Under the pieces are notes generated by a model, which was not told where the DNA came from, ran no database searches, and saw nothing but the letters and a program-made list of their open reading frames with translations. From a virus, in the IMG/VR virus record IMGVR_UViG_3300028274_000006, positions 1 to 64,000 of that record: DNA of 64,000 bases; one strand, written 5' to 3'. The translations under genes and the position numbers were made by a program. Within the stretch, counting starts at the first letter, position 1. Each line of letters starts with the position of its first letter. Shown here piece by piece: positions 1 through 64,000 of this stretch.

Positions 1-147
1 TTTATTGAGGAATATGGCAAAAGATGTGTTGATGAATTAAATGAAATAAATGATTGGGAAGAGTATGAGGATGTTAAAGAATCATGGGGTTATGCAAATT
101 GGCATAAATCATTAAGAGTGAGTTACCCAAATATAAATGATAACTAA
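1..147 (+). CDS. Small phage protein, 3' end only
   Basis: Reading frame open from the first base of the window to TAA at 145-147. The 48 residues match the C-terminal end of the 114-residue protein at 37476-37820 almost exactly; only two bases differ over 147. The start lies upstream of the window. Function unknown. Its importance is positional: the window begins inside the same gene at which the second phage genome begins. Confidence 0.75.
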   Translation, partial: FIEEYGKRCVDELNEINDWEEYEDVKESWGYANWHKSLRVSYPNINDN

Positions 148-493
148 AGAAGATATTAACCAAATAAAAGAAAGTATGGGAGATATGACAAAACAATTTA
201 CCGAGGCTAACTACACCATTAGTTTCATCAACGGACAGCCTGGATTAGTCGTGAGATGCGATGAACCAGCAGAACTAGAAGGAATGGTAGAAGCAATCAA
301 GCCTTATTTCAAGAAGTTTAAAGAAGCAGTAGAGACAAAGGCAGTAGAGAGCGGCCTTACAGCCAAGTGCAAAACCTGTGACGCTATGATGGTCAAGAGA
401 TCAGGCACAAGCGCAAGTGGGAAACCCTGGAACGCTCTAATGTGCCCTAACTCAAAGAAAGGCGAACCAGGTCATGAGCCGGTTTGGTTGTAA
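137..493 (+). CDS. Zinc-ribbon phage protein
   Basis: 118-residue protein with a conserved N-terminal block (TEANYTISFINGQPGLVVR) and a C-terminal CxxC...C zinc-ribbon-like part (CKTCDAMMVKR, then MCPNS). The homologue at 37810 keeps both parts. The start is uncertain: ATG 137 overlaps the preceding gene, while ATG 185 matches where strong similarity begins. A nucleic-acid-binding role is an inference from the ribbon; no family name is claimed. Confidence 0.75.
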   Translation: MITKEDINQIKESMGDMTKQFTEANYTISFINGQPGLVVRCDEPAELEGMVEAIKPYFKKFKEAVETKAVESGLTAKCKTCDAMMVKRSGTSASGKPWNALMCPNSKKGEPGHEPVWL

Positions 494-713
494 TATGACA
501 CATTTTTTAGCACAAGAATTTTATAAAGCATTGGGAGATAAGAGTACCAACTCTAGATCAATCTATTACTTCATGGCGAGATACGACGTTGGTTACATTG
601 TAGAGAGATCTGGAACTAGACTTTACTCACTAAGCGACTGGAACAAGAAGGTTCCTGAACTGTATAAGATTGAGCAGAAAGATATAGTTGACAACCGTAA
701 AGATACTAAGTAA
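474..713 (+). CDS. Small phage protein, unknown
   Basis: About 79 residues, overlapping the preceding stop; ATG 495 is an alternative start. Contains an aromatic/basic core (SIYYFMARYDVGYIVERSG) followed by a charged tail. It occupies the place taken in unit B by a small HTH-like protein (38205), but I see no convincing residue-by-residue match. Function unknown. Confidence 0.55.
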   Translation: MSRFGCNMTHFLAQEFYKALGDKSTNSRSIYYFMARYDVGYIVERSGTRLYSLSDWNKKVPELYKIEQKDIVDNRKDTK

Positions 714-787
714 TATTAATATAGCCTATTGAGACAGCGACTAGGACCATAGATACACGGTGGCACCAACGGGTTAGAGAGAACCAA

Positions 788-1018
788 ATGAAACACATCA
801 TCATTTCAGCATTAATAGGAATCCTAGTAGTACTATCCTTCATTGGATACACAGAAAGCCTAAAAGAACACGCTAGAGAGGCCCACGCACAACAAGTAGA
901 ACTCATCAACGAAGTAGCAGAAACATGCGGCACTAAACCTAACAAGTTCTTCATTCAAAATGGAGGCTTCTGGGTAGAGTGCGGTACAGAATTAAAGGAA
1001 GGCTACGATGGGAATTAA
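788..1018 (+). CDS. Small membrane-anchored protein
   Basis: 76 residues: an N-terminal hydrophobic segment (about residues 3-20), then a charged helix and a C-terminal part with two cysteines (ETCGTK and VECGTE), possibly a disulfide in the periplasm or exterior. It lies where unit B carries the transglycosylase (38489), so this slot is variable. The 714-787 gap before it shows no clear promoter. Confidence 0.6.
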   Translation: MKHIIISALIGILVVLSFIGYTESLKEHAREAHAQQVELINEVAETCGTKPNKFFIQNGGFWVECGTELKEGYDGN

Positions 1019-1199
1019 ACTCAAGGATGAGATGACAGTGAAGGATTTGATGGAGATATTTAAAGTATCTAGAACAACCATTGGTAAGTGGGTAAAGAAG
1101 TTTGAGTTAAAGGGAGAGAAAAGAAACATAAAAGGCTATTCGCTTTGGATATTCACTAGAGAACAAGTAGAAAGTTATTTAAAGGAGAAAAATGCTTAA
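1008..1199 (+). CDS. HTH DNA-binding protein (excisionase/MerR-like)
   Basis: 63 residues with a helix-turn-helix pattern (MTVKDLMEIFKVSRTTIGKWVKKFEL) and a C-terminal TREQVESYLK helix, typical of small MerR/excisionase-type domains. The homologue at 39016 shares the plan (LKDEMT, GE(K/R)RN, TREQV). Overlaps its neighbours at both ends. Probably a regulator of phage genes; target unknown. Confidence 0.75.
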   Translation: MGIKLKDEMTVKDLMEIFKVSRTTIGKWVKKFELKGEKRNIKGYSLWIFTREQVESYLKEKNA

Positions 1200-1353
1200 A
1201 ATCTTTGAGAGAATCTTAACTAAGTTTCACTGCTGGAGTTGTCCGGTATGTTTTGAGAACAGATTTAAGAACCCCAGGGGAGTTTCCATACACATAGGTA
1301 AAACAAAAGACAAAAATCATATCAAGGCAAGAATAAAATCATGGCGTACATGA
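1192..1353 (+). CDS. C2H2-like zinc-finger microprotein
   Basis: 53 residues starting 8 bases before the end of the HTH gene. Contains CPVCFENRF and GVSIHIG followed by a second His, a Cys2-His2-like arrangement. The unit B homologue at 39472 keeps FK/KIF..CPVC..F..RG..IHIG. Probably binds zinc and nucleic acid (inference). Overlaps the start of the HNH gene. Confidence 0.65.
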   Translation: MLKIFERILTKFHCWSCPVCFENRFKNPRGVSIHIGKTKDKNHIKARIKSWRT

Positions 1354-1805
1354 AGAGTGAACAGACTAGCAAGACAATGAGATCACATAGGACCTGTTCT
1401 AAGTGTAAGAAGAACAGAATGATTAAGTTCTACTGTAAACCTACAGCACTTATCTGCAACGACTGTAAGCGTAAGGCAAAGAGAGTAAAGAAACAAAGTA
1501 GTCCAGGCAAGATAAGAGAGAAGAAGGACAAGGTGTGGAGTCAGACAATAAAAGAGAGATCTGCCTGGAAGTGTGAATATTGTGGCAACGAGAAGTATCT
1601 ACACGCTCATCATATCTACACACGCAACAACCACCAGATTAGATGGGATATGGACAACGGCATAGCCCTTTGCGGCGGACATCACACCATGAGTAGTAAG
1701 TTCTCAGCTCACAAGACACCTCTAGAGTTCATAGAATGGATCAAGGAGAAGCGCGGATTAAAGTGGTATGAGAGATTAAGAAGTAAAGCAAGGAAAGTAA
1801 AGTGA
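1341..1805 (+). CDS. NinG/Rap-like HNH nuclease
   Basis: 154 residues. An N-terminal zinc finger (CSKCKKNR...CNDCKRKAKRVKK) is followed by an HNH-type domain (CEYCGN, HAHHIYTRNN, ALCGGHH). The layout resembles lambda NinG/Rap-type recombination nucleases that act on branched DNA, or a free-standing HNH endonuclease. The homologue at 39629 shares the N-terminal half almost unchanged but has a different HNH half, which suggests domain exchange. ATG 1350 is an alternative start. Confidence 0.75.
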   Translation: MAYMKSEQTSKTMRSHRTCSKCKKNRMIKFYCKPTALICNDCKRKAKRVKKQSSPGKIREKKDKVWSQTIKERSAWKCEYCGNEKYLHAHHIYTRNNHQIRWDMDNGIALCGGHHTMSSKFSAHKTPLEFIEWIKEKRGLKWYERLRSKARKVK

Positions 1806-2161
1806 AGACTATCAGAACACAAGCGCAAATTACTAGTCTTTCAAGCAGAGCCGACGGCTCTCTTAGGCTATCAATAGTAACCCCAGAGCTAAGCTCAGAG
1901 GAGAAGGTGGCTGTAATGGAATTACAGAATCAACTCATTATTGCACTGCTTACTCCTGAAGAGTTTCAGACGGAGGAAATGGTCATAGACAAGGATTTAG
2001 ACGGCAAGAGTCCATCTAACAGGCTTAGGAACGTACTATTTGTATGGTTTAAGAAATTGCAAGAAAAAGAACAGACTAAAGACGATTTTAGCCTATGGTA
2101 TCGCAATAAAATTGAGTCTATAATAGATAGTATCAAGATAAAGATAGAGGACTTAGAATGA
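1802..2161 (+). CDS. Phage protein, unknown (GTG start)
   Basis: 119 residues from GTG 1802, overlapping the HNH stop as GTGA. Predominantly helical and charged, with no recognised domain. The positional equivalent in unit B (40087, 114 residues, also directly after the HNH gene) is similar in size and character but not obviously homologous. Function unknown. Confidence 0.6.
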   Translation: MKTIRTQAQITSLSSRADGSLRLSIVTPELSSEEKVAVMELQNQLIIALLTPEEFQTEEMVIDKDLDGKSPSNRLRNVLFVWFKKLQEKEQTKDDFSLWYRNKIESIIDSIKIKIEDLE

Positions 2162-2325
2162 GTGAAAAAGAAAGAATCCAAGCCAACATAGAAGCTGAAA
2201 GAGAGAGACTAATTAAAGAGCTAGAGGCTAACATTGAAGCACAGAGAGTCAAACCAGAAGAAGATGATGAATGGCCCTACGACGACGATCTGTGGTTACA
2301 ATTAGTAAGTCAGGGAGCAATGTAA
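2158..2325 (+). CDS. Acidic helical microprotein
   Basis: 55 residues (starts MSEKERIQANIEAERERL): a charged helix followed by an acidic patch (PEEDDEWPYDDD). Its ATG overlaps the preceding stop and its TAA overlaps the next ATG. No family recognised. Confidence 0.55.
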   Translation: MSEKERIQANIEAERERLIKELEANIEAQRVKPEEDDEWPYDDDLWLQLVSQGAM

Positions 2326-2426
2326 TGTTAGGACGTATTCTAACCTTACTAGCATTAGCCTTATTAGCCATGATTTTACTAATGTGGATGAACATATTAT
2401 TACAGGGTGGAGTAACTCCCTGGTAA
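2325..2426 (+). CDS. Single-TM microprotein with GGVTPW tail
   Basis: 33 residues, almost entirely one hydrophobic helix, ending GGVTPW. The unit B counterpart at 40441 has a different membrane helix but the identical GGVTPW end and near-identical DNA for about 35 bases past the stop. Membrane role inferred; function unknown. Confidence 0.6.
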   Translation: MLGRILTLLALALLAMILLMWMNILLQGGVTPW

Positions 2427-2446
2427 AAGAAAGGATAAATAACATT

Positions 2447-2599
2447 ATGAAAACGACACCAGAATTGATAGAACTATATACAGTTTGCACTCAATTAGCG
2501 ATGAAGCAAAATCAAACTGTAGGAGAAAAAAACGACTACTACGTTACGTTAGAACAAATAGAATGGATTATTAAAACTGATAAACCTATAAACAAGTAA
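2447..2599 (+). CDS. Small phage protein
   Basis: 50 residues from ATG 2447, with AAGGA about 11 bases upstream. Helical, no recognised domain. In unit B the first codons survive but are joined to the tail of a downstream gene by a deletion (see 40559). Confidence 0.5.
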   Translation: MKTTPELIELYTVCTQLAMKQNQTVGEKNDYYVTLEQIEWIIKTDKPINK

Positions 2600-2627
2600 A
2601 TAAACATTAAAGAGAAAGGGTAGTGGG

Positions 2628-2756
2628 ATGAAGAAAATAAAATCAGATAGTGGTTATTTAGGACATAGATACATTTGTATTAAATGTCATGGTGAGGTCA
2701 ATTTCTCAGATAAATACTGTAAGTGGTGTGGCAAGAAACTAACTAAAAAGGAATAA
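2628..2756 (+). CDS. Zinc-ribbon microprotein
   Basis: 42 residues with two CxxC knuckles (CIKCHGE and CKWCGKK) about 14 residues apart, a classic small zinc ribbon. Absent from unit B, where this stretch is deleted. Confidence 0.6.
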   Translation: MKKIKSDSGYLGHRYICIKCHGEVNFSDKYCKWCGKKLTKKE

Positions 2757-2761
2757 TCTAT

Positions 2762-2911
2762 ATGAAGAAGATACAAGCCCAAGAACGCAAGAGAATAATG
2801 GATAAGGTGGAGAAAATAGATACTTATTCTCATTATGGGTCGGCATCTGGTGGAGTAGTTAAAGAAAAGATATCAGAAGCTATTACTAACCAAACGGAGG
2901 AGGAATTATGA
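2762..2911 (+). CDS. Small phage protein
   Basis: 49 residues; basic N-terminal helix and an EAITNQTEEEL end. That C-terminus persists in unit B as part of a 12-codon remnant (40559-40597). Overlaps the next ATG. Function unknown. Confidence 0.5.
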   Translation: MKKIQAQERKRIMDKVEKIDTYSHYGSASGGVVKEKISEAITNQTEEEL

Positions 2912-3264
2912 GTTTAATAAAACACGCAAAAAGAGAATTGGAGCTAGCTGGTCTTTTTGATAAAGACAGCGATTATGATGGAGAGATTGGCAAAGCTGTA
3001 ATGCAACTGATTAGAGTTTTTTCTAAGCAAGGTCATTCTGGTTTTTCAGCAGGAATGACTCTAAGTATTTTTAATAAAGTTGCAAGCTATAAAACACTAA
3101 CTCCTATTACTGGAAACCCAGAGGAATGGATGAATGTTAGTGAAGTAAGTGGTGAACCAATGTGGCAATCAACTAGATGTCCTAGTGTATTTTCCAAAGA
3201 CGGATTAAAAACTTGGTATGACCTAGATGCACCTAAAAAGAAATGGTATCAATTCTGGAAATAA
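2908..3264 (+). CDS. Conserved phage protein (SVF..DG..WYD type)
   Basis: 118 residues. The N-terminal helix (KHAKRELELAGLFDKDSDYD), a central HSGFSAGM segment and a C-terminal SVFSKDGLKTWYDLDAP motif resemble a family of uncharacterised proteins seen across phages of many hosts (recognised from memory of the pattern, not searched). Strong GGAGGA RBS. No counterpart in unit B inside the window. Confidence 0.7.
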   Translation: MSLIKHAKRELELAGLFDKDSDYDGEIGKAVMQLIRVFSKQGHSGFSAGMTLSIFNKVASYKTLTPITGNPEEWMNVSEVSGEPMWQSTRCPSVFSKDGLKTWYDLDAPKKKWYQFWK

Positions 3265-3287
3265 TTTAAGGACTAACTAAAACAACT

Positions 3288-3395
3288 ATGACTAAAATAG
3301 ACAAAGACTATCCAATATTCATTGCCTCACTTCGTTACAAGGATGAGATAAGAAGTCAGATAGAAGAAATGGGATTAAGCAACAGGATTATATGA
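3288..3395 (+). CDS. Very small ORF, 35 aa
   Basis: ATG 3288 to TGA 3395. The sequence (FIASLRYKDEIRSQIEEMG) resembles the last strand-helix of some sugar-biosynthesis or methyltransferase proteins, so it may be a leftover of a larger gene. Overlaps the next ATG. Confidence 0.4.
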   Translation: MTKIDKDYPIFIASLRYKDEIRSQIEEMGLSNRII

Positions 3396-3493
3396 AGCCA
3401 GAATACTTAATAGCACTTATGTTTATCTTTGTAGCGGCTTGGGCTATACTAGGAACAATCATAATTACACTAATGTTATTTAGAATAATATAA
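3392..3493 (+). CDS. Single-TM microprotein
   Basis: 33 residues forming one long hydrophobic helix (LIALMFIFVAAWAILGTIII), stop overlapping the next start (TAATG). Probably a membrane microprotein; function unknown. Confidence 0.5.
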   Translation: MKPEYLIALMFIFVAAWAILGTIIITLMLFRII

Positions 3494-4356
3494 TGCACAA
3501 ACTAAGCCCCAAACAAGTCAGGCCAGGATACGACAAGGGATTTATAGATGGATACAACCAAGCAGTAGATGATCACTTAATAGAAAGAGGAGCCATGATT
3601 GGAGTAATCGGACATTCAGGGGTAGTTGGTAAAGCAATTTATAACGCTTTTCCTGGGTCTATTGGCCTAAGTTCTAAAGAGGGAAGCTATGAAGAAATGG
3701 CTAAAGCTGACATAGTGTTTATGGCAGTACCCACTCCAAGCAAGAAGGACGGCAGTATTAACATGGACATCCTTTACAGCTGCATGGATGAAATGCAGAA
3801 GCACAAGACTAAGGAACAAATAGTAGTAGTTAAGTCTACAGTAGTACCAGGAACCAACAAATACCTTACAAGCAATTACGACTTTGAGTTTGTATCATCC
3901 CCTGAATTCTTAACAGAACTAAACGCAGAGACAGACTTCTTAACTCCCGATAGGGTAGTAATAGGAGCTAACTCTAAAGAGGCATTTGATAAGGTAATAG
4001 ATTCGTACAGCAAGATTCTCCCCGATGGAACACAGATAGTTAGATGCAAACCAATAGAAGCAGAGCTAATTAAGTACTACGCCAACTGTTTCCTAGCAAT
4101 GAAGGTAATCTACGCTAACGAGGCTAAGACACTTTGTGATGAAGTAGGAGCTGACTACGACAAGGTCAAACTAGGTGTGTCATTAGATAGTAGAATCGGT
4201 GATTCACATCTAAGCGTAACAGAAAAAGGTGGATACAGCGGCATGTGTTTCCCTAAAGATACTAAGGGATTCTCAGACTATTCAAAGAAAATAGGAATCA
4301 AACAAGAACTAATAGAGACTATGGTAAAACTAAACAAAGAGATACGAGAGAAATAA
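3493..4356 (+). CDS. UDP-glucose/GDP-mannose dehydrogenase-like protein
   Basis: 287 residues. From about residue 35 there is a Rossmann fold (GVIGHSGVVGKAIY), then a VKSTVVPGT strand, a conserved SPEFL, the domain-linking helix and the catalytic-cysteine motif GMCFPKDTKGF. This is the family that oxidises nucleotide sugars to uronic acids. It is short (family about 390-450), lacking the C-terminal nucleotide-sugar domain, so it may be reduced or altered. Residues 1-31 match the separate small protein at 41198 in unit B, so the dehydrogenase looks fused onto it. An internal ATG 3595 with AGGAG just upstream may be the true or a second start. Confidence 0.8.
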   Translation: MHKLSPKQVRPGYDKGFIDGYNQAVDDHLIERGAMIGVIGHSGVVGKAIYNAFPGSIGLSSKEGSYEEMAKADIVFMAVPTPSKKDGSINMDILYSCMDEMQKHKTKEQIVVVKSTVVPGTNKYLTSNYDFEFVSSPEFLTELNAETDFLTPDRVVIGANSKEAFDKVIDSYSKILPDGTQIVRCKPIEAELIKYYANCFLAMKVIYANEAKTLCDEVGADYDKVKLGVSLDSRIGDSHLSVTEKGGYSGMCFPKDTKGFSDYSKKIGIKQELIETMVKLNKEIREK

Positions 4357-4359
4357 ATA

Positions 4360-4375
4360 TGGTATAGTGGGATAT
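4360..4375 (+). promoter_or_regulatory. Extended -10 promoter, probable leaderless start
   Basis: TGGTATAGT at 4360-4368 (extended -10 with TATAGT at 4363-4368), then exactly 7 bases to ATG 4376. Transcription would start at or next to the A of the ATG, giving an mRNA without a 5' leader. The unit B promoter at 41416 has the same spacing before a different gene. Confidence 0.55.
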
Positions 4376-5683
4376 ATGGCGGAAAAGAAAGATTTTAGTA
4401 AAGTATTGTCTCTTTTTAACTGGAAAGACAACCCCAGAGCTATTAAGCAAGACAGGTTTGAGGAGTTAAAGAATCGCATTAAGCGTCATGGCCAGATTAA
4501 ACCCCTAATAATTACAGAAGAAGGTGAGGTACTAGGTGGCAATATGCGACTTAAAGCCTTTCAGGAACTAGGCATAGAAGAAGCCTGGGTAAGTGTAGTA
4601 CATCCAAAGAATGAGGCAGAGAAGATTGAGATAGCACTCACTGACAATGAGGAGATGGGATACTACGAGGATCAAGCTCTTGCAGAGCTAATTGATAAAT
4701 ACAAAGACGATATAGACTTAACTAAGTACAGCGTACATCTATCACAGCCTAAGAGTTTAGATGAGATACTTAAAGAGTTTTCACCAGACATCAAAGATAG
4801 TTATAGTTTAAAAGATATTTTTATTATCCCCCCATTTAGTGTGCTAGACGCTAGGCTTGGAGATTGGCAGGACAGAAAAAAAGACTGGCTAAGCATAGGT
4901 ATAAAAAGTGAATTGGGTAGAGAAAAAAATATAATGAAAGCTACTAAAGCCCCTTCGTATCAGTCTGGCACTAATACCCACATTGCACCATCAACATCAG
5001 TTTTTGACCCTGTTTTATGTGAAATAAGTTATAAATGGTTTAACGTTAAGGGAGGTAGTGTACTAGACCCATTTTCAGGCGGTAGTGTTAGGGGTGTAGT
5101 AGCTGAAAAACTTGGTTACAAATACACAGGCATTGAGTTAAGTAAGGATCAGGTTGAAGCAAACAGGGTACAAGCAAAAGATATTGGAGTAAGTCCTACG
5201 TGGATACAAGGTGATAGCAACGCTGAATTAGACAAAATAGATGATAAGTATGACATGGTTTTTAGTTGTCCTCCCTATGAGGATTTAGAAGTATATAGTG
5301 ATGACCCCGCAGACATTAGCAACATGAGCCATGATGATTTCAACCAGGCATACAAAAGCATAATTAAAAAGGCAGTTAGTAAGCTAAAAGATGATGGCTT
5401 TGTGGTGTGGGTAGTGGGTGAGGTTAGGGGTAAAAAGGGCTTTTATAACCTACTAATACCAAACACAGTTAAATTTTTTGAGGAGGCTGGTGCGAATTTT
5501 TATAATGAAGTTGTTTTAGTTACGGCCAACGGAACAGCGGGTATGAGAGCCAAGAGATCTTTTCAATCTGGCAGAAAAGTAGTTAAGACACACCAAAACG
5601 TATTAGTTTTCTATAAAGGAGATCCAAAAAAGATTAAGGGCAAGTTTGGTGATGTTGATGTTGATGAACTGCCTATTGATTAG
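4376..5683 (+). CDS. ParB-domain fused DNA methyltransferase
   Basis: 435 residues from ATG 4376 (an in-frame GTG 4367 lies inside the -10 box). Residues 1-110 are a ParB-like nuclease/DNA-binding domain (NPRAIK..RFEELKNRIKRHGQIKPLII, then GGNMRLKA). The C-terminal part is an amino-methyltransferase with the SAM motif LDPFSGGSV near residue 228 and a catalytic SCPPY motif near 297, typical of N4-cytosine/N6-adenine methylases. No cognate restriction enzyme is nearby, so anti-restriction or marking of phage DNA is likely (inference). Absent from unit B. Confidence 0.85.
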   Translation: MAEKKDFSKVLSLFNWKDNPRAIKQDRFEELKNRIKRHGQIKPLIITEEGEVLGGNMRLKAFQELGIEEAWVSVVHPKNEAEKIEIALTDNEEMGYYEDQALAELIDKYKDDIDLTKYSVHLSQPKSLDEILKEFSPDIKDSYSLKDIFIIPPFSVLDARLGDWQDRKKDWLSIGIKSELGREKNIMKATKAPSYQSGTNTHIAPSTSVFDPVLCEISYKWFNVKGGSVLDPFSGGSVRGVVAEKLGYKYTGIELSKDQVEANRVQAKDIGVSPTWIQGDSNAELDKIDDKYDMVFSCPPYEDLEVYSDDPADISNMSHDDFNQAYKSIIKKAVSKLKDDGFVVWVVGEVRGKKGFYNLLIPNTVKFFEEAGANFYNEVVLVTANGTAGMRAKRSFQSGRKVVKTHQNVLVFYKGDPKKIKGKFGDVDVDELPID

Positions 5684-5718
5684 TGTATGCGATAGTGTAT
5701 ACTCGTTAGCATGTACAC
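5683..5718. promoter_or_regulatory. Promoter and operator-like inverted repeat
   Basis: GTGTATGC (5683-5690) and GCATGTACAC (5709-5718) form an imperfect inverted repeat around TATACT (5698-5703), which is 7 bases before ATG 5711. Again a probable leaderless start. The repeat straddles promoter and start of a small HTH gene, as expected for an autoregulatory operator (inference). Confidence 0.5.
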
Positions 5719-5881
5719 ACTACAAGAAGCAAAACACAAACTGGGCTACGCTAACAGCTCATATATTAGAAAGTTGATAGCAGCTAAAAAGGTTAGGGCA
5801 ATAAAAAAGGGCAATACCTGGATTATTACTCAAGACGAAATGAACAGACTAATGGCACTAAGAGCCGAAAGATTTAATTAA
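5711..5881 (+). CDS. Small HTH DNA-binding protein
   Basis: 56 residues: YTLQEAKHKLGYANSSYIRK followed by IAAKKVRAIKKGNTWIITQDE, the helix-turn-helix and wing of an excisionase/MerR-like domain. Directly downstream of an inverted repeat and just upstream of the terminase genes, so it may autoregulate or control the packaging operon. No counterpart in unit B. Confidence 0.7.
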   Translation: MYTLQEAKHKLGYANSSYIRKLIAAKKVRAIKKGNTWIITQDEMNRLMALRAERFN

Positions 5882-5901
5882 GTAATCGGTAATTAAACGG
5901 T

Positions 5902-6174
5902 ATGGCAAAGAAAAACAGCGGACAGTTCAAACCAGGCAACAATGCAAATCCAAATGGTCGCCCTAAGAAGGGCTACTCTATTACTGAATGGTTTAAGGAG
6001 ATGTTAAACTCTAAACCAGAAGTTAAAGATGCTATTGGTAAAAGCATATTAAAAAAAGCATTAGAGGGCGACCAATCAGCTCAAAGAATGGTGTGGAATT
6101 ATATGGATGGTATGCCTAAGCAAGAAGCAGACGTAACAATTAAAGACATCAGGGGTCTAGTGGATGTTAAATGA
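5902..6174 (+). CDS. Probable terminase small subunit (DUF5681-like)
   Basis: 90 residues. The N-terminus (GQFKPGNNANPNGRPKKG) is the signature of DUF5681-type proteins, commonly found next to large terminases; the rest is helical. Ends overlapping the TerL start. Called from motif and position. Unit B has an unrelated small protein in this slot (41432). Confidence 0.65.
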   Translation: MAKKNSGQFKPGNNANPNGRPKKGYSITEWFKEMLNSKPEVKDAIGKSILKKALEGDQSAQRMVWNYMDGMPKQEADVTIKDIRGLVDVK

Positions 6175-7415
6175 CAATAGCAAGATCAGACTGGCAGAAG
6201 AAGGTTTGGGAAGATACTCATAGATACTTAGTTATTAATTGTGGTCGTAGGGCTGGGAAAAGCACCATCGCCTCACTTCGCATGCTTTGGTTTGCTAGTG
6301 AGAATGAGAAAACAACCGTTTGGTATATAGCTCCTACATACAAACAGGCTAAATCTATTATGTGGTCAATGCTTATAGAGTTAATTCCAGAGCAGGTTAT
6401 TAAGAAGAAGAACGAAACAGAGCTAGTGTTTAAGCTAATAAATGGAAGCGAGATACACTTAAAGGGCGCAGACAACCCAGACTCCCTTAGGGGTGTGAGA
6501 ATAGACTTCTGTATCTTTGATGAGGCAGCGTTTATAGATAAGTGGGATGAGGTGTGGAAGGTTACTAGGCCAACGCTAATGGATAGTAAGGCTGACGTAT
6601 GGTTTATCAGTACACCCAACGGATTCAATCACTTTAAAGAACTCTATGAGAGAGTAGATGATGACTGGCAATCATTTCACTTTACTACTTACGACAACCC
6701 ACACATTCCAGAAGAAGAAATATACCAGTCTAAGGTAGAGATGGATGAAGACTCATTTGCTCAGGAAATACTTGGTGAGTTTAAGAAGATGAGTGGATTG
6801 GTGTATAAGTCGTTTAGACGTAACCTACACATGGTAGATATCCCTAAGCTAGATGAAGGATGGAACTACACAAGGGCCATTGACTTTGGGTTTAATCATA
6901 AGACTGCAATAGGATACTTTGCCATTAACAGCGTAGGTAATTTAATCTACATGTACGACGGTCTATACCAACCAGGACTAACCATGCAAGAGACAGCAGA
7001 CATAGTTAAGATCAAGGATGCTGGTAAGGTAATAGCCAACGCAATAGCCGATAGTGCTCAACCCCTATATTTAGAAGAACTTTCACGTGAAGGAGTACAC
7101 TTCAATCCTGTAGTTAAAGGACCAGACAGTGTTCAAATGGGAATCACTAAGGTAGCAGAACTGTTAAAGGTAAGACACGATACTGGTAAGCCAACACTGA
7201 TGTTTAATAAGAACTTAACATGGGTAGCAGATGAGTTTGAGAAGTATCGCTGGATGGAGAATAAGACACAGGGTGTTATTAAGAACGTACCCCTAAAAAG
7301 AGAAGATGACGCCATGGATATGATTAGATACTTTGCTATGAACTACATGGGTGGAGGCAAGAGAGAATACCGACAATCATCTAGGCCACGCTTGACATAC
7401 GGCAGGGTTAGATGA
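6171..7415 (+). CDS. terL: Terminase large subunit
   Basis: 414 residues; packages DNA into the prohead with an N-terminal ATPase and C-terminal nuclease. Walker A is GRRAGKST (residues 25-32); Walker B is DFCIFDEAAF near 115; a STPNGF coupling motif follows. The nuclease domain shows AIDFGFNHKTA, an ADSAQP aspartate and REDDAMDMIRYF. The unit B copy at 41683 has the same length with strong identity. Overlaps the small-subunit gene by 4 bases. Its 3' end contains a conserved promoter. Confidence 0.95.
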   Translation: MTIARSDWQKKVWEDTHRYLVINCGRRAGKSTIASLRMLWFASENEKTTVWYIAPTYKQAKSIMWSMLIELIPEQVIKKKNETELVFKLINGSEIHLKGADNPDSLRGVRIDFCIFDEAAFIDKWDEVWKVTRPTLMDSKADVWFISTPNGFNHFKELYERVDDDWQSFHFTTYDNPHIPEEEIYQSKVEMDEDSFAQEILGEFKKMSGLVYKSFRRNLHMVDIPKLDEGWNYTRAIDFGFNHKTAIGYFAINSVGNLIYMYDGLYQPGLTMQETADIVKIKDAGKVIANAIADSAQPLYLEELSREGVHFNPVVKGPDSVQMGITKVAELLKVRHDTGKPTLMFNKNLTWVADEFEKYRWMENKTQGVIKNVPLKREDDAMDMIRYFAMNYMGGGKREYRQSSRPRLTYGRVR

Positions 7416-7421
7416 TATTTT
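7392..7421 (+). promoter_or_regulatory. Sigma70-type promoter inside terL 3' end
   Basis: TTGACA at 7392-7397, 18-base spacer, TATTTT at 7416-7421. Both boxes and the spacing are kept in unit B (42904-42933). Would drive portal and downstream genes. Confidence 0.5.
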
Positions 7422-7428
7422 AATGTAA

Positions 7429-7456
7429 ACGGCGGAGCCGTCACCCAAAGAGGTGA
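7429..7456 (+). promoter_or_regulatory. Tandem leader hairpins covering the portal RBS
   Basis: ACGGC-GGA-GCCGT (7429-7441) is followed by TCACC-CAAAGA-GGTGA (7441-7456). The Shine-Dalgarno (AGAGGTGAT) is in the 3' arm of the second stem, two bases before ATG 7458. Kept in unit B with one weakened pair. Suggests controlled translation of the portal. Confidence 0.55.
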
Positions 7457-7457
7457 T

Positions 7458-9194
7458 ATGGCAAGAAAAAGCAAAGCAAGGTCCAACGAGACTTTAGCAA
7501 AAGAGATAGTTAACAAATACACTCATTCCCTAACCTGGAGACAACCTTTCAAAGAGAAATGGGATCGGTTTTATAAAATGTACCGATCTTACTTGGATGA
7601 CACCAATTACCCTTGGCAGTCTAATGTTTGGGTTCCTTATTCATTTTCAACTGTAGAGACCTTAGCACCTAGAATGGTGGCAAGGCGTCCTCAGATTGAT
7701 GTAATGCCTCGTGAGGCAGCGGATGAAGAGTATGCTGAAATTCAATCTAAGTTAATTGACTTTGAGTGGGAAGCTATGAACGCTGATGACATTATGGAAG
7801 ACGCAGTTAAGTCTCAGTTAATGTATGGCACAGCTATCATCAAGGTCTTTTGGAAAACAGAGACGGCTGAAGTCGTTAAGAAAGAACCAGTAGATGAAAC
7901 CTTCCCAGAACTAGGAATCGTAGAAGAAGAAGTTGAAGAGACAACTTTTGACGGACCAGAGATTGAGCTGATTGACCTTTATGACTTCTTTTGGGATCCA
8001 CGAGCTATTGATATAGAATCATCTCGTTGGGTTGCACACAGAATGTACAGAGGGCTTGATCACTTAAAAGAGTTACAAAAACAAGGTGTTTATAAGAATA
8101 TCTCTCTCTTAGAGAATGCAGCTATAGTATCTGATGATGACCAGAAGGCTCAACGCAGAGGAGTATTGGGCGTTGCTGTTCCAGATTCTCTAGAAGCCAA
8201 TGAAGAGGGTAAGCAGATGATAGAGTTAATTGAGTACTGGGAGAACGACAGAGTAGTCACAGTTGCCAATAGATCTATCGTTGTTAGAGATGAACCAAAC
8301 CCCTATAGACACGGCAAGAAGCCGTTTGTAAGGATTGTGGATCAATCAGTTCCTCACGAGTTCTTAGGCATTGGTGAACTAGAACCTATTGAAACACTAC
8401 AGTATGAGCTTAATGACCGTCGCAATCAGAGAATGGATAACATTACCCTAGCTCTTAACAGAATGTGGAAGGTTAAGAACGGAGCCAATGTAGATGAGGA
8501 TGAGTTAGTAAGTGATGCGGGTGGTGTTGTACATACAGACGACATTAATGGTGTAGAGCCTTTAATAATGCCTGATGTTACCGGATCAAGCTACAACGAA
8601 GAGACTTTAATCAAGGGCGATATTCAACAAACCACAGGAGTCTCAGACTTCACTCGTGGAGTTGGATCTGATGCACTAGCTAATGATACCGCTACTGGTA
8701 TCTCACTCATTCAAGAAGCAGGAAACGCTAGATTTAGACTAAAGATTAGAAACCTTGAGTACGGCATTGAAGAGATTGGTCGCATGATGGTCTCTCTAAA
8801 CGAACAGTTCCTCACTGAGGAAAAAGTAATTCGTATTATGGGAGACGAAGGATTTGAGTGGACAACAATTAAACCAGATGATCTGAGAGGAAATTTTGAT
8901 GTAATGGTACAAAGCGGTTCTACACTTCCAAGCAATGAAGCTGTAGAGCGTAAGCAAACTATGGAGATGTTCCAGATATTTGCAGGTGATCCCGAAGTTA
9001 ATCAACGTGAATTAAAGAAAAGGGTTTTAGAGACCTTTGGTATTAAGAATCTTGATAAACTTTTAACACCTGGCACTGGAGAAGCTCCGCTAGAACAACC
9101 ATTACCCAGCTTGGCGGAGGCTCCAGCCCCAGGACCAGGACAACTAGACCAGCAAGGGATTTTACAAAGCGCATTAGCTCCTGAAAGGGTTTAA
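7458..9194 (+). CDS. Portal protein
   Basis: 578 residues; forms the dodecameric ring through which DNA enters and leaves the head. N-terminal YPWQSNVWVPYSFSTVETLAPRMV segment, conserved DFFWDPRAID, the VPHEFLGIGELEPIETLQYELNDRRN region and a proline/alanine-rich tail ending SALAPERV. Follows terL as usual. The unit B copy (42970) is the same length, with differences concentrated in the middle acidic part and the tail. Confidence 0.92.
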   Translation: MARKSKARSNETLAKEIVNKYTHSLTWRQPFKEKWDRFYKMYRSYLDDTNYPWQSNVWVPYSFSTVETLAPRMVARRPQIDVMPREAADEEYAEIQSKLIDFEWEAMNADDIMEDAVKSQLMYGTAIIKVFWKTETAEVVKKEPVDETFPELGIVEEEVEETTFDGPEIELIDLYDFFWDPRAIDIESSRWVAHRMYRGLDHLKELQKQGVYKNISLLENAAIVSDDDQKAQRRGVLGVAVPDSLEANEEGKQMIELIEYWENDRVVTVANRSIVVRDEPNPYRHGKKPFVRIVDQSVPHEFLGIGELEPIETLQYELNDRRNQRMDNITLALNRMWKVKNGANVDEDELVSDAGGVVHTDDINGVEPLIMPDVTGSSYNEETLIKGDIQQTTGVSDFTRGVGSDALANDTATGISLIQEAGNARFRLKIRNLEYGIEEIGRMMVSLNEQFLTEEKVIRIMGDEGFEWTTIKPDDLRGNFDVMVQSGSTLPSNEAVERKQTMEMFQIFAGDPEVNQRELKKRVLETFGIKNLDKLLTPGTGEAPLEQPLPSLAEAPAPGPGQLDQQGILQSALAPERV

Positions 9195-9605
9195 ATGAGT
9201 GACTTTGCGTTTAGGCAGGCATTGCAAACAAATCAACCATCTGGAGAAAGTATTGAGTCTAAAGTAAGGACTACATCAGAAGGAGTGGACTTTGGAGTTA
9301 ATGAATCAAAAGAGGATGTTCCATTCTCTGACTATGAACAGGTGGCAGGACAACCACTCGTAGCAGAGTTCTTTGGACTAGGTCAGGAGTACAACCTAAA
9401 CCAAAGCAATACTAAATCAAAGATAGATGAGGTAACCGGCTTTGTTAACAAGTTTATAGAAGATGGTAGGTTAGAGAATAATGCAGAAACGGGTAAGATG
9501 ATTATAAGTAAGCTATTAGAAGGACTCGGAGAACCAAACGAAGAGCGTGGAGTAAGGCTTGATAGGCTTTATCACTTTGTAATGGCAAAAAGGAAACATG
9601 GCTAG
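9195..9605 (+). CDS. Probable head-associated protein, unknown
   Basis: 136 residues starting directly after the portal stop. Disordered N-terminus, then a GQPLVAEFFGLGQEY segment and a helical domain. The GQP(L/F)VA(E/D)(F/Y)FG pattern recurs in the protein at 57387 and more weakly at 17675, so these may share a fold. Missing from unit B at this position. Confidence 0.65.
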   Translation: MSDFAFRQALQTNQPSGESIESKVRTTSEGVDFGVNESKEDVPFSDYEQVAGQPLVAEFFGLGQEYNLNQSNTKSKIDEVTGFVNKFIEDGRLENNAETGKMIISKLLEGLGEPNEERGVRLDRLYHFVMAKRKHG

Positions 9606-10416
9606 CGATCACAAATCAGAATACACAGTTCAGAACTTAGCTAATTATTCAGCCGATAAAACAGTTGATCCACCCCTATGGACAAAGGGAGCAATGTATT
9701 GGGACGGTGCAGCTTGGGTAAGACAAGACAACGTTCTAGCTGCTGGAACTAATACCATTGGTAAGGTTTATGTAACTGATGGAACGGATGATGCGGATGT
9801 AGTGTCTAATTCAGGATCTACTGATAATTTAGATGGAACTAATGGACTGGTTACAGCAGCAGCTCTTTATGGAAGAGTTGGTGATACTTCTGTCAAGCCA
9901 ATTAAGCAAGACGGATCAACACACTCATTGTGTACTATTGACTATGAACATTGTGAGGTTCACTCGGGAAGCCATTATGAAACTAGAATAAACAAGGATA
10001 TGCCTAATGGTGGAACTTTTGGAATAGCTTTTACAACTCCAAATACAACAAAGTGGCCACATATGATTTTTGCAGTAGATGTTGAATTAGAGGCAGATAT
10101 TATTCTTTATGAGAATGTAACTTCATGGACTGGTGGAACTGCAATTACTCCACTTAATTCAAACAGAAATTCTGGCAACACATCAGGAATTACAGACATG
10201 GTGTTTGATCCAACCATGACCCTTGGTACTCCAATTACTTTAGGTCATTCCGTAATAGGCTCTGGTAAAAAAGTAGGTGGAATGGGTAGGTCTGCTGAAG
10301 AATTTGTATTAAAACAAAACACTACCTATTATTTTTTAGCATCAAATCAGGTTGCTGGTTCAGCCAATGAATGTAATTTCAATTTAACCTGGTACGAACA
10401 TACAGATAAAGATTAA
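9598..10416 (+). CDS. Probable head decoration/fibre protein
   Basis: 272 residues, beta-rich. Contains KVYVTDGTDDADV, a central beta-sandwich-like region and an end (VLKQNTTYYFLASNQ...NLTWYEHTDK) of a kind common in phage capsid-associated proteins. Its place between portal and scaffold supports a head surface role. Absent from unit B. Exact function not provable here. Confidence 0.65.
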   Translation: MASDHKSEYTVQNLANYSADKTVDPPLWTKGAMYWDGAAWVRQDNVLAAGTNTIGKVYVTDGTDDADVVSNSGSTDNLDGTNGLVTAAALYGRVGDTSVKPIKQDGSTHSLCTIDYEHCEVHSGSHYETRINKDMPNGGTFGIAFTTPNTTKWPHMIFAVDVELEADIILYENVTSWTGGTAITPLNSNRNSGNTSGITDMVFDPTMTLGTPITLGHSVIGSGKKVGGMGRSAEEFVLKQNTTYYFLASNQVAGSANECNFNLTWYEHTDKD

Positions 10417-10417
10417 T

Positions 10418-10690
10418 ATGAAAACAGCAAAAGAAATCCGTGATGCCAAGAGCCGGATAATACATCAAGGCAAATTAGTTGCCGAACTAGAATTGCATGA
10501 AGGATACAAGCTCCTAGAGAGTAAATTAGATATCCTTTGTGAGGATGCAAAAGAATCAGTCTTAGCATCTGAATCCTTTGAGGACTTCCGCTATAGACGG
10601 GGGTACTTAGATGGAATTAATGCTCTTATGCAGGAGGTTGACACGATCATCTCCAAAGGCAAGAAACAAGAGCAGCTAATTAAAAAGTAA
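10418..10690 (+). CDS. Small conserved head-region protein
   Basis: 90 residues, helical, with a conserved core (LCEDAKES(V/I)LASESFEDFRYRRGYLDG). The unit B homologue (44706) is highly similar and follows the portal directly. Position suggests head assembly; function unknown. Confidence 0.75.
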   Translation: MKTAKEIRDAKSRIIHQGKLVAELELHEGYKLLESKLDILCEDAKESVLASESFEDFRYRRGYLDGINALMQEVDTIISKGKKQEQLIKK

Positions 10691-10694
10691 ATAA

Positions 10695-10800
10695 GTTGTA
10701 GGTTACAAGCAGCAAGGCAGCTCTCTTTCTTAATTGACTGTTCCGTCTGTTTCCTTATATACGCACAAAGCTAGTTGCTTTGTTGCTCGTAGCTTACAAC
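10695..10800 (+). promoter_or_regulatory. 27-bp conserved hairpin enclosing a promoter
   Basis: 10695-10721 pairs with 10774-10800 over 27 positions with one mismatch and a few G-U pairs. The loop contains TTGACT (10734) - 16 bases - TATATA (10756), a plausible promoter. A local hairpin CAAAGC/GCTTTG (10766-10782) competes with the 3' arm. Unit B keeps all of this (44982-45084) with G-U to A-U changes in the stem. No U-tract follows, so it is not a simple terminator. Confidence 0.6.
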
Positions 10801-10815
10801 GGTTAAAGGAGACTT

Positions 10816-11601
10816 ATGTCTAAACCAAAAACCGACGCAGCCTCCAGTGAAGTTAAGGGTGGGAGTGCGGAATTATCCAACAACCCCGAATTACTAAAAC
10901 TGGAACAAGCAGTGAAAGCTGAGGCTGGTACGGCTAAATCACCTGAAACTTCTTCCGAAGAGAAGGAGGTTCTTGAAGCCCCAGAACACGGACAAGCATT
11001 TCAAGAGCTTTCAGAGAAGAAAGGCTTTAAAAGCGTTGATGAACTCGTAAGGGCTTATCAAACAACCGAAGGATATTCTACTCAACTGTCGCAAGAGATG
11101 AAGGAACTTCGTGAAGAGATAAAGCAGTCAAATGCTCCTCAGTCTGAAGATCCATACGGCGACTTACCGCAAGAGCAGAAACAAGCTCTAGACCTTTTGC
11201 GTAACGTCGTAAATGAAGAGATACAAAAAAGTATCTCACCAATTAAGGAAGATTTTGAAGTCAAGAAGGCATCCGAACAGCTTAACGCTATTCGCGATTC
11301 TTTTAAAGGCGTTTCTGACGCTGATCTTGATGCTGCAATCTCTCGTAAAGAGAGCATTCCGGGTTTATCCCTGGAAGAAGCAGTTAAAATCGTAACTTAT
11401 GAGGCTGCTCGTAGTGACGGAACTACTCAAAGGAAGAGAGCTGCAAAGACAAAACAGAAGAATAGAGCTTATGTTGAGTCTGGTAAAACGTCTAAAACAG
11501 GCGGAGATATTGATTACTCTAAACTCTCATTGGAAGAACTAGAGTCAATACTCCCCAAAGCTGGTCAATTTATTGATCACAAGGGCATTTTACAAAAGTA
11601 A
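10816..11601 (+). CDS. Probable capsid scaffolding protein
   Basis: 261 residues, strongly charged and helical, with a disordered acidic N-terminus and a basic end (TTQRKRAAKTKQK). Location immediately before the capsid gene and composition fit a scaffolding protein that is lost from mature heads. The unit B copy (45100) is the same length. RBS AAAGGAGA. Confidence 0.75.
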   Translation: MSKPKTDAASSEVKGGSAELSNNPELLKLEQAVKAEAGTAKSPETSSEEKEVLEAPEHGQAFQELSEKKGFKSVDELVRAYQTTEGYSTQLSQEMKELREEIKQSNAPQSEDPYGDLPQEQKQALDLLRNVVNEEIQKSISPIKEDFEVKKASEQLNAIRDSFKGVSDADLDAAISRKESIPGLSLEEAVKIVTYEAARSDGTTQRKRAAKTKQKNRAYVESGKTSKTGGDIDYSKLSLEELESILPKAGQFIDHKGILQK

Positions 11602-11622
11602 TAATTATTAGGAGAAACAACA

Positions 11623-12543
11623 ATGGCATTAACAACCACTGGTACCCTCTCCTCAGTTGTCAAGTCTTACTATGACCGACGCTTTCTTATGAGAGCCGAA
11701 GCAGAGTTTGTCTACAAACAACTTGGACGCATTGGTGTCGTTCCAGCTAACGAAGGTAAAACTGTCGTTTGGAACCGATATACCAATCCAAGTGCTAAGA
11801 CTTCAGCACTGACAGAAGGTACAGACCCAACGCCAAGCGGATTGAGCGCATCATTAGTATCCGCAACCATTAGCCAATACGGCAACTTTGAACAAGTTAC
11901 CGATATTTTGAGCTTAACTGCAATTGATAATTCAATTTCATCCGCAGTTGAACTCTTGGCTTATGAAGCAGCCTTGAGCATTGACACTGTCATTCGTGAC
12001 ATTGCCGCCGCAACCACAAGCATTATCTACGCCTCTGGCGTTGCAAATAGAACTTCTATTTCAGCCACAGACGTTATGCAAGTTGCAGATGTTCGTAAGA
12101 CTGTTCGTGAGCTGAAAAGCAACAATGCTAAACCTCAGATGAAGAGCGGCACATTTATGGCCGTCATTCACCCTGATGTTGAGTATGACTTGCAAGGTGA
12201 CAGTAACTGGGTAAACGCATCCATCTATACCGAACAGGGTATTGGACAAGTTTACAACGGTGAAGTCGGTAAACTATATGGTGTTCGTTTCTTGAACACC
12301 ACTCAAGCTCCTATCTTAGTGAACTCCGGTTCCTCTGATGGCGTAGAGGTTTATCAATCACTTTTCTTCGGCGAAGAAGCATTTGGAGTTTCCGAACTTC
12401 AAAACCTAACCACTTATGTGGATAGTCCTTCTCCAAGAAGTGCTCTACGAATGTACAGTGACGTTGGTTGGAAGGCTGGCTTTACCGCCAAAATTCTCAA
12501 CGACAACTTCATGTATAGTGTTGAGTCTGCTGCTACACAATAA
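11623..12543 (+). CDS. Major capsid protein, N4-gp56 family
   Basis: 306 residues. Starts MALTTTGTLSSVVKSYYDRRFL and contains GKTVVWNRYTNPS, LTEGTDPTPSGL and a GNFEQVTDILSLTAID strand, the recognisable layout of the N4-gp56-like capsid family (HK97 fold). RBS TTAGGAGA. The unit B copy (45911) is the same length and highly similar. Followed directly by a terminator. Confidence 0.9.
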   Translation: MALTTTGTLSSVVKSYYDRRFLMRAEAEFVYKQLGRIGVVPANEGKTVVWNRYTNPSAKTSALTEGTDPTPSGLSASLVSATISQYGNFEQVTDILSLTAIDNSISSAVELLAYEAALSIDTVIRDIAAATTSIIYASGVANRTSISATDVMQVADVRKTVRELKSNNAKPQMKSGTFMAVIHPDVEYDLQGDSNWVNASIYTEQGIGQVYNGEVGKLYGVRFLNTTQAPILVNSGSSDGVEVYQSLFFGEEAFGVSELQNLTTYVDSPSPRSALRMYSDVGWKAGFTAKILNDNFMYSVESAATQ

Positions 12544-12564
12544 AATTTGTAGTATCATCCAATT

Positions 12565-12586
12565 AGGCTCCTTCGGGAGCCTTTTT
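12565..12586 (+). terminator. Rho-independent terminator after the capsid gene
   Basis: AGGCTCC-TTCG-GGAGCCT stem-loop with a stable UUCG tetraloop, then a run of T. Identical in unit B (46851-46872). Ends or attenuates the scaffold-capsid transcript. Confidence 0.9.
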
Positions 12587-12591
12587 GGTTG

Positions 12592-12600
12592 TGCTATAAT
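12592..12600 (+). promoter_or_regulatory. Extended -10 promoter for the GroES-like gene
   Basis: TGCTATAAT directly downstream of the terminator, matching the extended -10 consensus. No good -35 box, which is usual for this class. Conserved in unit B (46879-46887); the same core occurs at 34443 and 36875. Confidence 0.7.
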
Positions 12601-12621
12601 AATTTTGAAAGGAACAGACAC

Positions 12622-12900
12622 ATGATTATCCCAACAAATGAGAACGTGCTTGTTAAAGGTATTAAGCGTGAGAAGATTAAAACCGACTCAGGCATTTACC
12701 TGTCAGGAGGCACAAGCCAACAGGAGGAATCCTTGAGGTATGGAGAGATATTTCACCCAGGAGCTACCGAGTATTCTAAAGGAGATAAGATCTTCTACAG
12801 TGCTTATAGTGCTGTATGGGTAAACGATGAAGCTGGTACCGAGTATCAATTACTAAGCCAACTAGATATAATGGCAAAAGATGAACCCAAGAAGGCTTGA
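12622..12900 (+). CDS. GroES-like co-chaperonin
   Basis: 92 residues from ATG 12622. MIIPTNENVLVK, SGIYLSGG, LRYGEIFHPG, DKIFYSAYSAV and DIMAKDE align with the strands of Cpn10 (N-terminal barrel strand, mobile-loop region, C-terminal DILA-like strand). Phage co-chaperonins such as T4 gp31 replace GroES so that GroEL can fold the capsid protein; its position directly after the capsid gene fits. Own promoter, so its level can be set separately. Homologue at 46918. Confidence 0.82.
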   Translation: MIIPTNENVLVKGIKREKIKTDSGIYLSGGTSQQEESLRYGEIFHPGATEYSKGDKIFYSAYSAVWVNDEAGTEYQLLSQLDIMAKDEPKKA

Positions 12901-13177
12901 AACACTACTGAAGCAAGCTAATCCTCGTTTTAGAGTCAGACAGCGTGGACTCAATCACATTGGAGGGATATTCTTAGGATCGTCATTCATAGCCACCTTC
13001 ACAAAGGGACACATCCCACTAAATTCATATAGGTTAGTTTTCAAGAAGAAAGACACTCTAGGAGAGAAGATTATCAAACGTGGTCGTGGTGACTTACTAC
13101 AGATCTTAGTTCGTCGTGGTATTTTGAAGAGGCTAGACTCAATAAGAATTAAATGGGGGATTGATGCCAAAGATTAG
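12881..13177 (+). CDS. Small basic protein, unknown
   Basis: 98 residues, very basic at the C-terminus (RGRGDLLQILVRRG). Overlaps the end of the GroES-like gene and the start of the glycosyltransferase. Homologue at 47177 with conserved GHIPLNSYR. No family recognised. Confidence 0.7.
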   Translation: MNPRRLETLLKQANPRFRVRQRGLNHIGGIFLGSSFIATFTKGHIPLNSYRLVFKKKDTLGEKIIKRGRGDLLQILVRRGILKRLDSIRIKWGIDAKD

Positions 13178-14573
13178 CTGTATTATATCAACCTATAACA
13201 GAGCAGATCATTTTTTACCAAAGGCAATAGACTCAGTTTTGTCTCAGACGTTTAAAGACTGGGAATTGGTCATTGTAGACGACTCAAGCACCGATGATAC
13301 CAAAAAAGTAGTAAACTCCTATCAAGACGACCGCATTAGATACCTCAAAACCGGCTCTAATTCTGGTAGTGATACCAAGCCTAAGAACTTGGGCACCAAA
13401 GAATCCAAAGGTGAATATATTTGCTACTTAGATGACGACGTGCAGTACCGTGAACATGCTTTTGAGATTCTAGTAGCGGAATTAGATGGAAACAAAGACT
13501 TGGACATTGTTTATGGAGATATGTGGATTAAACCTCGTGAAGAGGCTGGGATAGCATTTGACTTTGATGTACAGTTTCTCATGCTTAGAAACTACATAGA
13601 CACTTCAGCGGCCATGATGAGACGTGAGGCTATGTTTGAGATTGGTGGCTGGGATGAGAAGCTACCCAAGTTTGTAGATTGGAATGTATGGGTGAGGATG
13701 GCTAAGGCTGGATTAAAGTTTAAGAGGATTGAGGAGTTTACATTTGATTACTATTTACATGAAGACGCTAAGTCACAGAAAGTTAAAACAGATATGTATA
13801 TGCATCCTAAGCTGGGGATGCTGTTTGTACCCACGTTTAGTCCTAGTGGATGTGAAATACGGCTGCCTTATTTAAGCAACGACGACTCCGTTTTTAAGGT
13901 GGCCATATTTACTATTCACTACAACCGATTGGATTACTCTAAGGATACTTATAGGGAGATGATGCTGACAGCAGGCTATGAGTTTGACTGGTTCTGTAGA
14001 GACAATGGAGATGATGGAACACTAGATTGGTTGATTAAAGACACCAACGCAATCATTGACCGCAAGGATGTTGGGAAGAACTTAGGTATTACCAAGTCCA
14101 GCAACAACCTTATAGAGCTTATTAAGGACACTGGAGAGTATGACATTATCATAAAAGTGGATAACGACGTTGAGTTCCAGACGTATGGATGGTTAAAAGA
14201 TATTGTGGATATGTGGAAAAGAAACCACATGGCCTATATCTCACCTTATGTTGAAGGACTCTTTCACAACCCAGGCGGTGCTAGAAGGATAGGGTTTGGA
14301 ATGATTGGCGATGAGTTTATTGAAGTTACCAACCACATAGGAGGAATCTTTGCCGCTATAGACGCTAAGGCTTATGACAGCTTTAGATGGGAAGACCAGA
14401 TGTTACATGGCAATCAGGATGCAGAAGCTAGCATGGCTTTTAGGAAAATGGGATATATGCCCTGCTATTACCCCAAGCATAGAATCACTCACAGAGACGG
14501 CACTGAAGGACAACAACAGAAATACAAGAAATACTTTGAGAGAAGGAAAGAAGAAAAGACCACAAAGGCATGA
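13164..14573 (+). CDS. Two-domain family-2 glycosyltransferase
   Basis: About 469 residues from ATG 13164, with GGGGGA upstream. The N-terminal GT-A domain has CIISTYNRAD, VIVDDSSTDDT and a YLDDDVQ DxD-type motif. A second GT2-like domain begins near residue 250 (AIFTIHYNRLDYSK, KVDNDVEFQTYGW). Probably transfers two sugars or is bifunctional. The unit B copy (47460) is nearly identical at DNA level over its first ~190 bases, then diverges. Confidence 0.85.
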   Translation: MPKISCIISTYNRADHFLPKAIDSVLSQTFKDWELVIVDDSSTDDTKKVVNSYQDDRIRYLKTGSNSGSDTKPKNLGTKESKGEYICYLDDDVQYREHAFEILVAELDGNKDLDIVYGDMWIKPREEAGIAFDFDVQFLMLRNYIDTSAAMMRREAMFEIGGWDEKLPKFVDWNVWVRMAKAGLKFKRIEEFTFDYYLHEDAKSQKVKTDMYMHPKLGMLFVPTFSPSGCEIRLPYLSNDDSVFKVAIFTIHYNRLDYSKDTYREMMLTAGYEFDWFCRDNGDDGTLDWLIKDTNAIIDRKDVGKNLGITKSSNNLIELIKDTGEYDIIIKVDNDVEFQTYGWLKDIVDMWKRNHMAYISPYVEGLFHNPGGARRIGFGMIGDEFIEVTNHIGGIFAAIDAKAYDSFRWEDQMLHGNQDAEASMAFRKMGYMPCYYPKHRITHRDGTEGQQQKYKKYFERRKEEKTTKA

Positions 14574-15427
14574 AACAATACCCTTATGTTTTTCCCTACT
14601 TTGGCTATGATGAGACATCAGCGGGCAATGTATTGATTCATAAGTTTTGTCACTTAATTAACGAGCTTGGTGGTAAAGCCTACATGGCTACCGACATTAC
14701 TCATCCAGATCTAAACACTCCTAAAATAAACAACATACAAGGCGTAGACGATAAGTGCATTGTTGTCTCTCCTGAGAACATCAATCATTTAACCTATGGC
14801 GGTGATTACATAGTTAAGTACATCCAGGCTGACTATGAGAAGATTGGTAGGGGCAAAGTTGATTTGGCTGGAGTAGATGATGTGTGGTGCTTTGCAAAGA
14901 CATTGTTTCCTAAGCATTGGGGTGGAGAAGTTAAGGTTTGTCATTTTAATACCGTTGATCTTAGTTTGTTTAATGAAGACGAGAAGTTTGAGAGAAAGGG
15001 CAACATTTGTTACGTCGGTAGAATGGGCGGTAAGGTTGATACATCAATTCTAAAAGACATGAAAGACCTAACTGCAATTACCCATGATTTCCCAAAAGAC
15101 AGAAAAGACCTTATTAAACTCATGCGTAGTAGTGAGTGGTGTTATATATTCTCCAATACTTCAATAGGCAGTGAAGCCATTATGTGTGGCTGCCCAGTGG
15201 TTATGCATGAGAATTTCTCAATGGCTTATGCCTTTGACGAGTATGGTGAAGACGGGAAGTTGTACGGTATGGCTATAGGTAACTCACTAGAGCAAATGGA
15301 GTGGGCTAAGAAAACAGTTAAGAAGTTTCAGGAGAAGGTTTACTGGCATGAAAGCCAAAAGGAGAAAAGAGTACTGGCCTTCATGGAAGATACTCAAAAA
15401 GGATTACATGAAAAACTACTCGGTTGA
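14570..15427 (+). CDS. Probable GT-B glycosyltransferase
   Basis: 285 residues. N-terminal DETSAGNVLIHKFCHLINELG resembles the acceptor-side domain; the C-terminal half has a GNICYVGRMGG turn and an FSNTSIGSEAIMCGCPVVMHEN segment matching the nucleotide-sugar-binding E..xGxPV signature of GT-B enzymes. Overlaps neighbours by a few bases. Not present in unit B, where other sugar genes occupy the slot. Confidence 0.7.
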   Translation: MKQYPYVFPYFGYDETSAGNVLIHKFCHLINELGGKAYMATDITHPDLNTPKINNIQGVDDKCIVVSPENINHLTYGGDYIVKYIQADYEKIGRGKVDLAGVDDVWCFAKTLFPKHWGGEVKVCHFNTVDLSLFNEDEKFERKGNICYVGRMGGKVDTSILKDMKDLTAITHDFPKDRKDLIKLMRSSEWCYIFSNTSIGSEAIMCGCPVVMHENFSMAYAFDEYGEDGKLYGMAIGNSLEQMEWAKKTVKKFQEKVYWHESQKEKRVLAFMEDTQKGLHEKLLG

Positions 15428-16106
15428 AGTTCTGGTGATGGCTCACTATGCTCAGAGAAGCGAGAACATGCTGAAGCTAATTAATGCTTTGAAGAACCAG
15501 ACTTACAAACACATGTATATCACTGTCTTTGATGATGGAGAGATTGACCTAGATGTAGAAGGTGTGAACTATATTAGAACGACTGACATGTACCACATTA
15601 CGGCTAGGAACAGCTTGGCTGCCATGAGTGCTGCTGACTATGTTCTTACAATAGACGATGACATGATTCCAGGTACAAGATATGTAGAGAATCTTATTAA
15701 GTATGCTCGGAATCTACCTGGTTCTATCATTGGTGTTGAGGGAGGCAGATTAGTTCCTGGAGACACCCCATATACCTCTGGAATGACAGAGAGTACTCAT
15801 ATAATGGTAGAGGTTGATTATCTGATTAGAAGCATGCTACTCCCTCATAAGGTTATTGGGGCTTCTGTAGATATGCACTGCCGCAATAGAGAAAAGATTG
15901 GCTCTGAGTTTATAGATGATCTGCTGTTTAGCTTGGCAAACAAATATATGTTGAAGAACACCAACTTTATTGTTCCAGCAAAGGGCGACTTTGGATATGA
16001 TAATATATCTGATATGGGGGTGGGTCAATCTAAAAGCTCACAACACTACCTTACTAGAGATATGTTTTGTAAGTATATAATGGAGGAATATGCAAATATC
16101 AGTTAA
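15408..16106 (+). CDS. GT-A glycosyltransferase-like protein
   Basis: 232 residues from ATG 15408 (AAGGA upstream); the longer frame from 15348 would overlap the previous gene by 80 bases. VEVLVMAHYAQRSENMLKLINAL, VFDDGE and VLTIDDDMIPG (DxD-type) mark a family-2-like GT-A fold. The substrate cannot be told. No close match in unit B. Confidence 0.75.
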   Translation: MKNYSVEVLVMAHYAQRSENMLKLINALKNQTYKHMYITVFDDGEIDLDVEGVNYIRTTDMYHITARNSLAAMSAADYVLTIDDDMIPGTRYVENLIKYARNLPGSIIGVEGGRLVPGDTPYTSGMTESTHIMVEVDYLIRSMLLPHKVIGASVDMHCRNREKIGSEFIDDLLFSLANKYMLKNTNFIVPAKGDFGYDNISDMGVGQSKSSQHYLTRDMFCKYIMEEYANIS

Positions 16107-16680
16107 TTATGACGACTTCAGTCCATTAAATCACAGGTTTGATATCTTAGATCAAATCAGAGAGAGATACCCAGACTTCAAAGTTACTATGTTTACCGTT
16201 CCTTGGGAGATAAGACTATCTCCGAATACAAAGGGTACTCCTATCACAAATAGCGACTACAAGCCCTGGGTTCACAGGGTTATGGAGGCAGTAGACAATG
16301 GGTGGATGGAGATATCAATTCATGGATTAACACACGCACCTAGAGAGTTTGAAAAACTAACACATACTGAAGCTAGGAATCGTGTGCTTACAGGACAGAA
16401 GATGTTTGCAAATGTAGGTCTTGAGATCAATAATTTGTTTAAAGCACCCCAGTGGCTACTTAACGATGACGCTAAGAAGGCAATAGAGGACTTAGGATTT
16501 AAAGTAATGGAAGACGGTTACTATAACTGGAACTTAAAAGATGAAATGCCTCTTGAGAAGAATCTAATAGCACATGGTCATGTTCACGACACAATGGACA
16601 ATGGTTTAGAAGAATCGTTCTTCAGACTTACTAAGGCTCCTACCGATACAGAGTGGGTGCACTTGAGGGAGATGATATGA
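16090..16680 (+). CDS. Polysaccharide deacetylase-like (NodB fold)
   Basis: 196 residues. YDDFSP near the start supplies the metal/catalytic Asp region; ISIHGLTHAPREFE is the metal-binding HGxTH motif; a later AHGHVHD matches the C-terminal His motif. This fits the NodB/carbohydrate-esterase-4 fold, which removes acetyl groups from sugars. Homologue at 55228. Lies between glycosyltransferases, so it probably trims the same glycan. Confidence 0.75.
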   Translation: MQISVNYDDFSPLNHRFDILDQIRERYPDFKVTMFTVPWEIRLSPNTKGTPITNSDYKPWVHRVMEAVDNGWMEISIHGLTHAPREFEKLTHTEARNRVLTGQKMFANVGLEINNLFKAPQWLLNDDAKKAIEDLGFKVMEDGYYNWNLKDEMPLEKNLIAHGHVHDTMDNGLEESFFRLTKAPTDTEWVHLREMI

Positions 16681-17690
16681 AAATCGTGGCTTTCAGTAAC
16701 GATACCGGCTCCGTACAGTGGAGGCTTAGGGGTCCAGCTAATTACATCAACTCTCTAACCGACCATGAGTTTGCTGTTGGTAGCCATAAGGACTGGGAAG
16801 AGGACACGATGGGTGCTGATGTAGTTGTAGCTGAGATGTGGCGTAATCCAAAAGGGATTGATGTTTGCCATGAGCAAGGAGCTAAAGTTGTTTACGATGC
16901 TGATGACATTATTATTGGCGTTGGTGGTAAAGACCGCAAAACTCTGATGGACTTAGACGAGAAGCAAACCAAGCAAACTATTGATACTATCGGCAAGTGT
17001 GATCTGGTTACAGTTACAACAGAGGTATTAGCAGAACACTATAGACAGTTTAATGACAACGTAATTGTCTTACCAAACTACATGGATTATCTGTGGTGGG
17101 GAAAGCCCTTAGAGTCTAGGTCTAGAGGATACTTGAGGTTGGGGTGGGCTGGTAGCTTATCTCACCGAGAAGACTTAATGATGATTGCTCCAGTGATAGA
17201 AAAGATCTGTAAGGACTATGATTTTGTTAAGTTTGTTTATTGTGGTGCAGGAGGCAAGAAGGGAATCTATGGGGAAGAGATCTTCAACAGCATTCCTTCT
17301 AACCAGAGGGAGTATGTTACCGGTGTCCCCTTAGAATACTGGCCAATCAAATCTAAGACACTAGGTTTAGATATAGCTATAGCCCCACTGTTAGATGATG
17401 AGTTTAATTCTTGCAAGAGTTCAATTAAATATTATGAGTATGCGGCCAACGGAGTGCCTGGAGTTTACAGCGACACCGTTGTATATCACGACGCTATTAA
17501 ACACGGAGAAACAGGCTATTTAGCAAAGACAAAGGGAGATTGGGAGAAGTACCTAATAGAGCTGATTATGGATGAGAAGAAGAGGCAAGAGATAGCAGTT
17601 AATGCTTATAAACACGTCTTTGAGAACTATAATTTAGATGACCACTATGAGAAGTGGGTGAAAGCCTATCAAAAATGTCTGAACCAGTAG
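16677..17690 (+). CDS. GT-B glycosyltransferase
   Basis: 337 residues from ATG 16677, overlapping the preceding stop as ATGA. N-terminal VAFSNDTGSVQWRLRGPANY, a central LRLGWAGSLSHREDL nucleotide-sugar loop and EYAANGVPGVYSDTVVY near the C-terminus match GT4-like glycosyltransferases. The unit B homologue (56383) is highly similar, but its 5' end is interrupted by an HNH gene. Confidence 0.85.
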   Translation: MKIVAFSNDTGSVQWRLRGPANYINSLTDHEFAVGSHKDWEEDTMGADVVVAEMWRNPKGIDVCHEQGAKVVYDADDIIIGVGGKDRKTLMDLDEKQTKQTIDTIGKCDLVTVTTEVLAEHYRQFNDNVIVLPNYMDYLWWGKPLESRSRGYLRLGWAGSLSHREDLMMIAPVIEKICKDYDFVKFVYCGAGGKKGIYGEEIFNSIPSNQREYVTGVPLEYWPIKSKTLGLDIAIAPLLDDEFNSCKSSIKYYEYAANGVPGVYSDTVVYHDAIKHGETGYLAKTKGDWEKYLIELIMDEKKRQEIAVNAYKHVFENYNLDDHYEKWVKAYQKCLNQ

Positions 17691-18265
17691 CAGTTCCCAT
17701 AATACCAAGCAATGAACCGGTACCAAAAAGAGTTAGGGTTGATAGCCCATCCTCATCAGTGGTTGAGAGTCATAGCCTAGAATCTTATAGCAGTACCTAC
17801 AATAAGCCCTATCCTATGGACTACTTTGGTTTAAGCGACACAGATGGTTCATCTAGTAATGTTGAATCTATCACCAAGCATTTAAGCGAGATGACTGATG
17901 GATCTATAGAGATGGTTAAGGGTGTTCTTGATGAAATAGGCAGTAAGTTAAATCTACAAGAAAATGACTCTGGAATCTTTAAGCTAAACAAGATCCTAGC
18001 GTTCTTAGGTATCAAGAGTATTCAAAACAAAGAATCAGAGATGAGTGAACAGGCCCTAAGGGATATCCAAAAGGATGTTGAGATTGCAAAGGAAGAACTA
18101 AGCATCGCTGAGAAAGCCGCCAAGATTGAACTTGAGGCAGAGAAGAGAAAGATCAAAGCAGAAAGCAATAGGAATGAACAATTAAAGAAACAAATAGCTA
18201 AAGGTCAAGACAAATTGAAAAGAATGAGGGCTAAAGTACTTGCAGATATTAAGGGAATAGTATAA
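17675..18265 (+). CDS. Coiled-coil structural protein
   Basis: 196 residues from ATG 17675. Ser/Pro-rich disordered N-terminus, a YPMDYFGL segment, then a long charged coiled coil (about residues 115-185) ending LADIKGIV. Homologue at 57387 has the same plan and a clearer GQPFVADYFG motif. Location before fibre genes suggests a virion or chaperone role; function unknown. Confidence 0.65.
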   Translation: MSEPVAVPIIPSNEPVPKRVRVDSPSSSVVESHSLESYSSTYNKPYPMDYFGLSDTDGSSSNVESITKHLSEMTDGSIEMVKGVLDEIGSKLNLQENDSGIFKLNKILAFLGIKSIQNKESEMSEQALRDIQKDVEIAKEELSIAEKAAKIELEAEKRKIKAESNRNEQLKKQIAKGQDKLKRMRAKVLADIKGIV

Positions 18266-18279
18266 TATTATTCTGACGG

Positions 18280-18297
18280 AGCGGTCCTAGGACTGCT
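18280..18297 (+). promoter_or_regulatory. Hairpin directly before the fibre start codon
   Basis: AGC-G-GTCC-TA-GGAC-T-GCT immediately before ATG 18299. Unit B has the same leader (57941-57958) with a weaker but still foldable core, and shares about 20 bases upstream (TAATATTATTCTGACGGAGC). A GGAG lies in the 5' flank, so folding may control ribosome access. Confidence 0.45.
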
Positions 18298-18298
18298 T

Positions 18299-19441
18299 AT
18301 GGCATATTCACCAGCTTCCAGCACATTTCCCACAGCTAAAACTACATTCGTTGATCCTACAGCTACAAGTAGTCAAAATACGTTTGACCACGCAGGACTT
18401 GAATCAGCACAGAACGATGGTATTGAAAAACTTGAAACAGCGGTGGGTATTACCGCAAGTGCTGACACAGCATCTTTAAACTATAAACTTACCAACGCCT
18501 CACAAAGCAATCCAGGACACAAGCATACCGTAGCTGACGGAGCTACCGATGTTACCTCTAGTGCCGCGGAACTCAACCAATTAGACGGAGTAACTGTTGG
18601 AGGAACTTCAAGCGGAGACATTGTTGATTTAGATACAGCACAAACCCTAGCCACTAAAACCCTAACAAGTCCTGTATTAAACGGGACTCTTTCTGGTACG
18701 GCCTTCTTAGATCAAGATGCAATGGATGATGACAGCGCTATTGCAGTAGCTAGCCAACAATCAATTAAGGCTTATGTTGACGCCAGTGCTGGTGGATCTA
18801 CAACTGGTTGGACTTCAGATAGTGATACCTGGGTATATGCTTCGGCACAGACTTTTACAATTGCAGGTAAAGACGTAACCACAACTTTTACTAAAGGGAC
18901 ACGGCTCATTTGGACACAAACAACTGTTAAATATGGAGTGGTGGTAGCAAGCTCATTCTCAACTGACACAACGGTTACAATAATGACCAACACCGATTAC
19001 ACGATTGCAAATGCTGCTATTACAGTAAATTCATACTCATATCAACAGAATCCACAAGGTTATCCAACTTGGTTTGATATTGCCGCTCCAACATGGACTG
19101 GACTAGACGATGGGGCTGGTGGACAGCCAAGTGTGTCAGTGTGTAGAGGAATGGTTAATGGGAATACTTTTGATGCTCATATTCATCTCGCCCCGACTAA
19201 AGCTGGCACAAGTAATACTTTCTATCTAGAAACAAGTGATACTGTTTTTCCAGTATGGGTTAATAGGGCTGATAGATCTGGTCTGGGCTTTGTTTATTCT
19301 CAAACATCTGGAGATAGTAATAATTTAATGACTGCATTTTCAATCGGAACAAAGATATATACCGGATATGCAATCCAGTCCAGTATTACTGACAATACAG
19401 CATGGACTCATATGACTTATAACTTGAAGTGGGAAATCTAA
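18299..19441 (+). CDS. Tail fibre-type protein
   Basis: 380 residues. The N-terminal 60 residues ([31 protein letters not shown]) are conserved with unit B and probably attach to the tail. The middle has the TLTSPVLNGTLSGTAF and [11 protein letters not shown] repeats typical of phage fibres; the C-terminus is a beta-rich head. Unit B (57960) is about 210 residues longer and differs at the tip, as expected for host-range variation. Confidence 0.78.
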   Translation: MAYSPASSTFPTAKTTFVDPTATSSQNTFDHAGLESAQNDGIEKLETAVGITASADTASLNYKLTNASQSNPGHKHTVADGATDVTSSAAELNQLDGVTVGGTSSGDIVDLDTAQTLATKTLTSPVLNGTLSGTAFLDQDAMDDDSAIAVASQQSIKAYVDASAGGSTTGWTSDSDTWVYASAQTFTIAGKDVTTTFTKGTRLIWTQTTVKYGVVVASSFSTDTTVTIMTNTDYTIANAAITVNSYSYQQNPQGYPTWFDIAAPTWTGLDDGAGGQPSVSVCRGMVNGNTFDAHIHLAPTKAGTSNTFYLETSDTVFPVWVNRADRSGLGFVYSQTSGDSNNLMTAFSIGTKIYTGYAIQSSITDNTAWTHMTYNLKWEI

Positions 19442-19621
19442 ATGACAACATGGACCGACTCTACAAGCGTATCTACTAGCTGGACAGAACAAGATTTTGA
19501 GGACAGATCAATAATTGCCTTCAATCAAGAAGGGATTACTTTTAACTTTAACATCACTTTTAATGGAATTACCAGTTATCAAGATGCAAGCTCAGTAACA
19601 ACAGATTGGACTGACGCATAG
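19442..19621 (+). CDS. Small tail-associated protein
   Basis: 59 residues from ATG 19442, beta-rich (MTTWTDSTSVSTSW, then NQEGITFNFN), ending TTDWTDA. The unit B counterpart (59742) has the same start and a GWADA end. Function unknown; conserved position between fibre and head-tail adaptor. Confidence 0.6.
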   Translation: MTTWTDSTSVSTSWTEQDFEDRSIIAFNQEGITFNFNITFNGITSYQDASSVTTDWTDA

Positions 19622-19628
19622 GAGAATT

Positions 19629-20339
19629 ATGACATTAGACGAACTACTAACAGATTTAAATAACAGAATCGGCTCTACACCAGAGGTGAGTAATGCCAAT
19701 ATGACCACCTGGATTAATGAAGGCTTGAGAGCTTTTTGTAGAGAGCATGACTTTACTTGGTTGGAGAAGAAGGCGACCGCATCTTCAGTAGCTAGTCAGG
19801 CTGAATATGACTTACCAGATGATTATAGGAGAGCTGTTGAATTAAGGGTGGACGGAACAACATCATCACCAAATGTTTATTCATGGGTTCCTCACGAGCA
19901 GCGTGTCTTATATGACACAAGCCAAAGGATATTCTCAGAGTTTGGGGGGTCTTTTGCACTTAACCCAATTCCCTCAGCGGTTGGGACAAACAACATTGAG
20001 CTTTGGTATCTTCGTAGGCCAACCAATATGACTGTTGGGACACAGAGCCCCTCAGATGCAGCAATAGCATCAATGCCAGCAGAATATCACGAGGCTTTAG
20101 TTATCTATGCGTTTGCCATCTACAACTCTTATGACGAAGAGCATGATGAGAAGCGTGAATTAATGGGCAATCCTAGAAATCCCGTACCTGGAACTTATTA
20201 CTATTATGTAAACTTAGCAATTAAAGATGATACACGCCAAAAAAGAGGTGGAAGACGTAAGTTTATGAGCTTCCAGGAGTTTGTTGGACACTCACACCCA
20301 AACCAAACACCGAGATCTAATACAGTACTAGGAAATTGA
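19629..20339 (+). CDS. Head-tail adaptor-like protein
   Basis: 236 residues. MTLDELLTDLNNRIG...MTTWINEGLRAFCREHDFTWLEKK followed by EYDLPDDYRRAVELRVDG is the pattern of gp6/gp11-like adaptor proteins that dock under the portal in podoviruses. A conserved YDEEHDEKRELMGNPRNPVPG helix near the end. Homologue at 59954, same length. Confidence 0.75.
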   Translation: MTLDELLTDLNNRIGSTPEVSNANMTTWINEGLRAFCREHDFTWLEKKATASSVASQAEYDLPDDYRRAVELRVDGTTSSPNVYSWVPHEQRVLYDTSQRIFSEFGGSFALNPIPSAVGTNNIELWYLRRPTNMTVGTQSPSDAAIASMPAEYHEALVIYAFAIYNSYDEEHDEKRELMGNPRNPVPGTYYYYVNLAIKDDTRQKRGGRRKFMSFQEFVGHSHPNQTPRSNTVLGN

Positions 20340-20340
20340 T

Positions 20341-21891
20341 ATGGCTAGAAACTTTGTCTACTATCGTAAAAGGACTTACTCAGGGGGTCAAAATGATGCT
20401 GCTGATTTAGATCAGTTGCGTGATGATGAGTCTAGAGTGGTCCAGAATGCTTATATTGGAAAAGAAGGTATCGTACAAAAGAGAAGTGGAACCACCATCT
20501 TAGGAGATGACACCGGTGATACTAAAATCACGGGATTAGATTCGTGGAAGGAGTCTGATGGGACTAAGTGGCTATTTTCAACAACTGGTACGGATCTTAG
20601 ATACCTGAACTCTACTACTTGGGATACCCTAGATAATGGATTCACAACAGGATTAGATACAGAATTCGTCGTTGCTGATAATAAACTCTACATCCTTAAT
20701 GGAACTGACAACATGCACAGCTATGATGGTGCATCTGTAGCTCTTAATTCAGGTCTTGTTGATATGGGGAATGCTGCTGTTCCAAAAGCTAAGTATGGAG
20801 TCTGGTGGAAGAACTACATGTTTATTTGTGGAGCTAGCGTTTTTGATGGTACTAGCTATCCCACAAGAGTATGGTTTTCTAATATTGGTGATGCAGACAC
20901 TTGGACAACCGCAACTGATTACTTTGATGTAGGATTAGACGATGGCCAAGCAATTACTGGCATAGGCATTCTAGATAAGTTTTTAGTTATCTTTAAAGAG
21001 AACTCAATTTACATCCTTACAGGAGATGGTCCCAGTGCTTGGAAGCTATCTGCCACCGTAAACAACTTGGTTACTATAGCCAACGGTGTTGGTTGTGCTT
21101 CTCACCGATCAATCGTTCAGGTAAGCAATGATCTTTGGTTCATGGATCAGAATGGAAACATTAGATCTATAAGAAAGAATGAAGAGGGCGGAAATCCTCT
21201 ATATGGAATCATCAGTGCTAATATTCAGGGAACTATTGATGGACTTAACAAGGGGTCTTTATCTAAGGTTGCAGGCAAGCTATTTAACAACAGGGTTTAC
21301 TATGCAGCGCCCAATGGGTCATCTAGCTTTAACAACATATTAATGGTTGCTGATCTTAGGATTAGGATAGATAAACCACTTAACCCTCATCCCTGGGTAA
21401 CTTATACCGGTTGGAGTCCAGGAGTTTTGGCGGTCTATTTGCCTAGCAATCAACCACAGCTCTACTATGGTGAGGGTGATGCTGATTCATTGATATATCA
21501 AGCTGAAACCGGCACAAATGATAACAGCGCGGCCATAGACTTTGACATTAAAGACAGAATGATAGACCTAAGAGATCCGGACATGAGAAAGACGGCCAGG
21601 TTTATTATCGTTACGGCAGAATCAGGGGGAGACTACAACGTCGCAGTATCTTCAAGTCTTGATGGAACCACGTTCAGCGAACATGGAAATATTAATCTTT
21701 ACTCTGGAGACGTATGGAACTCTGGAACATGGGATACATCAACCTGGGGTTATGGAGTTGAAATTAAAAAGAAGTTTGCCTTACAAAGAGCAAGCGAACA
21801 GATTATGATACGTTTTAGAAATAACGCAGCAGATCAGGCAGTAACAATGAAGCCATACACTTTGGCATTCAAACCAAAGAAAATTAAATAA
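20341..21891 (+). CDS. Tail hub/stabilisation-like protein
   Basis: 516 residues, beta-propeller-like with repeated Gly/Asp turns. N-terminal YSGGQNDAADLDQLRDDESRV and IVIFKENSIYILTGDGPSAW-type segments resemble phage stabilisation proteins (P22 gp10-like) and similar podovirus hubs. Homologue at 60664 has the same length and high identity. Follows the adaptor gene as in other short-tailed phages. Confidence 0.7.
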   Translation: MARNFVYYRKRTYSGGQNDAADLDQLRDDESRVVQNAYIGKEGIVQKRSGTTILGDDTGDTKITGLDSWKESDGTKWLFSTTGTDLRYLNSTTWDTLDNGFTTGLDTEFVVADNKLYILNGTDNMHSYDGASVALNSGLVDMGNAAVPKAKYGVWWKNYMFICGASVFDGTSYPTRVWFSNIGDADTWTTATDYFDVGLDDGQAITGIGILDKFLVIFKENSIYILTGDGPSAWKLSATVNNLVTIANGVGCASHRSIVQVSNDLWFMDQNGNIRSIRKNEEGGNPLYGIISANIQGTIDGLNKGSLSKVAGKLFNNRVYYAAPNGSSSFNNILMVADLRIRIDKPLNPHPWVTYTGWSPGVLAVYLPSNQPQLYYGEGDADSLIYQAETGTNDNSAAIDFDIKDRMIDLRDPDMRKTARFIIVTAESGGDYNVAVSSSLDGTTFSEHGNINLYSGDVWNSGTWDTSTWGYGVEIKKKFALQRASEQIMIRFRNNAADQAVTMKPYTLAFKPKKIK

Positions 21892-21900
21892 AGGAGATTT

Positions 21901-22602
21901 ATGGGAGTAATAACTAAACCAAACACTTATGTAGCAGGTAGTACAATCCTAGCATCAGAAGTAAACGCTAACGAAGATACTCTATACACGTTAGTTAATG
22001 GCAATATAGAGAACGCTAATATTAAAGCAGCAGCAGCCATTGCTTATTCAAAGTTGAACCTAACCGGGGCTATTCTGGCCGCAGACTTAGCAACTGACGC
22101 AGTTGAGACAGCTAAGATTAAAGACGCCAACGTAACAACGGCAAAGATTGCAGATGATGCAGTAGATGGGGACAAACTAGCAGATGACACAGTAGATGAT
22201 TCAAAACTTAATCTGACTCAAGATCAGACACGCAAGGGAAACAACGCGGCTATTACAGCTACGGCTTCTTTAGGGACTACAATCATAACTCATGCTTCCC
22301 TACCAGCAGGCAAATACATTTTCTATGGTAACTGTGCCTGTTATGTAGATACAGGAGCGGACGTTACTGGTGCTATCATTTGGGAATTAAATGATGGGTC
22401 AAGTCAAATTCATGCAGACATGCCTGGATTTAAATTTGACAGCGCAAGTGGTGCGCAAACTGAATGGTCTGGAGCTGGATTTATAACTGTTAACACACTT
22501 AGTGGTACTACCACTGTAAACTTAGCGGCTTACAAAAAGGGTGGAATCACTAATGGTAATTATTCAGGAGCCACAATGTTTGGCTACATCAGAATAGCTT
22601 AA
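21901..22602 (+). CDS. Fibre protein with short-repeat stalk
   Basis: 233 residues. N-terminal TYVAGSTILASEVNANEDTL block shared with 62224; then quasi-repeats (ETAKIKDANVTTAKIADDAV, DGDKLADDTVDDSKL) forming a stalk; a different beta-rich tip. Conserved base and swapped tip are typical of receptor-binding fibres. RBS AAAGGAGA. Confidence 0.72.
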   Translation: MGVITKPNTYVAGSTILASEVNANEDTLYTLVNGNIENANIKAAAAIAYSKLNLTGAILAADLATDAVETAKIKDANVTTAKIADDAVDGDKLADDTVDDSKLNLTQDQTRKGNNAAITATASLGTTIITHASLPAGKYIFYGNCACYVDTGADVTGAIIWELNDGSSQIHADMPGFKFDSASGAQTEWSGAGFITVNTLSGTTTVNLAAYKKGGITNGNYSGATMFGYIRIA

Positions 22603-22612
22603 AGGAGAATAT

Positions 22613-23362
22613 ATGGCATCAGTTGACGAACAAATTAGAGCACTAGATAGTCAGGCCGCTGATGAGATCAATAAATATATTGATGAACTCAAGGGCGAGG
22701 CTCAAGGTGACTTTGATTTTATTACTAAGTTTTTAAAGAGGCAATTTGAGACTGCTTTAGGAACTGACAATCAAGCCAGAGCTGAGTTCTTTTCTAAGGT
22801 TGCCAACCAGTTGGAAAAACGCATTGGGAGAATTCCCTTTGACTTTGATCTTAAAACTGGCAGAGAGAAGGTAGATATTGCCAACTTCTTGAGAAGACAA
22901 GACATAGAAGACACCGACCTACGGGCCAGAGAAGCGGAGTTTGAGCAACAACAAGAATTTGCAACCGGCATAGAGACTGAACAACGCAAAGAAGAGTTTG
23001 GGGCTAGAGGACTTTTAGACTCAGGGCTTCAGGTTAAGCGCAGACAACAGCAAGAAGAGGCAAGGAAACTAAGCACTGATCCTATTCGTAGGGCGTTTGA
23101 TCTTGAGAGAACTCGTAGAACAGAGCAATCAAAAGAAGCTCAACTACAAAGCGGGCGCAGACTAGAAGATATCCAAACAGGAGCTAGAAGAGGTGCAGAA
23201 GATGTACAGTTTGGATTTGATAAGGGTAGCGAGGCAGCTCAGTTAGACTTTGAAAAGAGACTGTCTGCTATTGAAAGAACTGGAGCTTCTGAGAGAAGAA
23301 ACGTACTATCTCTACTAACACAAGAAGAATTATTAAAGAAACAACTAGGACAATTCGGATAA
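22613..23362 (+). CDS. Helical internal/tail protein
   Basis: 249 residues, almost all charged helix with many Gln, Arg and Glu (EFEQQQEFATGIETEQRKEE, RRGAEDVQFGFDKGSEAA). No catalytic motif. Together with the next three genes it occupies the position of ejected internal virion proteins of short-tailed phages (inference). Confidence 0.65.
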   Translation: MASVDEQIRALDSQAADEINKYIDELKGEAQGDFDFITKFLKRQFETALGTDNQARAEFFSKVANQLEKRIGRIPFDFDLKTGREKVDIANFLRRQDIEDTDLRAREAEFEQQQEFATGIETEQRKEEFGARGLLDSGLQVKRRQQQEEARKLSTDPIRRAFDLERTRRTEQSKEAQLQSGRRLEDIQTGARRGAEDVQFGFDKGSEAAQLDFEKRLSAIERTGASERRNVLSLLTQEELLKKQLGQFG

Positions 23363-24354
23363 TGACAGACCTACCAAGTTTTACCAGAGATCTAGAACAA
23401 TTCAGGCAAGAGTCCGATATATCTGGAGTGGGACAGCGACCAATTAATGCCGCTACCCCAATTTTAGATCCTTCCGTAAAAGAAACTCCAGAGATTGAAC
23501 AACAGGAAATTAGCGCACCATCATTTGCTGATGATATAGCTAGTTTTAACAAGGAAACTATTGATGTAGGGAGCCAGGCAAAAGAAGTTGCTTCTAGAGT
23601 TAATACGCTGAATGTTGAATTAATTAACAAACAGGAAGAAGCTGCTAAAAAAGAACAAGAAAAGGAGCCTTACGATCCTACTGGCAAGACTCCAGAACAG
23701 ATTATGGCTGAAACAGGTCAGCAGTCTTTACTAGATGACTTAGGAAAAAAGGGCATTGATGTTAATCAGTTAGCTCAATCTAGACAAATGGAGCGCAAGG
23801 GGATTGACGCGGTACAGCTAGAGAGAGTTAACCAATTAGTTAGTCAGGGACTTTCAGAAAAAGAGGCTTTTTACAACGTAGCCATAGAAGGCAACGTAGA
23901 AGAGGATATCCCTGGATTAAAACTCTTTGAGGGCGACTTTGATATTAGCCAACAGTTTAACAACTTTAACCCATCGCTCTACAAAGGCATTACTGCCGAC
24001 AGTAGACACAAGGGCTTAGATGTTGCTGTTCCTAAAAACACTGAACTAAAGGCCCCTGTATCAGGAGAAGTTAGATTGGGATTTGACCAGAATGGCTACG
24101 GTAGAAACGTTGTTATAATAGATGAGTTGGGAAACAGCCATAGAATTTCACACATGGACTCGTTTAGCCCACAAGCTGTCACAGCAGCTAATGAAGGCAA
24201 AAAGATAGGAGCAGGACAATCAATAGGATTAAGTGGAGGCAAAGGAAGATTTGCAGGAAACTCCACTGGCTATCACACTGATATATCGGTTAGAAACAGC
24301 AGGGGTCAATTTGTGAACCCATTATCATTATCAGTTTATAGTCAATTATTTTAA
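23362..24354 (+). CDS. M23 peptidase-like virion protein
   Basis: 330 residues. Helical, Gln/Glu-rich first two thirds, then an M23-type fold: DSRHKGLDVAVPKN supplies the HxxxD metal motif, and LKAPVSGEVRLGFDQNGYG the core strands. The second motif reads GYHTDISV (HxD) where active enzymes have HxH, so activity may be altered or the domain structural. Probably helps the phage cross peptidoglycan on entry. Confidence 0.72.
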   Translation: MTDLPSFTRDLEQFRQESDISGVGQRPINAATPILDPSVKETPEIEQQEISAPSFADDIASFNKETIDVGSQAKEVASRVNTLNVELINKQEEAAKKEQEKEPYDPTGKTPEQIMAETGQQSLLDDLGKKGIDVNQLAQSRQMERKGIDAVQLERVNQLVSQGLSEKEAFYNVAIEGNVEEDIPGLKLFEGDFDISQQFNNFNPSLYKGITADSRHKGLDVAVPKNTELKAPVSGEVRLGFDQNGYGRNVVIIDELGNSHRISHMDSFSPQAVTAANEGKKIGAGQSIGLSGGKGRFAGNSTGYHTDISVRNSRGQFVNPLSLSVYSQLF

Positions 24355-24363
24355 GGAGAATAT

Positions 24364-25500
24364 ATGGTATTAGATACACCACCGCAGGCACAAGCAGGAG
24401 ATGAATTAGCAAGACAACTACAGTCAAGTTTACAAGCTCAGCTTTCTTTGGCAGAGGACTTTCAAAGCAGAGCACAAGAGAGGTTTCCAGAACTTCAAAA
24501 AAGAACTAATGAAGTTCAAGCATTTGCAAGAGGAACGGATCCAGGACAAGGAGCTTCTAGTGTAGAAGCACTACGCAACTTAGGAGAAAGAGTATCTGGG
24601 GAAGCCCCCAGTGCCTTATTAACAGCTTCTTCTGGATTGGGTAGAGCACTACAAACCGGATTGGATGAAACAGTAGCTGCTGAAAGAAGAGGGTTTCAAG
24701 AAACTCAAAGCGACAACGTAATAAACATAATAAGCAAAATGATTTCCCTCAAAGAGAGACAGGATGAAGCGGTAAGACAATCTGTTAAGGATGGATTCAA
24801 GGTTACTGCAGATGGAACTATAGAGCCATTGAGCGAGCAAGAGTTTGCTCAAAGAGAGTTAGTTGGGGAAGATGCAGTTGCAGAAGTTATTAAGCAAGGT
24901 GGAAGTGACTTGGTAAGAAAAGGCGGTACTAAAGACGAGAGGTATGCGATTGCAGAATCAATTCTCCGGTCTGGAGGTATTCAACAATACAAACAACAAA
25001 TTCCATTGATTGAACTCATAACAAATTCAGAAGAAAAAGATATTAAAACTCAAACAGACTTACTTCAACTGATTGATCAGGGAGTTGCTTTGTTTTCAGG
25101 TACAGATGTGAAAACAGGAACTGGTCCATTTGCGGCATTAATCCCAGGCTTTTTAGCTGGTGAGAAAACAAGATCTCTAAGGAGAGTAGTTGAAAACGTT
25201 AAGGCTCAATATGCAAAAATTATATCTGGAGCAACGGTTTCAGATAGAGAAATGAGCAGACTAGAGAAGTTCTTGCCAACATCTGGAAAGACAGAGACTG
25301 AAAACCTAGAGGATTTAAAACAACTATCTAAAGATCTTATGATTAACCAATTAATTTTTGAAAAGGGTAAACGAGAAGGATTGACTGCTAACCAGGCGTA
25401 CAGCGAGTACGGTCAAGAGATTTTTGATCAATTTGAAGGAACTGGGGCGGGATCATCAAATCAAGATAATGACAAAATATTAGAAGAAATGGGGTTCTAA
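24364..25500 (+). CDS. Helical internal virion protein
   Basis: 378 residues, helical, with an N-terminal Gln/Ala-rich region and a central segment (GVALFSGTDVKTGTGPFAAL). RBS AAGGAGAA. No recognised family; position suggests an internal protein ejected with DNA. Confidence 0.6.
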   Translation: MVLDTPPQAQAGDELARQLQSSLQAQLSLAEDFQSRAQERFPELQKRTNEVQAFARGTDPGQGASSVEALRNLGERVSGEAPSALLTASSGLGRALQTGLDETVAAERRGFQETQSDNVINIISKMISLKERQDEAVRQSVKDGFKVTADGTIEPLSEQEFAQRELVGEDAVAEVIKQGGSDLVRKGGTKDERYAIAESILRSGGIQQYKQQIPLIELITNSEEKDIKTQTDLLQLIDQGVALFSGTDVKTGTGPFAALIPGFLAGEKTRSLRRVVENVKAQYAKIISGATVSDREMSRLEKFLPTSGKTETENLEDLKQLSKDLMINQLIFEKGKREGLTANQAYSEYGQEIFDQFEGTGAGSSNQDNDKILEEMGF

Positions 25501-25502
25501 AT

Positions 25503-26927
25503 ATGCCAACAGATAAAAGATTATTATTACAACAAGCTAAAGAGAGAAACCCCAACCTTACAAGAGAAGAGGCTTCCTTTATTTTAAAACAAGCAGACTT
25601 TAAATCAGAGCCAACTGGATTTCAGAAGGTAGCTAAGAAAGTTTCTAAGGCTGCACCAACGGCAGGAGCTATTCTAGGAGGAATTGCTGGATCAATACTC
25701 GGAGCACCAAGTGGACCAGGAGCCATCGTAACCGGTGCTGCTGGATCAGCTGTTGGAACTGCTGCTGGATTAGGAGTTGGTGAAACTCTAGAAGATGCTT
25801 TTAAAATTCAAGATGAAACAGCAAGTGAAAGAGCTGTTGAACTTGTAAAAGAACCAGCTATAGCCGGATTATTTGATTTACTTACAGCAGGTACTTTAAG
25901 GATAGCTGGTAAGACACTAGGACCAGTAGGACGCGCTTTAAAGGGAGCTGCTAAAGGAGCTGGTAGGGTGTTTGTTCCTAAAAATGCAAGCACTAAGGCT
26001 TTTAGTTCAATATTCAAAACAAGTAGTCGCGTTGCGTCTGAGCTGAAACCAGATGAGGTGGCTAGTGAAATGGTCAAACATGGATTCACTGGAGATCTAG
26101 ATGATCTTGCAAAGATTGCAGACGACGTAAGTGGAGCTGAAGGACAAATTAGCAGAATAACTAGAAATGCAGTTGGTAAGATAGGGAAGAACATTGATAT
26201 TGGAGATGCATTGACTGCCACGGGTAAAGCTGCTGACGACGCTGTTAATCTAGACGCCAAAACACTGAAAAACGTTCAGGTTGGTATAAACAACATCTTG
26301 AGCAAAAACATTGGTGGCACAAAAAGCGTTACTGGGATTAATCCACTAGACGCTTTAGATTCCCAAAGAACTTTGGAGAGGATAGGATATGGTCTTCTAA
26401 ACAAGGCTTCTAGAAGTGCTGACGGACTCTCTGCTGAAGTGTTAGAGCAACAAGCTAAAATCTATCTAAGCACTGCTGATGAGGTAGCAAATGCCATTGA
26501 TAAGGCAACCAAAGGGGCCATAGTTGATAGTTTTAAAACATCTCAAATAATAGATTCTCTAAACGCTATCTCTCCAAGATTAGCAAATCAATTCAAGGCT
26601 GCTAAAACTATCCCGGAGATCAGATCAATAGCAAAGCCATTTGTGAGAATGTCTAAACTAATTGAAGCTACTAAGGCTTACTCTAGCTCAGCTTTCATAG
26701 AAGGATTAAAAGGAAGAGGAATTGGAGACGTAGCGGTTGGTGCAATTACTAGACCAGAAGCAGCTACATCGTTTGCGGTAGCCGGAAAAGAATTGGCTGA
26801 GAGCATTCCTGGAAGAGCTGCCAAAGGTGCAGTTGAATTAACTGGTAGAGCTGCAGAAGCAGTTTTGTCACCGAGCACAGCTAGGATGTTAGTTCAATTG
26901 GGGTTAATACCAAGTAGAGAAGAATAG
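25503..26927 (+). CDS. Internal protein with glycine-zipper membrane segment
   Basis: 474 residues. After an N-terminal helical motif (AKERNPNLTREEASFILKQA) there is a Gly/Ala zipper (AILGGIAGSILGAPSG, TGAAGSAVGTAAGLGVG; about residues 48-90) able to insert into membranes, then a long helical region. This architecture suits an ejected podovirus protein that forms a DNA channel (inference). Only a short AT-rich gap (26928-27011, with TATAAT at 26982) follows. Confidence 0.65.
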   Translation: MPTDKRLLLQQAKERNPNLTREEASFILKQADFKSEPTGFQKVAKKVSKAAPTAGAILGGIAGSILGAPSGPGAIVTGAAGSAVGTAAGLGVGETLEDAFKIQDETASERAVELVKEPAIAGLFDLLTAGTLRIAGKTLGPVGRALKGAAKGAGRVFVPKNASTKAFSSIFKTSSRVASELKPDEVASEMVKHGFTGDLDDLAKIADDVSGAEGQISRITRNAVGKIGKNIDIGDALTATGKAADDAVNLDAKTLKNVQVGINNILSKNIGGTKSVTGINPLDALDSQRTLERIGYGLLNKASRSADGLSAEVLEQQAKIYLSTADEVANAIDKATKGAIVDSFKTSQIIDSLNAISPRLANQFKAAKTIPEIRSIAKPFVRMSKLIEATKAYSSSAFIEGLKGRGIGDVAVGAITRPEAATSFAVAGKELAESIPGRAAKGAVELTGRAAEAVLSPSTARMLVQLGLIPSREE

Positions 26928-27011
26928 TTATCTACCACCAAACATGGCGCCAGATAAAAATATTAAAAATAAAACTAAAACTATAATACCGATCATAAAG
27001 GACATTATAAC

Positions 27012-27392
27012 ATGGCAACACAAACAGCGACCGAATTAACAATACAAAGACTGAAAAACGAGTCTTCAGACAAGTCAGTTTCACCTGTAATTCCCAGAGA
27101 AGGAATGATGGGGAGAGCGTCTGCTGGTACTTGGCATAATGTGTTAGTAGACACAGATGGTAAGTTACAAACTGCTGCCGTTTCCTCAAGTAAGGGATTA
27201 CAATTTGATACTGATTCTGGAGTATCCACCACCTTCTATTTAGGCACAGCAGCTACAGGAACAGCTACATCAGCGGCAAGTTGGGCTATTCAAAAAATAA
27301 CCACAGCCTCTGGTGTTCAGATGCTATGGGCTGATGGCAATTCAACAGAAGATAATATTTGGGATAACAGAGAGTCTTTATCATATTCATAA
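27012..27392 (+). CDS. Small structural protein, unknown
   Basis: 126 residues, beta-rich, with a Thr/Ala/Ser middle (YLGTAATGTATSAASWA). Lies between internal proteins and the collagen-like fibre; probably appendage-related. No family recognised. Confidence 0.6.
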   Translation: MATQTATELTIQRLKNESSDKSVSPVIPREGMMGRASAGTWHNVLVDTDGKLQTAAVSSSKGLQFDTDSGVSTTFYLGTAATGTATSAASWAIQKITTASGVQMLWADGNSTEDNIWDNRESLSYS

Positions 27393-28409
<1,017 letters not shown>

Positions 28410-28411
28410 AT

Positions 28412-28882
28412 ATGCACATAAAAATTGAACCATCGGGATGTTGTGAACTAAAAGGTTTAGTGCAAATAAGAACCTGTTTTTATCTTGAACCAGGTGAAGT
28501 TGGATATGATGAGTTTGTTTACCAGTCACCTATTATCCCAGAGGGGGGTTACACTGGTGGGGTTGATGATGCTGGAAATCCAACTGATATTGAGGATTAT
28601 AATGAGTGGCTTGCTGGCCTAGATACTGAGCAAAAAGTTAACCCATTTCATAACCACTTTATATATGTTCCACACACATCTAGTGATGAGGAGATCTTAG
28701 ATAAAGCAGAGGCGTTTGCAAGGGAGGCCTATGTTTTACACTCAAACAATCAGTTGATGGACATGAAAAACAAAGATGTTGTTTTCCCAGATGTAATTGA
28801 TAAAGAATCTTGTGATGCTAGAGTTGATGAATTAATAGCAACTAACCCCTCAAGAACAAAGGAGACATCATCATGGCTTTAA
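28412..28882 (+). CDS. Appendage-region protein, unknown
   Basis: 156 residues, mixed alpha/beta, acidic; contains CCELKGLVQIRTCFYLEPGE near the start and a FHNHFIYVPHTSSDEE central segment. Follows the collagen-like gene by 2 bases. Possibly a fibre assembly factor or tip; function unknown. Confidence 0.6.
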   Translation: MHIKIEPSGCCELKGLVQIRTCFYLEPGEVGYDEFVYQSPIIPEGGYTGGVDDAGNPTDIEDYNEWLAGLDTEQKVNPFHNHFIYVPHTSSDEEILDKAEAFAREAYVLHSNNQLMDMKNKDVVFPDVIDKESCDARVDELIATNPSRTKETSSWL

Positions 28883-29367
28883 TTGATGTAGGGCTGGCTG
28901 CGATTGATAGAGCTAGTATTTGGCAAAACCCAACCTATACACTAATAAATAAGGATAACTCTGCCGATGGCACTGGAACGCTAACCTCTGTTGAAATATG
29001 GGCTAATGTAACCACAACTGGGACTGTAGTCGCAACCTTTTTCGGTTCTAGCACAACTTATACTAGTAGGGCTGGCACAACTATTGGTGCGGTAACTGCT
29101 GGGTCAAAACAAACCTTTTCTGGATTGAGCATTCCAGTTGAAACAGGCGACCTAATAGGTATGTATGTAGGGTCTGCGGGCAAGATGGAGATGGGTACTG
29201 CGGGTACAACAGGTATGTATTACAAGTCTGGCAATAATATTACTGAAGCTGAGGTATCTGGCTACACTGACTATAGTTATGGTTTCAGTCTCTATGGCAC
29301 AGGAGCAACTGCCGCAGCCGGTGGTAGAAACCCAGCAACAATATTTGGTAATTATGCAATGGTATAG
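28873..29367 (+). CDS. Beta-sandwich appendage protein
   Basis: 164 residues, rich in Gly, Thr and Ser with alternating strand pattern (TSVEIWANVTTTGTVVATFF; FSGLSIPVETGDLIGMYVG), as in carbohydrate-binding or fibre-tip domains. Overlaps the preceding gene. Probably a receptor-facing protein (inference). Confidence 0.62.
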   Translation: MALIDVGLAAIDRASIWQNPTYTLINKDNSADGTGTLTSVEIWANVTTTGTVVATFFGSSTTYTSRAGTTIGAVTAGSKQTFSGLSIPVETGDLIGMYVGSAGKMEMGTAGTTGMYYKSGNNITEAEVSGYTDYSYGFSLYGTGATAAAGGRNPATIFGNYAMV

Positions 29368-29372
29368 CAATT

Positions 29373-31076
29373 ATGAAAGACATATCGGTAGTTCTTATTG
29401 CCAAAAACGAGGAGAAGACTCTCCCCAGACTCCTAGAGTCATTAAAGGGCATTAACGATATTGTCTTAGTAGATACTGGATCCACAGACAACACGGTCAA
29501 GATTGCTAGAGATGCCGGTTGTAATGTTGAGGAGGTTGGAGACAGATTTAAGATAGGCCCCACTCAAGAACAAATAGATAGTTGGAAGAAAGACTACGGC
29601 ATGGAGCCTAGCTTTAAGTTGGGAGAGAAATACTTTCATTATGCCAACGCCAGAAACTATGCGGCCTCATTAGCTAAGAACGATTGGGTCTTTAGTGCTG
29701 ATTGTGACGAGGCGATAGATTGGGACTTAGATAAGGTTAGAGAAGCCATCCAAGATGAAGACCATTTAACTTACAGGTTTTGCTATACACACAACCCAGA
29801 TGGGAGTTGTGCCTTAGAGTTTCAGCAGTGCAAGATGTACCGCAAGTCTAAACTTAAATGGACTAAGTGGATCCATGAGGTTTTAACTGAAATTGAGCCA
29901 TGCAAACCTCCTAAGTATTGTGACTTTATTTATCACAACCACTGGCAGAACCCAGAGAGTAAGAGAGGACACTACCTACCAGGCTTAGAACTATCCGTGC
30001 TAGATCAACCAAATGATGACAGGAATGTTTATTATTTAGGCCGTGAGTATCTATGGAGCAAGAAGTACCAGGAGGCGATTGTATTCTTAGAGAAGGCTTC
30101 TGAGTTATCACAATGGATGCCAGAGAAAAGCCAAGCTCATGTTTTTATGGGAGAGGCTTATGAACACCTGGGAGATATCAATAAAGCTATAGATTGTTAT
30201 TTAAAGGCCATATCTGTTTACGGGCTAAGACGAGAGCCGTACTGGAGCTTAGGACAAGCCTATGAAAAGCTAAAGAGGCCAAGCGAAGCTAAGGTATGGT
30301 ATCAGGCGGCTTTAGGTGTTGAATATAATCCACAAGGCTATTTAACTGAAATGACATATTATGAGTGGAGAATACCAGATCAACTAGCCACTCTTTCAAG
30401 CGATAAAGAAGAATGCAAGAAGTGGTGGGTAGAATCGTTAAAACACAATCCAGACAAAAGAATTCTAAACAACGTTAAGTATTTCTATGACACACCACTA
30501 ATCTCAATCATTGTACCGGTGGTGCGTAAAGAAGGATTTAAGAGACTGACTGAATCAATCAAAGAGAACACCGTCTATCCTAACTATGAGATTATTTGCA
30601 GAGATGAGGATGGCACAGCCATCAAGAAGTTCAACGATGGTGTTAGGGAGTCTAAGGGCGAGTTTATTGTTTTCTTAGCAGATGACACTGAGGTAATGTT
30701 GGGGTGGCTAACTCAAGCATTTGTACACTTTAAAGAGAATCTTCATGGTAAGGGGATAGTCGTATTAAACGATGAGGGATGGAAGGAAAGCATTGCCCAT
30801 CACTTTCTAATTTCTAGAAACTGTTTAGACGATCTTGAGAACAACGAGATATTTTACAGAGGATACAACCACTGTGGCGTTGATGTAGAACTAGCAGCTC
30901 AAATGAAGAAGCGGGGTCTCTATACTTACTGCAAGGATGCCGGGCTGAAGCACTATCACTATTGTCTATCTACTAGGGGAGTTGAACCCAACAAAAGAGA
31001 TGGGTGGTATAAAAAGGTAGACGCCTGGAGAGAAGACGATAAGAAGCTTCTAGATGAAAGACTGGAAAAGATATGA
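29373..31076 (+). CDS. GT2-TPR-GT2 glycosyltransferase
   Basis: 567 residues. Residues 1-200 are a GT-A domain (VVLIAKNEEKTLPRLLESL, VDTGSTDNT, SADCDEAIDWD). Residues about 215-330 look like tetratricopeptide repeats (AHVFMGEAYEHLGDINKAID, YWSLGQAYEKLKRPSEA). A second GT-A-like domain follows (ISIIVPVVRKEGFKRLTES, VFLADDTEVM). TPRs often bind protein, so a protein acceptor such as the adjacent Thr-rich collagen fibre is attractive (inference). Confidence 0.82.
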   Translation: MKDISVVLIAKNEEKTLPRLLESLKGINDIVLVDTGSTDNTVKIARDAGCNVEEVGDRFKIGPTQEQIDSWKKDYGMEPSFKLGEKYFHYANARNYAASLAKNDWVFSADCDEAIDWDLDKVREAIQDEDHLTYRFCYTHNPDGSCALEFQQCKMYRKSKLKWTKWIHEVLTEIEPCKPPKYCDFIYHNHWQNPESKRGHYLPGLELSVLDQPNDDRNVYYLGREYLWSKKYQEAIVFLEKASELSQWMPEKSQAHVFMGEAYEHLGDINKAIDCYLKAISVYGLRREPYWSLGQAYEKLKRPSEAKVWYQAALGVEYNPQGYLTEMTYYEWRIPDQLATLSSDKEECKKWWVESLKHNPDKRILNNVKYFYDTPLISIIVPVVRKEGFKRLTESIKENTVYPNYEIICRDEDGTAIKKFNDGVRESKGEFIVFLADDTEVMLGWLTQAFVHFKENLHGKGIVVLNDEGWKESIAHHFLISRNCLDDLENNEIFYRGYNHCGVDVELAAQMKKRGLYTYCKDAGLKHYHYCLSTRGVEPNKRDGWYKKVDAWREDDKKLLDERLEKI

Positions 31077-31279
31077 CTAATAGTGACACACTTAAATACC
31101 GAGTAGAGCAGCTAGAAAAGAAATATGACTCTTTAGATAATAAGTTAGATAAGATCATGACCAACCATTTACCTCATATTGAACTAGAGTTAGTTAAATT
31201 TGGAACTAAACAAAAAGTGTATACTGCTCTTAACATAGGAGCTATTATAGTAGGTATATTGGCAACTAAATTCTTATGA
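31073..31279 (+). CDS. XhlA-like coiled-coil/TM lysis protein
   Basis: 68 residues: charged coiled coil (YRVEQLEKKYDSLDNKLDKI) then one C-terminal membrane helix (ALNIGAIIVGILATKF). Typical of haemolysin XhlA-type accessory holins, and it opens the lysis block. Confidence 0.65.
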   Translation: MTNSDTLKYRVEQLEKKYDSLDNKLDKIMTNHLPHIELELVKFGTKQKVYTALNIGAIIVGILATKFL

Positions 31280-31704
31280 GAACACGCAGCCTAACAGATA
31301 TATTATCAAGTGTTATTTTAATAATCATGATTACTTGTCTTGGGATACTAATTTTTCTCTTAGCTTTTCCTTATAAAGTAATTGAGTTTAAATCAGTTAC
31401 TCCATTGAAAGAAAGTTACAAAGCAGGGGAGGTGTTTGATTTAGAAATAAGTTATTGTAAATATTTGCCGTTAAGTGCAAGAATGACCAGGCAATTTATA
31501 GATGGTGTTATTTATACCTTACCGGAGATAATTTCAGGAAACGCCCCAAGTGGTTGTGGAACAAATATAGCTAAAGATATTAATATTCCATTAGAATTAA
31601 CTCCAGGAACTTACTATTACAAACAAACAATGACCTACAAAGTAAATCCCATTAGGGAGGTGGTGGTGGAGTTTCAAACACCAACATTTGAGGTAATAAA
31701 ATGA
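31276..31704 (+). CDS. Membrane-anchored protein with exported domain
   Basis: 142 residues. N-terminal TM helix (SSVILIIMITCLGILIFLLA) followed by a beta-rich domain with two cysteines (SYCKY, SGCGTN). Lies among lysis genes; could be a spanin-like or superinfection-related protein. No family recognised. Confidence 0.6.
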   Translation: MRTRSLTDILSSVILIIMITCLGILIFLLAFPYKVIEFKSVTPLKESYKAGEVFDLEISYCKYLPLSARMTRQFIDGVIYTLPEIISGNAPSGCGTNIAKDINIPLELTPGTYYYKQTMTYKVNPIREVVVEFQTPTFEVIK

Positions 31705-32660
31705 ATTACCCAGTAAAGAAAGTCTATGTAACTCAGAAGTGGGGTGTTAATGCCTCAATATATGCCAGGTTTGGTTTTAAAGGACACAATGGAGTTGATT
31801 TCAGACTATTTAACGAGAACGGAGTTAAGGCATCTACTTGCTTATTGTTTGCTCCTCATGATGGAGTTGTAAAAGAAAGACGTTATGACGCTAACGGTTA
31901 TGGCAATTACCTCAAGATAGAGTCGTCTAAAGAGGGCTCAGTACTAGGACACTTAAAAGAATTTAAAGTAAATATTAACAAACAGGTCAAAGAAGGAGAT
32001 CTGATCGGAATTTGTAACAACACCGGATGGAGTAGTGGACCACATTTACACTGGGGCTACTATAGAAATCCAAGAAACAGATCTAATGGTTATGGAGGTA
32101 CCATTGATCCTACTCCTTATATAAAACCTTCAACTACTATGACAAACAAACTACTAGAACACATGGAAGTTAAATCAGAGGATGAAGGCATCCAGGTATG
32201 GGATAAAGAGACAGCTTTCTTAGAAAGTGAGCGAAAAAAAAATAGGGGACTCTCAGAAGAAGTTGAAAGACTCAAAGCAGACAACTCAGAATACTACGCA
32301 CAAGCCGAGCTTCGGAAAAAGGATCTTCAGAAGTTTCTTGAAGCACTTGCTAAAAAGCTGTTCTTACCTGCTAAAAGCGATCAAACGGACATTCTTGGCT
32401 CTATTGAGAGACTACTAAAAGTAGAAGATCAATTAACTGATGCTAACAAGACCATTTCCAAGAAAGAGGCTGAGTTTGCTAAGAAAGAGGTGGAATGGAA
32501 AACAGAGATTGATGAACTTAAATCAATGTTAGAGAAGGCTAATAATCGGATAGATAAATTAGAGCAGGATATGGAGGCTGGTAATGAAGAAAAAGCCTCT
32601 TTTAACCTATTTCGTGAGCTTGTAAGGCGTATTAGTGAATTAATGAAAGGTAAAAAATGA
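31701..32660 (+). CDS. M23 endopeptidase endolysin with coiled-coil tail
   Basis: 319 residues. The N-terminal M23 peptidase has GHNGVDFR (HxxxD), APHDGVV, GYGNYLKIE and SSGPHLHWGY (HxH), so the zinc ligands are intact. Residues 165-319 are a long charged coiled coil (EEVERLKADNSEYY, KKEAEFAKKEVEWK). Cleaves peptidoglycan cross-links. No signal peptide, so release depends on the adjacent holin. The unusual coiled coil may oligomerise or tether the enzyme. Confidence 0.82.
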   Translation: MNYPVKKVYVTQKWGVNASIYARFGFKGHNGVDFRLFNENGVKASTCLLFAPHDGVVKERRYDANGYGNYLKIESSKEGSVLGHLKEFKVNINKQVKEGDLIGICNNTGWSSGPHLHWGYYRNPRNRSNGYGGTIDPTPYIKPSTTMTNKLLEHMEVKSEDEGIQVWDKETAFLESERKKNRGLSEEVERLKADNSEYYAQAELRKKDLQKFLEALAKKLFLPAKSDQTDILGSIERLLKVEDQLTDANKTISKKEAEFAKKEVEWKTEIDELKSMLEKANNRIDKLEQDMEAGNEEKASFNLFRELVRRISELMKGKK

Positions 32661-32839
32661 AAAGACTAACACCAAAAGCAAAAGAGAAGTTTTTTAAGAA
32701 TCTCTTAAAGTTTACTGCACCAGGATTGGCTGCCGTATTTGGACAACTAGCACTAGGTGCTGATTGGAAAACAGCAGGTATTACTGGGTTGTTGGTAACC
32801 TATGGAGTAGCCAGTGACTTCTTTAGTAAAGTGAAATGA
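32657..32839 (+). CDS. Probable holin
   Basis: 60 residues: basic N-terminus, a hydrophobic stretch (FTAPGLAAVFGQLALGA) and a second weaker one (AGITGLLVTYGVASDFF). Size, composition and overlap with the endolysin gene fit a small class II-type holin. Confidence 0.6.
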   Translation: MKRLTPKAKEKFFKNLLKFTAPGLAAVFGQLALGADWKTAGITGLLVTYGVASDFFSKVK

Positions 32840-33012
32840 AACGAAAAAGCAAAGAATGCCCTAAGTGTAAAGCTAAGTATCAAACTTGGGTTGAATTAGA
32901 TGGGCCGCATGAATGTTTTAACGAGTTTGGATTTACAGACTATGGCATCCCTATCTATGTAGAGACTTGTACTGCTTGTAGGCAGGAAAAAGATCTAGTT
33001 GACAACAGGTAG
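32836..33012 (+). CDS. Zinc-ribbon microprotein
   Basis: 58 residues with CPKCKAKY near the start and ETCTACRQE near the end, a two-knuckle zinc ribbon. Overlaps the holin stop. Function unknown. Confidence 0.6.
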   Translation: MKRKSKECPKCKAKYQTWVELDGPHECFNEFGFTDYGIPIYVETCTACRQEKDLVDNR

Positions 33013-33035
33013 TCTGAGTTGATATTCTAGACATA

Positions 33036-33118
33036 GGTTTAGACACAATCTCGTTTTTTGTTCTGACTGGGGCAGTCTAAACCTTAGTCACAGTCGGAGC
33101 AGAACACGGGATTTTTTT
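33036..33118 (+). promoter_or_regulatory. Pseudoknot-capable attenuator/terminator
   Basis: Four arms alternate: GGTTTAGAC (33036-33044), GTTCTGACTG (33060-33069), GTCTAAACC (33075-33083), and CAGT plus CAGAAC (33091-33105). Arms 1-3 pair perfectly over 9 bp and arms 2-4 over 10 bp with a 5-base bulge, an H-type pseudoknot order. Seven T follow (33112-33118) just before ATG 33119. Could terminate, attenuate, or act as a ligand- or protein-responsive leader. Confidence 0.5.
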
Positions 33119-33463
33119 ATGCCCAAATCACAACAGCAAAAGTTACAAGCAATCATAGAGTATGCGGTGAAGCAGGGATATAAACCGTCTTTTATTCCAG
33201 ACTGGAAAAACTTAGAGGTAATTAAGTTGTCTAACGAGTGGATTTTAGATAACGATGGAATAATTAGAGCTTCTATTAATGGGATTCTCTTTTCTCATAA
33301 ATTTTCTAAGGCTATGTTTCCAGATTGTGATTGTGAGAAAGAACATCCACAGCAAGATATTTATCATCCCCCATTATCAAAATGGAAAATGCACTTGAGT
33401 AATGCCGTGCTTAGCAAAGACCCAATCCAATACTACTATGACTACATTAAGGGGATAGAATGA
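33119..33463 (+). CDS. Phage protein, unknown
   Basis: 114 residues. Begins directly after the T-tract of the pseudoknot element, with only a weak GGGA upstream, so expression may be controlled by it. Contains KPSFIPDWKNLEVIKLSNEW and a CDCEKEH segment. No family recognised. Confidence 0.65.
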   Translation: MPKSQQQKLQAIIEYAVKQGYKPSFIPDWKNLEVIKLSNEWILDNDGIIRASINGILFSHKFSKAMFPDCDCEKEHPQQDIYHPPLSKWKMHLSNAVLSKDPIQYYYDYIKGIE

Positions 33464-33603
33464 CAGATAAAGATAGATGGTACATAAAAATGAAATTGAA
33501 GATAGCAGCACTAAGAGGAATGGCTAGAGGACTAAATAGCTCAGAGGAAAACCTTGATAGACTAGAAGAAAAACTAGAAGAAACTAAACCAGAAACAAGC
33601 TAA
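33460..33603 (+). CDS. Helical microprotein
   Basis: 47 residues, basic first half and acidic coiled-coil second half (SSEENLDRLEEKLEETK). Overlaps the previous stop. Last coding sequence before the structured non-coding region. Confidence 0.5.
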   Translation: MTDKDRWYIKMKLKIAALRGMARGLNSSEENLDRLEEKLEETKPETS

Positions 33604-33636
33604 GTAGACTTGTTGCAGATTAACATTGAGTGTTTT

Positions 33637-33719
33637 GTGCGGGATGCAGCTGGAGAAAGAGTGGTAGGACACTGCGCGAAAGCGAACCAGTAGGAGTGCA
33701 AATCTCAGTGCCGCACCAA
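33637..33719 (+). ncRNA. tRNA-like structure 1
   Basis: GTGCGG (33637-33642) pairs with CCGCAC (33711-33716) and the element ends in an encoded ACCA. Inside are a GCAG...CTGC D-stem with a GGTAG loop, a CGC-GAAA-GCG hairpin where an anticodon arm would be, and a GAG-TGCAAAT-CTC T-arm-like hairpin. No seven-base anticodon loop, so it is not a working tRNA by these rules. Confidence 0.4.
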
Positions 33720-33751
33720 GCACTTAATAGAACTTTAACATCGGATATTTT

Positions 33752-33876
33752 GTGGGTATGAGGAATAGGCTCAAACTCTAGTAGATATATTAGACGTTAA
33801 GGAGGACGCGAACCCAGCGGAGGATATAACGCAGATCGGACTGCGAGGGTAGTACAACGAATTGCCTCATACCTAC
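33752..33876 (+). ncRNA. Structured RNA element 2, 12-bp closing stem
   Basis: GTGGGTATGAGG (33752-33763) pairs with CCTCATACCTAC (33865-33876) over 12 bp with one G-U. Inside is CGCAG-ATCGGA-CTGCG (33830-33845) and other short stems. Not a tRNA. Confidence 0.45.
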
Positions 33877-33908
33877 TAAGTATCTGATTGCTCATTAACA
33901 GAAGATTG

Positions 33909-34090
33909 AGAGTGTGGATGGCGGAATAGGTAGACGCTAGTTTGGAGTTAGATTGTTTGTATCGTGTCTTAATGCTAGAACTTCAGCAGTCCAAACAATC
34001 ATGCAAGGTGACTATACGAGTCGGAAACCTACAGAAGTGATTCGTTCACGGTTAAACAGATAATCTCGGCAAATCCTTGCTCCACACTCT
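33909..34090 (+). ncRNA. tRNA-Leu-derived structured RNA 3
   Basis: AGAGTGTGGA (33909-33918) pairs perfectly with TCCACACTCT (34081-34090). The 5' part TGGCGGAATAGGTAGACG is very close to the D-arm of bacterial tRNA-Leu, followed by CTAG-TTTGGAG-TTAG. Where the variable and T arms should be there are about 130 extra bases, including a perfect 9-bp stem (33951-33959 with 33992-34000). The 3' part lacks a normal T-arm. A hybrid of tRNA parts and an inserted RNA domain. Confidence 0.45.
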
Positions 34091-34442
34091 TAGTCTTTTG
34101 ACTAATTAACATAATACCGACTGGAGTTTAAACTGCTGAGGTCGGTTCACAGAAAAGGAAGCAGGCTTACAAGATTGATGAGTCTAGCAGCATCTAGAAT
34201 GGCGTCTTGCATAAGTAATTGTACGAAAGCGGGTAGATGTACCTTATAAAGATTGGAGGACTACCCCCCCAAGATTGAAAAACTATCTTGGTTGCTTTGA
34301 CCCGATTAGTAATGTGATCGGCTATGCAGAAGTAATCTTTAAACGGAGTACCTTAGATATTCTAGTGGCGTTTGCATTAACCTTTGGGTTAAACCATAAA
34401 CTATAAGGTAACAATTTAAATAGCATGAAGTAAAGCACGATG

Positions 34443-34451
34443 TGCTATAAT
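34443..34451 (+). promoter_or_regulatory. Extended -10 promoter
   Basis: TGCTATAAT with TATAAT at 34446-34451, preceded by AGCAC/GTGCT overlapping it. Same core as the promoters at 12592 and 36875. Would drive the 34540 operon and marks the end of the structured RNA region. Confidence 0.6.
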
Positions 34452-34457
34452 AACAAT

Positions 34458-34509
34458 ATTGCAACATAATACCGAGACGGAAGTTAAAAACCCATCCCTG
34501 GGTTGCAAT
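34458..34509 (+). promoter_or_regulatory. 5' leader hairpin
   Basis: ATTGCAAC and GTTGCAAT close a loop that contains AACCC...GGGTT, all within the leader of the 34540 gene. The stretch AACATAATACCGA at its start also occurs near 34108, inside the structured RNA region. Confidence 0.45.
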
Positions 34510-34539
34510 AAGTAATGTTTAGTAAAGAAAGGTAAAGTC

Positions 34540-34791
34540 ATGTCAAAAGACTTCCAACCAGCGACGTTAGAAAACGTCAACCATGAACAAATAGAGAGTG
34601 TTTTTAATACTCTTGTAGGTCAATCTATGGAGCTTATAGAAGCTATAGGATTGTCCGAAAAACAAGAAAAGGCTTTTAAGGCTCAATTAAAGCGACTAAT
34701 TTATACTTCATTAGATGATGTATTTAATATTGAGTTTGATGTTGATTCAACTAGTTATGCTGGAATTCACGACAATGTCAATAATAGCTAG
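34540..34791 (+). CDS. Small phage protein, unknown
   Basis: 83 residues, helical and acidic (ESVFNTLVGQSMELIEAIG, EKQEKAFKAQLKRLIY). RBS GAAAGG. First gene of an operon of small genes after the non-coding region. No family recognised. Confidence 0.65.
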   Translation: MSKDFQPATLENVNHEQIESVFNTLVGQSMELIEAIGLSEKQEKAFKAQLKRLIYTSLDDVFNIEFDVDSTSYAGIHDNVNNS

Positions 34792-34972
34792 TAGATATTT
34801 CCCTCTACCTCCAAAACCAATAAAAGATAAAAAGATTAAGAAGTTTAGAAGATGTATTTTATGTAACTGTAAAAAGGATGATTATTGGAAAGTATGTAAA
34901 AAATGTGCAAAATTAAAAGAGGGTAAGAGATTTATAAAACGACTTTGGAAAAGAAAAAAAAGAAAAGAGTAA
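34775..34972 (+). CDS. Basic zinc-ribbon protein
   Basis: 65 residues from ATG 34775 (the longer frame from 34715 is a shadow of the previous gene). CILCNCKK and CKKCAKL knuckles and a very basic tail (RLWKRKKRK). Probably a nucleic-acid-binding microprotein. Confidence 0.6.
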   Translation: MSIIASRYFPLPPKPIKDKKIKKFRRCILCNCKKDDYWKVCKKCAKLKEGKRFIKRLWKRKKRKE

Positions 34973-34975
34973 ACA

Positions 34976-35353
34976 ATGAACAAACTAATAGATCAGATAT
35001 TAGAGAGGGTAAAAGAAAGATTTTCAGAAAACACTGGTGATAGGGATGGCTATTATGTTGATGAAAATGTGAGAATACCAGACATTCAACAATTCCTCAA
35101 AACAGAACTAGAGGATTTAATAGAAAAGGTGAGGGAGGAAAGCAAGTGGGAAGGTAAAAATGAATACTATTTTAATAGTCCAGAATATCTCACAAAAAGA
35201 GCACATCAATTAGCTTGCACCGTCTCACAGCGTTGGAATGAAAACAACTATAACAACAGTAGGAAGAGTTTTATTGAAGAAATGACCAGGCTTTCAAATG
35301 AGCTTGTGTCGGTAACGAAAAAAATAAGAAATACAAAAGAATTAGAAAAATAA
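34976..35353 (+). CDS. Phage protein, unknown
   Basis: 125 residues, helical, charged, ending in a predicted coiled coil (ELVSVTKKIRNTKELEK). No motif recognised. Confidence 0.65.
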   Translation: MNKLIDQILERVKERFSENTGDRDGYYVDENVRIPDIQQFLKTELEDLIEKVREESKWEGKNEYYFNSPEYLTKRAHQLACTVSQRWNENNYNNSRKSFIEEMTRLSNELVSVTKKIRNTKELEK

Positions 35354-35370
35354 ACAAAGGTAAATCTAAT

Positions 35371-35544
35371 ATGAATAAGACTAAGAAATGGAACATTAGT
35401 TGCTTAATTTGCAAGGAAGAAGCCGATGTAATTAATTGTGGATTTTCTCTTTGTGAAGAACACAATAAAAAGTTTAAGATGGGCTTCGGTAAAACCATCG
35501 CTATAATGAAAGAAGAAAATGAACAAAACCAACCCAGAAAGTAG
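35371..35544 (+). CDS. Zinc-finger microprotein
   Basis: 57 residues: SCLICKEEAD then CGFSLCEEH, a four-Cys or Cys3-His finger. Overlaps the next gene by 26 bases. Confidence 0.55.
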   Translation: MNKTKKWNISCLICKEEADVINCGFSLCEEHNKKFKMGFGKTIAIMKEENEQNQPRK

Positions 35545-35701
35545 ACCAATAAAAAAATATCAAGTTTGGCAAAGAGAACATAGTAGCACTTGGTATTTCA
35601 ATGAGTTTGATTCGTTGAAAGAAGCCATAGAGTCTGAAAGATATGGTGATTTTTTTATTACTGCATTAGTTAATTACGAAGTTAAGGAGAGAAATGAATA
35701 A
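35519..35701 (+). CDS. Small phage protein
   Basis: 60 residues with a beta-helix-beta pattern (KYQVWQREHSSTWYFNEFDS). Function unknown. Confidence 0.55.
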   Translation: MNKTNPESRPIKKYQVWQREHSSTWYFNEFDSLKEAIESERYGDFFITALVNYEVKERNE

Positions 35702-35981
35702 GACTAATTGGAGAGAAGCATTTGAAGAATTAGTAAGAAAGGGAGAGTTTTCTTATTATCCTGGTGAGGGATTGAAGGAATTAAATAGAGAAAACCTGTT
35801 TAACTTCATAGAATCTCTCCTACAAGAACAGAAGGCAGAACTAAGAGATAAGGTGTCGGGGATGAGTTGCGATTTATGCGGTGAAGAAAATAAGATGTGG
35901 GATAATAAGTTAGAGAAGATGATCCCTTGCGATGGATTTAAGCACAAAGTCTTATCATTAATAAACAAGGAGAAGAAATGA
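35694..35981 (+). CDS. Phage protein with zinc knuckle
   Basis: 95 residues; helical N-terminus, then SCDLCGEEN and a later single Cys (MIPCDG), possibly metal-binding with the nearby His. Function unknown. Confidence 0.6.
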   Translation: MNKTNWREAFEELVRKGEFSYYPGEGLKELNRENLFNFIESLLQEQKAELRDKVSGMSCDLCGEENKMWDNKLEKMIPCDGFKHKVLSLINKEKK

Positions 35982-36148
35982 AAAAAACATTAAAACTACT
36001 GTTTGTTAATCCAGATACAACTGTGATTAGTACTCTGGATTCTGCAATAGAGGGTTTTGCTATTAAAGTAGTTGCCGAGCACAATCTTAAACAGGCATAC
36101 ATTGTTGATACAGGAATAGAAGTAGAGTCAGATAAAAATAAAAAGTAA
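35978..36148 (+). CDS. Small phage protein
   Basis: 56 residues from ATG 35978 with GGAGAAG upstream; alpha/beta (KLLFVNPDTTVISTLDSAIEG). Stop overlaps the next start. Confidence 0.55.
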   Translation: MKKTLKLLFVNPDTTVISTLDSAIEGFAIKVVAEHNLKQAYIVDTGIEVESDKNKK

Positions 36149-36414
36149 TGTTTACTTACTACCCATCCACGAGCTTCACAGGTTGGAATCTAGGCTTAGA
36201 GAACTACAGTATCTACATAGGAGTCCCTAAGAAGTACCTCTTTGCTAAACAGGGATATCCTAGAAGGATTCAGGTAGAATATAATGGCGATACTCGGATA
36301 GTAAGCATAGAAGATCAGGCCTTAGAGAAGGAACAGATCCAACAACTAGACACACCAATGCCGCACATATTAATCTACTTCAAGTGGGAGGATAGAGATG
36401 AAAATAGCATTTGA
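36148..36414 (+). CDS. Small phage protein
   Basis: 88 residues, beta-rich (YSIYIGVPKKYLFAKQGYPR). Overlaps the following phosphatase-like gene. Function unknown. Confidence 0.6.
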   Translation: MFTYYPSTSFTGWNLGLENYSIYIGVPKKYLFAKQGYPRRIQVEYNGDTRIVSIEDQALEKEQIQQLDTPMPHILIYFKWEDRDENSI

Positions 36415-36736
36415 CGTAGACGACACACTCATCATTCCAAGCGTTGCAACTGGTTTGGACATTGATACGCCAAACTATGACACCATCGCCTTATATAGGT
36501 TGTTTCAGTCTCAAGGCAACTACATGATTATCTGGTCTGGTTCTGGTATGGACTGGGCTGCTAGGTGGGGTGAGAAGCTAGGATTGCAACCAGATGAGAT
36601 TAGACCAAAGGAGAAGTCGGATGATGTAGACATCGCTTTTGATGATTGTGATGTAGACCTGGCAAAAGTAAATATAAAAGTGAGAAGATTAAATAACACC
36701 ATAAGTAGGAAAGACTGGAATAAAAACAGTAAATGA
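36398..36736 (+). CDS. HAD-family phosphatase-like protein
   Basis: 112 residues. AFDVDDTLI is the HAD motif I (DxDxT) with nucleophile Asp; MIIWSGSG fits motif II; DDVDIAFDDCDVD fits motif IV. Short HAD domains like this occur as phage nucleotidases or polynucleotide phosphatases. Substrate unknown. Confidence 0.75.
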   Translation: MKIAFDVDDTLIIPSVATGLDIDTPNYDTIALYRLFQSQGNYMIIWSGSGMDWAARWGEKLGLQPDEIRPKEKSDDVDIAFDDCDVDLAKVNIKVRRLNNTISRKDWNKNSK

Positions 36737-36882
36737 ACCAACTTGAAAAACACTTAGAGAAACTACGCCAGGATTGGAAACGCTATCCCTCTCGTAGAAA
36801 AGCAATAGAGATAATAGCTAAGAACTTAAAGAAGAAGCAACCAAGAAAACTTATAGACGATGTAAAGGAAACGCTGCTATAA
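36733..36882 (+). CDS. Basic helical microprotein
   Basis: 49 residues (LEKHLEKLRQDWKRYPSRRK), basic. Its last bases are also the -10 box of the downstream sRNA promoter. Confidence 0.5.
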   Translation: MNQLEKHLEKLRQDWKRYPSRRKAIEIIAKNLKKKQPRKLIDDVKETLL

Positions 36883-36883
36883 T
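36875..36883 (+). promoter_or_regulatory. Extended -10 promoter
   Basis: TGCTATAAT; predicted start about 36890, right at the first stem of the candidate sRNA. Confidence 0.6.
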
Positions 36884-36889
36884 GACTAC

Positions 36890-36965
36890 AGCCGCCGCAG
36901 GTTCTCTCCAGATACTTCAGGCGGCTTCTAAAGAAGGGCGATTCGGGCAGGGTCGTCCTTTTTTA
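36890..36965 (+). ncRNA. Candidate small RNA with terminator
   Basis: About 75 bases between a promoter and a terminator with no ORF. GCCGCC (36891-36896) pairs with GGCGGC (36920-36925) in a large hairpin, then AAGGGCGA (36934-36941) pairs with TCGTCCTT (36953-36960), followed by more T to 36964. Complete promoter-hairpin-terminator layout of a bacterial/phage sRNA. Confidence 0.55.
36934..36965 (+). terminator. Rho-independent terminator
   Basis: 8-bp stem with one G-U and a run of six T (36959-36964) that begins in the 3' arm. Confidence 0.75.
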
Positions 36966-36981
36966 TTGGCTTAAACTGCTA

Positions 36982-37010
36982 TTGACAGTTGTAAACATAT
37001 ACCTTATACT
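36982..37010 (+). promoter_or_regulatory. Near-consensus sigma70 promoter
   Basis: TTGACA (36982-36987), 17-base spacer, TATACT (37005-37010). The best promoter in the window; drives the small-gene operon at 37044 and perhaps on into unit B. Confidence 0.8.
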
Positions 37011-37043
37011 ACAATTAGTAATAAACATAAAAGGAGAGAACTT

Positions 37044-37187
37044 ATGTCAATACCTATGAACGGAGACTGCTACCAAGACTTTAATAAAGTAGAGACTGCT
37101 GAACCAGACGATACTTGTTATGAGGACTGGAAGTTTGAGCAAGAATACGAACCAGTAATAGCTACAATTTATGGGGAGGACTGCTAA
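37044..37187 (+). CDS. Acidic microprotein
   Basis: 47 residues, very acidic, three Cys (GDCYQD, DTCYED, GEDC-end). RBS AAAGGAGA. First gene behind the strong promoter, so probably abundant early product; acidic phage microproteins are often inhibitors or DNA mimics (inference only). Confidence 0.6.
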   Translation: MSIPMNGDCYQDFNKVETAEPDDTCYEDWKFEQEYEPVIATIYGEDC

Positions 37188-37333
37188 TGAAAACTCAACT
37201 AGAAATAGCCATTGAAAACCTAGATGAAGCGTTAGACTCATTTGATAGCGAAGTAGATAAGATTAAGAGCTTAGTAGCATCTTCTCTAATTTATTTAAGA
37301 GAATACAAGCACTATGAAGAAAGGAATGAATAA
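37187..37333 (+). CDS. Helical acidic microprotein
   Basis: 48 residues, a single charged helix (NLDEALDSFDSEVDKIKSL). Starts within the previous stop (TAATG). Function unknown. Confidence 0.55.
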   Translation: MKTQLEIAIENLDEALDSFDSEVDKIKSLVASSLIYLREYKHYEERNE

Positions 37334-37467
37334 TGTCTATATCAAGATGCCAATATTGTGACACAACTTACGATCAAGATTTTAACGCAGAGCATGAGGA
37401 AGAGTGCGAGATGGAAACTCAGGAAGAACACGAAGAAGTTTGTGAAGGATGGTTATTAGATAAATAG
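37333..37467 (+). CDS. Acidic zinc-finger microprotein
   Basis: 44 residues: CQYCDTTYDQDF...H...C resembles a Cys2-His-Cys finger, followed by a Glu-rich tail. Starts within the previous stop. Confidence 0.55.
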   Translation: MSISRCQYCDTTYDQDFNAEHEEECEMETQEEHEEVCEGWLLDK

Positions 37468-37475
37468 GAGAAATT

Positions 37476-37820
37476 ATGAGAGATTTTACTAGAAAACAAC
37501 TCAAAGAAATGAGCAGAACAAAGCTAGTTGATATTGCATATAAAGCTATTCAAAAACAACGCCGCATGAATAGAGTTATGTTTTATGATGTTCCAAAAGA
37601 AATAATCCAAGAGTTATTCCAAGAATCATTTAATTATAAATATAAGAGAGATGAGTTTTTTGCTGGGATGAGATTTATTGAGGAATATGGCAAAAGATGT
37701 GTTGATGAATTAAATGAAATAAATGATTGGGAAGAGTATGAGGATGTTAAAGAATCATGGGGTTATGCAAATTGGTATAAATCATTAAGAGTGAGTTACC
37801 CAAATATAAATGATAAATAA
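37476..37820 (+). CDS. Small phage protein at the unit A/unit B junction
   Basis: 114 residues, basic N-terminus, helical and acidic C-terminus. The last 147 bases are repeated at the window start with two changes. RBS GGAGAAATT. Function unknown. The unit join lies in or near this gene. Confidence 0.7.
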   Translation: MRDFTRKQLKEMSRTKLVDIAYKAIQKQRRMNRVMFYDVPKEIIQELFQESFNYKYKRDEFFAGMRFIEEYGKRCVDELNEINDWEEYEDVKESWGYANWYKSLRVSYPNINDK

Positions 37821-38196
37821 CGAAGATAAAGAACTTATTAATAAATCAATAGAAGGAGACAACTATATGTCTAAAGATTTTACCGAGGCTAACTATGTAA
37901 TCAGCTTCATTAACGGACAACCTGGATTAGTGGTAAGAGGAGAAATGCCAGCAGAGATAGAGGAAAGAATGGAAGCTATACTTCCCTACTTCAAGAAGTT
38001 TAGAACCGCAGTAGAGAAGGCAGGTGCTAGTAAATCAGATGCACCTAAAACCAGAGGCATGATGGTTAAGTGTGAGAAGTGTGGATCAGGAATGGATCTT
38101 AGATCAGGCTACTCAAACAAAACCAAAAAGAACTGGAGTGGATACTTCTGTCCTAATAGCACAGATGATGATAAACACCCCGTGGTATGGGCGTAA
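37810..38196 (+). CDS. Zinc-ribbon phage protein (unit B copy)
   Basis: 128 residues; homologue of the 137 gene with FTEANY(V/T)ISFINGQPGLVVR and a CEKCGSGMDLRSG...FCPNS ribbon. ATG 37867, with AAGGAGA upstream, may be the true start. Function unknown. Confidence 0.75.
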   Translation: MINNEDKELINKSIEGDNYMSKDFTEANYVISFINGQPGLVVRGEMPAEIEERMEAILPYFKKFRTAVEKAGASKSDAPKTRGMMVKCEKCGSGMDLRSGYSNKTKKNWSGYFCPNSTDDDKHPVVWA

Positions 38197-38204
38197 AGGA
38201 CAAT

Positions 38205-38393
38205 ATGATTAATACAAAAACATGGGTGCCTATCAACGTACTAAGCAAGAGAACAGGTATAAGCCGACAATGGCTAACTAAGAAGGCTAAGCAGGGAGTA
38301 ATAAGAACAACTAAGCCTTTTGAGGAATCAACACTCAAGTACTACAACTTAGAAGATGCAATGAAACATTTTGATGTAGTTGACACTAAGTAA
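38205..38393 (+). CDS. HTH DNA-binding protein
   Basis: 62 residues from ATG 38205 (AAAGGA upstream). VPINVLSKRTGISRQWLTKKAKQG is a helix-turn-helix, followed by a YYNLEDAMKHF helix, an excisionase-like plan. Not clearly related to the protein in the same slot of unit A. Confidence 0.7.
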   Translation: MINTKTWVPINVLSKRTGISRQWLTKKAKQGVIRTTKPFEESTLKYYNLEDAMKHFDVVDTK

Positions 38394-38488
38394 ACAACGT
38401 GCTTAAATAAACATAACCTGAACAAAAAAGAAACGTGCGGAAACTCAGACACAAGCAGGTGGACCAGGTTACAAAAGGAGAGAACAAA

Positions 38489-39016
38489 ATGAAAGCCAAA
38501 ACAAGAATTAAAAAAAGGAGCAGAGATGCCAAAGGCAGATTCACCATTATGTCGTGGAAAGACAGGTTGGTTGCCCTCACTATTTTGTTGGGTACTATGG
38601 GGTGGGGTTATCAGCTTCATATTAATCGTAGTGTTCCTAGTGAATGTGGCACTCCTATCATTGAAGTTAGAGAAGTTAGTGCATCAGAATCAACACCAGA
38701 TTTATACGTTCCACCCTCAACAGTCCTTAAGCAGATGAACCTACGCCCTGGGCTAATGAGTCGTATCAAAAACGTCTTTGGAGAGGGATGGACTTATGCT
38801 GCTGAGCTAATTTGGAGAGAGTCCTCTTTTAATGAGTTTGCCATTAATCCTACTAGTGGAGCTTGTGGACTAGCCCAAGCCCTACCTTGCGGGAAAATGG
38901 AGTGTAACTTAGAGGATATAGACTGTCAGTTAGAGTGGATTAAAAACTATACAGATGAAAGATATGGAGGTGCAGAGAACGCACTACTCTTTCATACGAA
39001 AGTAGGATGGTACTAA
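38489..39016 (+). CDS. Membrane-anchored lytic transglycosylase-like protein
   Basis: 175 residues from ATG 38489 (AAAGGAGAG upstream). A basic N-terminus and one TM helix (LVALTILLGTMGWGYQL) precede an SLT domain: AAELIWRESSFNEFAINPTS with the catalytic Glu, GACGLAQALP, and an ending (LLFHTKVGWY) usual for this family. Cuts peptidoglycan glycan strands; its early-region location suggests a role in entry or exclusion rather than final lysis (inference). Absent from unit A. Confidence 0.78.
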   Translation: MKAKTRIKKRSRDAKGRFTIMSWKDRLVALTILLGTMGWGYQLHINRSVPSECGTPIIEVREVSASESTPDLYVPPSTVLKQMNLRPGLMSRIKNVFGEGWTYAAELIWRESSFNEFAINPTSGACGLAQALPCGKMECNLEDIDCQLEWIKNYTDERYGGAENALLFHTKVGWY

Positions 39017-39201
39017 TGTTAAAACTTAAAGATGAGATGACACTGGAAGAGGTAGCAGATGCACTGAGAGTCCACTACTCCTCAGTATATAGATGGATAA
39101 GAAGCTATGACCTCAAGGGAGAGAGAAGAAACGTAGCAGGAGTTAATAAGTGGATGGTTACTAGAGAACAAGTATTAAATTACCTGAAAGGGTTACAATG
39201 A
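39016..39201 (+). CDS. HTH DNA-binding protein (unit B copy)
   Basis: 61 residues from ATG 39016 (TAATG overlap). LKDEMTLEEVADALRVHYSSVYRWIRSYDL is a helix-turn-helix; ends TREQVLNYLK. Homologue of the 1008 gene. Confidence 0.75.
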   Translation: MLKLKDEMTLEEVADALRVHYSSVYRWIRSYDLKGERRNVAGVNKWMVTREQVLNYLKGLQ

Positions 39202-39470
39202 AGAAAAGGAAAGCTCAACTTCAGACCATCATAATGTTGGTCATGTTCTTATTAATATTAATTGGAATCGCCACCGAAGCGGTGACACTCCTACAAACAC
39301 TACCAATTCTAATTGCCATTTTCCTCGGAAAGATGACTCAATTAAAGAAAATGGACAGTATCTACGTGATATCTTTGTCTGTAGTGATGTTATTAGTAAA
39401 CACTGTGGTGTTTTCTTTTGCTGACATCGTTTTATGGGCAGCACTAGGATACTCATTTTGGAGGAAATAA
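39198..39470 (+). CDS. Multi-TM membrane protein
   Basis: 90 residues with about three hydrophobic helices (IIMLVMFLLILIGIATEA; LPILIAIFLG; ISLSVVMLLVNTVVFSF). Inner-membrane protein of unknown function; absent from unit A. Confidence 0.65.
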   Translation: MKKRKAQLQTIIMLVMFLLILIGIATEAVTLLQTLPILIAIFLGKMTQLKKMDSIYVISLSVVMLLVNTVVFSFADIVLWAALGYSFWRK

Positions 39471-39471
39471 T

Positions 39472-39636
39472 ATGTTCAAATGGTTAAAGAAACTATTCTC
39501 AATCAAATATGTCTGTCCAGTATGTGAGGACACCTTTGAAACCAGTAGGGGTAGAGATATCCATATCGGCAACAAGAAGGAAGATATGCACATAATGTAC
39601 AAGCACAACAAGTTGATTAGGGAAATGAATGGCTAA
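39472..39636 (+). CDS. C2H2-like zinc-finger microprotein (unit B copy)
   Basis: 54 residues; CPVCEDTFETSRG then DIHIG and a later MHIM. Homologue of the 1192 gene, in the same place before the HNH gene. RBS GGAGGAAA. Confidence 0.65.
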   Translation: MFKWLKKLFSIKYVCPVCEDTFETSRGRDIHIGNKKEDMHIMYKHNKLIREMNG

Positions 39637-40090
39637 GTACACTAAGAAATCTCAGACAAAAAAGAAGGTGAGGACTCATAGGATTTGCTCAGGATGCAAT
39701 CGCAAGAGACTGATTAAGTTCTATGAGAAACCCACCTCTCTAAAGTGTGATGAGTGCAAACGTAAGGCTAAGAGAGTTAAGAAGCAGAGTAGCCCAGGCA
39801 GAGTAAGACAGCAAATGGACAAGACACTAAGAGAGATTATAGTTAAGAGAGACAAAAGTACTTGCCAATGGTGTATGAAGAAGCTAGAGGGAAGAAATTG
39901 TCATATGTCTCACGTCTATAGCAAGGGAGCACACCCAGAACTAAGACACGATCACTTCAATGTTAAGATTCTCTGCTATCGCTGTCATATAAAGAAGTGG
40001 CACAAAGACCCGATAATAGCCCTAGAGTGGTTTAAGGGTAAATTTCCAGACAGATACTTATATCTAACAAGAAGAATAAAGAATCAATGA
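39629..40090 (+). CDS. NinG/Rap-like HNH nuclease (unit B copy)
   Basis: 153 residues. The N-terminal finger (CSGCNRKR...CDECKRKAKRVKK) and QSSPG linker match the 1341 protein, but the nuclease half is different (CQWCMKKLEGRNCHMSHVYSKG...CYRCHIKKWH). The latter is closer to classic NinG. Recombination between modules at the linker is likely. Confidence 0.75.
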   Translation: MAKYTKKSQTKKKVRTHRICSGCNRKRLIKFYEKPTSLKCDECKRKAKRVKKQSSPGRVRQQMDKTLREIIVKRDKSTCQWCMKKLEGRNCHMSHVYSKGAHPELRHDHFNVKILCYRCHIKKWHKDPIIALEWFKGKFPDRYLYLTRRIKNQ

Positions 40091-40431
40091 ACATAGCTAA
40101 AGAACTATTCTCTATCAGTACAGAGGCGGTAAAAGGGAACACAGACCCACATAGAGCAGTAGAGTTACTTCAGAAACTATCAGCGTTAATAGGTATGGCA
40201 ACAGATGAATGGATAGAAGCGGAGATGGGCTACAATAGGCTATACAAGGGCTTAACCAATGATTATGAGAAGATCTCAGAGGCTAGAGCAAACGCAAAAG
40301 CAACAGAAGAATATAAACAGAAACTATTAAAAGAATCACAAATAGACAGCATTAACAGACTAATAGACTCAATGAAGTACTTAATAAAACTAAAGATGAA
40401 CGAGTATCAGGGTAGTAGGTATCAGACTTAA
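40087..40431 (+). CDS. Phage protein, unknown
   Basis: 114 residues, helical; RAVELLQKLSALIGMATDEW near the start, basic later. Same slot as the 1802 gene of unit A. Confidence 0.6.
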   Translation: MNIAKELFSISTEAVKGNTDPHRAVELLQKLSALIGMATDEWIEAEMGYNRLYKGLTNDYEKISEARANAKATEEYKQKLLKESQIDSINRLIDSMKYLIKLKMNEYQGSRYQT

Positions 40432-40440
40432 AGGAGCATA

Positions 40441-40539
40441 ATGGGAGAAATGATTAAATGGCTAATAATAGCTCTACTAACTTCAATAGCTATACTATGG
40501 CTTGATGCTATGTTAAGAGGAGGGGTAACTCCCTGGTAA
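40441..40539 (+). CDS. Single-TM microprotein with GGVTPW tail (unit B copy)
   Basis: 32 residues: one hydrophobic helix (WLIIALLTSIAILWL) then MLRGGVTPW. Clear RBS AAAGGAG. The tail and flanking DNA match unit A (2325) although the helix does not, which argues that the tail is functional. Confidence 0.62.
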   Translation: MGEMIKWLIIALLTSIAILWLDAMLRGGVTPW

Positions 40540-40558
40540 AAGAAAGATAAATAACATT

Positions 40559-40597
40559 ATGAAAGAAGCTATTACTAACCAAACGGAGGAGGAGTAG
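40559..40597 (+). pseudogene. Deletion remnant fusing two unit A genes
   Basis: 12 codons: the start context matches the 2447 gene and the rest (EAITNQTEEE) is the tail of the 2762 gene. Everything between (about 430 bases, three genes in unit A) is missing. Confidence 0.6.
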
Positions 40598-40714
40598 ATG
40601 ATTTTTAACTTTTTAACAGAAACGGCATTTAGTTTACTAATGTTGGTAGGAGTTCTATTATTAATCTATTTTATTATATTAACTATTTTGATGATTAAAG
40701 ATTTGTTTAACTAA
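40598..40714 (+). CDS. Single-TM microprotein
   Basis: 38 residues, nearly all hydrophobic (SLLMLVGVLLLIYFIILTIL). RBS GGAGGAG. Function unknown. Confidence 0.55.
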   Translation: MIFNFLTETAFSLLMLVGVLLLIYFIILTILMIKDLFN

Positions 40715-40726
40715 AAGGAGGGTGAG

Positions 40727-40915
40727 ATGAAAGATAAAATAAGAGCCTATTTTCAATCTTTTCAAGATACAACAATAACTTGGGGTAAAGGTAATGATAA
40801 TAAAGTTAGTAACTCAGCTGTAGCGATTGGACTAATATTTTTTCCAATATCAATAGCGGGTTGGGTAATAAGTATGATTTTAAGCCTTATTGCGAGGTGG
40901 CTTGAGAAAGACTAA
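40727..40915 (+). CDS. Small membrane protein
   Basis: 62 residues; hydrophilic first half, then SAVAIGLIFFPISIAGWVIS membrane segment. RBS AAAGGAGG. Function unknown. Confidence 0.6.
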   Translation: MKDKIRAYFQSFQDTTITWGKGNDNKVSNSAVAIGLIFFPISIAGWVISMILSLIARWLEKD

Positions 40916-40950
40916 AAGGAATCTATGAGTAATGAGTATAAGGGGGAAGA

Positions 40951-41142
40951 ATGACATCAGCAGAAACTATAAACAAAGAATACGCTAGACTAGAAGAAGA
41001 ACTAGGAGAAAATAACCCTGAGATAATCTCAGCATTAGTGGAAGTGTATGGAGCTGAATCAGTTAGTCAGTGGATGATGAGTAAGTCAGCAGGACTACTA
41101 GATAAGCCAAATAAACAAGAATACGGACTTAGTTGGGATTAA
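40951..41142 (+). CDS. Small acidic protein
   Basis: 63 residues, helical acidic (EYARLEEELGENNPEIISAL). A 9-codon ORF (40925-40954) ends on its start and may be a leader peptide. Function unknown. Confidence 0.55.
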   Translation: MTSAETINKEYARLEEELGENNPEIISALVEVYGAESVSQWMMSKSAGLLDKPNKQEYGLSWD

Positions 41143-41201
41143 TGATTTATCTAATTATATTAGGAGCAATACTATGCTACCTAGCTGAGAGGAAGAAGTG
41201 A
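41142..41201 (+). CDS. Tiny membrane peptide
   Basis: 19 residues, one hydrophobic helix (MIYLIILGAILCYLAERKK). Overlaps both neighbours (TAATG, GTGA). In the same place as the single-TM gene 3392 of unit A, directly before the KQVR protein, which supports it being real. Confidence 0.45.
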   Translation: MIYLIILGAILCYLAERKK

Positions 41202-41371
41202 AACTGAAAAAACTTAACCCTAAACAAGTTAGACAAGGATACGATAAAGGATATGTAGACGGATACAATGCAGCAATAGACGATCTAGATGAAGAAAGAT
41301 TACCAAGAGAATTACCTCAAGTAGATCCACTCCCCCGCCCCTCTTTAGACCTAAAAGAGAGTAGAGGATAG
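41198..41371 (+). CDS. Small KQVRxGYDKG protein
   Basis: 57 residues from GTG 41198. LNPKQVRQGYDKGYVDGYNA matches the first 31 residues of the unit A dehydrogenase (3493). Here it ends after a Pro-rich tail, showing the shared segment is an independent small protein. Confidence 0.6.
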   Translation: MKLKKLNPKQVRQGYDKGYVDGYNAAIDDLDEERLPRELPQVDPLPRPSLDLKESRG

Positions 41372-41415
41372 GTAAAAACGCAAGAATAATAAGGGAATCA
41401 TGCAAGAATAAAGTA

Positions 41416-41431
41416 TGGTATATTAAGAAGT
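41416..41431 (+). promoter_or_regulatory. Extended -10 promoter, probable leaderless start
   Basis: TGGTATATT (TATATT at 41419-41424) with exactly 7 bases before ATG 41432. Same design as 4360 in unit A although the gene downstream is unrelated. Confidence 0.55.
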
Positions 41432-41686
41432 ATGACGGATAAGAAAACCCCAGCAGAGAAAAAGAAGGGGGAGCAGCTATCTAATATGTCTATTAGAGAA
41501 GCACTAAGACCCCACGCTATTAGAGCAGTTGAAAGATTGGTTGAATTAATGGAATCAACTAATGACAACGTAGCTCTAGGAGCATCTAAAGAAGTAATCG
41601 GCAGATTTATCCCCACACTCAAATCAACGGAAATAACAGGTAAAGACGGAGAGAAAATTCCCTTTACCATTATCCTCAAAAAATGA
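41432..41686 (+). CDS. Probable terminase small subunit (different type)
   Basis: 84 residues: basic N-terminus, helical core (IREALRPHAIRAVERLVELM) and LGASKEVIGRFIPTL. Called from position before terL and size; unrelated in sequence to the unit A protein at 5902. Ends overlapping terL. Confidence 0.55.
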   Translation: MTDKKTPAEKKKGEQLSNMSIREALRPHAIRAVERLVELMESTNDNVALGASKEVIGRFIPTLKSTEITGKDGEKIPFTIILKK

Positions 41687-42927
41687 ATGAAGCAGAACTA
41701 TCCACATGGCAGGATGAAGTATGGAAAGACGATCACCGCTACAAGGTAATTAACTGTGGTAGGCGGGCTGGCAAGAGTTTTCTTACAGCAGCAAAGATGG
41801 TGGACTACTGCTCTAACAATGACAACTCAATCGTATGGTACATAGCTCCAAACTATAGACAAGCCAAACAAATCATGTGGCAGATGGTAGTAGATTTTAT
41901 CCCCGAATGGTGTGTTAAGAAGAAAAATGAGACAGAGCTAATCATCTGGTTTACTAATGGATCTAAACTATTATTAAAAGGTGCAGAGAATCCAGACTCA
42001 CTAAGAGGTGTACGCATTGATCTAGCAGTATTTGATGAAGTTGCCTTTATCAGCAAGTGGGATGAGGTATGGAAAGTAATAAGACCTACGCTAATGGATA
42101 GCAAGGCAGACGTTTGGTTTATCTCAACACCCAATGGATTTAATCATTTTAAGAGATTATATGAGAAGGTAGACGACGACTGGGCATCTTTCCACTTCAC
42201 TACCTACGACAACCCCCACATCCCCAGAGAAGAAATAGAATCATCTAAAGAAGAGATGGATGACGACTCATTTGCTCAAGAGATCATGGGTGAGTTTAAG
42301 AAGATGAGCGGGCTTGTTTATAAAGACTTCAGACGTATCACTCACATGGTACAGATTCCTGATTTAGAGGGATTCACCTTCACTAGAGCTATTGACTTCG
42401 GGTTTAACCACAAGACCGCATTGGGGTACTTTGCCATCAATTCCACAGGTACAGAGATATATATGTACGATGGCATCTATGAGTCTGGGCTAACAATGAA
42501 AGATATTGCTTCGGCAGTTAAGATTAAAGACGCAGGCAAGATAATCAACAACCCTATTGCCGACTCAGCACAACCACTCTACTTAGAAGAGCTTTCACGT
42601 GAAAACGTACACTTCAATCCAGTAGTTAAGGGACCAGACAGCGTTCAGGCTGGTATTACTAAATTAGCTGAACTCCTAAAGATAAGACAGGATACTGGTA
42701 AGCCAACACTGATGTTTAACAAGAACCTACCTTGGATAGCTGATGAAATGGAGAAGTACCGATGGATGGAAAACAAGACACAAGGCATTATTAAGAATAC
42801 CCCTCTCAAGAGAGAAGATGATGCAGTAGATATGTGCAGATATTTTGCTATGAATTATATGGGTGGAGAGAAAAGAGAGTACAGACAACCTAGCCGACCA
42901 CGCTTGACATACGGCAGGCGTAGGTGA
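41683..42927 (+). CDS. terL: Terminase large subunit (unit B copy)
   Basis: 414 residues. Walker A GRRAGKSF, Walker B DLAVFDEVAF, STPNGF, then nuclease motifs AIDFGFNHKTA, ADSAQP and REDDAVDMCRYF. Same length as unit A and strongly similar; the unit's packaging enzyme is complete. Confidence 0.95.
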   Translation: MNEAELSTWQDEVWKDDHRYKVINCGRRAGKSFLTAAKMVDYCSNNDNSIVWYIAPNYRQAKQIMWQMVVDFIPEWCVKKKNETELIIWFTNGSKLLLKGAENPDSLRGVRIDLAVFDEVAFISKWDEVWKVIRPTLMDSKADVWFISTPNGFNHFKRLYEKVDDDWASFHFTTYDNPHIPREEIESSKEEMDDDSFAQEIMGEFKKMSGLVYKDFRRITHMVQIPDLEGFTFTRAIDFGFNHKTALGYFAINSTGTEIYMYDGIYESGLTMKDIASAVKIKDAGKIINNPIADSAQPLYLEELSRENVHFNPVVKGPDSVQAGITKLAELLKIRQDTGKPTLMFNKNLPWIADEMEKYRWMENKTQGIIKNTPLKREDDAVDMCRYFAMNYMGGEKREYRQPSRPRLTYGRRR

Positions 42928-42933
42928 TATTTT
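42904..42933 (+). promoter_or_regulatory. Conserved promoter inside terL 3' end
   Basis: TTGACA - 18 - TATTTT, identical boxes and spacing to 7392-7421. Confidence 0.5.
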
Positions 42934-42940
42934 AATATAA

Positions 42941-42968
42941 ACAGCGGAGCCGTCACCCAAAGAGGTGA
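42941..42968 (+). promoter_or_regulatory. Tandem leader hairpins covering the portal RBS
   Basis: ACAGC-GGA-GCCGT followed by TCACC-CAAAGA-GGTGA; the second stem with the Shine-Dalgarno is unchanged from unit A, the first has one lost pair. Confidence 0.55.
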
Positions 42969-42969
42969 T

Positions 42970-44706
42970 ATGGCAAACAAAACCAAAGCAAAGTCCAACG
43001 AGACTTTAGCACAAGACATAGTAAATAAATTCAATCATTCCCTGACATGGCGAAACCCCTTCAAAGAGAAGTGGGATCGTTTTTATAAAATGTACCGATC
43101 ATACTTAGATGACACGGCTTATCCTTGGCAATCTAACGTATGGGTACCTTACTCATTTTCAACAATAGAAACTCTAGCTCCAAGAATGGTAGCCCGCAGA
43201 CCACAAATAGATGTGATGCCTCGTGAAGCTGCTGATGAGGAGTACGCAGATATTCAATCTAAGTTGATTGATTTTGAATGGGAAGCGATGAAGGCTGACG
43301 ACATCATTGAAGATGCCGTTAAGTCTCAATTAATGTATGGAACCGCAATACTTAAAATGTTTTGGAAAACAGAGAAGGCTGATGTAGTAAAGAAGGAACA
43401 AGTAGACGAAACCTTCCCTGAGCTTGGAACTGTAGAGGAAGAAGTAGAGACAACCATCTTTGATGGTCCTACTATGGAATTGGTAGATCTATACGACTTC
43501 TTCTGGGATCCAAGGGCTATTGATATGGAATCAGCTCGTTGGGTAGCTCATAGAATGTACCGAACATTTGAACACTTAGAGCAATTACAAAAAGAAGGAG
43601 TTTACAAGAACGTCAAGCTCTTAGAAGAAGCAACCATGTTAAGTGCAGATGATGAGAAGTCTGCAAGGCGTGGAACTCTGGGAGTTGCTATGCCAGATGA
43701 ACTAGATCAAAAAAATGAAGGTAAGAGGATGATTGAGTTGATTGAGTACTGGGAGGATGACAGAGTAGTCACAGTTGCCAATAGAAATATTGTCATTCGT
43801 GATGAAGCCAATCCATACAGACATGGAAAGAAGCCATTTGTGAGATTAATAGACCAATCAGTGCCTCACGAGTTCCTTGGAATTGGAGAGCTAGAACCTA
43901 TTGAAACACTACAGTATGAGCTTAATGACCGACGTAATCAGAGAATGGATAACGTAACCTTAGTCCTAAACAGGATGTGGAAGGTTAAAAATGGTGCAAA
44001 CGTAGATGAGGATGAGTTAGTATCTGACGCAGGTGGAGTAGTACACACTGATGATATGAACGGTATTGAAGACCTTAGCATGCCTGATGTTACCTCATCT
44101 AGTTATAACGAAGAGACATTAATTAAAGGTGACATCCAACAAACCACAGGAGTCTCTGACTTCACTCGTGGAATTGGTTCCGAGTCACTAGGTAATGATA
44201 CCGCTACAGGCATCTCACTTATTCAAGAGGCTGGTAACGCTAGGTTTAGATTAAAGATCCGTAACTTAGAGTCTGCCATTGAAGAGATGGGAAGAATGAT
44301 GGTGTCTCTTAACGAACAGTTCTTATCGGAAGAGAAGGTAATCCGCATCATGGGAGACGATGGTCTTGAATGGGTAGCTGTCAGACCAGATGACATGAGA
44401 GGAAACTTTGATGTAATGGTACAAAGTGGCTCCACTTTACCTAGTAATGAAGCTGTAGAACGCAAACAAATAATGGAGATGTTCCAGATATTTGCAGGTG
44501 ACCCAGAAGTTAATCAACGAGAGCTTAAAAAGAGGGTGTTAGAAACCTTTGGAGTTAAGAATCTTGATAAACTTTTAACACCTGTAGCTGGAGTAGGACC
44601 AGAAGGACTACCTTTTCCAAATGAGCCTCAAGCTGGTGCTCCAGCCCCAGGACAATTAGATCAACAAGGGATATTACAAAGTGCATTAGCTCCTGAGAGG
44701 GTTTAA
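42970..44706 (+). CDS. Portal protein (unit B copy)
   Basis: 578 residues, same landmarks as unit A (YPWQSNVWVPYSFST, DFFWDPRAID, PHEFLGIGELEPIE, tail SALAPERV). Its stop overlaps the next ATG, whereas unit A has two extra genes here. Confidence 0.92.
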   Translation: MANKTKAKSNETLAQDIVNKFNHSLTWRNPFKEKWDRFYKMYRSYLDDTAYPWQSNVWVPYSFSTIETLAPRMVARRPQIDVMPREAADEEYADIQSKLIDFEWEAMKADDIIEDAVKSQLMYGTAILKMFWKTEKADVVKKEQVDETFPELGTVEEEVETTIFDGPTMELVDLYDFFWDPRAIDMESARWVAHRMYRTFEHLEQLQKEGVYKNVKLLEEATMLSADDEKSARRGTLGVAMPDELDQKNEGKRMIELIEYWEDDRVVTVANRNIVIRDEANPYRHGKKPFVRLIDQSVPHEFLGIGELEPIETLQYELNDRRNQRMDNVTLVLNRMWKVKNGANVDEDELVSDAGGVVHTDDMNGIEDLSMPDVTSSSYNEETLIKGDIQQTTGVSDFTRGIGSESLGNDTATGISLIQEAGNARFRLKIRNLESAIEEMGRMMVSLNEQFLSEEKVIRIMGDDGLEWVAVRPDDMRGNFDVMVQSGSTLPSNEAVERKQIMEMFQIFAGDPEVNQRELKKRVLETFGVKNLDKLLTPVAGVGPEGLPFPNEPQAGAPAPGQLDQQGILQSALAPERV

Positions 44707-44978
44707 TGAAGACAAAACAAGAAGTTCGTGAGGGCAAGACCCGCATGATAAATCAAGGCAAATTAATTGCCGAACTAAAAGAACACAAAGGCTATGAGCT
44801 CCTAGAGAGCAGATTAGTTAAACTTTGTGAGGATGCTAAGGAAAGTATCTTAGCTTCTGAGTCCTTTGAGGACTTCCGCTATAGACGGGGGTACTTAGAC
44901 GGACTTAATGCTCTTATGCAGGAGACTGACACGATCATCTCCAAAGGCAAGAAACAAGAGCAGCTAATTAACAAGTAA
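44706..44978 (+). CDS. Small conserved head-region protein (unit B copy)
   Basis: 90 residues; homologue of 10418 with the same LCEDAKESILASESFEDF core. Starts in the portal stop. Confidence 0.75.
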   Translation: MKTKQEVREGKTRMINQGKLIAELKEHKGYELLESRLVKLCEDAKESILASESFEDFRYRRGYLDGLNALMQETDTIISKGKKQEQLINK

Positions 44979-44981
44979 ATA

Positions 44982-45084
44982 GTTGTAGGTTACACGCAGC
45001 AAAGCAGCTCTCTTTCATTATTGACTGTTCCGTCTGTTCTTATTAAACCGCAAAGCAGTTGCTTTGTTGCCTGTAGCTTACAAC
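44982..45084 (+). promoter_or_regulatory. 27-bp conserved hairpin enclosing a promoter
   Basis: 44982-45008 pairs with 45058-45084; the single mismatch lies one position away from that in unit A. TTGACTGTTCCGTCTGTT in the loop is kept; a TATTAA follows. Local CAAAGC-AGTT-GCTTTG hairpin also kept. Confidence 0.6.
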
Positions 45085-45099
45085 AGTTAAAGGAGATCT

Positions 45100-45885
45100 A
45101 TGTCAGATCCAAAAACCGACGCAGCCTCCAGCAACGTACCAGGTGCAGATGAGCAAACCTCAAATACACCTGAGTTACTGAAACTGGAACAAGCTATTGA
45201 AGCTGAGGCTGGAACGGCAGAGTCACCCGAAACTTCTTCCAAAGAGAACCAGGAAACTGATGCCCCTTACGGAAAAGCATTTCAGGACTTGGCTGAGAAG
45301 AAAGGATTCAAAGATGTTGATGATTTGGTGAAAGCCTATCAAAACGCTGAGAGTTCTTCTACTCGTATATCACAGGAGATTAAGGACCTCCGCACAGAGA
45401 TAAAGCAGTCAAATGCTCCTCAAGCGGATGATCCATACAGCGACTTACCGCCAGAGCAAAAGCAAGCCCTTGAACTCTTGCGTAGCGTTGTACAAGACGA
45501 GATTGGTAAATCCATCTCGCCATTAAAGGAAGATTTTGAAGTCAAGCAGGCTTCTTTGAAACTACAGGAGGTCAGAGATGCCTTCCCAGGTGTTTCAGAT
45601 TACCAGCTTGATGAAGCCATAACTCAAACAGAGAAAGTTCCAGGCTTAACCCTAGAACAGGCTGTCAAAATCATAACCTATGATGATGCTCGTAGTGACG
45701 GAACTACTCAAAGGAAGAGAGCTGCAAAGACTCAGCAGAAGAAAAGGGCATACGTTGAGTCTGGTAAAACATCTAAGACCGGTGGAGACCTTGATTACTC
45801 AAAACTCTCATTGGAAGAGCTAGAGAAGATTCTCCCCGCATCGGGTCAATTTATTGATTCGGGTGGTGTTTTACGAAACAAGTAA
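45100..45885 (+). CDS. Probable capsid scaffolding protein (unit B copy)
   Basis: 261 residues, acidic helical, same length and ends as 10816; N-terminal third is the most divergent part. Confidence 0.75.
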   Translation: MSDPKTDAASSNVPGADEQTSNTPELLKLEQAIEAEAGTAESPETSSKENQETDAPYGKAFQDLAEKKGFKDVDDLVKAYQNAESSSTRISQEIKDLRTEIKQSNAPQADDPYSDLPPEQKQALELLRSVVQDEIGKSISPLKEDFEVKQASLKLQEVRDAFPGVSDYQLDEAITQTEKVPGLTLEQAVKIITYDDARSDGTTQRKRAAKTQQKKRAYVESGKTSKTGGDLDYSKLSLEELEKILPASGQFIDSGGVLRNK

Positions 45886-45910
45886 TAACTAATACCATAG
45901 GAGAAAAAAC

Positions 45911-46831
45911 ATGGCATTAACAACCAGTGGTACACTCTCCAGTGTGGTGGCTGCTTATTACGACAAACGCTTCCTCATGCGAGCTGAAGCCGAATTCGTA
46001 TTTAAGCAACTAGGTAGGATCGGTGTCGTTCCTGCAAACGAAGGTAAAACTGTCGTTTGGAATAGATACACGAACCCTAGTGCAAAAACCGCACTGACAG
46101 AAGGTACTGACCCAACCCCTAGCGGACTATCCGCTACTTTAGTAAGTGCTACCGTTTCCCAATACGGAAACTTTGAGCAAATCACTGACTATTTGAGCTT
46201 AACCTCAATAGACAACAGTGTAGCCTCAGCAGTTGATTTATTGGCTTACGAAGCCGCACTCTCCATTGACTCTGCTATTTTGGCAGTAGTTGATGGTGGA
46301 ACCAGCATCATTTATGCGTCAGGTGTTGCTAATAGAACCTCTATTAGTGCAACTGATATCATGCAAGTTGCTGATGTTCGTAAAACTGTGCGTGAGCTAA
46401 AGAGCAATAACGCTAAACCCCAGAAGAAATCTGGAACCTTTATGGCTGTAATCCACCCCGATGTGGAATATGACCTACAAGGTGACAGCAACTGGACAAA
46501 TGCTCATCTTTATACCGATTCCGGTCTTAAAGGTGGTATTTATAATGGCGAGGTCGGTAAACTTTACGGTGTTCGTTTCTTAACGACCACTCAAGCTCCA
46601 ATTCTGATTAACTCAGGTTCTTCAGACGGAGTTGAAGTCTATCAATCTATGTTCTTCGGTGAAGAAGCATTTGGAGTTTCCGAACTTCAAAGCCTGACCA
46701 CTTATGTGGACAGCCCTTCACCCCGAAGCGCATTACGCTTATACAGTGATGTCGGCTGGAAAGCTGGCTTCTGTGCAAAGATTCTCAATGAGAATTTCAT
46801 GTACACTGTAGAATCCGCAGCAACTCAATAA
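45911..46831 (+). CDS. Major capsid protein, N4-gp56 family (unit B copy)
   Basis: 306 residues; LTTSGTLSSVVAAYYDKRFL, GKTVVWNRYTNPS and GNFEQITDYLSLTSID as in unit A. Followed by the identical terminator. Confidence 0.9.
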   Translation: MALTTSGTLSSVVAAYYDKRFLMRAEAEFVFKQLGRIGVVPANEGKTVVWNRYTNPSAKTALTEGTDPTPSGLSATLVSATVSQYGNFEQITDYLSLTSIDNSVASAVDLLAYEAALSIDSAILAVVDGGTSIIYASGVANRTSISATDIMQVADVRKTVRELKSNNAKPQKKSGTFMAVIHPDVEYDLQGDSNWTNAHLYTDSGLKGGIYNGEVGKLYGVRFLTTTQAPILINSGSSDGVEVYQSMFFGEEAFGVSELQSLTTYVDSPSPRSALRLYSDVGWKAGFCAKILNENFMYTVESAATQ

Positions 46832-46850
46832 GTTGTAGCAATTTCCAATT

Positions 46851-46872
46851 AGGCTCCTTCGGGAGCCTTTTT
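46851..46872 (+). terminator. Rho-independent terminator after the capsid gene
   Basis: AGGCTCC-TTCG-GGAGCCT plus T-run, identical to unit A. Confidence 0.9.
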
Positions 46873-46878
46873 GGTTTG

Positions 46879-46887
46879 TGCTATAAT
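46879..46887 (+). promoter_or_regulatory. Extended -10 promoter for the GroES-like gene
   Basis: TGCTATAAT directly after the terminator, conserved with 12592. Confidence 0.7.
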
Positions 46888-46917
46888 GTGGTTATATAAG
46901 AAAAAAGGAGCAGTCTT

Positions 46918-47190
46918 ATGATTATCCCCACAAACGAAAACGTGTTGGTCAAAGCTATTAAAAGAGAGAAGATTAAAACTGATTCTGGTATCTATCTTTC
47001 AGGAGGAACAAGCCAGCAAGAAGAATCCTTGCGTTATGGGGAGATCTTTCATCCAGGTGATACTGAATACTCTAAAGAAGATAAGATTTTCTATTCAGCC
47101 TACAGTGCTGTGTGGGTAAATGATGATGACGGTACAGAGTATCAATTACTAAGCCATCACGACATAATGGCAAAAGATGAACCTAAATAA
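46918..47190 (+). CDS. GroES-like co-chaperonin (unit B copy)
   Basis: 90 residues; same Cpn10 landmarks as 12622 (MIIPTNENVLVK, SGIYLSGG, LRYGEIFHPG, DIMAKDE). RBS AAGGAG. Confidence 0.82.
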   Translation: MIIPTNENVLVKAIKREKIKTDSGIYLSGGTSQQEESLRYGEIFHPGDTEYSKEDKIFYSAYSAVWVNDDDGTEYQLLSHHDIMAKDEPK

Positions 47191-47473
47191 GTTGGAACGC
47201 CTGCTAAAACAAACAAACCCTCGTTATAGAATTAGACAGCGTGGGTTTAATCATGTCGCTGGAATCTTCCTTGGAAATGAGTTTATGCTCACTGTCACTA
47301 AGGGACACATCCCCCTCAATTCATATAGAATGGTAGCTCAAACAAATGACAGGCTTAAAGAGAGAATCATTAAGCGTGGTCGTGCTGATGCTTTAAGAAT
47401 CCTCAATCGTCGTCGTAAGTTAGGAAGAAAAGAGTCTATAAAGATTAAATGGGGGAAGAATGCCAAAGATTAG
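47177..47473 (+). CDS. Small basic protein (unit B copy)
   Basis: 98 residues, same length as 12881, conserved GHIPLNSYR and a more basic end (NRRRKLGRKESIKIKW). Confidence 0.7.
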   Translation: MNLNKLERLLKQTNPRYRIRQRGFNHVAGIFLGNEFMLTVTKGHIPLNSYRMVAQTNDRLKERIIKRGRADALRILNRRRKLGRKESIKIKWGKNAKD

Positions 47474-48866
47474 CTGTATTATATCAACCTATAACAGAGC
47501 AGATCATTTTTTGCCAAAGGCAATAGACTCAGTTTTGTCTCAGACGTTTAGCGACTGGGAATTGGTCATTGTAGACGACTCAAGCACAGACAATACCAAA
47601 AAAGTAGTAAACTCCTATCAAGACGACCGCATTAAATACCTCAAAACCGGCTCCAATTCTGGAAGTGATACTAAGCCTAAGAACATTGGTACTATAAAAT
47701 CAACTGGGGAGTATATTTGCTACTTAGATGACGATGTGCAGTACCGACCCAACCACTTTGAGCTATTAAGTAAAGAGTTGGACAAAGGCGAGGTAGATAT
47801 TGTGTATGGTGATATGTGGATTAAACCCAAAGAAGAACCAGGAATTGCTAGGGACTTTGATGCACAGTTCCTTATGCTTAGAAACTTCATAGACACTTCA
47901 GCAGCGATGATGAAACGTGAGTGTATGTTTGAGATTGGCGGTTGGGATGAGACTCTGCCAAAGTTTGTTGATTGGAATGTTTGGGTGAGAATGCTTAAAG
48001 CAGGATTTAAGTTTAAGAGAATTCACGAGTTTACCTTTGACTACTATATTCACGAAGATACCAAATCTCAGAGGGTTAGGACTGAGATGTACCTACATCC
48101 AAAGCTAGGGATGTTGTTTGTTCCCACTTTTAGTCCAAGTGGATGCTATATACGGCTGCCCTATTTGAACAAAGACGACTCCGTTATTAGGGTAGCCATA
48201 TTTACCATTCACTACAACAGATTGGATTACTCTAAGCAGTCTTACTTTGAGATGGAGGAAACAGCGGGGTATAAGTTTGATTGGTTTTGTAGAGACAACG
48301 GAGATGATGGAACTATTAAATGGTTAAAAAATGAGACTAACGCTATCTTAGATGCTAAGAAGCCGACTAAGAATCTAGGAATCACTAAATCCAGCAATAA
48401 GCTAATAGATCTCATACAAGCTACCGATGATTATGACATTATTATAAAAGTGGATAACGACGTTGAGTTCCAGACTTACGGATGGTTGAAGGATATTGTG
48501 GATATGTGGAAAAGAAACCACATGATCTATATTTCCCCCTACGTTGAGGGATTAAAAGATAACCCAGGTGGAGCTAGAAGAATAGGATTTGGGATGGTCG
48601 GAGATGAATACATAGAAGTAACCAATCACATCGGTGGTATCTTTGCTGCCATTGATGCTAGAGCTTACAACGAGTTCAGGTGGTCAGATGAAATGTTACA
48701 TGGGAATCAAGACGCAGAGGCAAGTATGGCTTTTAGGAAATTAAACTATATGCCCTGCTACTACCCAAAACACAGGATAACTCACCGAGACGGAACTGAG
48801 GGTCAGCACAAGAAGTACAAAGAATACTTTGAAAAGAGGAAAGATGAAAAGACAACAAAAGCTTGA
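47460..48866 (+). CDS. Two-domain family-2 glycosyltransferase (unit B copy)
   Basis: 468 residues; both GT-A domains present (CIISTYNRAD/VDDSSTDNT and AIFTIHYNRLDYSK/KVDNDVEFQTYGW). The first ~190 bases are far closer to unit A than the rest of the gene, indicating recent exchange. Confidence 0.85.
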   Translation: MPKISCIISTYNRADHFLPKAIDSVLSQTFSDWELVIVDDSSTDNTKKVVNSYQDDRIKYLKTGSNSGSDTKPKNIGTIKSTGEYICYLDDDVQYRPNHFELLSKELDKGEVDIVYGDMWIKPKEEPGIARDFDAQFLMLRNFIDTSAAMMKRECMFEIGGWDETLPKFVDWNVWVRMLKAGFKFKRIHEFTFDYYIHEDTKSQRVRTEMYLHPKLGMLFVPTFSPSGCYIRLPYLNKDDSVIRVAIFTIHYNRLDYSKQSYFEMEETAGYKFDWFCRDNGDDGTIKWLKNETNAILDAKKPTKNLGITKSSNKLIDLIQATDDYDIIIKVDNDVEFQTYGWLKDIVDMWKRNHMIYISPYVEGLKDNPGGARRIGFGMVGDEYIEVTNHIGGIFAAIDARAYNEFRWSDEMLHGNQDAEASMAFRKLNYMPCYYPKHRITHRDGTEGQHKKYKEYFEKRKDEKTTKA

Positions 48867-49056
48867 TTACCTCAAAGGTTTTCACCCAGATGGAGAATTG
48901 GTTAAAGAAAAGTTTGACGATGGAAAAGAATATTTTAGATATAAAGCAGAAAAACTAAAGAAATGGGATCCCATAGGAGCAGACGAAGATTGTTGTCTGG
49001 ATGATGCGGTTCTATTTACTAAAACGTTCTTAAATGAAAAAACACAAAGAGGATAA
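48844..49056 (+). CDS. Small protein in sugar cassette
   Basis: 70 residues from ATG 48844 (AGAGGAAAG upstream). Charged, with a DEDCCLDDA segment. Function unknown; unique to unit B. Confidence 0.55.
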   Translation: MKRQQKLDYLKGFHPDGELVKEKFDDGKEYFRYKAEKLKKWDPIGADEDCCLDDAVLFTKTFLNEKTQRG

Positions 49057-49552
49057 ATATCAATCTAGATATTTAGCTCACCAGCTAAAAAAGAAGGAAG
49101 TTCTTAAGAGGATTATAGAGGAGCGTCACTCCACCAGAGAGTTCTCAGGGGAAGAGATAGATATTGAAACCATTGAGTCTATCTTAAATAGTATTGAACA
49201 TTGCCCTTCTAGTTGTGATAGACAGGCTATTAGCATCACCTTAATAGAAGATAGAGACTATAAAGACTTATTAGGAGGACTATTAGTTGGTGGAACAGGA
49301 TGGATACACAGAGCAGATAAGATTCTTTTAATATTTGCCAATGCCGATGCTTACAAAGAGAAGTTGGTATTTATGCCCTTCTTAGATGCTGGGGTGGTTA
49401 TCTATCACCTCTACTTAATGGCTGAATACTTTGACCTCAAGGCTTGCTACGTTAATCCGAATATAAGAATCCACAACCTCGCTGAGTTTCAGATAATGTT
49501 CGGTGATGGGATCTTTTGTGGAGCTATGGCGTTAGGATATGAAAAGAAATAA
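49034..49552 (+). CDS. Nitroreductase-family protein
   Basis: 172 residues. IIEERHSTREFSGEEIDIET is the FMN-binding start of nitroreductase-like enzymes; HCPSSCDRQAISI corresponds to the usual APSxxNxQP loop; the end FCGAMALGYEK matches the family's C-terminal GYP-like strand. Short for the family. An oxidoreductase within a phage sugar cassette is unusual; it might act on a sugar intermediate or supply reducing power to the dideoxysugar enzyme (speculative). Confidence 0.7.
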   Translation: MKKHKEDKYQSRYLAHQLKKKEVLKRIIEERHSTREFSGEEIDIETIESILNSIEHCPSSCDRQAISITLIEDRDYKDLLGGLLVGGTGWIHRADKILLIFANADAYKEKLVFMPFLDAGVVIYHLYLMAEYFDLKACYVNPNIRIHNLAEFQIMFGDGIFCGAMALGYEKK

Positions 49553-50225
49553 ATTAGTAGCAATCATGGGATGGCGTTATGAGCCTGAGTGGATGGTTCG
49601 GGAAATGCACCACAACTTACTTCCCTGGGTTGATGACTTTGCAGTCTTAGACGATAGGGGCAGGAAAGACCTATGGAGACATGAGGGTGAATACCGAAGA
49701 AAGCTGAGATCAAAGGCTAGAAAGATGAAGGCAGATTGGGTTCTGGTCACCTCACCAGACGAGAGATGGGAGAAGAACGCAGGAGAGGTCATTAGACCCC
49801 TAATAGATGACAACAAAAGGAAAGTAATATATCAGTTTAATCTCAAGGAAATGTGGGATCCGTACCATTACCGAGTAGATGGTATCTGGGGTAGGAAAGT
49901 ACGCAGAAGGCTTTATCCTCTACTACCTAATCAGAAGATGGCTTATCAATCTATCCAATGCCCCAGTTTCCCACAGAACGAGGACTATAAAGTAGAGCAC
50001 GTTGATGTTAATATCTATCATCTCAAGATGATGTCTAGAGAGAATAGGAGAATGAGGGCTAAAGTATTTAAGAAGCTAGATGAGGATAATAAGTTTCAAG
50101 GGATAGGATATGACTATTTAGCAGACGAGAGAGGGGTAGAGCTAGAAGCAGTCCTAAAAGACAGAGAGTTCTTTCCCAAGGTAACACAAGAATATAAGTT
50201 TGAAGTACCAGAGCATTTATTATGA
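49539..50225 (+). CDS. GT2-like glycosyltransferase
   Basis: 228 residues. LVAIMGWRYEPEWMVREMHH, DDFAVLDDRGRKD and ADWVLVTSPDERWE match a GT-A-like fold with an aspartate-rich site in place of the classic DxD. Sugar unknown. Confidence 0.65.
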   Translation: MKRNKLVAIMGWRYEPEWMVREMHHNLLPWVDDFAVLDDRGRKDLWRHEGEYRRKLRSKARKMKADWVLVTSPDERWEKNAGEVIRPLIDDNKRKVIYQFNLKEMWDPYHYRVDGIWGRKVRRRLYPLLPNQKMAYQSIQCPSFPQNEDYKVEHVDVNIYHLKMMSRENRRMRAKVFKKLDEDNKFQGIGYDYLADERGVELEAVLKDREFFPKVTQEYKFEVPEHLL

Positions 50226-51046
50226 CATTCTTACTAACAGCTCACTTTGCTGACTTGTTCAGGGGAACGGAGAGGTTTAACTATATCTTAGCTAAGTACC
50301 TTAGCAATGAGGGTCACGACGTTTATTTCTTCAGTCACAAGCATGGGGGGTTCTCTAAGTCTATAGCGGAGTACGCTACTATCTTGGAAGAGCCTGGAAT
50401 AATGGAGTTTGACCAAATTATATCTTCTCACAATGTCTGCTATAAAGATGTGATGCACTTGAGCAAGAATAGGTTGTTTATTTGTCACGGCATACTTAGC
50501 AACTTAGATGTTCCACCTGGAGATTGCCCTTCAGTAGCCGTATCGGAAGAGGCGATGATTGAGTACGGATGTGATGGGGTGATGAAGAACCCTGTGGACA
50601 TGGACTTCTTTTACCCCGAGGAGAAGAGGGGGGACACCATCGTTTACCTAGACTCCAACCCCACAGAGATAATGCTTAAAATCCTAGAAAAGAATAATGA
50701 GAATTATGAGGTTGTTGGTGCGGGAGGTAAAGATGAGGATATATCTAAGAAGGTTAGAAGTGCCCGCATGGTAATAGCAGGAGCAAGAGGAGCATTGGAG
50801 GCTATGGCTTGTAAGGTTCCAGTGTTGGTTTATAAGAGCACAGGCTTTGATGGATATTGTGGAGAGTATTGGGAGCTACAGAAAAACAACTTCTCTGGTA
50901 GACGCTACTCCAAAGACCTAACATTAGACACCTTTAGATATGAGATGGCTAAGATCAACGATGAGGACACAGAGGATTGTTATGAGTATGTTAAAGATCA
51001 GCACGACATTAAGAGTATTATGTACAGACTGAGGCAATATTTATGA
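50222..51046 (+). CDS. GT-B-like glycosyltransferase
   Basis: 274 residues. FLLTAHFADLFRGTERFNYI N-terminus and IAGARGALEAMACKVPVLVYK (the E..xxxPV donor-site loop) near residue 180 support a GT4-like fold. Overlaps neighbours by 4 bases. Confidence 0.68.
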   Translation: MTFLLTAHFADLFRGTERFNYILAKYLSNEGHDVYFFSHKHGGFSKSIAEYATILEEPGIMEFDQIISSHNVCYKDVMHLSKNRLFICHGILSNLDVPPGDCPSVAVSEEAMIEYGCDGVMKNPVDMDFFYPEEKRGDTIVYLDSNPTEIMLKILEKNNENYEVVGAGGKDEDISKKVRSARMVIAGARGALEAMACKVPVLVYKSTGFDGYCGEYWELQKNNFSGRRYSKDLTLDTFRYEMAKINDEDTEDCYEYVKDQHDIKSIMYRLRQYL

Positions 51047-51894
51047 AAATATTATTAACTGGTTCAGAGGGATTTATTGGCTCACATCTTAAAAATAGAT
51101 TAGAGAGCGAAGGTCATTTAACACACTGTATTGATAGGAAGTTAGGAAGTGATTTAATAGATCCAGGAACGATTAAAGATTACTTAGACGTTAAGGTGGA
51201 TTATATAGTTCACTTAGCTGGTGACTGTTCTACCCCCAAGAGCCTGAAAGACCCAGCTACATCGTTTAAGGATAATTTGTTAGCTACATTCAATGTTTGT
51301 CAGTTAGCGGGTAAGAATAAGATCCCACTTCTGTTTACCTCCACCTGTAAGACAGAGCCAGGACCAGACGGCTCTAGAACACCCTATGGAACAGCCAAGT
51401 TATGTGCAGAGGAATGGGTTAAAGAGTATAAGTTCTCTTACGACGTACCAATCATTATTAACAAACCAGGAACCATCTATGGACCAGGACAAGATGCTTC
51501 ACCTGAGTCTGGGTGGCTGAGTTGGTTTATAGAAGCCAGTATGACCGATCAGGAGATTACTATTTACGGAGATGGTAATCAGAGCAGAGATGTGCTCTAT
51601 ATCTCTGACTACATTGACCTACTGATGGATCAACTCAACAACTTTGATAAGTATGAGGGTAAGACCTACGGCGTCGGTGGAGGAAAGAAGAACGAGATCA
51701 GCCTACTAAGGGCATTAGAGTTACTTGAGTACAAAAATTATACATTTACTAACCCAAGGAAGGGAGATGTGACGAGGTTTGTTTCAGACAATTTTTACGT
51801 AGAATCGGTAAATGGGTGGAGACCAAAAGTATCATATTTAGAAGGGATAACTAGAACAAAGGAGTACTATGAGAATCTTAATAACGGGAGCTAG
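51043..51894 (+). CDS. NAD-dependent sugar epimerase/dehydratase
   Basis: 283 residues, extended SDR: GSEGFIGSHL cofactor motif at the start, catalytic TSTCK and YGTAK (YxxxK), and KPGTIYGPGQ in the substrate region. Acts on a nucleotide sugar (4,6-dehydratase, 4-reductase or epimerase). With the RfbH-type gene nearby, a role in the dideoxysugar route is plausible. Confidence 0.82.
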   Translation: MKILLTGSEGFIGSHLKNRLESEGHLTHCIDRKLGSDLIDPGTIKDYLDVKVDYIVHLAGDCSTPKSLKDPATSFKDNLLATFNVCQLAGKNKIPLLFTSTCKTEPGPDGSRTPYGTAKLCAEEWVKEYKFSYDVPIIINKPGTIYGPGQDASPESGWLSWFIEASMTDQEITIYGDGNQSRDVLYISDYIDLLMDQLNNFDKYEGKTYGVGGGKKNEISLLRALELLEYKNYTFTNPRKGDVTRFVSDNFYVESVNGWRPKVSYLEGITRTKEYYENLNNGS

Positions 51895-52753
51895 TGGCTT
51901 CATCGGCAGTCATACAGTAGACGAGGCTAGGAGCCGTGGTCTTGAGGTAGTTTCCTTTGATAGAGCGGTGGGGGAGACTGAGAGAGGCAGGGGAGAGGTG
52001 TTTTTAGGTGATATTACCGACTACCATGCAGTAAGAGAAGCAGTTAATCACGCAGATTATGCAATAAATCTTGCAGGAATACTTGGTACTCAAGAAACCA
52101 TAAATGACCCCATACCAAGCATCCAGGTGAACACCATTGGAGCACTAAACTTCTTTAAGGCTTGTATTCCAACAAAATTCCACCAGGTTAAAGCAGTACA
52201 GATCGGGGTGGGTAACTACTGGATGAACAACTCATACTCTATAAGTAAGAACTCAGCGGTTAGGTTTTCTCAGATGTACAATAAGGAACACGGGACTAAG
52301 ATTGCAGCAGTCAGAGCATTGAATGCCTATGGTCCTGGTCAGAAGACCAAGCCAGTCCGTAAGATTATTCCCACATTCATAATGAGAGCCTTGAGGAATG
52401 AAGATATAGAAATATATGGAGATGGTGAACAAGTAATGGATATGATTTATGTTAAAGACCTAGCTAGAATCTTAGTAGATGCTGCTGTGTTAGATCATGG
52501 CAACTACACCACTCCATTTGAGGCTGGTACTAGCAGACATACTACTGTGAACTGGATTGCCGAGAAGGTGATTGAGGCATCAGGGAGCAAGTCTAAGGTA
52601 GTTCATTCGCCAATGAGACCAGGTGAGGATAGGGGAGCTGTAGTGGTAGCTGATCCAGAGACACTAGAACCACTTGGATATCAAGACATGGCTTTATTTG
52701 AGGATAAGATTGTAGACACTATTAAGTGGTATAAGGAAAACCATGAGGTTTAG
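51869..52753 (+). CDS. NAD-dependent sugar epimerase/dehydratase
   Basis: 294 residues, extended SDR: GASGFIGSHTV, YSISK catalytic pair, RALNAYGPGQ and a DMIYVKDLAR C-terminal site. Different enough from 51043 to be a second step rather than a recent duplicate. Confidence 0.82.
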   Translation: MRILITGASGFIGSHTVDEARSRGLEVVSFDRAVGETERGRGEVFLGDITDYHAVREAVNHADYAINLAGILGTQETINDPIPSIQVNTIGALNFFKACIPTKFHQVKAVQIGVGNYWMNNSYSISKNSAVRFSQMYNKEHGTKIAAVRALNAYGPGQKTKPVRKIIPTFIMRALRNEDIEIYGDGEQVMDMIYVKDLARILVDAAVLDHGNYTTPFEAGTSRHTTVNWIAEKVIEASGSKSKVVHSPMRPGEDRGAVVVADPETLEPLGYQDMALFEDKIVDTIKWYKENHEV

Positions 52754-53441
52754 TGTTATTACTAGCTGTTATAACCAGTTAGAACAAATTAAAAAGACTA
52801 GGGAGTATCTGAATAAACAGACCTTTATAGACTTTGAGTGGATTCTAGCTGATGACGGCTCTAGTGATGGCACTGATAGGTGGGCTAAGAGAAACACTGA
52901 TAAATATGTATGGCAACATGACGTAGGTTATAGATTAACTAAGATCCTTAACAAAGCCGCTGCGGTAGCTGAAGGAGAATACTTAGTCTGGATAATGGGG
53001 GACTCTTATCCTAAAGAAGACTTTTTAGAGAAGGTGAGTGAATACATAACTTCATCTATGGTTGCTACAGGAGTAAGGGTTAATGTAAAAGATGGTGGGG
53101 CGGTATCGTTTGACTGGAGAGTTAGTGATGTTGATTTAACAGGTGTGAATTGTATCAGAGTAAAGGGCAAATCTCCTTGGAAACTAATGACTCTTAACTC
53201 AATGATAATGCCTAGAAGTGTTTATAAGAGGATGGGCGGTATTTACTCTGGTTATGATGAGGGATACGGAAGAATGGATTGGGACATGGCTGCATGGGCT
53301 CATTACTGCGGATATGAGCTAACCTGGATTCCACAGGCTATAATCTACCACGAGGATCACGAAGGAAAGAAGGATACAGTTAATAATGTAGACCTATTTA
53401 ATAAAAGACTAAAGGAGTTTCAAGATGCTACTCTATGCTGA
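52743..53441 (+). CDS. GT2 glycosyltransferase
   Basis: 232 residues, GT-A: FSVITSCYNQLEQIKKTREYL, ILADDGSSDGTDRW, a YLVWIMGDSY site and RMDWDMAAWA near the end (the catalytic-base region of GT2). A typical single-domain enzyme. Confidence 0.82.
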   Translation: MRFSVITSCYNQLEQIKKTREYLNKQTFIDFEWILADDGSSDGTDRWAKRNTDKYVWQHDVGYRLTKILNKAAAVAEGEYLVWIMGDSYPKEDFLEKVSEYITSSMVATGVRVNVKDGGAVSFDWRVSDVDLTGVNCIRVKGKSPWKLMTLNSMIMPRSVYKRMGGIYSGYDEGYGRMDWDMAAWAHYCGYELTWIPQAIIYHEDHEGKKDTVNNVDLFNKRLKEFQDATLC

Positions 53442-54552
53442 GGCTACATTTGGAGAAGAAGAACAAGACGCTGTTCTAGATGTATTTACTAATGGTTGGT
53501 TAAGTGGTGGTAAAAAGACTAGCGAGTTTGAAGAGAAGCTAGCTAAGTGGTGGGGGGTTAAGTACGCAGTAGCAGTGAACTCTGGATCTAGTGCTAACTT
53601 TGTAGCCACTCAAGCTCTTGATCTGCCAAAGGGAAGTGAAGTACTAACAATGGCTCTCTCTTTCCCAACTACGGTAAGCCCCATTCTTTACATGGGATTA
53701 AAACCTGTTTACTTAGATTGTGATCTCCCTTCATATACAGTGAAGTTGGATGATAGTGCAGTAACAAAGGACACTAAGGCGTTGATCTTTGCTCATACTC
53801 TAGGAAATATAGTTAATATGGATGAGGTGATGTCATTTGTAAAGAAGCATGACCTTAAACTACTTGAGGACTGCTGTGATGCTATGGGTGGTAATTGGAA
53901 GGGAAAGCCAGTTGGAACATTCGGAGATATGGCTACAGTATCATTCTACCCAGCACACCACATGACTACCTTTGGAGAGGGTGGAGCTATCTTAACTAAC
54001 GACTATACCCTATACAACGCTTGTAGGAGCATTAGGGACTGGGGCAAGGCTTGTGTTTGCAAGTTTGCAGAACATGGATGTAAGGCTAGATTTGCTAACC
54101 CTCCCTACGATCATAGATACTTTTATACCAGACTAGGATTAAACTTTAAGATGACTGAGGCTAGTGCAGCCTTTGGTACAGTTCAGCTAGATAGAATAGA
54201 TGATTTTGTTAGAAGTAGAAAAATTAACTTTGACTACCTATATCACGCCCTAAAAGATGTGGCTATAGTTACCACTCCGATAGAAGGAGCAGACCCATCT
54301 TGGTTTGCTTTCCCCATCTATCACCCAAATAAGCTAAGGGCGACTGAATACCTTGAGAAACATGGAGTACAAACCAGGTCTTTGTTTTCAGGAAACATCC
54401 TTAAACACCCAGCCTATAAAGGATCAGGGAGATCAGTGCCAGTACCTAACTCAGATAAGGTGTTAGACAACGTGTTCTTTGTGGGAGTTGGTCCAAAACT
54501 AACAATAGATGATTTAGATTACATGATAAAAAGGATTAAAGAAACTCTATGA
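53425..54552 (+). CDS. RfbH/E1-type 3,6-dideoxysugar dehydrase
   Basis: 375 residues, DegT/DnrJ/EryC1 fold (NSGSSANFVA, GEGGAILTND). The usual PLP lysine is replaced by His178 (SFYPAHHMTT), and Cys151, Cys210, Cys212 and Cys219 form the spacing C-X58-C-X1-C-X6-C, very close to the C-X57-C-X1-C-X7-C 2Fe-2S site of CDP-4-keto-6-deoxyglucose-3-dehydrase. Such PMP- and iron-sulfur-dependent enzymes remove the C3 hydroxyl to make 3,6-dideoxyhexoses (abequose, paratose, tyvelose types). No partner reductase is evident in the window. Confidence 0.85.
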   Translation: MLLYAEATFGEEEQDAVLDVFTNGWLSGGKKTSEFEEKLAKWWGVKYAVAVNSGSSANFVATQALDLPKGSEVLTMALSFPTTVSPILYMGLKPVYLDCDLPSYTVKLDDSAVTKDTKALIFAHTLGNIVNMDEVMSFVKKHDLKLLEDCCDAMGGNWKGKPVGTFGDMATVSFYPAHHMTTFGEGGAILTNDYTLYNACRSIRDWGKACVCKFAEHGCKARFANPPYDHRYFYTRLGLNFKMTEASAAFGTVQLDRIDDFVRSRKINFDYLYHALKDVAIVTTPIEGADPSWFAFPIYHPNKLRATEYLEKHGVQTRSLFSGNILKHPAYKGSGRSVPVPNSDKVLDNVFFVGVGPKLTIDDLDYMIKRIKETL

Positions 54553-55253
54553 AGGTCTCTATAGTCACTGGATCATATAACGCAGTAGACATACACCCCA
54601 AGATGTATAAGGCATTCCTTGAGCAGGAAGAGTTAATCCACGAATGGATTATTTGTGATGATGGATCAACTGATGGATCTATTGATCTTCTAATGGAGTA
54701 CAGTAAACATCCTAAGATTAGTGCTTATTGGCAGTCAAATAATGGGATTAGGCTTTCAGCTTCCCTCAACAATGGGCTTAGAAGAGCTACTGGCGATGTT
54801 CTTTTTATTTTAATGGGAGATACATACTTAAGACCTAACACCATGGAGATGGTACACGAGAATTATATTAGGGGAACTGCTGGATGCGGACTAAAGGTAA
54901 ACGTAGATGAAAACGAGAAGTTTCATTCTTTTGATTGGAGATATGTAAGAGAGTACTTGGGTAAAAATGTTCATATTGATGATGATGATGCTTACTCTTT
55001 TCTTACTGGAAATATTATGTTGGTGGAGAAAAAACACATGGAAAAGGCTGGTTGGTATAATGAGGATTACTGTAACGGATATGGTAAGGATGACTGGAGT
55101 GTCTTTTTAAGACTGTGGTCTATTAATGTTCCTCTGTATCAGTATAATGGTATACAGGCAAACCATCGTTGGCATGGTGAGGGAGGAGCAGATTGTGAAA
55201 AAAATACCAAATTATTCAAGGAGGAATATGAAAATATCATGCGACTACGATGA
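54549..55253 (+). CDS. GT2 glycosyltransferase
   Basis: 234 residues; VSIVTGSYNAVDIHPKMYKA, IICDDGSTDGSIDLL, LFILMGDTYL and NGYGKDDWSVFLR define a GT-A enzyme. Related in design to 52743. Overlaps both neighbours. Confidence 0.82.
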   Translation: MKVSIVTGSYNAVDIHPKMYKAFLEQEELIHEWIICDDGSTDGSIDLLMEYSKHPKISAYWQSNNGIRLSASLNNGLRRATGDVLFILMGDTYLRPNTMEMVHENYIRGTAGCGLKVNVDENEKFHSFDWRYVREYLGKNVHIDDDDAYSFLTGNIMLVEKKHMEKAGWYNEDYCNGYGKDDWSVFLRLWSINVPLYQYNGIQANHRWHGEGGADCEKNTKLFKEEYENIMRLR

Positions 55254-55821
55254 TTTCAGTCCCATGAACCACAGATTTGATATCTTAGATAAGATTAGGG
55301 AGAGATACCCAGATTTTAAGGTAACCATGTTTACCGTTCCCTGGGAGATAAGACTTTCTCCCAGCACTAAGGGAACTCCTATTACTCACGATAGATATAA
55401 GCCCTGGGTAGATAAAGTAATAGAGGCGGTAGACGAGGGTTGGATGGATATTTCCCTTCATGGACTTACTCACGCTCCAAGAGAAATGGAGAACTTAACC
55501 TATCAAGAAGTGAAGAATCGTATTCTTACAGGACAAAAGATGTTTGAGAATGTAGGGATTAAGATTAATGATTTATTCAAAGCTCCTCAATGGCTTATTA
55601 GTGAGGATGGCAAAAAAGCTGTAGAGGACTTAGGACTCAAGCTGATGGAAGATCATTATTACAACTGGAACCTCAAGGATGATAAACCAAAGAAGAAGAA
55701 AAAACTGATAGCCCATGGTCATGTTCAAGACGTGATGGGAAACGGCTTAGATGAGTCTTTTTTCAGGCTAAGTAAAACCCCCACCGATGCAGAGTGGCTA
55801 CATCTAAAGGAGATGATATGA
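55228..55821 (+). CDS. Polysaccharide deacetylase-like (unit B copy)
   Basis: 197 residues from ATG 55228 (AAGGAGGA upstream). CDYDDFSP, ISLHGLTHAPREME and IAHGHVQD; homologue of 16090, although the last His of AHGHVHD is Gln here. Confidence 0.75.
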   Translation: MKISCDYDDFSPMNHRFDILDKIRERYPDFKVTMFTVPWEIRLSPSTKGTPITHDRYKPWVDKVIEAVDEGWMDISLHGLTHAPREMENLTYQEVKNRILTGQKMFENVGIKINDLFKAPQWLISEDGKKAVEDLGLKLMEDHYYNWNLKDDKPKKKKKLIAHGHVQDVMGNGLDESFFRLSKTPTDAEWLHLKEMI

Positions 55822-55853
55822 AAATAATAGCTTTCAGTAATGATATGTGTTAA
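55818..55853 (+). pseudogene. Orphaned first codons of the GT-B gene
   Basis: ATG AAA ATA ATA GCT TTC then six more codons to TAA: MKIIAFSNDMC. This is the original start of the glycosyltransferase, cut off after nine matching codons by insertion of the HNH gene. Confidence 0.7.
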
Positions 55854-55856
55854 TAT

Positions 55857-56393
55857 ATGAAAATGGCATACTTTGATAACAAAAAAGACGATCTGCTAGA
55901 TTTATATTTAAATCAGAATAAGGATGGCGTTGAAATAGCTAAGATTTATGGTGTTGGATACTCAACTGTTTATAGGGCACTAGAAGAATTTGGAGTTAAA
56001 CGAAACTTATCTAATAGAGGAAAATATTATAGAAACCAAGAGTGGATTAGTGAAATGAGAGAGAGGCTCCGTGGTAAAAAATATGAGCCTAAGTCTGAAG
56101 AGATTAGGGAGAATTATAAAAAAGGTGCTTTAAAAAGAATAAAAAACAACCCACACCAGTATTCTCTTGATAAAAACTATAAGAGTAAGTCAGGTTTAAA
56201 AAACGCAATGTTGGTTGTTTATGGAAAAGATAGGTGTTTTAAATGTGGTTGGGATGAATACTCAGATATTTTACAAGTCCACCACAAGGATATGAACCAT
56301 AAAAACAACACTTTAAGTAACTGTATTTGGCTTTGTCCTAATTGCCACTACTATATTCATTACTACGAAGGGATGGGAAAAGATGTCAATTAA
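55857..56393 (+). CDS. HNH homing endonuclease
   Basis: 178 residues. N-terminal HTH (NKDGVEIAKIYGVGYSTVYRAL) for target binding, a basic middle (NUMOD-like region) and an HNH domain (CFKCGWDEYSDILQVHHKDMNHKNN, CPNCHYYIH). Inserted between the orphaned start at 55818 and the restored gene at 56383, so it is a mobile free-standing endonuclease. Absent from the same place in unit A, which has an intact junction. Confidence 0.88.
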   Translation: MKMAYFDNKKDDLLDLYLNQNKDGVEIAKIYGVGYSTVYRALEEFGVKRNLSNRGKYYRNQEWISEMRERLRGKKYEPKSEEIRENYKKGALKRIKNNPHQYSLDKNYKSKSGLKNAMLVVYGKDRCFKCGWDEYSDILQVHHKDMNHKNNTLSNCIWLCPNCHYYIHYYEGMGKDVN

Positions 56394-57402
56394 AATCGTG
56401 GCGTTTTCAAATGATACTGGTTCAGTTCAATGGAGATTAACTGGTCCTGCTAATTATATTAACTCACTCACAGAGCATGAATATGCTGTGGGTAGTCATA
56501 AGGATTGGGATAACGACACTATGGGAGCTGATGTTATAGTAGCCCAGATGTGGCGCAACCCCAAGGGGATTGATGTCTGTCACGAGCAGGGAGCTAAGGT
56601 AGTCTATGATGCTGACGATATTATCATTGGCGTAGGAGGAAAAGACCGCAAAACCCTTATGGATCTTAACGATGAACAAACAAAACAAACCATAGATACG
56701 ATTAAGAAGTGTGATTTGGTTACAGTTACCACTGAAAAAATAGCCGAACACTACAGACAGTTCAACGACAACGTGTTAGTGCTTCCTAACTACCTAGATT
56801 ACTTCTGGTGGGGAAAACCATTAGACGTTAGATCTAAAGGAAGTTTGAGGATTGGATGGGCTGGTAGTCTTTCTCATAGGGAAGATTTAATGATGATCTC
56901 GCCCATAATAGAGAAGATTTGCAAGCAGTTTGATTTTGTTAAGTTTGTTTATTGTGGTGCTGGAGGCAAATCTGGGCTATATGGGGAAGAAATATTTGAA
57001 AATATACCACCACACCAGAGAGAATATATTAGTGGAGTTCCCCTTGAATACTTCCCCGCTAAATCTAAGACACTTGGGTTTGATATAGCTATCGCGCCCT
57101 TATTAGACGATGAGTTTAACGCTGGTAAAAGTGCTATTAAATATTATGAGTATGCAGCTAATGGCGTACCTGGGGTCTACAGCGATACAGTGGTATATAA
57201 CAACGTTGTTAAACATGGTGAAACGGGCTATTTAGCAAAGACCAAGGGAGATTGGGAGAAGTATCTAACTGAGCTGATTATGGATGAGAAGAAACGCTTA
57301 GAGATTGCTAAAGAAGCATATAAGCACGTCTTTGAGAATTATAATTTAGACGACCACTATCCTAAGTGGGTGGAGGCATACGAAAAATGTCTGACGCAGT
57401 AG
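56383..57402 (+). CDS. GT-B glycosyltransferase (unit B copy)
   Basis: 339 residues from ATG 56383, inside the HNH stop region. IKIVAFSNDTGSVQWRL start, LRIGWAGSLSHREDL and EYAANGVPGVYSDTVVY as in 16677. The first codons are a recoded copy of those left at 55818. Confidence 0.85.
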   Translation: MSIKIVAFSNDTGSVQWRLTGPANYINSLTEHEYAVGSHKDWDNDTMGADVIVAQMWRNPKGIDVCHEQGAKVVYDADDIIIGVGGKDRKTLMDLNDEQTKQTIDTIKKCDLVTVTTEKIAEHYRQFNDNVLVLPNYLDYFWWGKPLDVRSKGSLRIGWAGSLSHREDLMMISPIIEKICKQFDFVKFVYCGAGGKSGLYGEEIFENIPPHQREYISGVPLEYFPAKSKTLGFDIAIAPLLDDEFNAGKSAIKYYEYAANGVPGVYSDTVVYNNVVKHGETGYLAKTKGDWEKYLTELIMDEKKRLEIAKEAYKHVFENYNLDDHYPKWVEAYEKCLTQ

Positions 57403-57926
57403 CAGTACCCGTTACACCATCTGAATCATCAGAAACAACATTCTCTCCAAGGAGTGAAGCTACATCTGGATCAATCGTTGAGACCAATAACATAGATGAG
57501 TTTAGTTCTCCTAGCGGACAGCCGTTTGTGGCTGATTACTTCGGTATAGATAGCTCTAACCCAGAGTTTATTGAGGTAATCTCCGATGTTAATAGTTGGT
57601 TGAGTGAATCTACTGACGGATCATTGGGGATGGCTCAGAATGAGTTAAAGACGCTGTTTGATGTGTTAAACCTCAAGGACACTGACTCAGGATTTCATAA
57701 CATTAATAGGGTTAGGGAGTTTATAGAGATTAAGAGAGAGCAGAATAGAATTAAAGAGATGCAGGAACAAGCTGAAAAAGATATTACAGAAGGTTTAACC
57801 GATGGCTATGAGATCAGAGCAGAACAGAAAAGAATTAACTCAGTAAAGGAAGAGATCAGTAAACGTCAAAACTTCATTAATAAGGCAAGAAAAAAAGTAC
57901 TTGCAGATATTAAGAAACTAGGGTAA
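57387..57926 (+). CDS. Coiled-coil structural protein (unit B copy)
   Basis: 179 residues from ATG 57387. Disordered N-terminus, GQPFVADYFGIDSS motif, helical domain and charged coiled coil ending LADIKKL. Homologue of 17675; the GQP motif also links it to 9195. Confidence 0.65.
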   Translation: MSDAVAVPVTPSESSETTFSPRSEATSGSIVETNNIDEFSSPSGQPFVADYFGIDSSNPEFIEVISDVNSWLSESTDGSLGMAQNELKTLFDVLNLKDTDSGFHNINRVREFIEIKREQNRIKEMQEQAEKDITEGLTDGYEIRAEQKRINSVKEEISKRQNFINKARKKVLADIKKLG

Positions 57927-57940
57927 TATTATTCTGACGG

Positions 57941-57958
57941 AGCGGTCTCAGGACTGCT
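57941..57958 (+). promoter_or_regulatory. Hairpin directly before the fibre start codon
   Basis: AGC-G-GTC...GAC-T-GCT just before ATG 57960, counterpart of 18280-18297. Confidence 0.45.
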
Positions 57959-57959
57959 T

Positions 57960-59738
57960 ATGGCATATTCACCAAGTTCTTCAACATTTCCAACCGCTAA
58001 AACTAGTTTTACTGACCCAGCATCTACTGATGACACACACACTTTTGACCACGCTGGATTGGAATCAGCTCAGAATGATGCGATTGAAAAGTTAGAAACT
58101 AAGGTAGGAATTGATGGCTCTGCTGTTACTACTACTCATAACTATAAACTATCTGGGGTTACTGGTAGCGACAAAGCTGCTTCTTTAACTGGTAGTGAAA
58201 CTTTAACTACTAAAACCCTAACTTCACCCGTAATTAATACAGCAATATCAGGAACAGCCTTCTTAGACGAAGATGATATGGCTAGTGATAGTGCTACTAA
58301 GGTAGCCTCTCAACAAAGCATTAAGGCTTATGTGGATACTCAATTAACCGCAGAAGATCTTGATGTGGCGGCTAATACAGGAACAGCAGCCGTAGACTTA
58401 GACTCACAACAATTAACCTTAACAGGTAGTTCTGGAATTGGCACAAGTGCTGCTTCTCAAGCAGTTACCTTTTCTATTCTCGCAGATGGGGTGAATGATA
58501 CTCACATTGATTTTGGTACAGGAGCTAATCAAGTCTCTACCGCAGATTTACCAGAGGAAACTAATCTCTATTACACAGAAGCTAGAGTTACAGCTAATGT
58601 AAATGTGGCTTCTGGAACTACTCATATTACTTCAACTGGGGCAGATCATAGTTATATAGATCAATCGGTGGTAAGTGGGGCAACCCCAACATTTACTAAC
58701 ACCAACTTTACAGAGGCTGCTGATAAGAATTACGTCACAGACGCACAACAAACAGTAATCGGCAATACTAGCGGAACCAACACTGGAGATGTGACCCTAG
58801 ATGGTACTCCAGATTATATTACTATTACCAACCAAGTTATTACTAGAAATCAAGTTGATTTAGCAGCTGATGTCACAGGTAATCTACCGGTAGCTAACCT
58901 AAACTCAGGAACAAGTGCAGATGCCACTACTTTTTGGAGAGGTGATGGAGCATGGGCAACTCCCGCAGGTGCAGGTGATATGGTCGCTGCTACTTATGAT
59001 CCTGCAACTATCTCAGAACAATTAGCGGGATTGACTGCTACACAAACGCTGACTAATAAAACCTTAACCTCTCCTGTTTTTCAAGGATCAGTAGATGGCT
59101 GGATTAGTGCTAATGAATCATGGTCATATGCCTCAGCTACTACCATAACAGTTCCAAGTGGTGCAGCTAGTAAGTATGCTAAAGGTGACAAGATTAAACT
59201 TACTCAGACTACAGTAAAGTATTTCTATATTGTAGGAGTAGCTGATACTGTTCTTACAGTCACAGGTGGCTCAGATTATACAGTCGCTAATGCAGCTATA
59301 ACACTAAACTACTACTCTCATTCTACTAGCCCTATTGGATTTCCAGGTGTATTTAATTATGCACCAACAGGAACAAACATAACTTTAGGAAATGGAAGTG
59401 TAAGTGCATCTGAGTTTTCTGTTGCTGGAGAAATGGTTTATTTTATGATTAATTTTACTTTAGGATCAACTTCTGCTATGGGTACTACCCCCAAGTTTAC
59501 GCTTCCAATCAATAATGGTGGTTCTTGGGGAGAATATACTCCTAATGTGACTATCCATGATTCGGGAACTAATTGGTATGCAGGATGGGCATATTTAGTT
59601 GATGCTGATGAGGTTACAGCTTATGTTATGCAAGCTAGTGGAAGTTATACTAATAGAACTGATATTACATCAACAGTTCCTATGACTTGGACTACTGGTG
59701 ATAGATTATTAATTAGTGGATTTTATAAAATGGCTTAA
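57960..59738 (+). CDS. Tail fibre-type protein (unit B copy)
   Basis: 592 residues. The conserved base ([32 protein letters not shown]) and [11 protein letters not shown] stalk match 18299; about 210 extra residues of stalk follow ([34 protein letters not shown]), then a different beta-rich tip. Confidence 0.8.
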
Positions 59739-59741
59739 CCT

Positions 59742-59945
59742 ATGACAACATGGAATGATACAACTACTATAAGCACTGGCTGGGCTGATGATAACACTCA
59801 GACCCAGGGGATAATTAACTTTAATGTAAGTGGAATTAAGTTTAACGAGGTAGGAGTAAAGTTTAACGGATTAGTAGACTATGATTATAGACATTTTTTA
59901 TATACAGCAACGTCTAAACCAGAAACAGGCTGGGCTGACGCATAA
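59742..59945 (+). CDS. Small tail-associated protein (unit B copy)
   Basis: 67 residues, MTTWNDTTTISTGW start and GWADA end; counterpart of 19442. Confidence 0.6.
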   Translation: MTTWNDTTTISTGWADDNTQTQGIINFNVSGIKFNEVGVKFNGLVDYDYRHFLYTATSKPETGWADA

Positions 59946-59953
59946 GGAGAACT

Positions 59954-60664
59954 ATGACACTTGATGATATGTTATCTGACTTAAACGTAAGAATCGGCTC
60001 TGATCCAGAGGTGAGTAATGCCGACATGACTATATGGCTCAATCAGGCTTTAAGAGCCTTCTGTATGGAGGATGATTTTACCTGGCTTGAAAAGAAGGTA
60101 ACCGCCAGCACAGTTGCTAGCCAATCAGAATATGCACTACCAACAGACTATAAGAGAGCTGTGGAGTTAAGAGTAGACGGAACTACATCTTCCCCCAACG
60201 TACACACCTTCGTTCCTCACGAACAGAGGGTCTTGTACAGTAGTAGCCAAAAGATATTTAGTGTCTTTAATGACATTATGGATATTACGCCAGTGCCTAC
60301 TGCATCTGGAAGTAATAACATAGAACTATGGTACTTGAGGAAGGTAACTAATATGAGTGCTGGAAGTGATGAGCCTTCAGACTCAGGCATTGCCAATATG
60401 CCCGAGGAGTATCATGAGGCTTTAGTGCTTTATGCCTTTGCGGTATACAACTCATACGACGAGGAACATGACGAGAAGCGAGAGTTGATGGGTAACCCCA
60501 GGAATCCAGTTCCGGGGACTTACTACTATTATGTTGATTTAGCTAAACGAGAAGATTCTAAGAAGAAGAGGGGTGCAAGACGAAAGATGTTATCTAAGCA
60601 AGAATGGCTAGGTTCATCACACCCAAATGAAGTATCAAGGACTAATACAGTACTAGGAAACTAA
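59954..60664 (+). CDS. Head-tail adaptor-like protein (unit B copy)
   Basis: 236 residues, same length as 19629 with the WLNQALRAFCMEDDFTWLEKK and YDEEHDEKRELMGNPRNPVPG blocks. Confidence 0.75.
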   Translation: MTLDDMLSDLNVRIGSDPEVSNADMTIWLNQALRAFCMEDDFTWLEKKVTASTVASQSEYALPTDYKRAVELRVDGTTSSPNVHTFVPHEQRVLYSSSQKIFSVFNDIMDITPVPTASGSNNIELWYLRKVTNMSAGSDEPSDSGIANMPEEYHEALVLYAFAVYNSYDEEHDEKRELMGNPRNPVPGTYYYYVDLAKREDSKKKRGARRKMLSKQEWLGSSHPNEVSRTNTVLGN

Positions 60665-62214
60665 TGGCAAGAAATTACGTCTACTACAAGAAAAACTCTT
60701 ACTCAGGGGGTCAAAACGACGCCGATGATCTAGATCAGTTGAGAGACAACGAGTCTAGAGTTTTGAAAAACGCCTACGTTGGTAAGCCTGGAGTGGCAAT
60801 TAAACGAAACGGCTTATTACTAACTGGAGACGATACTGGATCTACTAAGATTACAGGTTTAGATTCATGGAAAGAGACTGATGGGACTAAGTGGCTATTC
60901 TCCACAACCGCTACCGACCTAAGATACTTAAACACTACTACTTGGGACACCATAGATGATGGTTTTACCACGGGACTAGAGACACAGTTTGTAGTAGCTA
61001 ATAACAAGATTTACATCTTTAATGGCACAGATAACACCCACTCTTATGATGGGGCTACTGTAGCTCTTAACTCGGGTCTAACAGACATGGGATCGGCAAG
61101 TGTTCCAAAGGCTAAATATGCAGCCTACTGGAAGAACTATATGTTTATGTGTGGAGACTCAGATCTTAATGGGACCTCATATCCTACAAGGGTATGGTTC
61201 TCTAACATCGGAGATCCCGATACTTGGACTACAGCTACAGACTACTTTGATGTCGGTCTGGAAGATGGTCAATCCATCACTGGAATCGGCATATTAGATA
61301 AGTTCCTAGTTATCTTTAAGGAAAACTCAATTTATATCCTAACAGGCGATGGTCCTAGTGCTTGGAAGCTATCTGCTACGGTGAATAACCTAGTAGTAGT
61401 AGCCAACGGAGTTGGATGTGCCTCTCATAGATCTATCGTGCAAGTAGGTAATGACCTCTGGTTCATGGATCAATACGGCAATATTCGTTCTTTAAGAAAG
61501 AATGAGGAGGGGGGTAATCCTCTCTATGGTATAGTTTCGGGTAATATTCAAGGAACCATTGATGGGTTAAATGCCGGAGCATTAGACAAAGTAGCTGCAA
61601 CCTTCTTTAACAACAGGGTTTACTACGCAGCACCAACTGGATCAAGTAATTTTAACAATACCGTAATGGTAGCTGATCTAAGAATTAATCTAGACAAGCC
61701 ACGCAATCCTCATCCTTGGGTAATCTACTCAGGGTGGAGCCCCTCAGTAATGACGGTTTACAAGTCTTCTAATACTCCAGAGCTATACTTGGGTGAGGGT
61801 GATGCAGACTCAGTGATTTACAAGGGAGAGACAGGAACCAACGACAACTCAGCAGCAATAGACTTTGATATCCAGGACAGAATGATTGATTTAAGAGAGC
61901 CTGATATGCGAAAAACGGCAAGGTTTATAATAACCACAGCAGAGTCAGCGGGTGATATAGACGTAGCTGTTTCTACTAGCCTAGATGGAACTACTTTTGA
62001 AACCCATGGGGATATTAATCTACTTGCTGGAACTGTTTGGAACTCAGGAACATGGGACACTACAACCTGGGGATATGGAACAGAGATTAAGAAGAAGTTT
62101 GCAATACAAAGAGCCAATGAACAAATACAAGTCAGATTTAGGAACAACGCAGCCGATGAGGCAGTTACTATGAAACCATACACATTAGCAATCAAGCCCA
62201 AAAAGATAAGATAA
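60664..62214 (+). CDS. Tail hub/stabilisation-like protein (unit B copy)
   Basis: 516 residues, same length as 20341 and strongly similar throughout (YSGGQNDADDLDQLRDNESRV, FKENSIYILTGDGPSAWKLS). Confidence 0.7.
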   Translation: MARNYVYYKKNSYSGGQNDADDLDQLRDNESRVLKNAYVGKPGVAIKRNGLLLTGDDTGSTKITGLDSWKETDGTKWLFSTTATDLRYLNTTTWDTIDDGFTTGLETQFVVANNKIYIFNGTDNTHSYDGATVALNSGLTDMGSASVPKAKYAAYWKNYMFMCGDSDLNGTSYPTRVWFSNIGDPDTWTTATDYFDVGLEDGQSITGIGILDKFLVIFKENSIYILTGDGPSAWKLSATVNNLVVVANGVGCASHRSIVQVGNDLWFMDQYGNIRSLRKNEEGGNPLYGIVSGNIQGTIDGLNAGALDKVAATFFNNRVYYAAPTGSSNFNNTVMVADLRINLDKPRNPHPWVIYSGWSPSVMTVYKSSNTPELYLGEGDADSVIYKGETGTNDNSAAIDFDIQDRMIDLREPDMRKTARFIITTAESAGDIDVAVSTSLDGTTFETHGDINLLAGTVWNSGTWDTTTWGYGTEIKKKFAIQRANEQIQVRFRNNAADEAVTMKPYTLAIKPKKIR

Positions 62215-62223
62215 GGAGATTCT

Positions 62224-62775
62224 ATGGGATTAGTCACAAAAACAAACACTTATACAGCAGGATCAACCATCTTAGCTTCCGAAGTGAACACAAACGAGGA
62301 CACGCTTTACACGCTGGTCAATGGAAACATTGAAAACGCTAACGTGAAAGCTGGAGCAGCTATTGCAGAAAGCAAGATTGCCTTTGATACCTCAAGTGGG
62401 CACGACCATGATGGAACTGATAGTAAAGCAATACCTCGTGGATTTGCCTTCTCAGTTGTAGGTACTTTAAGCACTGGAACATCACAAACACCAGCATTAA
62501 TAGCCCTACAAGCTATGACTATTAGTAAGGTATACGCCAACGTCAAGACGGCACCAACTGGAGCCTCAATCTTAGTAGATATAAATAAAAACGGCACTTC
62601 TATCTGGGCTACAACTCAGGCTAATAGACTAACCGTAGCTGCCGCTGCAACAACTGGAACTCAAACCTCGTTTGATACCACGGCACTAGCAGAGGGAGAC
62701 ATCTTAACTATTGATTTAGATCAAGTAGGATCAAGTGTGGCAGGTGCAGATATAACAATTACCGTAAAGGCTTAA
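62224..62775 (+). CDS. Short fibre protein (unit B counterpart)
   Basis: 183 residues. The first 45 residues match 21901 (TYTAGSTILASEVNTNEDTL), then a short stalk and a distinct beta-sandwich tip with SSGHDHDGTDSK, which resembles His/Asp metal-binding clusters of fibre stalks. Tip exchanged relative to unit A. Confidence 0.72.
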   Translation: MGLVTKTNTYTAGSTILASEVNTNEDTLYTLVNGNIENANVKAGAAIAESKIAFDTSSGHDHDGTDSKAIPRGFAFSVVGTLSTGTSQTPALIALQAMTISKVYANVKTAPTGASILVDINKNGTSIWATTQANRLTVAAAATTGTQTSFDTTALAEGDILTIDLDQVGSSVAGADITITVKA

Positions 62776-62776
62776 C

Positions 62777-63019
62777 ATGAAAAAAACAAAAACAATAGAA
62801 TATTTAATCTGCGATTTTAAACATAAGGGAGAAGATGTGGAAGCAGTTGGTAAAGTACAACCATCTGGAAAAGATGCTTGTGCTCAGCACTTCAAGGCTT
62901 ATACAGAAGAAATTAGATTGCCAGATGAATTTGGTAATGAAATGAGTGGTCGCAGAGTTTCTGTAGATCCTGGCTATGACGCTAAAATGGTTATTGAATA
63001 TAAAAAGGAGAAAAAATAA
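62777..63019 (+). CDS. Small protein, unknown
   Basis: 80 residues, charged, mixed alpha/beta (EYLICDFKHKGEDVEAVGKV). Between two fibre genes; perhaps a chaperone or tip component. No counterpart in unit A. Confidence 0.55.
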   Translation: MKKTKTIEYLICDFKHKGEDVEAVGKVQPSGKDACAQHFKAYTEEIRLPDEFGNEMSGRRVSVDPGYDAKMVIEYKKEKK

Positions 63020-64000
63020 ATGGCACGCTTTCTCGGACTAGGCAACGGTAAGTCTGGGGTTATAGCTTTAGGTAGCTATACGCCTCTGAAATACTCCTGT
63101 TCTGGTACTTCTGGAGCTACTAGCTTAACAGCCACAGGGTCATTCTCAGCTGGTGATAGATTATTCATTCACCAGTCTAGAGGTACTGGTGTGGGTAAAT
63201 ATGAAGATAACCGAGTGGCTTCTTATGCCACGGGGACAGTTACCTTAGTTCATCCTTTAGAAAACACATACACGGATTCAGGAGCATCACAGGCTCAGGT
63301 CTTAATTGTTAAAGAAGCAAGTACGGTCACTGGCTCAATCACAGTCCCTGCGTGGGATGGTAATGTTGGTGGAGTCTTTGCCATAGCTTGTAATGGTGTT
63401 TTTAATGGAACTGTCAGTGCTAACGCTAAAGGATTTACTGGTGGAGCAGCCGTTGCTGGAGTAGTGGGTGGATCTGGTAATGCTGGAAAGCAAGGAGAGG
63501 GATCTACTGCTGCTGGAGGCACAGCTTCTACATCTGCTAACACCAACGGTGGGGGCGGAGGAGGAGTTGGAGCTGATGGAGGCGGAGCTGGTGGCGGTGG
63601 AGGATATGGAGCCGCAGGATCAAATGGAGGAGCTGGTCAGGGAACTGGTGGAACTAAAGGTACAGCACTTGGTCAAGCTGCCATTACCTCGCTTTATTTT
63701 GGAGGTGGTGGAGGATCTGGAGCTGGTGAATCTAATGACAATGACGGACCCCATACTTCTGGAAAAGGTGGGATTGGTGGCGGTGCCATAGTTATATATG
63801 CAAGAGAAATAGCAAGCACGGCTCAGATTACTGCTAATGGAGGTGATGGAGGTACATTCTCTGGAAACACGGGTGTTGACTCCGCAGGAACAGGTGGTGG
63901 AGGAGCAGGTGGATCTATTCTACTTAAGACAGTCAAAACAACAGTAGGAAGTTCTAAGGTTACAGCCGCTAAGGGCGATGGACCAGCCAATGCTTATTCT
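63020..64000 (+). CDS. Glycine-rich adhesin, cut by window end
   Basis: Open from ATG 63020 (AAAAGGAG upstream) to the last base, 327 codons so far. The first 150 residues are beta-rich; from about 155 come poly-Gly loops (NGGGGGGVGADGGGAGGGGG, FGGGGGSGAG) separated by short strands, as in glycine-rich receptor-binding adhesins of phages. No equivalent in unit A. Confidence 0.75.
   Translation, partial: MARFLGLGNGKSGVIALGSYTPLKYSCSGTSGATSLTATGSFSAGDRLFIHQSRGTGVGKYEDNRVASYATGTVTLVHPLENTYTDSGASQAQVLIVKEASTVTGSITVPAWDGNVGGVFAIACNGVFNGTVSANAKGFTGGAAVAGVVGGSGNAGKQGEGSTAAGGTASTSANTNGGGGGGVGADGGGAGGGGGYGAAGSNGGAGQGTGGTKGTALGQAAITSLYFGGGGGSGAGESNDNDGPHTSGKGGIGGGAIVIYAREIASTAQITANGGDGGTFSGNTGVDSAGTGGGGAGGSILLKTVKTTVGSSKVTAAKGDGPANAYS

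What the first reader, a model, noticed from the sequence alone, without database searches (positions are those of the whole stretch)
33604..34460. Large ornate non-coding RNA region with tRNA-like parts
About 860 bases with no ORF hold at least nine strong stems, including three long closing helices (up to 12 bp), GNRA-type and other tight hairpins, and two segments built from tRNA pieces. Phage large RNAs such as GOLLD and ROOL have similar size, context and tRNA association, but I cannot match sequence motifs. It may be a new member or new class.
Basis: partly seen in the sequence, partly recalled or inferred. Interest (0 to 1): 0.75.

Follow-up and report, generated by a model that had tools for sequence, protein, structure and literature searches.

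The report
Phage tRNA-mimic RNAs without an anticodon
This stretch of a virus of bacteria encodes RNAs folded like the upper half of a transfer RNA but without the part that reads codons, and one of them belongs to a family, not in the RNA database searched, that occurs in more than two hundred other phages and prophages.

Summary
In detail: 33604-34460 has no convincing ORF, folds far better than shuffles (z -4.45), and holds three units closed by 17-, 24- and 20-nt helices. It is not GOLLD, ROOL, tRNA, tmRNA or any Rfam family. The third unit (U3, 33899-34100) is the key. It carries the tertiary core of tRNA-Leu (U8, A14, A15-U48, G18G19, C56, D arm GCGGAAUAGGUAGACGC, T arm), but a variable domain replaces the anticodon arm. 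Motif scans found this architecture widely. Class I (7-bp acceptor, T-loop UGCAAAU): 191 distinct sequences, mainly Bacillota phages and prophages; 182 have a paired acceptor. Class II, the window type (T-loop insertion ACUAUACGAG...CUCG, acceptor often extended to about 20 bp): 100 distinct sequences from viral contigs. Stem positions change in compensated pairs, and ARAGORN calls none as tRNA. The invariant residues are those that specify leucine charging in E. coli, so I propose an anticodon-less tRNA-Leu mimic that engages host tRNA-binding machinery and carries a fast-changing, partly pseudoknotted domain. The structured family is shown; the function is inferred. No description was found in the open-access library searched. 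U1 and U2 are tRNA-like but not shown to be members.

The parts
33899..34100 (+). U3: class II tRNA-like RNA, the core of the finding
   Evidence: 20-nt closing helix, z -4.2; architecture shared with 84 other class II sequences
33899..33918 (+). U3 closing helix, 5' strand; acceptor positions 1-7 are 33912-33918 (GTGTGGA)
   Evidence: pairs with 34081-34100
33919..33937 (+). U8-G9 and D arm TGGCGGAATAGGTAGACGC
   Evidence: the same 19-mer in 39 of 85 class II members although it was not part of that search pattern; T8, A14 and A15 in 85/85
33938..34002 (+). Central domain in place of the anticodon arm, ending in CAT (T48 = 34002); stem P2 33951-33959/33992-34000
   Evidence: I9; a P2-type stem at this place is enriched in both classes
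34003..34010 (+). T-stem 5' strand GCAAGG and T54-G55
   Evidence: sequence; T stem outer 4 pairs all formed in 95/100 class II sequences
34011..34069 (+). 59-nt T-loop insertion ACTATACGAG...CTCGG between positions 55 and 56
   Evidence: recurrent; found with a pattern that left the inside free, then scanned for directly
34070..34080 (+). CAAAT (T-loop positions 56-60) and T-stem 3' strand CCTTGC
   Evidence: sequence; class I has TG-CAAAT contiguous
34081..34100 (+). U3 closing helix, 3' strand
33626..33727 (+). U1: tRNA-like unit, 17-nt closing helix, GAAA hairpin, GAG-TGCAAAT-CTC T-loop-like hairpin
   Evidence: sequence, z -2.75; no homologue found among fetched loci, so membership not established
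33740..33888 (+). U2: tRNA-sized unit closed by a 24-nt helix; possible shortened D arm GAG-GAATAGG-CTC
   Evidence: I1, z -5.0; tRNA origin is by eye only
33889..33900 (+). TGCTCATTAACA, boxA-like sequence before U3; similar AGAACTTTAACA at 33729, TGCAGATTAACA at 33614, GACTAATTAACA at 34100
   Evidence: boxA-like words are enriched upstream of class II (9.4% against 1.2% of control windows), a lead only
34106..34460 (+). Further weakly structured non-coding DNA
   Evidence: z about -2; no relative found

Best explanation
U3 is a member of a so far undescribed family of phage non-coding RNAs that fold like a type-II tRNA (tRNA-Leu elbow: acceptor/T stack of 7+6 bp, D arm, U8-A14, A15-U48, G19-C56, U54-A58) but have no anticodon arm. 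In its place sits a hypervariable domain with a stem just before position 48 and, in a share of members, an H-type pseudoknot. Class I has tRNA-like ends; class II (the window) has a T-loop insertion and often a closing helix of about 20 bp. Most likely mode of action: the constant part mimics tRNA-Leu to bind a host protein that recognises the tRNA elbow and not the anticodon (leucyl-tRNA synthetase, tRNA maturation enzymes, or a tRNA-targeting defence protein), while the variable domain carries the phage-specific activity. SHOWN: family, core structure, covariation, phage/prophage location, lack of an anticodon arm. INFERRED: transcription, tRNA-type processing of class I, protein target, biological role.
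For: Class I: 191 distinct sequences fitting a D-arm + T-arm pattern, 182 with at least 6 of 7 acceptor pairs; acceptor 98% paired against 54% shuffled, compensated double changes at all 7 positions, constant T-arm length. Class II, scanned on the T arm alone: T stem fully paired in 95/100, D arm plus acceptor in 85, A15 in 85/85, T48 in 84/85, D-stem pair C11-G24 replaced by U11-A24 in 7; closing-helix positions 8-20 70% paired against 42% shuffled. The variable-domain stem is enriched (class I z 11; class II z 5.9); pseudoknot 55 observed against 17.8 expected in class I, 23 against 10.3 in class II. No ARAGORN call in either class; no Rfam match. Leucine identity in E. coli uses A73, A15-U48, G18G19, A20a and D/T-loop contacts, and tRNA-Leu lacking the anticodon arm stays active (PMC9976931): these are residues kept here. 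Class I 3' ends favour A73 (59% against 32% background) and U74/U75 (54%/47% against 27%), as expected for CCA-less tRNA precursors cut by RNase Z (recalled, not tested).
Against: No expression, processing or binding data. U55 is replaced by G55 and the acceptor/T stack is 13 bp, so ordinary elongation-factor use is doubtful. A73 is not universal. Class II helices of about 20 bp leave no tRNA-like end without further cutting. The D arm and T-loop of class I were fixed by the search pattern, so their invariance there is partly by construction; the acceptor filter slightly biases the acceptor percentages. In the phage itself only the U3/unit B pair supports U3 directly, and unit B's T-loop insertion (18 nt) lacks the ACUAUACGAG motif.
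Confidence: 0.45

Rival explanations
1. A leader element in the nascent late transcript, which controls transcription (antitermination, as nut or put sites do) or RNA processing in cis, not a free RNA.
For: Class I lies next to late transcription activators: of 70 upstream neighbours 21 match phrog_36, 18 phrog_248 and 9 phrog_2198 (a protein may match more than one); downstream neighbours include HNH and terminase. BoxA-like words are enriched upstream of class II, and four TTAACA motifs precede or follow the window units.
Against: Many class I members lie in tRNA clusters of lytic phages. Class II shows no fixed gene context. BoxA-like sites are in a minority; class I shows little such enrichment. 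A tRNA-Leu core is not needed for antitermination.
Confidence: 0.2
2. tmRNA-like adaptor: the RNA is aminoacylated and enters the ribosome or another aminoacyl-transfer reaction.
For: tRNA-like half without anticodon, as in tmRNA (PMC3929946, abstract); leucine identity residues kept; pseudoknots in the insert.
Against: No Rfam tmRNA match, no ARAGORN tmRNA call in class II or the window; no conserved coding segment seen; 13-bp stack; no encoded CCA (1 of 182); class II ends are buried in a long helix.
Confidence: 0.12
3. Decoy or sponge against tRNA-targeting host defence or toxins, with the variable domain under an arms race.
For: Constant tRNA elbow and hypervariable insert; lack of an anticodon would make it immune to anticodon nucleases; sole phage/prophage distribution.
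Against: No association with defence or counter-defence genes was tested; purely inferential. Overlaps with the best explanation as one possible target.
Confidence: 0.15
4. Decayed or relic tRNA genes with no function.
For: Clear descent from tRNA-Leu; neighbours of real tRNAs in several phages.
Against: Compensated changes at every acceptor and T-stem position in hundreds of sequences; a recurrent T-loop insertion motif; constant spacing.
Confidence: 0.03
5. One large ornate RNA of the GOLLD/ROOL kind covering the whole 860 nt.
For: Size and structured nature; GOLLD and ROOL also lie in phages near tRNA islands (PMC12286853).
Against: No Rfam match even at E up to 10. Unit B and the other class II loci carry the U3-type unit without U1 and U2.
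Confidence: 0.05

Closest known systems
Bacterial tRNA-Leu (type II tRNA; Rfam RF00005)
   Same: D arm, U8-A14, A15-U48, G18G19, A20a, C56, U54-A58; residues that specify leucine charging (PMC9976931)
   Different: No anticodon arm; G55 instead of U55; T stem 6 bp; no ARAGORN or Rfam match in the members tested; T-loop insertion and long closing helix in class II
tmRNA (RF00023)
   Same: tRNA-like half with the anticodon arm replaced by a larger, pseudoknotted insert
   Different: D arm is tRNA-Leu-like; T-loop UGCAAAU; insert much smaller with no coding segment seen; no match to the tmRNA model
Allo-tRNAs and 'irregular tRNA' polycistrons of soil metatranscriptomes (Mukai et al. 2017, as reviewed in PMC7609411)
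   Same: Unusual tRNA-like RNAs in rows, some not chargeable by E. coli enzymes, proposed link to mobile elements
   Different: Allo-tRNAs have a 12-bp 8/4 or 9/3 acceptor domain and anticodons; here 7/6 and no anticodon arm. The irregular ones were not available for a sequence comparison, so overlap cannot be excluded
tRNA-Sec (RF01852)
   Same: 13-bp acceptor plus T stem (8/5 in bacteria, PMC7609411)
   Different: 7/6 split by position, tRNA-Leu D arm, no anticodon; no match to the model for the class I RNA tested (one search gives only a weak hit, 17.6 bits, on the neighbouring Lenus unit)
GOLLD (RF02032) and ROOL (RF03087)
   Same: Large structured phage RNAs near tRNAs, function unknown
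   Different: No sequence or covariance match; separate tRNA-like units instead of a cage-forming RNA

Membership tests
tRNA | Match to tRNA covariance model or ARAGORN | tested here: not met
   Window 0; 0 of 182 class I (tRNA mode) and 0 of 85 class II. At loosened ARAGORN thresholds U1-U3 give only weak, mutually inconsistent calls on both strands
tRNA | Anticodon arm with 7-nt loop between D and T arms | tested here: not met
   27-83 nt (class I) hypervariable inserts with the 3' stem just before position 48 and no common hairpin at the anticodon position. U3 alone has a possible 7-nt loop CTAG-TTTGGAG-TTAG
tRNA | Elbow tertiary core (U8-A14, 15-48, G18G19, C56, U54-A58) | tested here: met
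   class II scanned without the D arm: T8, A14, A15 85/85, T48 84/85
tmRNA | Match to tmRNA model | tested here: not met
   the only tmRNA match is an ordinary phage tmRNA gene in L029 next to, not on, the class I RNA
tmRNA | Coding segment for a tag peptide | tested here: inconclusive
   no coding pattern seen by eye in hypervariable inserts; not tested formally
GOLLD / ROOL | Match to RF02032 / RF03087 | tested here: not met
   for the window; 47 other loci at gathering
Allo-tRNA | 8/4 or 9/3 acceptor domain of 12 bp with an anticodon | tested here: not met
   7/6 in class I by position counts; definition from PMC7609411
Leucine-accepting RNA | Charging with leucine in vitro | not testable with these tools
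   identity residues present; A73 in 59% of class I
This family (class II) | D arm, paired acceptor, P2 before T48, T stem, T-loop insertion ACTATACGAG...CTCGK-CAAAT | tested here: met
   U3 33899-34100 fits all
This family | The same features in U1 and U2 | tested here: inconclusive
   long closing helices and T- or D-arm-like pieces by eye; no homologues

The most novel reading that the evidence does not exclude
Phages and prophages, in Bacillota and in many uncultivated hosts, make anticodon-less tRNA-Leu mimics with a constant tRNA elbow and a fast-evolving, pseudoknotted payload, used in trans to capture a host tRNA-handling enzyme or to blunt tRNA-directed defence: a new class of viral RNA.
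Probability: 0.35. Interest if true: 0.92.

Novelty: categorically new. Interest (0 to 1): 0.82.

Why it matters
Few structured RNA classes of phages are known, and the best known ones (GOLLD, ROOL) have no known function. Here a large, alignable family with a readable logic (constant tRNA elbow, variable payload, two architectural classes) was hidden in unannotated intergenic DNA, including in cultured Lactobacillus, Enterococcus, Weissella and Brochothrix phages where it can be tested now. If the tRNA mimicry is confirmed, it would give a concrete handle on how phages engage the host's tRNA machinery without decoding. Tools that find only canonical tRNAs miss all of them.

Tried and rejected
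GOLLD, ROOL, tmRNA, tRNA and every other Rfam family by cmscan at gathering and, on the region, at E up to 10. A direct DNA search of phages with the region gave only a 26-nt D-arm match to Lactobacillus phages, which turned out to be the entry point to the family. The unit B region as query gave nothing in phages. Protein-anchored searches for close relatives gave only the two phages of this record and one cousin, L005, whose corresponding region is not recognisably class II. Intron in the T-loop: removing the insertion would restore the class I T-loop exactly, but 15-71 nt is too short for a group I intron and no splicing evidence exists; left open. Pairing of D-loop AUAG with CUAU of the insertion: covariation was not consistent, dropped. 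BoxA: enriched but in a minority, kept as a lead only. Prevalence in a draw of 299 genomes of the phylum: only the query genome itself matched the exact pattern, so the exact pattern is rare per genome. Class II queries found no named phage. Full-text searches for a published description found none; subscription papers and preprints are not held.

Full report
OBSERVATION. The region 33604-34460 lies between a 47-aa ORF and an 83-aa ORF downstream of the lysis genes of a tailed phage. It has no ORF above 49 aa. It folds at z -4.45 against dinucleotide shuffles; U1, U2 and U3 fold at z -2.75, -5.0 and -4.2, coding controls near zero. Neither ARAGORN nor Rfam finds a known RNA in the window; on 33500-34600 up to E=10 Rfam gives one chance hit.

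THE RECORD. The window is part of a 74,772-base virus record made of two related phage genomes joined head to tail: unit A (window 1-37598) and unit B (37599-74772), about 73-78% identical in DNA over shared genes. Unit A alone is a 37,623-base contig in another sample, with 25 bases beyond the unit (L002), and unit B occurs in another contig (L010), so the join is probably an assembly artefact. Unit B carries, after the lysis genes, an RNA with the same tRNA-Leu-like D arm (AAAGAGAGG-TGGCGGAATAGGAACGC) and the T-arm half AAATCCTTGC-CCTCTCTTT (L006 10346-10453), z -3.1. Its closing helix has a wholly different sequence from that of U3 and is still paired: the first sign of a selected structure.

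THE FAMILY. A weak 26-nt match led to Lactobacillus phages Lenus and Satyr, where an unannotated unit lies between or near real tRNA genes. Its DNA finds 40 phage records, mostly Lactobacillus phages with a few from Enterococcus, Weissella, Brochothrix, Lacticaseibacillus and a Tenericutes phage, nearly all unannotated at that place; 17 more loci were read, and no Rfam match falls on the units themselves. The shared plan: 7-bp acceptor, UG, GCGGAAUAGGUAGACGC, a hypervariable insert, usually CAU, a 6-bp T stem with loop UGCAAAU, and the acceptor's 3' strand.

CLASS I SCANS. In all, 191 distinct sequences, 182 with at least 6 of 7 acceptor pairs. Every acceptor position shows four or more kinds of standard pair. 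On 147 non-redundant sequences 98.4% of acceptor cells pair, against 54% after shuffling and 31-41% after sliding; outer T-stem cells 98.6% against 75%. The acceptor set was filtered at 6 of 7, but the filter removed only 9 of 191. D arm and T-loop were part of the pattern, so their invariance is not evidence here.

CLASS II, THE WINDOW TYPE. In U3 the T-loop is split: GCAAGG-UG-[59 nt]-CAAAU-CCUUGC. A scan for such a split loop that left the insertion free found 59 stretches. 27 distinct hits had a tRNA-Leu-like D arm upstream and a paired acceptor, and in most the insertion begins with ACUAUAC; its end often pairs with that beginning, also through alternative sequences (CUCGG/CCGAG in L269, CUCU/AGAG in L245). 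A scan for GGTGACTATACGAG...CTCGKCAAATCC found 106 stretches and 100 distinct sequences: T stem fully paired in 95, D arm and acceptor in 85. As the D arm was not in this pattern, its conservation is independent evidence: T8, A14 and A15 in 85/85, T48 in 84/85, and D-stem pair C11-G24 replaced by U11-A24 in 7. The closing helix goes on beyond position 7: positions 8-20 are 70% paired against 42% shuffled, and 58% of members reach 16 bp or more against 12% in mismatched pairs.

THE CENTRAL DOMAIN. The insert replaces the anticodon arm. A stem whose 3' strand ends just before position 48 (P2) is strongly enriched (class I z 11; class II z 5.9); U3 has it as GAUUGUUUG/CAAACAAUC. An H-type pseudoknot between the segment after the D stem and the P2 loop is present in 55 of 147 class I inserts against 17.8 expected at equal thresholds, and in 23 of 85 class II against 10.3. 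It is therefore probably real in a share of members, not proven in each, and not certain for U3, where its strand would overlap P2.

CONTEXT. Of 70 class I upstream neighbours, 21 match phrog_36 (transcriptional regulator), 18 phrog_248 (transcriptional activator) and 9 phrog_2198 (Alt-like activator), with overlap between these sets; downstream come HNH and terminase genes among others. So in temperate phages it often stands at the head of the late genes. Class II has no fixed context. BoxA-like words are enriched before class II, and four TTAACA words lie at 33614, 33729, 33889 and 34100 (12-mer start positions).

MECHANISM. E. coli leucine identity rests on A73, A15-U48, G18G19, A20a and the D/T-loop contacts, and tRNA-Leu without its anticodon arm is still charged (PMC9976931). 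These are the residues kept here. Class I 3' flanks prefer A73, U74 and U75, which from recalled knowledge of RNase Z in Bacillus would suit CCA-less precursors. I therefore favour tRNA-Leu mimicry aimed at a host tRNA-binding protein, with the variable domain as effector; the target could be LeuRS, a maturation enzyme or a defence protein. Against use in translation stand the 13-bp acceptor/T stack (a feature of tRNA-Sec, PMC7609411), G55 and the missing anticodon. Class II, with its long helix, may act as a bound element without tRNA-type ends. Shown: structure, covariation, distribution. Inferred: transcription, processing, target, role.

COMPARISON AND NOVELTY. It works like no known family exactly; tmRNA is the nearest in logic, tRNA-Leu in sequence, and the 'irregular tRNA' polycistrons of soil metatranscriptomes (PMC7609411) the nearest description in print, which I could not compare in sequence. 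No Rfam family and no paper found describes it, within an open-access library. I call it categorically new with that reserve. U1 and U2 remain tRNA-like units of unknown kinship.

Noticed in passing
window 1-64000 and G000 64001-74772: The record is two related ~37-kb phage genomes joined head to tail (73-78% DNA identity over shared genes). Each occurs without the other in another sample, so the join at about 37598 is probably an assembly chimera.
   Followed up: partly
L013 1603-1684 (phage Lenus) and similar places in L015, L019, L021: A second unannotated tRNA-like unit beside the class I RNA, with a canonical T-loop (CTGG-TTCGACT-CCAG) and an odd anticodon region; weak tRNA-Sec match of 17.6 bits.
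   Followed up: partly
L163, L184, L189, L197, L217: Nearly identical class I RNAs in several environmental Listeria species; prophage or fixed chromosomal element not checked.
   Followed up: no
window 34108-34120 and 34463-34475: Exact 13-nt direct repeat AACATAATACCGA at the start of two further structured stretches.
   Followed up: no
L006 10180-10320: Very stable hairpin region ending in a T run (z -6.25) just before the unit B RNA, a likely terminator.
   Followed up: no
window 27402-28409: Collagen-like tail protein with many G-x-T-G-Y-T repeats.
   Followed up: no
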